Assembly (NCBI GenBank): GCA_030550675.1 | Contig: JAUQOW010000023.1 | Location: 1 to 32,220, forward strand | Source: Chloroflexota bacterium | GTDB lineage: Bacteria; Chloroflexota; Chloroflexia; Chloroflexales; Roseiflexaceae | Direction of reading: 5' to 3' | DNA length: 32,220 nt | Part shown: positions 1-32,220 of the stretch, piece after piece | Numbering within the stretch: the first letter of the stretch is position 1 | Layout: each line of letters opens with the position of its first letter | The notes under the pieces: model-generated | Databases searched by the model: none | Seen by the model: the letters and a program-made list of their open reading frames with translations, nothing else | Told to the model about the DNA's origin: nothing | Made by a program: the position numbers and the translations under genes

Positions 1-1
1 G

Positions 2-1801
2 CCTCCGCCTCCTCCCCCCAACGCCACGGTTGACGTCTTTATCACCTGCTACAACGAACCGGTGGAGGTTGTGCGCACAACGGCCGTCGCCGCGCGCGAT
101 ATTCGCTACCCGCACCGCACCTACCTGCTCGACGACGGCAACTCGCCAGCGATGCGCGCCATGGCGGAAGAAATCGGCATCGGGTACCTGGTGCGCACCG
201 AAGAGTGGAAGGGAAAGCAACGCCACGCCAAGGCGGGCAACCTGAACAATGCCCTGTGCCAGACGAACGGCGAGTTCATCCTGGTGCTGGACGCCGATCA
301 GATTCCGTCGCCCGACATTCTGGATCGCACGCTGGGCTACTTCGCCGATGAGCGCGTGGCGCTGGTGCAGACGCCGCAGTGGTTCTACAACGTCCCGCCG
401 GACGATCCGCTCGGCAGCCAGGCGCCGCTCTTCTATGGACCGATCATGCAGGGGAAGGACGGCTGGAATGCTGCGTTCTTCTGCGGTTCCAACGCTGTGC
501 TGCGGCGTGAAGCGCTCATGCAGATCGGCATCGCCAACTACGTGCGCGACCTGGAATTGCGCGTGCAGCGCGCCCTGCGCACCGCCGACGCCATCCTGCG
601 TCGCGCCGCCCGACAGGTGCAGGCCCCGGCAAATGGCGCCATTCAGACAGCGATCACTGATCTTCAGGCGGCAGTGCGCACCAGTCGGCGCATGCTGCGC
701 GAAGGACGCCCGATCCAGGAAGTAACCTGGTATTTCCAGCAGCGCGCCGCTGCGGCAGCGCGTCCGCTCGTCATCGAAGACCTGGCGCGCCTGCGCGCAG
801 AGGTGGCAACTATTCCGGGTCTCGATGAGGATGAAGACCTGACCACGAACCTCAGCCGGTCGCTTGATGATGAAACTATCCTGCACGAACTGACGATACG
901 CGAACGCTCACCGCTGGCAGCCATCGCCACCGTGCGCGAACTCCTGCTGGCAGTGGATGTTGACCGCGCCGATGAAGCGCAGCCGGTGATGCCGATGGCG
1001 ACCATCTCCGTCACCGAAGACATGGCGACGGCTATGCGTCTCCACGCAGCAGGATGGCGATCAGTCTACCACGATGAAATCCTGGCGCGCGGGCTGGCGC
1101 CGGAAGACCTGCGCTCGGCGCTTCAGCAGCGCCTCCGCTGGGCGCAGGGCACCATCCAGGTGATGCTGCGGGAAAATCCGCTCTTTGTGCCAGGGTTGCA
1201 GTGGGGGCAGCGCCTGATGTACTTTGCCACCATGTGGAGTTATCTGTCGGGATTCTTCAGCGTCATCTACCTGTCCGCCCCGATTTTGTACCTGATCTTT
1301 GGCATGCTGCCGGTGCGCACGCAAGCGGAAGAGTTCTTCTGGCGGCTCGTTCCGTACCTGCTCACCAACGAACTGGTCTTCGCCATCGCTGGCTGGAAGC
1401 GGGCGACCTGGCGCGGACGCCAGTATAGCCTGGCGCTCTTTCCGCTCTGGATTCAGGCGGTGATCAGCGCCATCGGCAACGTCTACGCCGGACGACCGCT
1501 GGGGTTCGTCGTGACGCCAAAGGTGCGCCAGGGAGGAATGCACATCTGGGGTCAACTGCGCCTGGTGCGCATCCAGGTGATCACGATGGCGCTGCTGACG
1601 CTCTCGGCGGTCTGGGGGCTGACACGCCTGGCGCTCGGCGTGCAGACGGACGGGATTCCAACGCTGGTCAACGTCTTCTGGATCGGGTATGATTTACTTA
1701 TGCTGAGCGTTGTGATCGATGCGGCGCTCTATCAACCGGACGATCAGGAACAGCCAATGGCAGTGGCGACAGCAGTCCAGAGAGTCTCTCAAAAAGCCTG
1801 A
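2..1801 (+). CDS. Cellulose-synthase-like membrane glycosyltransferase (GT2), 5' end cut by window
   Basis: Processive-type family 2 glycosyltransferase that would add sugars from a nucleotide donor to a growing polysaccharide at the inner membrane. The reading frame is open from base 2, so the N-terminus lies outside the window; 599 residues are visible. The core motifs are in order: VFITCYNEP, LLDDGN, VLDADQ (metal-binding DxD), FFCGSNAVLRR, TISVTED (catalytic Asp) and QQRLRWAQG (QxxRW). About five hydrophobic segments follow, and the FVVTPK segment typical of this family lies near the end. No PilZ domain follows QxxRW. Unusually, about 150 charged, Ala/Arg-rich residues (bases ~540-1003) separate the FCGSN and TED motifs, which are normally only some 15-20 residues apart. 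The donor and product cannot be told from sequence. The STAS/anti-sigma genes follow on the same strand. Confidence 0.9.
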   Translation, partial: PPPPPPNATVDVFITCYNEPVEVVRTTAVAARDIRYPHRTYLLDDGNSPAMRAMAEEIGIGYLVRTEEWKGKQRHAKAGNLNNALCQTNGEFILVLDADQIPSPDILDRTLGYFADERVALVQTPQWFYNVPPDDPLGSQAPLFYGPIMQGKDGWNAAFFCGSNAVLRREALMQIGIANYVRDLELRVQRALRTADAILRRAARQVQAPANGAIQTAITDLQAAVRTSRRMLREGRPIQEVTWYFQQRAAAAARPLVIEDLARLRAEVATIPGLDEDEDLTTNLSRSLDDETILHELTIRERSPLAAIATVRELLLAVDVDRADEAQPVMPMATISVTEDMATAMRLHAAGWRSVYHDEILARGLAPEDLRSALQQRLRWAQGTIQVMLRENPLFVPGLQWGQRLMYFATMWSYLSGFFSVIYLSAPILYLIFGMLPVRTQAEEFFWRLVPYLLTNELVFAIAGWKRATWRGRQYSLALFPLWIQAVISAIGNVYAGRPLGFVVTPKVRQGGMHIWGQLRLVRIQVITMALLTLSAVWGLTRLALGVQTDGIPTLVNVFWIGYDLLMLSVVIDAALYQPDDQEQPMAVATAVQRVSQKA

Positions 1802-1908
1802 CGCACAGGCGCGCAAATACGAAGGCGTAGAGGATTGACTGCAAGGCTTTGCGCCTCTGCGTCAACTTCCGAAGAAAGACTGGAGAGTGCTTCAGAGAGG
1901 AGTCCGCC

Positions 1909-2262
1909 ATGGCACTCCAGAGCGAACCCGGTGATGACGGGATCACCATCGTTCGAATGGACGGTCGCCTCGATCTGCTGGCGGCAGCGGAGGTCAAACA
2001 GCAACTGGCTGAACTGATCGCCAGCGGACACCGACGCTTAATCTTCGATCTGGATCGCGTGAGTTTTGTCGATAGTTCCGGGCTTGGCGCATTAATCAGC
2101 GGGCTGAAGGCAGCGCGGCAGGCGGGCGGCGACCTGCGAATCGCACGCGCCAACCAACAGGTGCGCACGTTGCTCAACCTGACGATGCTGGAGCGGGTCT
2201 TGCGACCTTACGAGACGATCGAGGAGGCGCGCGCTGGCTACTCCCAGATCGCTGCTGATTGA
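1909..2262 (+). CDS. STAS-domain anti-sigma factor antagonist
   Basis: A 117-residue single STAS domain of the SpoIIAA/RsbV type. In this family the unphosphorylated antagonist binds an anti-sigma kinase and frees a sigma factor or another partner. The hallmark DSSGLG loop is at residues 55-60, with Ser56 as the expected phosphorylation site; it is preceded by the usual RLIFDLDRVSFV strand. I chose the ATG at 1909 because AGAGAGGAG lies just upstream and the STAS fold begins immediately; an in-frame start at 1849 would only add a non-conserved leader. Its stop at 2260-2262 runs into the next reading frame, a HATPase protein, which suggests a translationally coupled antagonist/anti-sigma pair. 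The sigma factor is not in the window. Confidence 0.9.
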   Translation: MALQSEPGDDGITIVRMDGRLDLLAAAEVKQQLAELIASGHRRLIFDLDRVSFVDSSGLGALISGLKAARQAGGDLRIARANQQVRTLLNLTMLERVLRPYETIEEARAGYSQIAAD

Positions 2263-2692
2263 AGCATCTATCGCCACGCAGACGCTGAACGAGGGACTGG
2301 ATGCGATCCACGATCTGATCGAACGCTTCTGGAGCAATGCTGCTTCCATCTCTCAATTGCCCTCCGAGTCGTGGCGACACCTCTTTACAACGGCGCTGGC
2401 GGAAGTAGTGGCTAATGGGTTGCGTCATGCCTATCCGCCCGATGCGACCATGCGACCGTTGCATGTGCGGTTGCGCCTTTTTCCTGATCGCATTGAAGCT
2501 CTCCTGATCGATTGGGGCGCGCCTTATCAACCGACATTCTCCGCCGCTGACCCGCCCGATGACGACATTGACATTGCCATGCTGCCGGAAAGCGGGTATG
2601 GGCTGCTCATTGCGCGCTCGTCGCTCGACTCGCTCCGTTACCGCCGCACCCGCAGCGGGTATAACTGCTGGAAGTTGGTCAAGAAAAAGTAG
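2258..2692 (+). CDS. Anti-sigma regulatory factor (HATPase, RsbW-like); start uncertain
   Basis: GHKL-ATPase protein of the RsbW/SpoIIAB kind, expected to phosphorylate the STAS protein encoded just upstream. The N-box is seen in ALAEVVANGLRHAYP, a G1-like D-x-G in LLIDWGAPYQP and the G2 glycines in ESGYGLLIA. The first standard start codon in this frame is TTG at 2357, but that would begin only about 15 residues before the N-box. The frame is open upstream and encodes a stretch (IEASIATQTLNEGLDAIHDL) of the length RsbW proteins carry there. The real start is therefore probably a non-standard codon touching the STAS stop: ATT at 2258, or CTG at 2252 or 2255. From 2258 it is 144 residues. The function is fairly sure; the start is not. 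Confidence 0.75.
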   Translation: MEASIATQTLNEGLDAIHDLIERFWSNAASISQLPSESWRHLFTTALAEVVANGLRHAYPPDATMRPLHVRLRLFPDRIEALLIDWGAPYQPTFSAADPPDDDIDIAMLPESGYGLLIARSSLDSLRYRRTRSGYNCWKLVKKK

Positions 2693-2703
2693 ATGACAGA
2701 GTC

Positions 2704-2732
2704 TTGCTTTACCACACACAGTGGTATATACT
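2704..2732 (+). promoter_or_regulatory. Predicted sigma-70-type promoter
   Basis: TTGCTT at 2704-2709 and TATACT at 2727-2732 are separated by 17 bases, just upstream of the gene that starts at 2790. It would start transcription near 2739 and so separate that gene from the STAS/anti-sigma pair. Confidence 0.6.
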
Positions 2733-2789
2733 TGCGACGGTATGCGTTTGCGCCACCGTCACAATCTTGCACACAAAGGAGGCTGCCAG

Positions 2790-3578
2790 ATGGCTGATAC
2801 GCAGACCCGTCGCGCCACACCCGACCTCCAGTCGTCGAGTACCTCGTCTTCGTCATCCGTTGCGCCGCGCCGACGTTCGACGCCGTTGCTGAGCTGGTCG
2901 CGCAATCAGACGCAGGCGCAGGCGAATAGCAAAAGCCCGCAGCGTGGATCGCGTCTGACGCCATTCTGGAAGGCGTTGATCGTCACGTCATTTATCATCA
3001 ACATCGTGCTCCTGACGGTGGTGCTGTTGCTGGTCGGATTTATCATTCAGTGGCGGCAGCAGATTGTATCGACCGCCCTCCAGGGGCAGGGATTCGCCGC
3101 CGACAATGTCGCCGAGCTGCGCAGCATTGTCGCGGGTCTGCAGGGCGCCACGATCCGCGCGACTATCCCGCTCGATCAACCCCTGCCGCTGAAAGACGCT
3201 GGCGTGATCGTCCCGGTCGACCAGCAAACGACGGTAACGCTGGTCGAACCAGTGCCATTGCAACTGAGCGGCGCCGACATTGATCTCGGCAACGGCAACC
3301 GGCTGCGCGCCAACAATATCCGTCTGACGCTTCCCGCAGGCACGCCGCTGCGGATTGCGCTCAAGATGGATATTCCGCTTGATGATGTCACCATTCCGGT
3401 GCGTCTGAACGTGCCGGTGGAGATTCCGCTCAAGGATACGGAACTCGGTCCGCAATTCCAGCGCCTGGGGTGGCTGGTGGATCGGTTGGTCGGTCCGCTT
3501 GCGCCCGTGCTGGGACTCGACCCGATCCCGCCTGCGCCGCCAGCGCCGCGATATCAGCCATCACAACAACCGCAATGA
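2790..3578 (+). CDS. Membrane-anchored protein of unknown function, one transmembrane helix
   Basis: 262 residues. The start at ATG 2790 follows a strong AAAGGAGG site. Residues 1-60 are Ser/Thr/Arg/Gln-rich and look disordered. One strong hydrophobic helix follows (FWKALIVTSFIINIVLLTVV, roughly 65-95). The rest is a soluble domain of regularly spaced beta-like segments rich in pairs such as IPLDQPLPL, VPLQLSG and DIPLDDVTIPV, ending in a Pro-rich tail. The repeated xPLxD/xVPVxIPL pattern suggests an elongated beta structure outside the membrane. I do not recognise the family. Its stop overlaps the start of the HAD gene (ATGATG), so the two are probably co-translated. Confidence 0.75.
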   Translation: MADTQTRRATPDLQSSSTSSSSSVAPRRRSTPLLSWSRNQTQAQANSKSPQRGSRLTPFWKALIVTSFIINIVLLTVVLLLVGFIIQWRQQIVSTALQGQGFAADNVAELRSIVAGLQGATIRATIPLDQPLPLKDAGVIVPVDQQTTVTLVEPVPLQLSGADIDLGNGNRLRANNIRLTLPAGTPLRIALKMDIPLDDVTIPVRLNVPVEIPLKDTELGPQFQRLGWLVDRLVGPLAPVLGLDPIPPAPPAPRYQPSQQPQ

Positions 3579-4270
3579 TGCACAAATTGATCCTGTGGGA
3601 CATTGACGGCACGCTGCTGTACAGCGGCGGCGTCGCCGGTGAAGCCATGCGTGCCGCTATCACGCGCGTGTATGGTCGTCCGTCCAACAATGAGCGACGC
3701 ACCTATGCCGGGAAAACCGATCAGCAGATCATCCTGGAGACCTTTCCTGACCGACCGGCGGAGGAATTGCTCAGTCGACTGGATGTGTTTACCGCCACGT
3801 ACCTCGATATTCTCAACGAGTGGGCGGACATGTTTCGCACCCGCGGGCGCGTGCTCGAAGGGGTGGTTGATGTTCTGCAGCGTCTGCGCACGAAGGGCGT
3901 CGTGCAATCGCTGCTGACGGGCAACCTTGCGCCGGTTGCGCGGCTCAAGCTTGATCTGATGGGATTGACGGAGTTCTTCGATTTCGAGAGCGGCGCATAT
4001 GGCAGCGACAGCCCTCGCCGGACCGACCTGGCGCCGATTGCAGCTGCGCGCGCCGCGCAGCGCTATGGTCGCGCCTTTGCGAATGCCGACATTGTCGTGA
4101 TCGGGGATACGCCAAATGACATTGCCTGTGCGCGCGCGGCTGGCGCACGCGCTGTCGCGGTTGCAACCGGTCCGTTTGGCGTCGAGGAACTGCGCGCACA
4201 CGCACCCGATGCGGCGCTCTCCAACCTCGTGGACACCGAGGCGGCGCTGGCGGCGATCCTGGGAGAGTAA
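3575..4270 (+). CDS. HAD-superfamily hydrolase (phosphoglycolate-phosphatase-like)
   Basis: A phosphatase of about 231 residues in the Gph/PGP branch of the HAD superfamily. Motif I is LWDIDGTLL near the N-terminus, with Asp9 as nucleophile and Asp11 as acid/base. Motif II is SLLTGN, a basic residue follows in the RRTDL region, and motif IV is VVIGDTPNDIACARAAG. The helical cap lies between motifs I and II, as in type C1 enzymes. The start is either of two adjacent ATG codons, 3575 or 3578, overlapping the stop of the upstream gene. The substrate cannot be told from sequence; phosphoglycolate or a nucleotide monophosphate is typical. A strong hairpin terminator follows at 4292. Confidence 0.88.
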   Translation: MMHKLILWDIDGTLLYSGGVAGEAMRAAITRVYGRPSNNERRTYAGKTDQQIILETFPDRPAEELLSRLDVFTATYLDILNEWADMFRTRGRVLEGVVDVLQRLRTKGVVQSLLTGNLAPVARLKLDLMGLTEFFDFESGAYGSDSPRRTDLAPIAAARAAQRYGRAFANADIVVIGDTPNDIACARAAGARAVAVATGPFGVEELRAHAPDAALSNLVDTEAALAAILGE

Positions 4271-4291
4271 AGCCTGGAGACTCAAAAACCA

Positions 4292-4320
4292 TCGCCCCTC
4301 TGGACTTTCCAGAGGGGCGA
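4292..4320. terminator. Bidirectional hairpin terminator
   Basis: A perfect 12-bp stem (TCGCCCCTCTGG at 4292-4303, CCAGAGGGGCGA at 4309-4320) with a 5-base ACTTT loop. It sits between the convergent HAD gene and Flp pilin gene and is placed to end both transcripts. Neither side has a long T-run. Confidence 0.75.
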
Positions 4321-4344
4321 CGTCCGACGAGAACGAGGCGCGAC

Positions 4345-4503
4345 TTAGCGGCTCAGACCGCTGTTGATCTGGCTGAAGACCTGGCTGACGCGACCGCCCA
4401 GCAGGGTGAGGATACCGATAACGACGATGGCGATCAGAACCAGGATCAGCGCGTACTCAACCAGACCCTGACCTTCTTCCTTGGCGAAAAAGCTGCGAAC
4501 CAT
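4345..4503 (-). CDS. flp: Flp/Fap-type pilin subunit
   Basis: A 52-residue prepilin of the Flp (tight-adherence, type IVb) family. After the ATG at 4503, preceded by a perfect AAGGAGG, come a short basic leader (MVRSFFAKEEG) and the processing motif G11-QGLV-E16-Y17, where a TadV-type prepilin peptidase would cut after Gly11. A single hydrophobic helix (ALILVLIAIVVIGILTLLGG) and a short Ser/Gln tail follow. Flp pilins polymerise into thin adhesive pili and are secreted by the TadA/B/C machinery. None of the tad genes is next to it, so it is an orphan in this window with its own promoter at 4550-4578. It is short enough to be missed by gene callers. Confidence 0.92.
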   Translation of the reverse strand: MVRSFFAKEEGQGLVEYALILVLIAIVVIGILTLLGGRVSQVFSQINSGLSR

Positions 4504-4549
4504 TGCGAGACCTCCTTGAAACGGATAGAACTAAATGAACTACGCTTCC

Positions 4550-4578
4550 AGTATAGGCGCGCAATCCCTGGTTCTCAA
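4550..4578 (-). promoter_or_regulatory. Predicted promoter of the Flp pilin gene
   Basis: On the minus strand TTGAGA (4573-4578) and TATACT (4550-4555) are 17 bases apart, about 45 bases upstream of the pilin start. Both boxes and the spacing fit a housekeeping sigma factor. Confidence 0.7.
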
Positions 4579-4664
4579 TAGGCAATCAGTCCCAAAAAAA
4601 AGACGGTACTCCGTGAATACTTTCTTATTGGAGTAATGGGACTTTTGGGCGATACAATGATAGA

Positions 4665-4751
4665 GGGGTCAGGGGTCAGGGGTTAAAGGTTAGGGGCTAT
4701 GCGTTCAATGAAAGCAATGAATCTTAACTTCTAACCCTTAACCCCTAACCC
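4665..4751. repeat. G-run / GGGGTTA-like repeat tract
   Basis: Four GGGG runs at 4665-4668, 4672-4675, 4679-4682 and 4693-4696 are joined by short TCA/TTA-type linkers. A facing C-rich tract of TAACCC-type units at 4731-4751 runs into the stop of the histidine kinase gene. The two arms are imperfectly complementary, so the DNA could form a hairpin ending the kinase transcript, or a G-quadruplex on the plus strand. Confidence 0.55.
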
Positions 4752-5818
4752 ATAGGCAACGGAATAAGCGCCTCAACGCGCGTGCCGCGCCCGATGGCGC
4801 TTTCAATGCCAAATTCGCCGCGGAGAAGCGTCTCGACCTGCTGGCGCAGCGTGGCGATCCCCATATTGCGCCGTCCGCTTTCGTCGGACAGCACCTCGCT
4901 CACGGAAAATCCGCTGCCGTCATCTTCGACCGACACGTGGATCATGCGCGTTCCGCCAAGATCGTCGCGGACGCTGACCAGCACTCGCGCCTGGGAAGCG
5001 TTGGCGTGCTTGATGACGTTGTTGAGCGCCTCCTGGATGAAGCGGAAGATAGCGACTTCGTAGTGGGAAGGCAGCCGCATATCCAGGTTCTGCACCATCA
5101 GGTTGATCTCGATTTTGTTCTTTTCACTGACCTGCTGCACATAGCGGCGCAGGGTCGGCGCCAGCCCGAGGTCGTCGAGGATCATTGGGCGCAGATCGAA
5201 AATGAAACGACGCGTATCCTGGAGGGTGGTATTAATGGCGTTTTTGAGCGCGCTCAGTTCAGCGCGCGCCATTTCAGGGTCGCGATCGAGCAGCCGCTGG
5301 CAGATTTCGGCGCGCAGCACCAGATTGCTCATCGACTGGGCAGGACCATCGTGCATCTGCAGCGAGATACGCAAACGCTCCTTCTCCTGCGCCTGGATAA
5401 TGTCGGCGATCAACTGGTCGCTTCCCACCATCCCACCGGTGTTGCCAGCAGGCGTGGCGGCGCCAAGGAACGGTTCGAGGGCTGTGACTAGCTCGAACAA
5501 CAGACTCTGACGCTGTTTGGTCGCCTGCTGACGGTACTGGAGTTGCTCCAACTGGCTCCGCATAGTCAGGAGACGCATCTGCACTTCCTGGGCAGAAGCA
5601 TAAAAATTCTTAATATCGGCTTTGCTATACCGATCAATGTTGACATCCAGATCGCGCAGACGGTTCGAGACTGTCAGCTCACGTTGCTGCAACTTTTCGA
5701 CTTCATTTGAGGTCTGCCGCAGGAGCGCCTCAATCTCGTTCAATTCGCGGCGCGCTTTTTCAAGATCGGCGTTGGCTTTATCATAGAGTTCTTTGAGGGA
5801 CGGCGGAGCGTCAGTCAT
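4745..5818 (-). CDS. Soluble DegS-like sensor histidine kinase
   Basis: A 357-residue kinase of the NarL/DegS (HisKA_3) class with no transmembrane segment. Residues ~6-108 are a long coiled coil rich in Leu, Glu, Arg and Gln. A short linker leads to the dimerisation/phosphoacceptor motif ERLRISLQMHDGPAQS with His156. The C-terminal HATPase has an N-box in RFIQEALNNVIKHANAS, a D-x-G-x-G in VEDDGSGF and a second glycine box in MGIATLRQQVE. As in DegS, the signal would be sensed in the cytoplasm through the coiled coil, then passed to a LuxR-type regulator. No response regulator gene is adjacent. The start at ATG 5818 is preceded by GGGAGG, 11 bases away. Confidence 0.9.
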   Translation of the reverse strand: MTDAPPSLKELYDKANADLEKARRELNEIEALLRQTSNEVEKLQQRELTVSNRLRDLDVNIDRYSKADIKNFYASAQEVQMRLLTMRSQLEQLQYRQQATKQRQSLLFELVTALEPFLGAATPAGNTGGMVGSDQLIADIIQAQEKERLRISLQMHDGPAQSMSNLVLRAEICQRLLDRDPEMARAELSALKNAINTTLQDTRRFIFDLRPMILDDLGLAPTLRRYVQQVSEKNKIEINLMVQNLDMRLPSHYEVAIFRFIQEALNNVIKHANASQARVLVSVRDDLGGTRMIHVSVEDDGSGFSVSEVLSDESGRRNMGIATLRQQVETLLRGEFGIESAIGRGTRVEALIPLPMG

Positions 5819-5858
5819 CGGTGTGGCGACCTCCCGAATCTATTAGCGTTTGCGGAAC

Positions 5859-5867
5859 ATTATACCA
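5859..5867 (-). promoter_or_regulatory. Predicted extended -10 promoter of the histidine kinase gene
   Basis: The minus strand reads TGGTATAAT here, a consensus -10 with the TGn extension, about 40 bases upstream of the kinase start. No good -35 box lies 16-18 bases further up, as is common for extended -10 promoters. Confidence 0.55.
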
Positions 5868-5910
5868 CTCGCGCATCTGGCGATGGCAGGTTGCGAACGC
5901 GCAGATCCCC

Positions 5911-5935
5911 GCAGGCTGAGCCTGTCGAAGCCTGC
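5911..5935 (+). repeat. Constant-loop hairpin repeat, copy 1
   Basis: A 7-bp stem GCAGGCT/AGCCTGC around the 11-base loop GAGCCTGTCGA. It pairs with copy 2 (5998-6022), which carries the reverse complement of the same loop. A 19-base segment here, GGCTGAGCCTGTCGAAGCC, is the exact inverse of one in copy 2. It lies downstream of the glycosyltransferase gene ending at 6053 on the minus strand. Confidence 0.8.
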
Positions 5936-5997
5936 CGCCTTATAGAGTGATCAACAAAAACCTGGACAATCACGCCTGCACCTGGGGATCGACTGGC

Positions 5998-6022
5998 GTG
6001 GGCTTCGACAGGCTCAGCCCAC
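5998..6022 (-). repeat. Constant-loop hairpin repeat, copy 2
   Basis: A 7-bp stem GTGGGCT/AGCCCAC around TCGACAGGCTC, the reverse complement of the copy 1 loop. It lies 62 bases from copy 1 in opposite orientation, 31 bases beyond the stop of the minus-strand glycosyltransferase gene. The pair could act as a transcript end or as a REP/BIME-like unit. Confidence 0.8.
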
Positions 6023-6052
6023 ACCGGTCATGCTGAGCCGCCCGTCCAGCCT

Positions 6053-6808
6053 TCACAAGTTGCGGAAACGCAGGCGCCAGACATTGATCAGCGCTTCAAG
6101 CACAATGCGCCGCGACATCTTTGAACGCCCTACTCGCCGATCAGGGAAGATGATCGGCAGTTCGCCGATGCGAAAACCAGCGCGCATTGTGCGATACACC
6201 AGTTCGATCTGAAATGCGTATCCGTTCGACTGGATATCGTCCAGGTTGATCGTCTCCAGCACACGCCGCCGATAGCAACGGAAGCCGCCGGTTGCATCCA
6301 TCACCGGCAACCCAAGGATAGCGCGGGCGTAGAGGTTGCCGCCGCGACTGATCAACTGCCGGATGATTCCCCAATCGGTCGTGCCCCCGCCAGGAACGTA
6401 GCGCGAGCCGAGCGCCAGGTCGTAGCGCGTCTCGGCAGCCGCCAGTAGTTGCGGCAGATACGAAGGGTCATGGGAAAAGTCAGCATCCATCTCGCAGATG
6501 AACGCGGCGCCTTCCGCGAGTGCGCGCCGGAAACCCGCAACATAGGCGCTGCCCAGTCCTCGCTTTTCCGGACGGAGCAACAACCCGACGCGCGGTTCGT
6601 CGGCAGCCAGCGCCGCCACAACTTCGGCAGTGCCATCAGGCGAGTTGTCATCCACTACCAATACCCGAAACCGCGACATCTCCAGAATGCGCTGGATGAG
6701 TTCGCCGATATTCTCGCGCTCGTTGTAGGTGGGAATGACTACCGTACAATCAGCGAGCGCAACATCGGTCGTCATCCGTCGTTGCGTCACGGGTTGCAGC
6801 AATGTCAT
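6053..6808 (-). CDS. Polyprenyl-phosphate glycosyltransferase, DPM1-like (GT2)
   Basis: A 251-residue soluble GT2 enzyme of the dolichyl-phosphate mannose synthase type, expected to move a sugar (mannose or glucose) from a nucleotide donor to polyprenyl phosphate on the cytoplasmic face of the membrane. Motifs are VVIPTYNERENI (nucleotide binding), VVDDNSPDGT, EKRGLGSAYVAGF, the metal-binding CEMDADFSHDP (Asp108 and Asp110), LGSRYVPGGG and ATGGFRCYRR. The C-terminus ends after the catalytic domain without membrane helices, as in human DPM1. The start at ATG 6808 has AAGGAG nearby; ATG 6775 is an alternative. It is divergent from two GT-C-like genes that could use its lipid-linked product. Confidence 0.88.
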   Translation of the reverse strand: MTLLQPVTQRRMTTDVALADCTVVIPTYNERENIGELIQRILEMSRFRVLVVDDNSPDGTAEVVAALAADEPRVGLLLRPEKRGLGSAYVAGFRRALAEGAAFICEMDADFSHDPSYLPQLLAAAETRYDLALGSRYVPGGGTTDWGIIRQLISRGGNLYARAILGLPVMDATGGFRCYRRRVLETINLDDIQSNGYAFQIELVYRTMRAGFRIGELPIIFPDRRVGRSKMSRRIVLEALINVWRLRFRNL

Positions 6809-6850
6809 ACGGTCTCCTTATCGAAATCACAGCGAACACAGCCAGCGCAG

Positions 6851-6879
6851 TTGCTCTGCCGCAGCCAGTCTATTATACT
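6851..6879 (+). promoter_or_regulatory. Predicted promoter in the divergent glycosyltransferase region
   Basis: TTGCTC (6851-6856) and TATACT (6874-6879), 17 bases apart, point toward the gene starting at 6937. The same AT-rich core read on the minus strand contains TATAAT (6872-6877), about 65 bases upstream of the divergent gene start at 6808 but with a poor -35, so the two promoters may overlap. Confidence 0.55.
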
Positions 6880-6936
6880 CATCATACTGTGTGCGCTACG
6901 ATCACAATCGTGGCGCAAGAATGTAACAACACGGCA

Positions 6937-8457
6937 ATGAAAACAACCAACGCCGCAGTTCCGCACCACATCAGCCGGGCGCTTTTCCCTTCGCTTGCGC
7001 ATCTGTACGGCTTGATGCCTCTGGCTGTCGTTGCGGCGCTCATCGCACTGGCTCCCACTGATCCGCACGATTTCTGGTGGCATCTGCGAGTTGGTCAAAT
7101 TGTGGCTGAATCCGGCGTGCCGCGCACGAACATGTTCGCCTGGACAGTTCCGGCGGATCAGCCGTTTGTCTATGCTGCGTGGTTCGGCGACTGGCTGTTT
7201 TACCAGACGTACCGCCTCGCCGGGTTGCAGGGTCCAGTGCTGGCGCGCAACATCCTGGGCGCGCTCGCCTTTGCACTGGTGTTGCTCGACGCACGCCGGC
7301 GCAGCGGTTCCTGGCGCCTGGCGGGGCTGGCGGTTCTGCTCGCCGGGATGATGACGATCAATAATCTAACGACACGACCGCAAAACTGGGCATGGGCGCC
7401 ATTTATGGCATATGTGGTCATTCTTGGCGCCTACTCGGCGCGGCAGGTCGGCTGGCGCGCGCTCCTGCCGCTGCCGCTGTTGATGGTCCTTTGGGTCAAT
7501 GTCCACGGCTCGTTTGTGCTAGGGCTGGCGCTCCTGGCGCTGTATTGCGCTGGCGAGGGATTGCGAACGTCGCTGCGGCAGCCAGATGCGCCCGACCCGC
7601 GACGGCTGGCGGCGCTTGGCGCCACGGCGGTTGCAACGCTGGCAGCGACGATGGTGAATCCGATTGGCATCAATATTTTTGGGTACGTGCTGAAATTGCT
7701 CACTGATCCGCCGAGCCAGGGTCTGGTGAACGAGTGGCAACCGCCAACCGTGCGAAGCCTGGCAGGGCAGGCGTTCTTTCTGGCGACGCTGTTGCTGATA
7801 GCGACGCTGGCGCTCGGTCATCGCCGTTTAAGCCTGACCGACACCCTCGTGCTGTGCGCGTTTCTCTGGCTGGCGTGGAGCGGGATGCGGTATGTGGTCT
7901 GGTTTGGCATGCTGGCGATGCCGATGCTGGCGCAGTGCCTGGCGCGCCCCGAAGAGCGCCGGGTTCCGCAGCGCGGCGACCCATTTGCCGCTGTTGTCGG
8001 ACTCGCGCTGATCGTCGGCGTGGCGGCGCTGCAACCTCCGTTCAAGCCGCTCCTTAATCTGCCAGCGCCATACCGTGATCTGTTTGCTGATGTTCCCGGC
8101 GCGCCGCTCCTCTACAGCGCCGATACGCCGGTCGGCGCTGCGGCGTATTTGCGCGATTACCCCGGCGGGCGTCTGTTCAATGACATGGCGTATGGGTCGT
8201 ACCTGATCTGGGCGCTGCCTGAGCCACGGGTGTTCGTTGATACGCGCGTCGAACTCTATCCGCTGGCGCTGTGGGAAGATTACCTTGCGATTGGCGAGGC
8301 GCACGATTACGTCACATTGATCGAGCGCTACGGCATTGACCGTGCGCTGCTCAGCCGGTCGCGGCAGGCGCCGCTCGTGTCGGCGCTTGCGGTTGATCCC
8401 GATTGGGTTGTGGAATATGAAGATCGTTTTTCAATCCTGTATCGTCGTGAAAGGTGA
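6937..8457 (+). CDS. Polytopic membrane protein, GT-C glycosyltransferase-like (paralog 1)
   Basis: About 506 residues with some ten hydrophobic segments. The first outside loop carries the acidic motif DPHDFWWHLRVGQIV and TNMFAWTVPADQPF, the position where GT-C enzymes keep their catalytic Asp/His. Further landmarks are LTTRPQNW, LWVNVHGSFVLG and GMRYVVWFGM. A conserved soluble C-terminal part contains LFNDMAYGSYLIWALPEP and FVDTRVELYP. The next gene shares all these landmarks, so the two are tandem duplicates. Function is unproven; use of a polyprenyl-linked sugar is an inference from the fold-like pattern and the DPM1-like neighbour. The start is uncertain: ATG 6937 gives the natural length, GTG 6910 is possible, and no good ribosome site is seen for either. 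Confidence 0.75.
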   Translation: MKTTNAAVPHHISRALFPSLAHLYGLMPLAVVAALIALAPTDPHDFWWHLRVGQIVAESGVPRTNMFAWTVPADQPFVYAAWFGDWLFYQTYRLAGLQGPVLARNILGALAFALVLLDARRRSGSWRLAGLAVLLAGMMTINNLTTRPQNWAWAPFMAYVVILGAYSARQVGWRALLPLPLLMVLWVNVHGSFVLGLALLALYCAGEGLRTSLRQPDAPDPRRLAALGATAVATLAATMVNPIGINIFGYVLKLLTDPPSQGLVNEWQPPTVRSLAGQAFFLATLLLIATLALGHRRLSLTDTLVLCAFLWLAWSGMRYVVWFGMLAMPMLAQCLARPEERRVPQRGDPFAAVVGLALIVGVAALQPPFKPLLNLPAPYRDLFADVPGAPLLYSADTPVGAAAYLRDYPGGRLFNDMAYGSYLIWALPEPRVFVDTRVELYPLALWEDYLAIGEAHDYVTLIERYGIDRALLSRSRQAPLVSALAVDPDWVVEYEDRFSILYRRER

Positions 8458-8467
8458 CTGATCGACC

Positions 8468-9979
8468 ATGCCCTCAACTTCGACGCTTGAATCGGTTTCG
8501 GAGCGACAGGCGCGCCTGCGCCCGACCCTCGATCAGGTCTATATCACCGCAGCATTGATGCTGATTGCGCTGCGTCCGCTGCTGACCCCTATCCCGCCGC
8601 ATGACTTCTGGTGGCATATGGCGACCGGGCGCGTCATTCTTGAAACCGGAGCAATTCCCCAGGTTGATGTATTCTCGTATACGCGCGCTGGCGAGCCGTT
8701 CTTCAACCAGGGCTGGCTGGCGCAACTTCTCATGGCGCTGCTGCACCAGATCGGCGGGTTGCCGCTCATTATCGTCGTGCAGGCGCTGGTGCTGACGCTG
8801 GCGTATGGGTTGCTGTTGCGTCTCTGCATTCTGCGCACCAACCGGGTGCGTCTGTGCGTCGCCATTCTGCTGCTGGCGACGCTGCCGCTCTCGTTCGATA
8901 ACTGGACGGTGCGCCCGCAAACGTATGTGTTCCCGCTGTTCGCCGGATTTCTGACTGTGCTCACCGAGTATCGCCTCGGTATGGCGCGCCGCCTGTGGCT
9001 GTTGCCGCTCCTCATGGCGCTCTGGGTGAATATGCATGGCTCATTTGTGCTGGGATTCGCGCTCATCGGCATCGTGTTCGCAGGCGAAGCGATCCGGCGC
9101 TGGCGTGAGCAGGGAACATTCCAAAAGACGTTCGACACGTCGCTGCTCGTGTGGGGATCAGCGACAGCGGTCGCAACCCTGCTCAACCCGCGCGGCGTCG
9201 AGGTGCTGGGGTATGTGACCAATCTGCTCGGCAGCAGCCAGGTGACCGATCTCGTTACGGAATGGGCGCCGCCGACCATCCGCGACATCAACGGCGCGAT
9301 TTTCTTTTTGTTTGTGATAGTGACTGCGCTGGTGATGATCTACGCGCGTTCCAGACCTGACCTCACCGACCTCATGTTGACCGGCGCATTCCTATGGCTG
9401 GCGCTCGGCGCCACGCGCAATATTGTCTGGCTGGGTTTTGTAGCGACGCCGCTCCTGGCGACGCAGGCAGCGACGTTGCTGCCGCCGCCGTCTCCCCGCC
9501 GCTTTCAGGGGGTCCCGGCGATGAATGCCGCGCTCATCGGTCTGCTGGCGATGCTGCTGCTGATCGGCTCGCCGTGGGTCAAACCTGCGCTGCTGCCGCC
9601 GGAAGTCGGCGCGCTTCTGGCGAAGGGCACGCCAATCGAGGCGACGCGGGCGCTTCAGAAGTTGCCGCAACGTCCTCAGCGCCTGTTTCACGCGATGAGC
9701 TACGGATCGTACCTGATCTGGGCAGCGCCGGAACAGAAGGTCTTCATCGATCCGCGAATCGAGTTATACCCCTACGACCAGTGGCGCGACTATATTCTGC
9801 TTGGTCAGGGCGCCGATGTTGAGACGTTGCTGGCAAAGTATGCGATTGATGGCATGATGCTGAGCGTCGAAGAACAGAAGCCCCTGCTGGAGTATGTTCG
9901 CGCCCGCCCCGATCAATGGCGCGAGGTGTATGCGGACGAGGAGACAGTGGTATTCGTAACGTTGAACGTTCCACGTTGA
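8468..9979 (+). CDS. Polytopic membrane protein, GT-C glycosyltransferase-like (paralog 2)
   Basis: 503 residues with the same plan as the upstream gene: PPHDFWWHMATGRVILETG with VDVFSYTRAGEPFF in the first loop, then WTVRPQTY, LWVNMHGSFVLG, GATRNIVWLGF, and the C-terminal MSYGSYLIWAAPEQ and FIDPRIELYP. It starts 10 bases after its paralog, at ATG 8468 following GAAAGGTG, so the two are almost certainly one transcript. Retention of both copies with clearly diverged sequence suggests different acceptors or donors rather than a recent duplication. No enzymatic role has been shown for this family as far as I know. The stop codon lies inside a palindrome. Confidence 0.77.
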   Translation: MPSTSTLESVSERQARLRPTLDQVYITAALMLIALRPLLTPIPPHDFWWHMATGRVILETGAIPQVDVFSYTRAGEPFFNQGWLAQLLMALLHQIGGLPLIIVVQALVLTLAYGLLLRLCILRTNRVRLCVAILLLATLPLSFDNWTVRPQTYVFPLFAGFLTVLTEYRLGMARRLWLLPLLMALWVNMHGSFVLGFALIGIVFAGEAIRRWREQGTFQKTFDTSLLVWGSATAVATLLNPRGVEVLGYVTNLLGSSQVTDLVTEWAPPTIRDINGAIFFLFVIVTALVMIYARSRPDLTDLMLTGAFLWLALGATRNIVWLGFVATPLLATQAATLLPPPSPRRFQGVPAMNAALIGLLAMLLLIGSPWVKPALLPPEVGALLAKGTPIEATRALQKLPQRPQRLFHAMSYGSYLIWAAPEQKVFIDPRIELYPYDQWRDYILLGQGADVETLLAKYAIDGMMLSVEEQKPLLEYVRARPDQWREVYADEETVVFVTLNVPR

Positions 9980-9989
9980 ACGTTCAACG
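9961..9989. terminator. Palindrome between convergent genes, overlapping a stop codon
   Basis: CGTTGAACGTTCAACG at 9974-9989 is a perfect 16-base palindrome. An alternative stem pairs GTTGAACGT (9961-9969) with ACGTTCAAC (9980-9988). The TGA stop of the plus-strand gene (9977-9979) is inside it, and the convergent permease gene ends 2 bases later. It probably ends both transcripts. Confidence 0.5.
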
Positions 9990-9991
9990 CC

Positions 9992-11236
9992 TTACTCATA
10001 CCGCAGCGCGTCAATCGGATTGAGACGCGAGGCGCGGACGGCGGGATAGATGCCGAAGATTAATCCAACCGCAATCGAGGTGAGCGTAGCGAGCAGGATG
10101 GCATCAAGGTGCACGCGCGCCTCGGCGCCTTCCGCTACCCCTTGCAACAGCACTGTTCCCAGGGCTGAGAGCGCATAGCCGAGAGCGATGCCAAGCAATC
10201 CGCCAAGCAGACTCAGCATGGTCGCCTCGATGACGAACTGAAAGCGGATGTCGCGCCGCCGAGCGCCGACCGCCTTGCGCAGCCCGATTTCACGGGTGCG
10301 CTCAGTCACTGAGACGAGCATAATATTCATAATGCCAATCCCGCCGACCAGCAGCGAGATCGCCGCGATAGCGCCCAGAAATGCGGTCAGTGCGCCAGTG
10401 ATCGTGCCGAACGAAGCAATCAGGTCCTGCTGCGTCACAATCGTAAAGTTGTTGTCCTGATAGGTCAATCCGTTGCGACGGCGCAGCACCTCCGTCACCT
10501 GATCAATCACATCATCAATGCGACTCTCATCAATCGCCTGGATGTACACGACGCTCACGTCGATCCGGTTCACCACGCCTGGCGGTGGCGGAAAGAGGCG
10601 CGTCTGCGCCGTCGTGATCGGCACGAACACCAGGTTATCCTCACTCGGACCAAAGTTGCCGCCGCGCGGCGCCATTTCGCCAATCACCTCAAAGCTGACA
10701 TCATTGATGCGAATCCGTTTCCCAATCGGATCCTCGTTAGGAAAGAGCGACGTGCGCACATCAGCGCCGATGACCGCGACGCGCGAGCGCAGATCGAGTT
10801 CTGTCTGGTCAAAGAACCTGCCGCTGACCACCCTGGCGTTGCGCACCTGCGGATAGTTCGGCGTCACGCCAGCGACGCGCCCATCGAAACTGGCGCCAGA
10901 GTAGACGATCAGCGCCCCACGGGTCAACTGCGGGGTGACGGCGGCAGCGGCTGGAACGTTGAGCGGGTCGGCAAGCGCCGCAACGTCCTCGTTTGTCAGG
11001 CGCGGCGGCACGCGCCGGTTCTGTTCAGGGTCATTGGTGCCGGGGAACACAAAGACCAGGTTCGATCCCAGCCCCTGCAACTCGCGCGTCACCAGCGTTT
11101 GAATGGCGCCGCCAAGCGCCAGGAGCGTGATCACCGCGCCGACGCCGATGATAATGCCGAGCATCGTCAGCGCCGAGCGCAGCTTATTGGCGGACAGGCT
11201 GTTCAGGGCGATGCGGATGGTTTCAATCAGACTCAT
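9992..11236 (-). CDS. MacB-type ABC transporter permease
   Basis: 414 residues: an N-terminal helix (RSALTMLGIIIGVGAVITLL), a periplasmic MacB core domain of about 230 residues, then a C-terminal FtsX domain with three helices. The FtsX domain contains the loop TERTREIGLRKAVGARRRDI, the coupling contact for the ATPase. Such permeases work by mechanotransmission with an ATPase and a membrane fusion protein to export drugs, peptides or lipoproteins. Neither partner is beside it: upstream on the same strand is the restriction endonuclease gene (124-base gap) and downstream is the convergent membrane protein gene. The start at ATG 11236 fits the family N-terminus, although its ribosome site is weak. 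Confidence 0.9.
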   Translation of the reverse strand: MSLIETIRIALNSLSANKLRSALTMLGIIIGVGAVITLLALGGAIQTLVTRELQGLGSNLVFVFPGTNDPEQNRRVPPRLTNEDVAALADPLNVPAAAAVTPQLTRGALIVYSGASFDGRVAGVTPNYPQVRNARVVSGRFFDQTELDLRSRVAVIGADVRTSLFPNEDPIGKRIRINDVSFEVIGEMAPRGGNFGPSEDNLVFVPITTAQTRLFPPPPGVVNRIDVSVVYIQAIDESRIDDVIDQVTEVLRRRNGLTYQDNNFTIVTQQDLIASFGTITGALTAFLGAIAAISLLVGGIGIMNIMLVSVTERTREIGLRKAVGARRRDIRFQFVIEATMLSLLGGLLGIALGYALSALGTVLLQGVAEGAEARVHLDAILLATLTSIAVGLIFGIYPAVRASRLNPIDALRYE

Positions 11237-11360
11237 GGGTAGTGTCCAATAATTGGAGGCGAGGCGCCCCCTCTTTCAGAAAACTCACACAAAGGCACAA
11301 AGGCGCGAAGAGCGAATGCCGGTTGAGGTGCGGGGCAGACTTTTTTGCCTTCTCCAGCAT

Positions 11361-12320
11361 TTATAGCGTGCATAACCATCCGGAGATGGATGTGACTTGA
11401 TCGTCCTTATTGAGATTGGCTGCATTGGTCAGCAGACCCTGTTCTAATTGATTCCATATCTCGACAGCCATTTTCTTTTCAATTGCCGCTCCTATAAAGA
11501 AAGTATACGGAGTATGGACTGTCTTAGCAAATGCTTCACGGATACGGTCAAGCGCTGCTCGCGCCGTTTTCCAGTGTTCATCTGCGCCTGCGGGATCTAT
11601 GCCGCCTTTAAGTTCACCCAGAGCGACATACGAATCGGCAGCTTTATACTCCGTACTTTGAAGCGCATCAGGATCAAGGTTGAACAAGCACATGTCCACG
11701 TTGTTCCCGACCAAAGGCACAAGCAGATTGTAGATCAGGGTGCGCGACTGACCATTGTTTTCCCAACTCAATCCACGTAACGATAATTCAATATCCAGGT
11801 CATCATCATTCATATCGACCCACTGCTTTGTTTTTGAATGCTGCCATTTATAACTGATGCCAGCAATTCGCAGTGCGGCTATGATAGCCCGGGTCAGTTT
11901 CCTCTGCGCCAGGACGCCGCCAATATTTCTCATCGAACCGCCAAGCGTATCGCCACGCGTCAGTAGAAACCGAAAAACCAGTTCTTCAACGAACTTCTCG
12001 CCTGCTGGCTCAAGAAAATTTTCGATAAGACCATCGATGGCCGCCTGCTTATCTGCGGATTGGAGATGAACCAGAGCTTTATCAGATAAACCCGCTGCTG
12101 CGAGGAGACCTGCTTCTATGCCAGGGATGGTGAGCAGGTCAGCAGGCGTTCTGGCTTGTGATGCAGCTGCCTGCAATGCTCGCGCTTCAGCGACATAGGG
12201 GGTAGCGCGACGATTCTTCTCGAGCGCAAGGGCGACAAACCCTGCGCGTGTCGCCTCGTAGCTTGTAACAAGATCATCACTGGAAGCGAGATGACGTCGA
12301 TAAGGATGAGAGGACATCAT
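11361..12320 (-). CDS. Type II restriction endonuclease, AvaI/BsoBI family
   Basis: 319 residues that match the AvaI/BsoBI family along their length: HPYRRHL and [20 protein letters not shown] at the N-terminus, then [19 protein letters not shown] and [11 protein letters not shown]. The catalytic residues fall where BsoBI has D212, E240, K242 and H253: here Asp209, Glu236, Lys238 (GELKGG) and His249. The expected target is CYCGRG, inferred from family membership. The start at ATG 12320 (or 12317) overlaps the stop of the methyltransferase gene as ATGA, with GGAG just upstream; a longer reading to 12344 would only add eight non-conserved residues. Base composition is lower in G+C than the surrounding genes (27 of 60 in bases 11821-11880), suggesting acquisition. 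Confidence 0.88.
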
Positions 12321-13750
12321 ATCTTTCTCCAAACGTAAATACATTTACGCAACTCTTCACGTCCATGCTCGCCCATCTGTTGACTGCTATTCCCTTTACC
12401 ATCAGGCAAGACAAGGATGCTTTCCGTATAAAAGCCCAACTTCTCAGCAATGTCAGAAAGGATCATATCCACTGAAATACTTGCACCTGCATAGCGGACG
12501 TTATCGTTGACCATAAATAACATCGCATTCGGCTTCAAAACTCGCGCGCATTCTGCGATGACACACGACATTTCATAAAAATAACCTCTAACCATTCTGG
12601 GAATACCGTTATTATTTAAGAGACCTTCCGTTTTCTGGCTTTCGAGATACTTTAGAATGGCTTGTAATAGTTCTTGCTCTTCTGCGGCGGATAGAGCAGT
12701 TATCCATTTCGGATTAATACTTAACAGGTCTTTTGACCGGTTCTCTACCGTGCAACTGAGCATTTCCTGTCGAAGTTTCGATAGCCCTTGCTCATTGATA
12801 CCCAGCAACGCCAGTTCCAGCGCATATGTGCGCGTGTAATCATAGCGATTACAGTAAGGCGGAGAGGTCATAATAGCGTCGTAAGCGCTATCCGGTAATT
12901 CGGGCAATATTCGAAGACACGAGCCATCATACAGTCGAATGCACCCCTGTCGCTTTTCAGTGAGAAAAAAGCTTGTTTGATAAACAGGTGCAGTATCCGC
13001 TATAATTTCGTTTATCTTACCACAAATCGCCTGATCAAACCCAGGAACTGCACCTTTATCAAAAATTTTTTTGCCTTGTGTGCGACCGGAGCGATAGTCC
13101 CAACGAAGATATTGACCGTCCTTTCGAGTAAAACTGATCGACTCCAGAACGCAGAGTAAAGCGAAGCGCAGAACAGCCTGGACCCTACTATTCTCTTGCT
13201 GAAGAGCGCCAAGATACCTTTCGATAGATTCTTTCGTTTTTTCAGAGTAAGCCCCCCTTGTAATCCGCAACTCTGGAAGGGCGAAACGCACTTCTGACGC
13301 ATTCCAAACCTTCTCTTCCACCCAATAGCGCAGTCTTTCGAAGTCTTCGGACGTAAACTCCGTTTCGAGGATTTGTTTGGTTAAAATGATTTCTTGCCCG
13401 ATAGGAAGTAATTCGATGCCTTCTGCGTCCATCCCCAGCGAACTTGCAACAAACAAAGTCGTACCACTACCTGCGAATGGATCAAGGACTTTTCCTTGGA
13501 CAATACCATAGTGAAAAAACAAATATTCAACCAGAGAAGCTGAGAATGCCTCCTTGAACTTATACCATCGGTACATGGGTCTGGTTTTATTCGCCTGAAA
13601 ACTGACAAGAAGGCGAGAAAGCGAAGGTTGAACGATAAACTTGCTCTTGAAACGTTGGAAGAGTTGATGATCGAGACAACTTATGTCACTCAGACTCACA
13701 CGTTGTTTACTGATGAGCGTATGAGGAACGTTGATCGGACTCAGCATCAT
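12317..13750 (-). CDS. DNA methyltransferase of the restriction-modification pair (probable N4-cytosine)
   Basis: A 477-residue SAM-dependent DNA methyltransferase that should protect the host from the endonuclease encoded next to it. The SAM-binding motif [11 protein letters not shown] (residues ~88-98) precedes the catalytic motif [15 protein letters not shown] (~295-309). The SPPY form is typical of N4-cytosine enzymes, and the partner endonuclease has C in its expected site. About 200 residues between the two motifs may include target recognition. The start at ATG 13750 overlaps the ribF stop (ATGA), and its ribosome site GAGGGAG lies inside the end of ribF. The gene is AT-rich: 20 of 60 G+C in bases 12961-13020, against 42 of 60 in ribF at 14041-14100. 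This points to transfer followed by exact joining to the operon. Confidence 0.88.
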
Positions 13751-14682
13751 TGTACTCCCTCGTGTTCCTCCAACCACGCGCGCGCGGCGGCGACGTCGCG
13801 GGTGATCTGCGCCACCAGCGCTGCGACGCCGTCGAATTTTTGCTCGCCGCGCAACCGGTGCAGAAACATCAGCCGCAACTCTTCGCCGTAAACCTCGTCG
13901 CTGAAGTCAAGCAGATGCGCCTCGACGGTCCGCCGCGTTCCATCGAAGGTTGGGCGCACCCCGACATTCGCCACCGCTCCATACGTAACGCCGTTGAGCA
14001 CGGCGCGGCAGACGTATACGCCGTGCGCTGGCAGCATGCGGCGCGGATCGACGTTGATGTTGGCGGTCGGGAAGCCAATTGTGCGCCCGCGCCGGTCGCC
14101 CTCGACGATGGGACCGCGCAGACCGTAGGGGTAGCCAAGCAGCCGGTTTGCCGCAGCAATATCGCCAGCACTCAGTGCAGCACGAATGCGCGTCGAACTG
14201 ACCGTTTCACCGTCAAGCAGGAACGGCTCAACACGATGAACCGTGTAGCCGAAGGTCTGACCGATAGCCGCCAGGCGACTGGCATCCCCCTCCCGTCCGC
14301 GACCCAGAGCAAAGTCCCAGCCGATGCAAAGTTCGCGGAGCGCCACGGCGCCGCAGACGCGCGCCATAAACTCGTGCGCGGTAAGCGCCATCAACCCGGT
14401 GGTGAATGGCATGACGATCATCAGATCGACGCCGAGCGCGGCGATCAGCTCCGCGCGCTCGACGATCGTCGTCAGCGTTGGACGTTCATTGCCAGGGCGC
14501 ACAACCACATCGGGATGCGGATCAAACGTCAGCACCGCCGCCTGTCGTCCGGCGGCGCGAGCGCGCTGAACGGTCGCGCCGATCAGATGGGCATGCCCGC
14601 GATGCACTCCATCGAAGGCGCCAATCGTGAGAACGGTCGGCAATTCGTTAATCGGTTGCGGAAGACCGTGAACTATCTTCAT
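13747..14682 (-). CDS. ribF: Bifunctional riboflavin kinase / FAD synthetase
   Basis: 311 residues, the usual length for the two-domain bacterial enzyme that makes FMN and then FAD from riboflavin. The N-terminal nucleotidyltransferase has [41 protein letters not shown] and SSTRIR. The C-terminal kinase domain begins near [20 protein letters not shown] and contains GFPTANI. It is the usual last gene of the nusA-infB-truB operon in many bacteria. The ATG at 14682 overlaps the truB stop by 4 bases. Here its own stop overlaps the start of the DNA methyltransferase gene, so ribosomes finishing ribF can restart on the R-M pair. Confidence 0.96.
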
Positions 14683-15575
14683 GCATCAGTCCAGTCAAAT
14701 ACTTTTATCGGACGCCAGTATCTGCCATCATACCGCAATAACGCCAGCAATGCGCCATCAGGATCGTGCGCACGCGCCTGGGATGGCGAGTCGGGAGGAG
14801 CAACCAGCGGAAGACCATGGCGTATCCTTCGAGCGCTCTCCTCGTCGAGACGCAGGACGTGCCAGTCTGCAACCGCGATTTCCGGCGGCAACATCCGCCG
14901 ACGCAGCGCCTCCTGCGCGTCGGAGCGCGCCTCTTCCTCCAGGACGCTCAGCGGTAGTGCGTCTTCGACACGAAAGGCGCCAACCGCAGTGCGTCGGAGC
15001 GCCGCGAGGTGCGCGCCGCACCCCAGCGCCGCTCCCAGATCACGCGCCAGTGCGCGAATGTACGTCCCGCTGCTACAGACCACATCGAGCGTCAGCAGGG
15101 GCGGATCGTAGCCGACCAGCTTGAGCTGCTCAATATGCACCTGACGCGGCGGCGCATCCACCGTCACTCCGGCGCGCGCCAGTTCATACAGACGCCGCCC
15201 CTGATGGTGCAGCGCCGCATACATTGGCGGCGTCTGCCAGATCGTTCCGCGCAGCGGCGCCAGCGCCTGCTCGATGGTTGCGCTGTCGAGCGGAGGAACC
15301 GGATGCTGTGCGATCATCTCGCCGTCTGCATCATCCGTTGTCGTCGTCACGCCCAGGCGCACCGTCGCCAGGTAGCGTTTGCGCGTCTGGCGCTGAACAT
15401 ACTCAATCAACCGCGTCGCTCCGCCGAGCGCCACGATCAGCACCCCGGTCGCTGCCGGGTCGAGCGTTCCGGCGTGCCCGACGCGCCTTTGCCCGCTCAG
15501 GCGCCGGATTCGCGCCACGACATCGTGCGAGGTTATACCGGATGGCTTGTCGATATTGAGAAAACCGTGCATCAT
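14679..15575 (-). CDS. truB: tRNA pseudouridine(55) synthase
   Basis: 298 residues. Converts U55 in the T-loop of tRNAs to pseudouridine. Family marks: FLNIDKPSGITSHDVV at the N-terminus, the catalytic loop GHAGTLDPAATGVL with the nucleophilic Asp, TRKRYLATVRLG, and CSSGTYIRALARDLG toward the middle. I chose ATG 15575 (15572 also fits) because the family begins right before GFLNIDKP; an in-frame TTG at 15590 would add five residues and overlap the upstream stop. It follows the DHH phosphoesterase gene and is coupled to ribF by an ATGA overlap. Confidence 0.95.
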   Translation of the reverse strand: MMHGFLNIDKPSGITSHDVVARIRRLSGQRRVGHAGTLDPAATGVLIVALGGATRLIEYVQRQTRKRYLATVRLGVTTTTDDADGEMIAQHPVPPLDSATIEQALAPLRGTIWQTPPMYAALHHQGRRLYELARAGVTVDAPPRQVHIEQLKLVGYDPPLLTLDVVCSSGTYIRALARDLGAALGCGAHLAALRRTAVGAFRVEDALPLSVLEEEARSDAQEALRRRMLPPEIAVADWHVLRLDEESARRIRHGLPLVAPPDSPSQARAHDPDGALLALLRYDGRYWRPIKVFDWTDA

Positions 15576-15586
15576 GGCAATCCGGA

Positions 15587-16588
15587 TCAATCCGCGTCGT
15601 GCGCTGCCAGTTCTTTAAGCAGGGGAACAATGACCGCCGCAGCTTCAGCTGGCGGCATTGGCAGATTGGCGCCAGCCGCCTGCGCATGCCCGCCGCCGCC
15701 CCAGCGTTGCGCAATCGCCGCCACGTTAAGCGGCGCCCGCGCCCGCAGGCTCATCTTGGTCGTTCCATCGGAGCGTTCCTTGAACAGCGCCATCACCCGC
15801 GCCTCGCCAATCCGCTGCAACACGCGGATGACCTCGTCCGCCGCTTCTTCCTCGGCGCCGGTCTCGGCGAACATACTCTTCTCGACTGTTGTCCAGACAA
15901 CGCCGTGTTCGCAGCGCAGACCGGCGAGTGCGCGCCCCATCAATGCCGCGCTGCTCGCAGGCAACCCGTAGTACACTGCGCGAATAATCTGCGCGTGGTC
16001 GGCGCCCGCTTCGAGAAGCGCCGCCGCTGCGCGCAGCGACGCCGGACGGGTGGCGCTCGTCTGAAAACTCTGCGTATCGGTCGTCAATCCGAGCAACAGA
16101 CATGTGGCGATGGTCCCGTCAACCGGCACACCCATCGCACAGAACAGGCGATAGAGCAGATCGCATGTCGATGCAGACTCAGGATCGACCAGGTTGATAG
16201 TGGCGCCGCCGTCATTCGTCACGTGATGATCAATGACAATCACGGGCAACGTCGCCAGCGTCGCGGCGTGTTCATCGTAAATCGGACCAATGCGGGTCAG
16301 GTGAGCGGTATCAACCAGAATGGCGAGGTCGGCAGGCGGCAGCGCCATGCCCGACTGATAGAACACGATCTGGTCAGCGCCGGGGAGCCACGCGGCATAG
16401 ACTGGAACCGGCGGCGTGAGCATCGCCGTGCGCTGTTTGCCCAGCGCGCCAAGTGCGTGCCAGACCGCGAGGGAGGCGCCGACGGCGTCGCCGTCGGGGT
16501 TAATATGGGTCAGAATGAGAATGTGCTGCGCAGCGGCGATGCGTTCAGCGATCGGCGCTGCGACAAGGGCTGGATCGCTGGCGATCAT
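15587..16588 (-). CDS. DHH-family phosphoesterase, NrnA-like
   Basis: 333 residues: an N-terminal DHH domain and a C-terminal DHHA1 domain. Metal-binding motifs are LILTHINPDGDAVG, AILVDTAHLTRIGP and VIVIDHHVTNDGG; the DHHA1 glycine motif is GGGGHAQAAGANL. Proteins of this size beside rbfA and truB are usually NrnA-like enzymes that degrade nanoRNAs and dephosphorylate pAp. An activity on other small nucleotides, such as c-di-AMP products, cannot be excluded. The ATG at 16588 overlaps the stop of the upstream methyltransferase (ATGA). Confidence 0.9.
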   Translation of the reverse strand: MIASDPALVAAPIAERIAAAQHILILTHINPDGDAVGASLAVWHALGALGKQRTAMLTPPVPVYAAWLPGADQIVFYQSGMALPPADLAILVDTAHLTRIGPIYDEHAATLATLPVIVIDHHVTNDGGATINLVDPESASTCDLLYRLFCAMGVPVDGTIATCLLLGLTTDTQSFQTSATRPASLRAAAALLEAGADHAQIIRAVYYGLPASSAALMGRALAGLRCEHGVVWTTVEKSMFAETGAEEEAADEVIRVLQRIGEARVMALFKERSDGTTKMSLRARAPLNVAAIAQRWGGGGHAQAAGANLPMPPAEAAAVIVPLLKELAAHDAD

Positions 16589-17181
16589 GCAGGCGTCCTG
16601 TGGATGGAATAGACCGTATGCCCGGCGCGTTTCTTGACCTCTTTCAAACGCAACTGATGGCGACGCCCCAGCACAGGGATCAGACGGTTGAGACCGCTGA
16701 CGACTACAAACCAGTATTCACCGCCGGGGCTGAGGTGTTCCAGCGGGTCAAGGATGAACTCGCGCTCAATCGCTTCATCGCCAATTTTTGCCGGAATATT
16801 GGAGACGATCAGATCAAAAGGAAGATCGGGAACGTGCTCGAACCCGACGCTGCCGATCACCTCAACGTTCGGCGTTTGATTGAGCGCAGCATTATGGCGC
16901 GCATAGCGCACCGCCAGCAGATCGCGGTCGACGAGAATAACGCGCGCCTGAGGGAACCAGCTCGCAAGGACGATCCCGATTACGCCGCACCCGCATCCAA
17001 GATCGAGGATGGTCTGCGGCGCTTTTGGCGTAATGGTGCGCAGAAAGAGGTCAGTTCCCTCATCGACCTGATACGACGAAAAGAGCGTATGCGCCACATC
17101 GAACGCAAACGTCCGGCCGCGGCAGGTGTAGGAGATTCGCTTCTTATAATACACATCGACCGGAGTTGCGATCGTCGTCAT
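16585..17181 (-). CDS. Class I SAM-dependent methyltransferase (RsmC-like, MTS domain)
   Basis: 198 residues, one Rossmann methyltransferase domain resembling the C-terminal half of RsmC and similar small MTS-domain enzymes that methylate guanine N2 in 16S rRNA. Motif I is ILDLGCGCGVIGIVLA, and an acidic end of strand 2 is in VILVDRDLLAVRYA. The catalytic-type motif reads SNIPAK rather than the more usual NPPF/NPPY. The start is ATG 17181; a TTG at 17199 is also in frame. It sits between rbfA (26-base gap) and the DHH gene (ATGA overlap), an uncommon place for such a gene, and an rRNA substrate is a guess from that setting. Confidence 0.83.
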   Translation of the reverse strand: MTTIATPVDVYYKKRISYTCRGRTFAFDVAHTLFSSYQVDEGTDLFLRTITPKAPQTILDLGCGCGVIGIVLASWFPQARVILVDRDLLAVRYARHNAALNQTPNVEVIGSVGFEHVPDLPFDLIVSNIPAKIGDEAIEREFILDPLEHLSPGGEYWFVVVSGLNRLIPVLGRRHQLRLKEVKKRAGHTVYSIHRTPA

Positions 17182-17207
17182 TGCGCATCCATTTCGCAAA
17201 TCAGTCG

Positions 17208-17600
17208 CTACTCAGACGTCGTATCGCCTTCAGGCTGAGTTGGCGACGCACTGGCGCGTTCAGCGGCGGCGCGCCGGAGCACTTCATCAATGTGCAGGCT
17301 ATAATCAACCGATGTATCAAGAATGAGCCGCAATTCCGGCACATAGCGCAGGTAATTCAGCTCCTCGGCGAGGCGGCGGCGCAAGAACCCTTTTGCGTGT
17401 TCGAGCGCCGCCATCGTTTCGCGGCGCTCTTCCGGCGTTCCCATCACCGAGATGCGCACCCGTGCAATTTGCAGATCGGCGGTAACTTCCACGCCGACGA
17501 CCGTTGCGAAGCCGACCCGCGGATCCTTCAGTTCATACTGAATGATCTCGCCCAGAATGCGCTGAATCTCGTGTCCGAGTTGTTCGGTGCGCTTGCTCAT
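17208..17600 (-). CDS. rbfA: Ribosome-binding factor A
   Basis: 130 residues, single KH-type domain. RbfA binds the immature 30S subunit near the 5' end of 16S rRNA and is needed for late maturation and cold growth. Recognisable features are the N-terminal [37 protein letters not shown] and the C-terminal [21 protein letters not shown]. The ATG at 17600 overlaps the infB stop (ATGA). The Ala/Ser-rich tail is not conserved in the family. Confidence 0.95.
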
Positions 17601-19723
17601 ACGGTGCGTTCCACCCGCTCGCGGCGATAGAACTCCATCGTATCGCCAGGCGTAATATCATTGAACCCTTCGACAATCAGACCACACTCATACCCGGCAA
17701 GCACCTCGCGCACGTCGTCCTTGAAGCGCTTGAGGCTGGCGATTTTGCCGTCGTGGATCACCACGCCGTTGCGCAGCACACGCACATTGTACTGGCGCAT
17801 AATTTTGCCTTCGGTCACATACAACCCCGCCACAATCTCACGAGTTGGCAGGCGGAAGATGTTGCGCACCTCGGCGAACCCCTCGGTCACCTCGCGATAC
17901 TCCGGCTCCAGCATGCCGATCATCGCCTTCTTGATGTCGTCGGTCAACTGATAAATGATGTTATAGAACCGGATATCGACGCCGTGCTGCTCCGCCTGTC
18001 GCCGCGCCGCCGGATCGGGGCGGGCATTGAACCCGATGATGATCGCGTGCGACGCGATTGCCAGGTTGACATCGCTTTCGGTAATCGTACCGGTGCCGCG
18101 GTGAATAATCCTGATCTTCACCTCGTCGGTGTTGAGCTGGTTCAGCGCGTGCTCAATAGCGCCGATCGATCCCTGAACATCGGCCTTCAGAATAATGTTC
18201 AGTTCCTTGATCTTCCCCTGCTGGATCGAGCTGAACAGCCCATCAAGGCTGACGCCGCGCGAAGTCGCCATCGCTTCGAGGCGCCGCTTGCGTTGCCGTT
18301 GCAGCGCAATCTCGCGGGCGACCGTCAGGTCGGGCATCACCTGGAGAATATCGCCCGCCTGCGGCACGTCATCAAGCCCCAGAATAACCACCGGCGTCGC
18401 CGGTTCGGCAAAGCGCAGCCGTTTCCCGGCATCATTGAACATAGTGCGGATCGTGCCAGTGGTGCAGCCAACCAGCACATTATCCTCCAGGCGCAGGGTG
18501 CCGTTCTGCACCAGCACCGTCGCCACCGGACCGCGCGTGCGGTCCATTTCGGCTTCGATGATTGTTCCCACGGCGGGCGCATTCGGGTTCGCCTTGTACT
18601 CGTTGAGGTCGGCAACGAGCAGGATCATTTCAAGCAGCCCGTCGATATTTTTCTTCAGTTTGGCGGAAACCTCGACCGACGGCACATCCCCGCCGAACTG
18701 CTCAACAATCACGCCCGCATTGGCGAGTTGCTGACGCACGCGATCCGGGTTGGCATTTGGAGCGTCAATCTTATTGATCGCCACGATCATCGGCACACCC
18801 GCCGCTTTCACGTGCGAGATCGCTTCAAGCGTCTGCGGCATCACGCCATCATCGGCAGCCACCACCAGCACCACAATGTCGGTGACCTGCGCGCCGCGCG
18901 CGCGCATCGCGGTAAACGCCTCGTGACCAGGAGTGTCGAGGAAGGTGATCTTTCGCCCGTGCAGTTCGACCTGATAGGCGCCGATGTGCTGGGTAATGCC
19001 GCCCGCCTCGCTCTCCGCCACGCGGGTCGAACGGATGGCGTCGAGCAGTTTCGTCTTGCCGTGGTCGACGTGCCCCATAATGGTCACGACCGGCGGACGC
19101 GGCTTCAGGTCCTTCGGGTCCTGCGCGGCGAGCACATCGCGAATATTCTCGACGACCCCTTCCAACTGCGGCGGCACGTACTCGACCGTCTCGATGCCGA
19201 AATCCGCCGCGATCACCGCTGCGGTTTCATAGTCGATCTGCTGATTGATATTGGCGACAACGCCCGCCTTCAGCAACGCCTTCAAAATCTCGGCGGCGCT
19301 CACGCCCGTCGCTTCCGAAAACTCGCGCACCGTCATAGTCATCGGCAGCGCGATTGGACCCTTGGGCCGCACCGGAGCGCGCAAGGTCGTTGTGGTCGGG
19401 CGCGTCATAGCGCTCGAAGGACGCGCCGCCGCCGCGCTCGCGCTGCGTCCGCCGCGATTATTACGCCCGCCTTCGTTCTCGACCAGACTCTCGTCGCGCC
19501 GCCGTCCATCGCCGCCGCGCCCGCCGCCGCGCCCGCCGCCAGCGCCGCGCCCGCCAGGACTGCCCGGACCGCGCCCGCCAGGACTGCCCGGACCACGCCC
19601 GCCGCCAGGACTGCCCGGACCGCGCCCGCCAGGACTGCCCGGACTGCGCCCGCCGCCAGCCAACTGGATATGATAGTGCGCATCAACAGCGCTCTGACGC
19701 CCTGAGACTCTCATACTATTCAT
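17597..19723 (-). CDS. infB: Translation initiation factor IF-2
   Basis: 708 residues. GTPase that places initiator fMet-tRNA on the 30S subunit and promotes subunit joining. After a glycine-rich N-terminal region (residues ~24-75) comes the IF2N-type helix bundle ([20 protein letters not shown]). The G domain follows: GHVDHGKT (217-224), [23 protein letters not shown] and SAK. The C-terminal half has the beta-barrel and tRNA-binding domains, ending near [18 protein letters not shown]. The start at ATG 19723 follows GAGGAGGAA. The N-domain is short and unusual, with four PGSPGG repeats and an RG-rich run. The gap to ylxR upstream is 94 bases and holds no ylxQ. Confidence 0.97.
19544..19642 (-). 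repeat. In-frame 24-27-bp repeats encoding PGSPGG units in infB
   Basis: Residues 28-60 of IF-2 contain PGSPGG four times (28-33, 36-41, 45-50, 53-58), each followed by RG or GRG. The DNA units are near-identical, so the tract can expand or shrink in frame by replication slippage. Confidence 0.8.
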
Positions 19724-19817
19724 TGTCGTTCCTCCTCACTACAGGCCAGGTCCGCGGTTGGTGCGCGCTATCGTGCCAGTCCAGCCTCGCTCTGACACCG
19801 GCGGAGGAAGCTGACGA

Positions 19818-20159
19818 CTACTCTGCAACCGTCAACGGCGGCAGCGTGTGCGCATATGCTTCCAAAGCCGCAGAGTCTTCTGGATGCAACGCACTGATCC
19901 GCAGTGCGCGCTCCAGCGCATGACGACGGATAGCCTGTTCCCAGCAGACCGGGTCGTGACACAGATACGCGCCACGCCCATTGCGTTTCCCCGTTGGATC
20001 GATCTGCACCCGCCCTTCAGCGTCGCGCACCAGGCGAATCAACGCACGTTTGGCATCAGTACGACGACACGCAATGCATGTGCGTTGCGGCACATGCTTC
20101 GGGCGCGGTCCTTTTTGCTTTTTCCGGGTCGTCTGCGTCACGGCGGTTACTCCGTGCAT
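19818..20159 (-). CDS. ylxR: YlxR (DUF448) RNA-binding / regulator protein
   Basis: 113 residues of the YlxR family, encoded between nusA and infB in many bacteria. Conserved parts are VPQRTCIACRRTDAKRALIR, RNGRGAYLCHDPVCW and a basic helix toward the C-terminus. The family is reported to bind RNA or nucleoid and to affect RNase P or expression of many genes; its role in this phylum is not known. A Lys/Arg-rich N-terminal extension (TTRKKQKGPRPK) precedes the domain. The ATG at 20159 is 2 bases after the nusA stop. Confidence 0.9.
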   Translation of the reverse strand: MHGVTAVTQTTRKKQKGPRPKHVPQRTCIACRRTDAKRALIRLVRDAEGRVQIDPTGKRNGRGAYLCHDPVCWEQAIRRHALERALRISALHPEDSAALEAYAHTLPPLTVAE

Positions 20160-20161
20160 CG

Positions 20162-21487
20162 CTACTCTTCGCCTTCGACCTCATCTTCTTCGTCGCCGAT
20201 GAGGATATACGACGCCACAAGCCGATCACCGCGATAGATGTACAGCTTTTGCGGCGTGGCGCGCAGTTGCACGGTTTCACCGACCAGGTCATCGCCAAGC
20301 GGACCGTAGCGATGCTTCCGATACACGATGGTGCCATCGGCATACACCTTGCGCGTTTCAACCTTGGCGGTCGCCAGCGCCGCTTCGGTCGCCAGCGCCT
20401 CCGCTTCTGCAGCATCGCGCGCTTCCGCCGCAGCGCGCTCCTCGTCGAGCAACGCCGACGCGCTCTTGATATCAATGCGCCAGCCCGTCAGCTTTGCCGC
20501 CAGGCGCACATTCTGCCCTTCCTTGCCGATCGCCAGTGACAGTTGCTTATCCGGCACGATAACCGTTGCCGCGTGTTCATCTTCCCGCAACTGCACCTCG
20601 ACCACCTGCGCTGGCGAAAGCGCATTGGCGATGAACTCCTTCGGGTTGGACGACCACTGGACGACATCGATCTTCTCGCCGTTCAGTTCGTTGACAATGT
20701 TCTGGATGCGAATGCCGCGCATCCCGACGCACGAACCGACCGGATCGATGCCTTCCTGCCGCGCCGCGACCGCCACTTTCGTGCGCACGCCCGGCTCGCG
20801 CGCGATGGACTTGATTTCGACCGTGCCATTATAAATCTCCGGCACCTCCATCTCGAAGAGGCGCGTGATCAGATTTTTATGCGCGCGCGACGCGATCAGC
20901 TTCGGACCGCGATCCTCACGGCGAATCTCCATCAGGTAAACCTTCAGGCGCTGACCGTGGTAGTAGCGATCAGTTTCGACCTGTTCCTTCGGCGGCAGAA
21001 TGGCTTCGGCTTTCCCCATTTCGAGAATGACGTTGCCCTTCGCTATCCGCTGCACCGTCGCCGTCACTAACTCGCCCTCACGGTCCATGTACTCGCCGTA
21101 AATGTGCTCGCGCTCGACTTCCTTGATCCCCTGCAGGATGACCTGTTTCGCCGTTTGCGCCGCGATCCGACCAAAATCTTTGGGCGTGGTCTCGACCACG
21201 ACCGACTCGCCCAGCTCGACATCGGGCTTGATCTTGCGGGCGCTCTCCAGATCAATCTCAAAGCGTTCGTCGAAGACATCGTCGACGACCTGTTTTTCGG
21301 CATAGACCCGCGCCGTGCCGGTGAGCGGGTCCAGTTTAACCGAAATCTCCATGGGCGGCGGGTTGGGTCCAAGCGTCCGGCGATAGGCTGTCGCCAGCGC
21401 TTTCTCCATCACTTCGATAATGGCCTCCTTGGGGATGCCGCGTTCAGATGCAATCTGAGAGATTGCCGCATAGAAATCGCTTTTCAT
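20162..21487 (-). CDS. nusA: Transcription termination/antitermination factor NusA
   Basis: 441 residues. NusA binds RNA polymerase at the RNA exit channel and promotes pausing, termination and antitermination. The N-terminal polymerase-binding domain is recognisable (IPKEAIIEVMEKALATAYRR). The S1 domain follows (GELVTATVQRIAKGNVILEM), then KH1 and KH2 (PVGSCVGMRGIRIQNIV and LSLAIGKEGQNVRLAAKLTG). After KH2 comes an Ala/Glu-rich helix and a roughly 60-residue basic-to-acidic tail that is not the acidic repeat pair of E. coli. The start at ATG 21487 has GAGG upstream. It is the first gene of the operon; rimP, usually in front, is absent here. A leader hairpin precedes it. Confidence 0.96.
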   Translation of the reverse strand: MKSDFYAAISQIASERGIPKEAIIEVMEKALATAYRRTLGPNPPPMEISVKLDPLTGTARVYAEKQVVDDVFDERFEIDLESARKIKPDVELGESVVVETTPKDFGRIAAQTAKQVILQGIKEVEREHIYGEYMDREGELVTATVQRIAKGNVILEMGKAEAILPPKEQVETDRYYHGQRLKVYLMEIRREDRGPKLIASRAHKNLITRLFEMEVPEIYNGTVEIKSIAREPGVRTKVAVAARQEGIDPVGSCVGMRGIRIQNIVNELNGEKIDVVQWSSNPKEFIANALSPAQVVEVQLREDEHAATVIVPDKQLSLAIGKEGQNVRLAAKLTGWRIDIKSASALLDEERAAAEARDAAEAEALATEAALATAKVETRKVYADGTIVYRKHRYGPLGDDLVGETVQLRATPQKLYIYRGDRLVASYILIGDEEDEVEGEE

Positions 21488-21549
21488 TGTATCCTCAGCG
21501 TCGTGCTTGCGCAGCCGCTCAACCGCCCGATGATGATGCTAACAATAAG

Positions 21550-21572
21550 AAAAGTGGGGAGCGCCCACTTTT
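21550..21572 (-). terminator. Terminator-like hairpin in the nusA leader (possible attenuator)
   Basis: A 9-bp stem AAAAGTGGG (21550-21558) / CCCACTTTT (21564-21572) with a 5-base loop, followed on the minus strand by the T-rich CTTATTG. It lies between the predicted nusA promoter and the nusA start codon, at about +21 to +43 of the transcript. Confidence 0.6.
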
Positions 21573-21599
21573 CCACGCAACCGCGAACTCGTGGCTTAT

Positions 21600-21628
21600 A
21601 GTATACCATTTCCGCAGCACAGGCGCAA
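21600..21628 (-). promoter_or_regulatory. Predicted promoter of the nusA operon
   Basis: On the minus strand TTGCGC (21623-21628) and TATACT (21600-21605) are 17 bases apart, with TGG before the -10. The predicted start near 21593 gives a leader of about 105 bases before nusA. It could drive the whole operon down to the R-M genes. Confidence 0.6.
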
Positions 21629-21773
21629 ATCTTTGCGCTCCACGCGTCTCCCTGGAGAGACACAAAATCGCCGACCCGACACGACCTTCTTCCCGTTATC
21701 GACCCCTGACCCGACTCTGGCACGGCGTCCGAACGGTATCCCTGTAGAGGTCGTGGCGGACGGGAGGCGTGGC

Positions 21774-23291
21774 ATGCTGGCGAAAGTTTATAGCAGCGCC
21801 GTGATCGGTCTCGAAGGCGTGCTGGTCGAGGTCGAAGTCGATATTGCACAGGGATTGCCGGGTTTTACCATCGTCGGACTGGGGGACACCGCAGTGCAGG
21901 AGAGTCGGGAGCGGGTGCGCGCCGCTGTCCGCAACTGCGGCGGATCGTTTCCCATGAAACGGATCACGGTCAACCTGGCGCCAGCCGACCTGCGGAAGGC
22001 TGGTCCGGCGTATGATCTTCCTATCGCCATCGGTCTGTTGCTGGCGTCGGAGCAGATCCAGGGCGATGTCCATGATGCGGTATTCATCGGCGAGTTAGGA
22101 CTCGACGGCGCCGTGCGCCATATCGACGGCGTGCTGCCGATGGTCGCTGTCGCGCGCGAACAGGGCATCCGGCGCGTTTTCGTGCCCCAGGAAGACGCCG
22201 CCGAAGCGGCGCTGGTCACCGGGATCACGATTATTCCGGTGCAGCGCCTCGATGATCTGACGGCGCACCTGAGCGGTACGAAAACGCTGCCTGAGTGCCT
22301 GAGCGCCCCCATCAACGCTGCGCCGCCTCCCGTTTATCCGGTGGACTTCAGTGTGGTGCGCGGGCAGGAGCACGTCAAACGCGCGCTGGAGATCGCCGCT
22401 GCTGGCGGACACCATGTGCTGATGACCGGCAGCCCCGGATCCGGGAAGACGCTCATGGCGCGCGCGCTGATCTCCATCCTGCCGCCGCTGACGATGAGCG
22501 AGGCGATTGAGGTGACGAAAATCTACAGCGTCGCCGGGCAGTTGCCGAAGGATACGCCGCTCATCCGTCAACGCCCCTTCTGCGCGCCGCATCACACGAC
22601 CTCGCTGGCAGGGCTGGTCGGCGGCGGCGGGGTACGGGTCAAGCCCGGCATGATCTCGCTGGCGCACCGCGGCATTCTGTTCCTCGATGAACTGCCAGAG
22701 TTTGGCAGCAAACTCGACGTGTTGCGCCAGCCGCTCGAAGATCGGGTGGTGACCCTGAGCCGGGCAGTCGGGAGCATCACCTATCCGGCATCGTTCATGC
22801 TGATTGCAGCCCAGAATCCCTGCGTCTGCGGCTGGCACGGCGATCCTGAGCGCCAGTGCACCTGCACGGCGGCGGCGGTCGCGCGCTACCAGCGGCGCGT
22901 CAGCGGACCCGTGCTCGACCGGTTCGACATATTTGTGTACGCGCCGCGCGTCCCCTTCGACAAATTGAACACTCTGAGCCCCGGAGAAGAGTCGGCTGTG
23001 ATCCGTGAACGGGTGATTGCCGCGCGCCAGATCCAGGAGCGTCGGTTTCGGGGAACACGGCTGCTCACCAACAGCGACATGGGACCGGCGGAGATCCATC
23101 AGCACTGCCAGCTTGACAGCAATGGTCAACTGATTATGTACAACGCTATGCGCCAGCACGATCTCTCGGCGCGCGGGTATCACCGGATTCTGAAACTGGC
23201 GCGCACTATCGCCGATCTTGCCGGTTCTGAGCGAATTACGGCGCAGCATCTGGGGGAAGCGTTGCAGTACCGTTTGCAGCCGGTGGAATAG
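21774..23291 (+). CDS. YifB/ComM-family Mg-chelatase-like AAA+ ATPase
   Basis: 505 residues: an N-terminal Lon-protease-like domain (residues 1-~170, GLPGFTIVGLGDTAVQESRERVRAA), then a Mg-chelatase-type AAA+ domain. The Walker A is TGSPGSGKTLMARAL, Walker B GILFLDELPEF, and a Cys cluster appears in NPCVCGWHGDPERQCTCT. The C-terminal helical domain ends the protein. In Vibrio and Haemophilus, ComM is a branch-migration helicase used in natural transformation; the role in Chloroflexota is untested. The start at ATG 21774 follows GGGAGG and begins exactly at the family N-terminus; the frame is open further upstream without conserved sequence. It is divergent from nusA. Confidence 0.92.
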   Translation: MLAKVYSSAVIGLEGVLVEVEVDIAQGLPGFTIVGLGDTAVQESRERVRAAVRNCGGSFPMKRITVNLAPADLRKAGPAYDLPIAIGLLLASEQIQGDVHDAVFIGELGLDGAVRHIDGVLPMVAVAREQGIRRVFVPQEDAAEAALVTGITIIPVQRLDDLTAHLSGTKTLPECLSAPINAAPPPVYPVDFSVVRGQEHVKRALEIAAAGGHHVLMTGSPGSGKTLMARALISILPPLTMSEAIEVTKIYSVAGQLPKDTPLIRQRPFCAPHHTTSLAGLVGGGGVRVKPGMISLAHRGILFLDELPEFGSKLDVLRQPLEDRVVTLSRAVGSITYPASFMLIAAQNPCVCGWHGDPERQCTCTAAAVARYQRRVSGPVLDRFDIFVYAPRVPFDKLNTLSPGEESAVIRERVIAARQIQERRFRGTRLLTNSDMGPAEIHQHCQLDSNGQLIMYNAMRQHDLSARGYHRILKLARTIADLAGSERITAQHLGEALQYRLQPVE

Positions 23292-23455
23292 GGCGCCTCC
23301 CGCAACAATGATGCCGGGGCGCAAAGGCGCAGAGCGTTGCCCCACTTCAATGGCGCCAACCGGTCTGGCACATCCCGGCATCGTCTTGCGCGCGTCGATG
23401 TAGAACCGCGCCCCTGAACACCGCTTCCTTTCCAGCCAGACGGCGGTTAGCCGGT

Positions 23456-24151
23456 CTATGCGGTCGCTGCTGCGAGAATAAGAAAAGTCGCCACAAACCA
23501 GTGGATGAGGAAGGGCCAGATGAATGATCGGGTGCGCCAGGCGACCCATCCAAACCCGAAGCCGCCGATGATGGTGAAGAACGTCTCCAGTTCCGGCTTG
23601 CCGATGTGCGCCATCACAAATGGCACAGACTGGAGCCACAACGCTTCAGGACCGAATCGCCGCGCATAGCCGAAGAGAATCCAGCCGCGAAACAGAAACT
23701 CCCAACCAATCAGGTCGAGAAACGTCGTCCAGGGCAACCCCGCCGTCAAACCCCGGTAGTAGGCGTTGAGCGCCGGATCATGCCGCCCGAAGACGTACAG
23801 GATTGGCGCCATGATTGCTGCGCCCAGGATGGTCAGAACCACGCCTGCTTTCCAGTCGCCGAGGGCAAAACCATAATTGCGCGGATGTTCGCGAAAGAAG
23901 ATGATGATGACCAGCAGTGGAATAAGCAGGTAGAGGATGACGCGATCCCAGTACTTGTAGGGTGTGATGCTCCGATAATCGTCGAAAACGAGAAGGATCA
24001 GGCTGATCACAGTGATTGCAACAACTTTCCAATCGAAGGCGGGTCGTTCGCCAATCAGCCATTCAACTGGAGAAGTCCGTCGCATCGACGCTCGTTGTGC
24101 CATGGGCGACTGTTGAGGTTCGTCGCTCACGCGACGCCGCCTTTGTGTCAT
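23456..24151 (-). CDS. CPBP-family membrane protein (putative intramembrane metalloprotease)
   Basis: 231 residues with about seven hydrophobic segments. The CPBP (Abi/Rce1-like) motifs are visible: motif 1 as WEFLFRGWILFGYARRFG, motif 2 as FVMAHIGKPELETFF with its His, and motif 3 as FLIHWFVATF with a second His. In motif 1 the usual EExxxR pair is W-E, so only one Glu remains. Family members cleave prenylated or other substrates, or act in immunity and maturation of peptides; no substrate gene is seen nearby. The start at ATG 24151 has GGAG ten bases upstream. An in-frame open stretch up to 24454 is not part of the gene. Confidence 0.83.
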   Translation of the reverse strand: MTQRRRRVSDEPQQSPMAQRASMRRTSPVEWLIGERPAFDWKVVAITVISLILLVFDDYRSITPYKYWDRVILYLLIPLLVIIIFFREHPRNYGFALGDWKAGVVLTILGAAIMAPILYVFGRHDPALNAYYRGLTAGLPWTTFLDLIGWEFLFRGWILFGYARRFGPEALWLQSVPFVMAHIGKPELETFFTIIGGFGFGWVAWRTRSFIWPFLIHWFVATFLILAAATA

Positions 24152-24239
24152 ATGGTCACGTCTCCGGGTCCTGCGAGCGGTCATTGTCTGTGCGGGCGCA
24201 GGGAAGCGTCGGCGTCGTTCGGCGACCGGTTTGCGAGGC

Positions 24240-24476
24240 TGCACCGGGTGCAGGCATGATTTGTCAGAAAACGACGCTCCGGCTGCCAGCGATTGAAATC
24301 GCTCCTGGCGGGCCTGCGGCCGACCGTCCGCCTGCGCGGACGGGAACGGCGGCGTCCACGCAGGTGGACGCCCGGCGGAACGCCTGCCCGGCGCGACTTC
24401 AGTCGCCAGCCAGGGTGCATCGCCTCGGAAACGTGCATGCTTGCCGCCTGACAATTCATGCCTGCACCCGGCTGCA
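24240..24476. mobile_element. MITE-like element with terminal inverted repeats and internal hairpins
   Basis: A 237-bp non-coding element. The left end (24243-24266) and right end (24449-24471) are inverted copies with one mismatch over 23 bases, and match outward a little further with a 1-base gap. Inside are four hairpins in a row: AGCGAT/ATCGCT (24288-24303), CCGTCCGC/GCGGACGG (24324-24343), GGCGTCCAC/GTGGACGCC (24351-24372) and GCGAC/GTCGC (24393-24406). No coding capacity or clear target duplication is seen. It sits about 90 bases upstream of the CPBP gene start. Confidence 0.6.
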
Positions 24477-24531
24477 CCCCTGGCGGTTGTCGGTCTTTGG
24501 GAACATTATAAACATACCTCCAGGCAGCCCT

Positions 24532-25007
24532 GCGCTGCCGCGCCGCGTGTTCTGTGAGCTGCGGGCTAAAGCCCTCGCTCAATACGTCGAAGCCCCTGCG
24601 GGGCTGGCACGATCTCAGCCAGGGCTTATACGGATTAGGCAATGAACCGGCATATCCGCGCTGCCGCGCCGCGTGTTCTGTGAGCTGCGGGCTAAAGCCC
24701 TCGCTCAATACGTCGAAGCCCCTGCGGGGCTGGCACGATCTCAGCCAGGGCTTATGCGGATTAGGCAATGAACCGGCATATCCGCGCCGCCAGGTCGTGC
24801 GTTCTGTGAGCTGCGGGCTAACGCCCTCGCTCAGTCCATCGAAGCTCCTGCGGGGCTTTCGGGATCTCAGCCAGGGCTTATGCGGATTAGGCAATGAACC
24901 GGCATATCCGCGCCGCCAGGTCGTGCGTTCTGTGAGCTGCGGGCTAACGCCCTCGCTCAGTCCATCGAAGCCCCTGCGGGGCTTTCGGGATCTCAGCCAG
25001 GGCTTAT
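24532..25007 (+). repeat. 126-bp tandem repeat, 3.8 copies, in a gene-free stretch
   Basis: Units start at 24532, 24658, 24784 and 24910; the last lacks the end. Each holds a hairpin in GGGCTAAAGCCC (GGGCTAACGCCC in units 3-4), a second hairpin AGCCCCTGCGGGGCT, and the spacer CAATGAACCGGCATATCC. Units 1-2 and units 3-4 are closest to each other, which suggests two doubling steps. Because 126 is a multiple of 3, long open frames run through it on both strands, but they show only the repeat and no codon bias or family match. A single inverted copy lies at 27990-28092. The whole stretch 24152-25218 is without genes. Confidence 0.85.
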
Positions 25008-25020
25008 GACCATGAGCCGC

Positions 25021-25055
25021 CGCCCGTGCCCTGAGCCTGCCGAAGGGCGCGGGCG
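25021..25055 (+). repeat. Constant-loop hairpin repeat, copy 3
   Basis: A 12-bp stem CGCCCGTGCCCT/AGGGCGCGGGCG (one G-T pair) around the loop GAGCCTGCCGA, which differs by one base from the loop of copy 1. It forms an adjacent inverted pair with copy 4, in the same order as copies 1 and 2 at 5911-6022. Confidence 0.8.
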
Positions 25056-25089
25056 GCGCGCCCTCTTCGACAGGCTCAGGGGGCGCGCC
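25055..25089 (-). repeat. Constant-loop hairpin repeat, copy 4
   Basis: A 12-bp stem GGCGCGCCCTCT/AGGGGGCGCGCC (one G-T pair) around TCGACAGGCTC, the same loop as copy 2. It lies 130 bases beyond the stop of the oxidoreductase gene on the minus strand. Confidence 0.8.
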
Positions 25090-25218
25090 ACCGTCGATAT
25101 GCCCAAATAAACACCTGATCTTCATCAGCCCGCAGCGCTCTGGCACGACTGGATGACGTTCGGAGACCTCATCAACCGCCTGCCAGAGCATGCCGATTGT
25201 ATGAAGTTCACGCCGCAA

Positions 25219-26190
25219 TCACTCGACTCGTAACACAAGTTTTCCGGCATTGCGGTTCGCTTCCATCACCCGGTGCGCTTCGGCAGCGTCGCGCAGAGGG
25301 TAGATTGTATCGATGACCGGACGCAGTTCGCCGCGCACGAATTTATCGCGCGCAAACGCGACAAAATCGGCGGTAAGGGCGATCTTCTGCGGCAATGGCG
25401 TGCGCCGCAGGGTCGTGCCGGTGACGCGCAGCCGCTTCGCCATGATCGGCGCCAGGTCGATCTGCCCGGCTGACCCGCCCAGGAACCCGATCAACTGCAA
25501 TCGCCCGTCAAGCGCCAGGGCTTCGGTATTCTGCCGCCAGTAGGGAGCGCCGACGAAATCGAGGATCAGATCGACGCCGCGACCGCTGGTTGCCTCAAGC
25601 GCACGCGCTGCAAACGATTCTTCCCGGTAGTTGATTGCCAGTTCTGCGCCAAGTTCACGGCAGAGCGCCAGTTTCTCCGCTGACCCGGCGGTAGCGAAGA
25701 CGCGCGCGCCAGCAACCCGCGCCAGTTGAATCGCTGCCGTGCCGACGCCGCTCGCGCCAGCGTGAACGAGCACCGCTTCGCCTGCCTGCAACTTCCCCAG
25801 GGTAAACAGGTTGAGAAAGGCGGTGAGAAACGCTTCCGGAATGGCAGCTGCCTCTTCAAACGACAGGTTCTCCGGTATGCGCATCGCCATGCCAGCCGGC
25901 ACGACCGCCAGCTCAGCGTACCCGCCGCCGGTGACGACTGCCATGACCCGGTCGCCAGCGCGCCACTGACCGGCGGGCGTGATCACCTCGCCAGCGAGTT
26001 CCAGTCCCAGGATTGGCGAGGCGCCCGGCGGCGGGGCATAAACGCCGCGGCGTTGCAGCAGGTCGGCGCGGTTGACCGCCGTGGCGCGCACCCGCACCAG
26101 GAGTTCGTCGGGACCGGGAGTCGGATCGGGCGCATCATCGTAGCGCAAAACATCGGGACTGCCTGGAGTGTCGAACAGAATGGCTTTCAT
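25219..26190 (-). CDS. NAD(P)H:quinone oxidoreductase, zinc-independent MDR family
   Basis: 323 residues of the medium-chain dehydrogenase/reductase superfamily, quinone oxidoreductase (QOR/PIG3) branch. It would reduce quinones or enones with NADPH. The N-terminal GroES-like domain has VRATAVNRADLLQRRGVY and GLELAGEV; the Rossmann domain has VLVHAGASGVGTAAIQLAR, and the coenzyme loop is in AINYREESF. The catalytic-zinc cysteine and the structural-zinc four-Cys loop are missing, as expected for this branch. The start at ATG 26190 follows GAGGAA and overlaps the stop of the Rsm22-like gene upstream (ATGA), so the two are co-translated. An in-frame open stretch to 26235 is not needed. Confidence 0.92.
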   Translation of the reverse strand: MKAILFDTPGSPDVLRYDDAPDPTPGPDELLVRVRATAVNRADLLQRRGVYAPPPGASPILGLELAGEVITPAGQWRAGDRVMAVVTGGGYAELAVVPAGMAMRIPENLSFEEAAAIPEAFLTAFLNLFTLGKLQAGEAVLVHAGASGVGTAAIQLARVAGARVFATAGSAEKLALCRELGAELAINYREESFAARALEATSGRGVDLILDFVGAPYWRQNTEALALDGRLQLIGFLGGSAGQIDLAPIMAKRLRVTGTTLRRTPLPQKIALTADFVAFARDKFVRGELRPVIDTIYPLRDAAEAHRVMEANRNAGKLVLRVE

Positions 26191-27203
26191 GGTTGTTCCT
26201 CGAGCGTCTGTCCCCATTCGAGATGTTTGACCCATTTGAAGGCGTCGCGATCGCGCTTGAGCGCGCGATGCCGCAGCACCCCGTCGCGCGATGAGATCAG
26301 GACTTCTGCATACGCTTTGTTGAAGGTCGGCTCGCGGATGACCCGCCCCCAGACCGGGCGTTCAGGCGGAAAGCGGGCAAGCGCGGCATAACTGTATTTG
26401 GCGTCTTCCCACGGCGAAGGCGCGTCGCGCGCGCGTCGCTGAAACTCAGGACGGCGCAGCCGCTGCGGGAAGTGGCACCAGTCGTCGATCAGCGGGCAGG
26501 GACGGTCGTGGGTGCATGGCGCAATCGTGAATGCGCTATCGGCGAGCAACTGATCGCGCGCAGCACGCACCACGGCAAACCCGACCGGCGTGCCAGGTTC
26601 AACGATGAGAAGCATGCCGCGAGTGATACGCCAGGCGGTTGTCACAACCGTGCTGCGCTCATCAGGAGGTATCTCGCCAAGCACATGACCGAGCACGACC
26701 AGATCGAATCGGATGCCGCGTTCGACGGGAGCTTGCAGCATGCGTTGCACCCAGCGCGTGCTGCGCAGCGCCGGATTCGTGCTCGCCCGCGCGAAATCGC
26801 GCCCAAGCGCAATCAACGCAGGCTCTCGCTCCCAGGCGGTCAGGTCGCGGAGCGATGGCCAGCATGTTGTTGCTGCCCACAGCGCCGTGCCGGGTCCGCT
26901 CCCCATATCGAGCATCGTTTCCGGCGCCCACGAGGGAATCCGCTCAGCCGCAGCTTTCATCGCGCCATACAGTTGCGCGTAGGTTGCCGGCATGAGGAGC
27001 GCGGCGTAGCCAAGCGCATCGAGGCGGGTGCGCACGGCTGGCGCTGCGCCAAGATCATCGAGGGCGCGGTACTGTTCGCTCAAGGCGCGCGCCGTGTTCA
27101 GCCAGCGCGTCTCTGAAACGCCCTCCAGCGCCTGCGCAATAGCGCCGCGCAACTCGGCAGGGAGCGCGATCATGCGCGGATCGGGCGGCAGACGTTCGAT
27201 CAT
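26187..27203 (-). CDS. Rsm22/METTL17-family ribosomal small-subunit methyltransferase-like protein
   Basis: 338 residues. This family acts in assembly of the small ribosomal subunit; in mitochondria METTL17 is reported to carry an iron-sulfur cluster. The SAM-fold motif is MLDMGSGPGTALWA (residues ~97-110), then LGHVLGEIPPDER and LLIVEPGTPVGF. Three cysteines follow in PCTHDRPCPLIDDWCHF: Cys230, Cys236 and Cys243 (Cx5Cx6C). The C-terminal part ends in LRHRALKRDRDAFKWVKHLEWG. Where homologs usually have a further Cys in a ..CTPDG-like turn, this protein reads ISSRDG. The start is ATG 27203; an in-frame TTG lies 6 bases upstream. Catalysis as a methyltransferase is not certain for the family. 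Confidence 0.85.
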   Translation of the reverse strand: MIERLPPDPRMIALPAELRGAIAQALEGVSETRWLNTARALSEQYRALDDLGAAPAVRTRLDALGYAALLMPATYAQLYGAMKAAAERIPSWAPETMLDMGSGPGTALWAATTCWPSLRDLTAWEREPALIALGRDFARASTNPALRSTRWVQRMLQAPVERGIRFDLVVLGHVLGEIPPDERSTVVTTAWRITRGMLLIVEPGTPVGFAVVRAARDQLLADSAFTIAPCTHDRPCPLIDDWCHFPQRLRRPEFQRRARDAPSPWEDAKYSYAALARFPPERPVWGRVIREPTFNKAYAEVLISSRDGVLRHRALKRDRDAFKWVKHLEWGQTLEEQP

Positions 27204-27277
27204 ACGCAACGGCGAACCTCGTCAGTGTGCGCAATCGCATTCCAGCGCCGTCATGCGGCGTGGCGATGCACTTTGTC

Positions 27278-27286
27278 ATTGTATCA
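27278..27286 (-). promoter_or_regulatory. Possible extended -10 promoter for the Rsm22-like gene
   Basis: The minus strand reads TGATACAAT, an extended -10 element about 75 bases upstream of the start at 27203. No good -35 box is seen. Confidence 0.3.
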
Positions 27287-27444
27287 CCAATCCGGGAACA
27301 GCCTCCACCAAAGGTCATACGCCGTTGGACAGAAGCGCCGCACTGGAATCATCCGGCGATTCTGTCGTTCGTGGCTGTTGCGCGGCGTCGTGATGCGCTA
27401 GTGTATAGCTGGCAACTAATGAAATGTACAAGGAGGCGATCGCA

Positions 27445-27882
27445 ATGCTAGCGCAACGGAATCAATCGTTTCCCTGGGGCGCAGTGATCTGGTCGAGCGT
27501 CCTGATGGCGCTTATTCCGATAGGCGTCGCATTTGCCGTCAGCGTCGGGTATGGCGTGATTGTCGGGTTTCAGACGCGCGGCGATCCCGAAGCGATCAAT
27601 GCTGCTGTGGTGGCGCTCGGCAGCGCTGCCTGGTATCTGGCGCTGCCGCGAGTCCTGCTGGCAATCGTCGCATTCTGGCGCGGTCTGCACCTGGCGCGTG
27701 TCGCCACGCCGGTTGTTCTGCCGGCCGTAAGCGCTGCATTGCTGGCGCTGATCCTCCTGATTGTGCTGGCGATCACCGTCTTCAACGCCCCGCTCACCGG
27801 CGAAACGGCCATATTCATCGCGGTCGACGCCGTTATTCTGCTGGCGTGCAGCCTGGCAGGCGCCAGAGTGGCGCGGCGGTAG
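27445..27882 (+). CDS. Small four-helix membrane protein of unknown function
   Basis: 145 residues with four hydrophobic helices: WGAVIWSSVLMALIPIGVAF, the AAVVALGSAAWYLALPRVLL region, VVLPAVSAALLALILLIVLA, and IFIAVDAVILLACSLAGARV. Loops are short, with a basic segment (WRGLHLARVA) between helices 2 and 3 and an Arg-rich end. I chose ATG 27445 because AAGGAGG lies 8 bases upstream; ATG 27424 is in frame but has no ribosome site. I do not recognise the family. It lies between the divergent Rsm22-like gene and a repeat copy; a link with the ABC permease gene downstream is possible but 264 bases separate them. Confidence 0.8.
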   Translation: MLAQRNQSFPWGAVIWSSVLMALIPIGVAFAVSVGYGVIVGFQTRGDPEAINAAVVALGSAAWYLALPRVLLAIVAFWRGLHLARVATPVVLPAVSAALLALILLIVLAITVFNAPLTGETAIFIAVDAVILLACSLAGARVARR

Positions 27883-27989
27883 TTGCGATCCGTGTGCCTG
27901 GATAGTTCTGGGGGAAGGACGGCGCAGGCGGCATCAACTTCTTCAATGATGATGAAGAGTTCGGCAGCGCCAGGACGATGCGGGCGGAA

Positions 27990-28092
27990 GCTCTGACTGA
28001 GATCGTGAAAGCCCCCGGAGGGGCTTCAATGTATTGAGCGAGGGCTTTAGCCCGCAGCTCAGAGGACACGCGGCACGGCAGCGCGGGCATAC
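27990..28092 (-). repeat. Dispersed single copy of the 126-bp repeat, inverted
   Basis: Read on the minus strand it follows the same order as the tandem units at 24532-25007: CGCTGCCG..CGCGTGT, GAGCTGCGGGCTAAAGCCCT, CGCTCAATAC, the AGCCCC/GGGGCT hairpin and ACGATCTCAG. It occupies most of the gap before the ABC permease gene, ending about 55 bases before its start codon. Confidence 0.75.
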
Positions 28093-28146
28093 CGGATTTA
28101 TGTCCAGATCCTCATAAACCGTGCGAGAAGAGAAGCGAGGGAAGCC

Positions 28147-30609
28147 ATGATTGGAATCGGCGCGCGCTGGCAAAAAGTGATACGCGACCTGTGGCGCTAC
28201 AAAGTACGCACCCTGCTGGTGGCGCTGTCGATTGCCGCCGGGGTCAGCGGCATCGGAACAGTTGCGCATATGTACACCATCATGTCGCGCGACCTGGCGC
28301 AGAGTTACGCTGAGGTTCGCCCGGCAAGCGCGACGCTGTACACCGACGACGCTTTCGACGACGACATGGTGCGCGCCGTGCGTCGTCTGCCGGGGGTCGC
28401 CGAAGCCGAGGGGCGGCGCAGCCTGATGCTGCGCTTCCGTACCGCGCCGCACCGCCCGTGGCAGTTGATCGAACTCTTCGTGCTGCCCGACGACGGCGAG
28501 ACGCGGGTGAGCAAGGTGCGCCCTGAAATTGTGTTTGAACCCGATCCTGCATCCTGGCCCCCCGGCGCCTGGCCCCCGCCGCGTCGCACGATTGTGCTCG
28601 AACGCACCTCATTGCTGGTTGGCTACCTGGGGCTGACGCGAGCGCGCCTGAATGACGTCATCACCGTGGAGACCGCCGACGGACGGCTGCGCGAGGTGCG
28701 ACTGTCGGGGCTGGCATACGACTTTTCCCGCATGCCAGCCACTTTCATGGGGCGCGCCTACGGATACGTTGACCGTGAGACGCTGGAGTGGCTCGGCGGC
28801 GCGCCCGGCTACAACGAACTCTACCTGCTGACCGATAACCCTGCAGATGCGACGTACAACCGCCGGATTGCGGAGAACGTTCGCGCCTTCATGGAGCGCG
28901 GCGGCGTGCGTGTGACGCGGATCGACGTGGCGCGACCGGGAGAGTTGCCGTTGCACAACTACTTTCAGGCGATCACGATCGTGCTCGGCGCGCTCGGCAT
29001 CCTGGCACTCTTCCTGAGCGTGCTGCTGGTGACAAATACGATCACGGCGCTGCTGCTGCAACAGATGCGGCAGATCGGCGTGATGAAAGCGATCGGCGCG
29101 CGTCCCAGGCAGATTGCGGTTGTCTATGCGGTGTATGCGCTTGCCTTCGGCGCGCTGGCGTTGCCGCTGGCGCTGCTGGCGTCGCGGTTCGCCACGGAGT
29201 GGTTCGTCAGCTTCCTCTCTTACTTCCTCAATTTCAAACTGGGAACCTTCACAACCCCTGCCAGCGTAACCGTTCTGCAACTTGGCATGGCGCTGCTGGC
29301 GCCGCTGCTGGCGTCGCTCGCCCCGGTGCTGACCACGGCGCGGCTGACGGTCCGCGAAGCGCTTGCCGGCCAACGCGAGGAGCAGCGGCGATCCAATGTC
29401 CACTCACCGGCGTCCACGCAAGAGGCGCCTGCCGCATCCTGGCTAACGGCGCTCATCCCATCGCCGGTGATCCTCTCGCTGCGCAATGCACTGCGGCGGC
29501 GGGTGCGTCTGGCGCTGACGTTGACGACCCTGACGCTGGCGACGGCGATTGTCGTTTCGGTGTTGAGTGTGCGCCGTTCTTTGTTTGAAACGTTTGAGAT
29601 CATTCTGGCAACCTCCCGCCATGATGCGCTGGTGACGCTGGTCCGTCCATATCACGTGGCGCGGGTCGAACACATTGCCCGGCAGACGCCTGGCGTGGCG
29701 TATGTTGAAAGCTGGAGCGGCGCCATGGCGTACCGTCTGCGCCCTGACGGGAGCGAAGGACCGGCAATCAGCATCATCGCGCCGCCCGCCGAAAGCGCGC
29801 TCTTCACGCCGGAGATGGTCGAAGGGCGCTGGTTGCTGCCAGGCGAAGACCACGCGCTCGTCATTAACGCCGATGTGCGGCGCTTCGAGCCGGACCTGCG
29901 CGTTGGGCAGAGCGTGACGCTGACGATCGGGAACCGCGAGACGGAGTGGACAATTGTCGGCGTCACGCGAGGGCTGCTTGGTGTGCCCTTTATGTACGCC
30001 AGCCAGCCGTATCTGGCGCAACTCACCGGCGCCGTCGGGCAGACGCGCGAGATCCGGGCGGTTGCCAAGGCGCACGATCCGGGAACGCAACGGCAGGTGG
30101 CGACGGCTTTGCGAGAAGCGCTGGAAAACGCAGGAATGCGCGTCGAGGTTGCCTGGACGCGCACCGAAGAGCGCGAGCAGGCAGCCACGCTTATCAATAT
30201 CATTATCTCGTTCCTGCTCACCATGGCGGTGCTGCTGGCAGTCATCGGCGGCTTGGGGCTGTCGGGCACGTTGAGCCTGAATGTCATCGAGCGCACCCGC
30301 GAAATCGGGGTCATGCGCGCGATCGGCGCCTCAAATGATGCGTTGTACCGCATTGTGATCGGCGAGGGGATGGCGATCAGCCTGGCAAGCGCCCTGATCG
30401 GAACGGTCATCGCCCTGCCGCTCGGCTATCTGTTGAGCAACGCCGTGGGGTTGGCATTTTTGCGAGTGCCGCTGATCTACCACGTTGCACTGGACGGCGC
30501 CGCGATCTGGCTGGCAGCAGCGGCGGGGATCGGCATTGTCGCCAGTGTACTGCCAGCGCGCGCCGCCATTGGCTTGACGGTGCGCGACACGCTGGCGTAT
30601 GATGGATGA
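28147..30609 (+). CDS. Large ABC transporter permease with two FtsX domains
   Basis: 820 residues: helix 1 at ~20-42 (RTLLVALSIAAGVSGIGTVA), an outside domain to ~275, a first FtsX domain with three helices (~278-415, loop QQMRQIGVMKAIGARPRQI), a further helix near 455-475, a second outside domain, and a C-terminal FtsX domain (~680-815, loop ERTREIGVMRAIGASNDAL). This is the double-module layout of permeases used in lipoprotein or peptide export and in antibiotic sensing. No ATPase gene is adjacent, so the energy partner must be elsewhere. The start at ATG 28147 has GAGGGAAG upstream. A two-component pair follows 273 bases downstream. Confidence 0.92.
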   Translation: MIGIGARWQKVIRDLWRYKVRTLLVALSIAAGVSGIGTVAHMYTIMSRDLAQSYAEVRPASATLYTDDAFDDDMVRAVRRLPGVAEAEGRRSLMLRFRTAPHRPWQLIELFVLPDDGETRVSKVRPEIVFEPDPASWPPGAWPPPRRTIVLERTSLLVGYLGLTRARLNDVITVETADGRLREVRLSGLAYDFSRMPATFMGRAYGYVDRETLEWLGGAPGYNELYLLTDNPADATYNRRIAENVRAFMERGGVRVTRIDVARPGELPLHNYFQAITIVLGALGILALFLSVLLVTNTITALLLQQMRQIGVMKAIGARPRQIAVVYAVYALAFGALALPLALLASRFATEWFVSFLSYFLNFKLGTFTTPASVTVLQLGMALLAPLLASLAPVLTTARLTVREALAGQREEQRRSNVHSPASTQEAPAASWLTALIPSPVILSLRNALRRRVRLALTLTTLTLATAIVVSVLSVRRSLFETFEIILATSRHDALVTLVRPYHVARVEHIARQTPGVAYVESWSGAMAYRLRPDGSEGPAISIIAPPAESALFTPEMVEGRWLLPGEDHALVINADVRRFEPDLRVGQSVTLTIGNRETEWTIVGVTRGLLGVPFMYASQPYLAQLTGAVGQTREIRAVAKAHDPGTQRQVATALREALENAGMRVEVAWTRTEEREQAATLINIIISFLLTMAVLLAVIGGLGLSGTLSLNVIERTREIGVMRAIGASNDALYRIVIGEGMAISLASALIGTVIALPLGYLLSNAVGLAFLRVPLIYHVALDGAAIWLAAAAGIGIVASVLPARAAIGLTVRDTLAYDG

Positions 30610-30611
30610 TG

Positions 30612-30641
30612 GGTGCGAAGGTTGAAGGTGCGAAGGTTGAA
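30612..30641 (+). repeat. Two direct copies of a 15-bp unit
   Basis: GGTGCGAAGGTTGAA occurs at 30612-30626 and again at 30627-30641, starting 2 bases after the permease stop codon. Confidence 0.85.
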
Positions 30642-30650
30642 GACGCCCCC

Positions 30651-30748
30651 GCCCCTTGAGGTCTTTGCCGGAGACTTGGCGGGCGCCACGGAACCTTGCC
30701 AGCGGAATGGTCCCCGCGCCCGGCGCGCACGAATGAACCTCAAGGGTC
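30651..30748. repeat. Inverted-repeat-ended unit, copy A
   Basis: A 98-bp unit with ends GCCCCTTGAGGT (30651-30662) and ACCTCAAGGGTC (30737-30748), complementary at 11 of 12 positions. It is one of two head-to-tail copies filling the space between the permease and histidine kinase genes. Confidence 0.75.
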
Positions 30749-30764
30749 TTGGGATGGACGCCCC

Positions 30765-30861
30765 GACCCTTGAGGTCTTCGCCGGGGATCACGAGGTGGG
30801 ACGGAATCTCGCTGGTGGAATGGTCCACGCGCCCGGCACGCGCGACTGAACCTCAAGGGTC
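30765..30861. repeat. Inverted-repeat-ended unit, copy B
   Basis: A 97-bp unit with perfect 12-bp ends GACCCTTGAGGT (30765-30776) and ACCTCAAGGGTC (30850-30861), ending 21 bases before the kinase start. The interior resembles copy A only partly (shared GGAATGGTCC and GCGCCCGGC blocks), while the ends are kept. Confidence 0.78.
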
Positions 30862-30882
30862 TGAGGGAGACGCGGGAAAGTC

Positions 30883-32199
30883 ATGTCGTCACAGAGACAA
30901 CAACCCGGAACCGCACCCCTCCGCGCACTCTCCGACGCAGTGCGCGCGTGGTGGCGCGCAGCGCTTCCCGACCGCCCAATGATCGTTGCGGTGGTGATGA
31001 TCGTCGGCGCGCTCATCGCCGCTGTCACCGTCCAGCCCGACGTACCGCTCTGGCGACGGGGGGTGGTGGTCGGCGCGCTGAGCATGCTGCTGGCGATGAA
31101 CCTGATCCCGTCGTCGTCCAATCTTCGCCCGCATTCGACGCCGCTGGGCAACGTGGCGATCTACCTGAGCATCGCAAGTGCGCTCTATTTCATCGCATTC
31201 GGCATGAGCAGCGGACCGGCGAGCACAGTCATTTCGATGCTCCTGTTTCTGCTGGTTGGTCAGGCGACATGGACGCTGCCGCTGGCGGCGGCGCTCGTCT
31301 ATGCTGGCGGAATGGCGTTTGGCGCCTGTGCGCTGATCGCATTCTTTGCCGATCTGGAGATGGCGCTGCAAAGCGCGGCAACGTTCAGTTTCGGCATTGT
31401 ATTTGTGGTCATGTTCGTTCAGCTTTCCCAGCGGTACGAACAGCAGACAGAGCAGGCGGAGGCGCAGCGCACACGCGCCGAGGAACTGCTGGCGCAATTG
31501 CAGGCGAGCCACGATGAACTGCGCGCCGCACGCGAACGTGAACTGAGGATGGCGGCAATCGAAGAGCGGGTGCGCCTGGCGCGCGACATTCACGACGGTC
31601 TGGGGCACTACCTCACCATCCTGAATGTCCAGTTGCAGGCGGCGTCACGCCTGATCCAGCGCGACCCGGAACGGGCGGCGGCGGTCATCGCCACTTGCCG
31701 CGAAGTAGCGCAGACGGCGCTCGACGAGGTGCGGCGCAGCGTCGCCGCTATGCAACCATCGCCGCTCGACGGTCACTCGCTTGATGTGGCGATTGAGCGT
31801 CTCATCGATGACTTCCGCATCTCGACCGCCATTGATGTTCGCTTCGTGCAGACGGGCGATCTCCCGGCGCTGCCGCAGACGCTGGCGATGACCCTGTACC
31901 GCGCCGTGCAGGAAGGGCTGACAAATGCGCGCAAACACGGGAATGCCTCGCGGATCGATGTCACGCTGACATGCCTGCCGGACACGGTGCGCCTGACGAT
32001 CCGCGACAATGGTCAACCGACCAATGGCGCCGCCGAAGGTGGCGGTTTCGGATTGACCGGATTGCGCGAACGGATCGAACGACTGGGTGGCGTGCTGCAC
32101 GCCGCGCCGCATCCCGACGGCGGTTTTCTGCTGGATATTACAGCGCCAGTTGCAATGGCGCACGAGGTGCCCCATGATACGGGTGTTGCTGGTCGATGA
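30883..32199 (+). CDS. Membrane sensor histidine kinase, NarL/LiaS type
   Basis: 438 residues. The N-terminal ~180 residues contain about six hydrophobic helices with short loops, so the signal is probably sensed within the membrane. A coiled coil (~185-228, Gln/Glu/Ala-rich) leads to the HisKA_3 motif RLARDIHDGLGHYLT with His237 as phosphoacceptor. The HATPase has its N-box in RAVQEGLTNARKHGNAS, the G1 box in IRDNGQP and the G2 box in GGGFGLTGLRERIE. The last 26 bases overlap the response regulator gene. The ABC permease upstream suggests an envelope-stress or export-linked system, but no regulatory site shared between them is visible. Confidence 0.92.
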   Translation: MSSQRQQPGTAPLRALSDAVRAWWRAALPDRPMIVAVVMIVGALIAAVTVQPDVPLWRRGVVVGALSMLLAMNLIPSSSNLRPHSTPLGNVAIYLSIASALYFIAFGMSSGPASTVISMLLFLLVGQATWTLPLAAALVYAGGMAFGACALIAFFADLEMALQSAATFSFGIVFVVMFVQLSQRYEQQTEQAEAQRTRAEELLAQLQASHDELRAARERELRMAAIEERVRLARDIHDGLGHYLTILNVQLQAASRLIQRDPERAAAVIATCREVAQTALDEVRRSVAAMQPSPLDGHSLDVAIERLIDDFRISTAIDVRFVQTGDLPALPQTLAMTLYRAVQEGLTNARKHGNASRIDVTLTCLPDTVRLTIRDNGQPTNGAAEGGGFGLTGLRERIERLGGVLHAAPHPDGGFLLDITAPVAMAHEVPHDTGVAGR

Positions 32200-32220
32200 T
32201 CAGACCCTGATCCGTCAGGG
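32174..32220 (+). CDS. Response regulator, start only (cut by window end)
   Basis: Only the first 15 codons plus part of the next are inside the window: MIRVLLVDDQTLIRQ. This is the beginning of a receiver domain, with the two acidic residues that hold magnesium after the first strand. Its start lies 26 bases inside the kinase gene in another frame. A NarL/LuxR-type output domain is expected from the HisKA_3 partner but cannot be seen. Confidence 0.88.
   Translation, partial: MIRVLLVDDQTLIRQ

What the first reader, a model, noticed from the sequence alone, without database searches (positions are those of the whole stretch)
540..1003. About 150 extra residues inside the catalytic core of a cellulose-synthase-like enzyme
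In BcsA-type enzymes the FCGSN..RR segment is followed within a few residues by the TED motif. Here a helical, Arg/Ala/Glu-rich insertion separates them, yet all catalytic motifs remain. The insertion lies beside the acceptor site, so it could change product or bind a regulator, perhaps replacing the missing PilZ domain.
Basis: partly seen in the sequence, partly recalled or inferred. Interest (0 to 1): 0.52.

Follow-up and report, generated by a model that had tools for sequence, protein, structure and literature searches.

The report
Switch-docking insert in cellulose-type synthase
A cellulose-synthase-like enzyme carries an extra helical domain inside its catalytic core, and nearly every relative with this domain is encoded beside a three-protein phosphorylation switch, which suggests that the domain is where the switch turns polysaccharide synthesis on and off.

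Summary
The 5'-truncated gene at 2-1801 encodes a BcsA-type GT2 synthase with 156 extra residues (530-997) between FCGSN..RR and TED; E. coli BcsA has 2 residues there and 38 of 38 uninserted relatives 1-2. It is no artefact: all close homologues examined share it (Chloroflexota and Actinomycetota, one clade, 100/100). AlphaFold2 gives a helical bundle without a recognisable relative.

The new result is the setting. In 82 of 90 inserted loci the gene lies with SpoIIE phosphatase, STAS (RsbV-type) and HATPase (RsbW-type) genes; 0 of 38 uninserted relatives have SpoIIE or HATPase nearby. Phospho-site and phosphatase motifs are intact, and no sigma factor gene lies on the window's two contigs. 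PilZ is in 0 of 42 inserted and 20 of 38 uninserted enzymes.

Best reading: the insert is the receiver of a partner-switching module that gates the synthase after translation, the role that c-di-GMP and PilZ have in ordinary BcsA. Docking is inferred, not shown; which protein docks is open (an exploratory distance test favours HATPase). PilZ loss may have preceded insert gain. Seven searches of open literature found no such arrangement.

The parts
2..1801 (+). BcsA-type GT2 processive synthase, N-terminus missing (contig end); TM helices in the C-terminal part, no PilZ
479..508 (+). FCGSNAVLRR motif (residues 160-169), upstream edge of the insert
530..997 (+). 156-residue helical insert (residues 177-332), clade-specific; conserved T242, V257, D260, R300, SPLxA 303-307, E325-A326, P331
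1013..1021 (+). TED motif (residues 338-340), downstream edge of the insert
1127..1141 (+). QRLRW (QxxRW) motif, residues 376-380
1909..2262 (+). STAS-domain protein (RsbV/SpoIIAA type); presumed phospho-serines of DSSGLG at 2074-2079
   Evidence: Pfam PF01740 6.7e-22; DSSGLG conserved in at least 90% of 88 family members; sequence
2252..2692 (+). HATPase_c_2 protein (RsbW/SpoIIAB type serine kinase); its frame overlaps the STAS stop, exact start uncertain (no ATG there)
   Evidence: Pfam PF13581 7.6e-13; family alignment starts at residue 30 of frame 2183-2689; sequence

Best explanation
The insert is the receiver domain by which a partner-switching module controls the synthase after translation. 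SHOWN: (1) a helical domain is built in between two acceptor-site motifs; (2) it is conserved across two phyla; (3) it travels with SpoIIE phosphatase, STAS and HATPase genes, mostly on the same strand; (4) the STAS serines and phosphatase aspartates are intact and the HATPase N box is largely kept; (5) PilZ is absent. INFERRED: under non-inducing conditions the HATPase phosphorylates STAS and is free to clamp the insert, holding the synthase off. A signal, read by the REC (Chloroflexota) or GAF (Actinomycetota) part of the SpoIIE protein, leads to dephosphorylation of STAS. STAS then captures the HATPase and the insert is released. Binding would be felt at the active site because the predicted helix 169-205 starts inside the FCGSN..RR segment and runs unbroken into the bundle, while the C-terminal end of the insert runs straight into TED. 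Whether the HATPase (RsbW-like) or unphosphorylated STAS (SiaC-like) docks is undecided; I favour the HATPase.
For: Neighbourhood: STAS in 87 of 90, HATPase in 87 of 90, SpoIIE in 82 of 90 inserted loci, all three in 82; same strand 84, 83 and 79. Of the 8 without all three, L041 ends inside the gene, L042, L046 and L144 have little or no upstream sequence, L140 and L087 lack only SpoIIE in the flank, and L051 and L061 lack all three nearby; but L051's genome holds an intact SpoIIE-STAS-HATPase block elsewhere (L177) and L061's genome a second inserted synthase with STAS-HATPase (L178). An inserted enzyme from an independent draw of Actinomycetota (G548, L193) has all three. Control: 0 of 38 uninserted relatives have SpoIIE or HATPase, 1 of 38 has a lone STAS. 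Another neighbour turns over (BcsB in 12 of 90) while the module stays. The window's own genome has SpoIIE and BcsB directly upstream on C62. Domains. Motifs. No sigma-70 region 2 on C429 or C62. PilZ. Distances: insert-HATPase partial r 0.35, insert-STAS 0.15, insert-SpoIIE -0.01 (63 loci). Precedent: unphosphorylated SiaC binds a helical stalk of the enzyme SiaD, under phosphatase SiaA and kinase SiaB (PMC8457831 passages).
Against: No interaction was shown or modelled (only single-chain folding was available). All inserted enzymes are one clade, so insert and module were each gained perhaps once and the association may count as one evolutionary event, though long retained. The module could act on a sigma factor encoded elsewhere (18 sigma-70 region 2 matches in the genome) and so control transcription. 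The C-terminal part of the insert, which holds most conserved residues, is modelled with pLDDT mostly under 65 in the full model. HATPases of some Arthrobacter/Kocuria-type loci have lost the G1-box aspartate, so kinase activity may be lost there. Permutation p values of the distance test ignore phylogeny, and the TM region also correlates with the partners (r 0.25-0.41).
Confidence: 0.6

Rival explanations
1. The insert is an assembly domain, like the class-specific region of plant CesA in the same place: it makes synthases oligomerise or contact other secretion parts, while the linked partner switch controls transcription through a sigma factor encoded elsewhere.
For: The insert lies between FCGSN..RR and TED, as the plant CSR does (position recalled; PMC8306620 passages, say CSR lies in the central cytoplasmic domain, is helical and disordered, and is implicated in CesA interactions). 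The core matches CesA structures at Z 20-21. A helical bundle is a common assembly module.
Against: The insert tracks the switch genes in two phyla and is missing where they are missing. BcsB, the natural assembly partner, is found in only 12 of 90 loci. No sigma gene lies on the window's two contigs.
Confidence: 0.22
2. The unphosphorylated STAS protein itself docks on the insert and activates the enzyme (SiaC-SiaD style), with HATPase and SpoIIE acting only as its kinase and phosphatase. This is a sub-variant of the receiver-domain reading, not exclusive of it.
For: SiaC binds a helical stalk of SiaD through contacts to several Arg residues, and phosphorylation prevents it (PMC8457831 passages); STAS conservation is high (DSSGLG); other non-canonical STAS proteins act on unknown targets (PMC8256260 passages).
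Against: The residual distance correlation of the insert with STAS (0.15) is weaker than with HATPase (0.35) (exploratory).
Confidence: 0.3
3. The insert changes substrate or product (for example a mixed-linkage or mannose-containing glucan) and has no regulatory role.
For: It lies between acceptor-site motifs; a GH26-family hydrolase gene is near one inserted gene (L094:2540-3523, Pfam 5.8e-15).
Against: All core catalytic motifs are unchanged; the insert is the least conserved part of the enzyme (mean column entropy 1.78 against 0.57-0.72 for the GT core and 1.10 for the TM part), unlike a substrate-contacting segment.
Confidence: 0.08
4. Artefact: a frameshift, assembly error or chance translation.
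For: The gene is cut at a contig end.
Against: Same insert, in frame, in close homologues from many species; exact overlap with the neighbouring contig.
Confidence: 0.01

Closest known systems
BcsA (UDP-forming cellulose synthase, Rhodobacter/E. coli type)
   Same: GT2 core, catalytic motifs, TM channel; VIA-align Z 29.7 to 4p00 (rmsd 2.6, 413 aligned); BcsB encoded next to it in Roseiflexus- and Chloroflexus-type loci
   Different: 156-residue insert; no PilZ; TIGR03030 score 334 against cut-off 699; partner-switch genes in the locus
Partner-switching modules of the SpoIIA/Rsb type
   Same: SpoIIE-type phosphatase with sensor domain, STAS with conserved serines, HATPase_c_2
   Different: No sigma factor gene on the window's two contigs; the constant extra member of the locus is a membrane synthase
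Non-canonical partner switches tied to polysaccharide (SypA/SypE of Vibrio fischeri, HmpUVW of Nostoc)
   Same: STAS output linked to polysaccharide or biofilm, target unknown (PMC8256260 passages)
   Different: Those loci were not examined here; whether they have an inserted synthase was not tested
SiaABCD of Pseudomonas aeruginosa
   Same: A small protein under a phosphatase/kinase pair binds a helical part of an enzyme to control it (PMC8457831 passages)
   Different: SiaD is a diguanylate cyclase; here the presumed target is the synthase itself
Plant CesA class-specific region (CSR)
   Same: Extra domain at the same place of the GT core (position recalled), helical in part
   Different: No sequence or fold match of the insert to it was seen; no partner switch in plants (recalled)

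Membership tests
BcsA equivalog (TIGR03030) | Score over the curated cut-off (699.1 bits) | tested here: not met
   334 bits in two stretches; N-terminus missing in the window
BcsA-type GT2 synthase (wider family) | Catalytic motifs D, DxD, FCGS, TED, QxxRW and BcsA fold | tested here: met
   Invariant columns in 42 sequences; Z 29.7 to 4p00
BcsA-type GT2 synthase (c-di-GMP regulated) | C-terminal PilZ domain | tested here: not met
   0 of 42 inserted proteins; only 8-56 aa after residue 575 in the 82 rows measured
BcsA-BcsB synthase complex | BcsB gene in the operon | tested here: met
   BcsB on contig C62 upstream of the window's gene; but in only 12 of 90 inserted loci
Partner-switching module | STAS protein with phosphorylatable serine | tested here: met
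   PF01740; DSSGLG in at least 90% of 88
Partner-switching module | GHKL serine kinase (HATPase_c_2) with N, G1 and G2 boxes | tested here: inconclusive
   PF13581 over cut-off; N-box Glu/Asn and G2 box conserved; G1 Asp present in the window protein but absent in some Arthrobacter/Kocuria-type ones
Partner-switching module | PP2C-type SpoIIE phosphatase | tested here: met
   PF07228 in 7 of 7 candidate proteins scanned; GD, DxMGKG, DAGH, SDG, DD motifs conserved in 84; own genome on C62
Classical sigma/anti-sigma partner switch | Target sigma factor encoded with the module | tested here: not met
   No PF04542 match on C429 or C62 among 18 in the genome
Partner-switching module | Phosphorylation-dependent binding among the proteins and to the target | not testable with these tools
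   Needs wet experiments or complex prediction
Plant CesA class-specific region | Homology to the CSR | tested here: inconclusive
   No CesA among profile hits of the insert at E up to 10; fold search of the insert gave no match under E 0.09

The most novel reading that the evidence does not exclude
A class of cellulose-synthase-family enzymes in Chloroflexota and Actinomycetota has built a docking domain for an RsbW/RsbV-type partner switch into its catalytic core, so a phospho-switch that elsewhere frees sigma factors gates a membrane polysaccharide synthase directly, in the regulatory place of c-di-GMP and PilZ. It would also name a physical target for a non-canonical partner switch, a class whose outputs are mostly unknown.
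Probability: 0.5. Interest if true: 0.85.

Novelty: new variant of a known kind. Interest (0 to 1): 0.7.

Why it matters
BcsA-type synthases are textbook targets of c-di-GMP acting through PilZ. Here a large PilZ-less clade carries a dedicated domain next to the active site and a conserved phospho-switch. If the link is direct, it would be a second way to gate a processive polysaccharide synthase, would give a testable target for partner switches with unknown output (STAS proteins such as SypA, RbaV and HmpV, per PMC8256260), and would bear on polysaccharide control in mat-forming phototrophs (Roseiflexus, Chloroflexus) and in many soil actinobacteria.

Tried and rejected
Known domain for the insert: Pfam gave only a sub-threshold PIN_5 hit (E 0.046, 13.6 bits against 27). 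A profile search of PDB sequences gave only chance-level helical proteins, best E 0.02. Foldseek with the insert model gave nothing below E 0.09, and VIA-align's best Z was 10.8, under the roughly 13 that helical bundles can reach by chance. Insert as a mobile or free-standing domain: the profile found it clearly only in this synthase, 11 hits in 301 Chloroflexota genomes and 2 (one the seed genome) in 296 genomes of the Actinomycetota draw; five and one further hits had E 0.001-0.01 and were not followed up.

Clean one-step swap of PilZ for the insert: not supported. The tree put the PilZ-bearing clade next to the inserted clade (84/81), but with six BcsA-type outgroups the inserted clade groups with PilZ-less uninserted enzymes (100/98). 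That run used 25 of the 35 inserted rows, 18 of the 21 PilZ-bearing rows (L156, L201, L207 left out as long branches) and 11 of the 17 others. Own-built PilZ model: 21 of 21 of the large uninserted clade and 0 of 17 others; L160's best stretch there was only 17 residues, so Pfam's 20 of 38 is the safer count. The same model matched only 3 of the 6 plasmid enzymes (L212, L214, L216), so it is not very sensitive.

My GH26 model was built from one seed and iterated. It matched large frames in which Pfam sees no GH26, so I use only the Pfam hit in L094. First gene calls by longest frame were misled by high GC and were replaced by profile searches of stop-to-stop frames. The 90 inserted loci are 80 plus 10; possible duplicates between the two sets were not removed. 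One search returned only the best 80 of 229 relatives, and its search patterns were partly taken from the insert itself, which biases that set towards inserted enzymes; the uninserted set comes from searches without that bias. Of the 38 uninserted loci, 35 have at least 1200 bases of downstream flank and several have almost no upstream flank, so their SpoIIE absence is weaker evidence than their STAS/HATPase absence.

Literature: seven searches found no paper that describes this insert or a partner switch acting on a cellulose synthase; only open-licence full texts were searched, and most hits were seen only in the search listing. PMC7727763 (passages) names a Chloroflexus BcsB among hypothetical proteins and nothing more. 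PMC7444824 (passages) concerns a Burkholderia SpoIIE-HATPase protein that affects c-di-GMP and bcsB expression, a different arrangement.

Full report
What is there. The window begins at a contig end (G000:C429) inside a gene whose open frame runs 2-1801 on the + strand (599 aa). Pfam, NCBIfam and PDB comparisons place it in the BcsA/cellulose synthase part of GT2 (Cellulose_synt 1.8e-25; TIGR03030 CelA 334 bits against a cut-off of 699; best PDB sequences are E. coli BcsA, 8.5e-57). In the alignment with E. coli BcsA, residues 176 and 333 of the window protein are separated by only two BcsA residues, so residues 177-332 (530-997) are extra.

The rest of the gene. The missing N-terminus is on contig C62, whose end overlaps the window start by exactly 127 bases. 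Directly upstream there, on the same strand, are BcsB and a SpoIIE-type phosphatase. The Roseiflexus locus L040 shows the same order unbroken: a PAS-histidine kinase, a REC-SpoIIE protein, BcsB, the synthase, STAS, HATPase. The window itself carries STAS (1909-2262, PF01740) and HATPase_c_2 (about 2252-2692, PF13581) right after the synthase.

Conservation of the insert. Homologues from Roseiflexus, Chloroflexus-type genomes, other Chloroflexota and many Actinomycetota keep it. In an alignment of 88 sequences the insert is the least conserved segment (11 of 156 columns at 95% or more, against 87 of 169 before it and 37 of 68 just after), but it has an invariant or nearly invariant set: T242, V257, D260, R300, S303-P304-L305-x-A307, E325-A326, P331. 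Most of these lie in its last third, just before TED. Eleven distant homologues compared with the window protein are 28-51% identical in the insert against 71-77% in the first half of the core.

Origin. In a maximum-likelihood tree of the core with the insert left out, 35 inserted and 38 uninserted enzymes separate on one branch (100/100). Uninserted relatives have 1-2 residues at this place (38 of 38), as do six plasmid-borne BcsA/CelA-type enzymes (2 residues, 6 of 6). A single gain is the simplest reading. The insert profile finds it nowhere else in 301 Chloroflexota genomes or in 296 genomes drawn round an Actinomycetota genome, apart from hits with E 0.001-0.01.

Structure. AlphaFold2 with 42 homologues folds the core as BcsA (Z 29.7 to 4p00, rmsd 2.6, 413 aligned). 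A helix that starts at residue 169, at the end of the FCGSN..RR segment, runs unbroken to 205 and leads two more long helices (212-233, 238-268); 277-302 and 322-335 are below pLDDT 50. Folded alone, the segment gives three long and three short helices, mean pLDDT 82.9, pTM 0.71. Its fold matches are no better than chance for helical bundles. The most conserved third is the least confidently folded part, as a segment that orders on binding a partner might be (inference).

Neighbourhood, the main new result. I built profile models of the three switch proteins from these loci and searched stop-to-stop frames. Among 90 inserted loci, STAS is found in 87, HATPase in 87, SpoIIE in 82, all three in 82, mostly on the synthase's strand (84, 83, 79). 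Pfam confirms SpoIIE with REC (L040, L045, L043), GAF (L094, L100, L068) or CHASE and PAS (L099) sensor parts. In Mycolicibacterium L094 the called genes overlap by four bases (SpoIIE-synthase and synthase-STAS), which suggests translational coupling (coordinates). Of the loci without all three, several are cut by contig ends. The two real exceptions, L051 and L061, are telling. L051's genome has an intact SpoIIE-STAS-HATPase block elsewhere, and L061's has a second inserted synthase followed by STAS and HATPase. An independently drawn Actinomycetota genome with the insert (G548) has all three. Among 38 uninserted relatives from the same two phyla none has SpoIIE or HATPase in the flank and one (L207) has a lone STAS on the other strand.

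The switch looks functional. The STAS family keeps DSSGLG in at least 90% of 88 members; the SpoIIE family keeps the metal-binding aspartate motifs; the HATPase family keeps the N-box Glu and Asn and the G2 box, but not the G1 aspartate in some actinobacteria. No sigma-70 region 2 lies on C429 or C62, while 18 lie elsewhere in the genome.

PilZ. Pfam finds PilZ in 20 of 38 uninserted proteins and 0 of 42 inserted ones. The inserted frames end 8-56 residues after position 575 in the 82 rows measured. The window's genome has no PilZ match but eight GGDEF matches, seven over the cut-off. With BcsA as outgroup the inserted clade groups with PilZ-less uninserted enzymes, so loss of PilZ probably came first and the insert with its switch later; an earlier tree without BcsA differs, so polarity is unsure.

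Which partner docks? In 63 dereplicated loci, residual evolutionary distances of the insert correlate with the HATPase (r 0.35 after removing core, TM and STAS), less with STAS (0.15 after core, TM and HATPase) and not with SpoIIE (-0.01). The SpoIIE result is a useful internal control, but permutation p values ignore phylogeny and the TM region also correlates, so this is only a hint that the HATPase is the contact, as RsbW is for sigma factors.

Mechanism proposed and rivals. Best reading: HATPase clamps the insert and holds the enzyme off; SpoIIE, on signal, dephosphorylates STAS, which takes the HATPase away. The sign (clamp inhibits) is carried over from the known Rsb/SpoIIA systems and is not shown here. 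A close rival is direct STAS docking, as unphosphorylated SiaC binds the helical stalk of the enzyme SiaD (PMC8457831 passages). Further rivals are an assembly domain like plant CSR, with the switch acting on a sigma factor elsewhere, and a product-specificity role.

Known and new. A 2021 review of STAS-only proteins describes several partner switches with unknown targets, among them SypA, RbaV and HmpV (PMC8256260 passages). Seven full-text searches gave no description of this insert or of a partner switch acting on a cellulose synthase; only open-licence papers were searched. I therefore rate it a new variant of known kinds (BcsA-type synthase, partner switch), with the combination and the built-in domain being new as far as I could find.

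Noticed in passing
L164:4953-9608, L166:4989-9188, L167:4940-8284: Uninserted synthases in very long frames (1,115-1,552 aa) with an extra region that my own GH26-like model matches but Pfam does not name.
   Followed up: partly
L100:5621-7483: STAS and HATPase matches lie in one open frame in Microbacterium ureisolvens, a possible fused antagonist-kinase.
   Followed up: no
L072 and L087, HATPase proteins: The HATPase of these Arthrobacter/Kocuria loci has lost the G1-box aspartate, so it may bind without phosphorylating.
   Followed up: partly
L177:6037-8035: A complete SpoIIE-STAS-HATPase block without a synthase beside it, in the genome of L051 (Arthrobacter agilis), whose inserted synthase lies elsewhere.
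   Followed up: yes
L094:2540-3523: A GH26-family hydrolase gene directly upstream of the SpoIIE gene; a hint to the polymer made or trimmed.
   Followed up: no
window 4745-5818 (-): DegS-like histidine kinase (HisKA_3, HATPase) on the opposite strand, not part of the conserved module.
   Followed up: no
window 2721-3578 (+): 285-aa protein with one long hydrophobic stretch and no Pfam match, downstream of the HATPase; seen in only two of the loci.
   Followed up: no
L207:10018-10617: A lone STAS gene about 2.4 kb from an uninserted, PilZ-bearing synthase, on the opposite strand.
   Followed up: no
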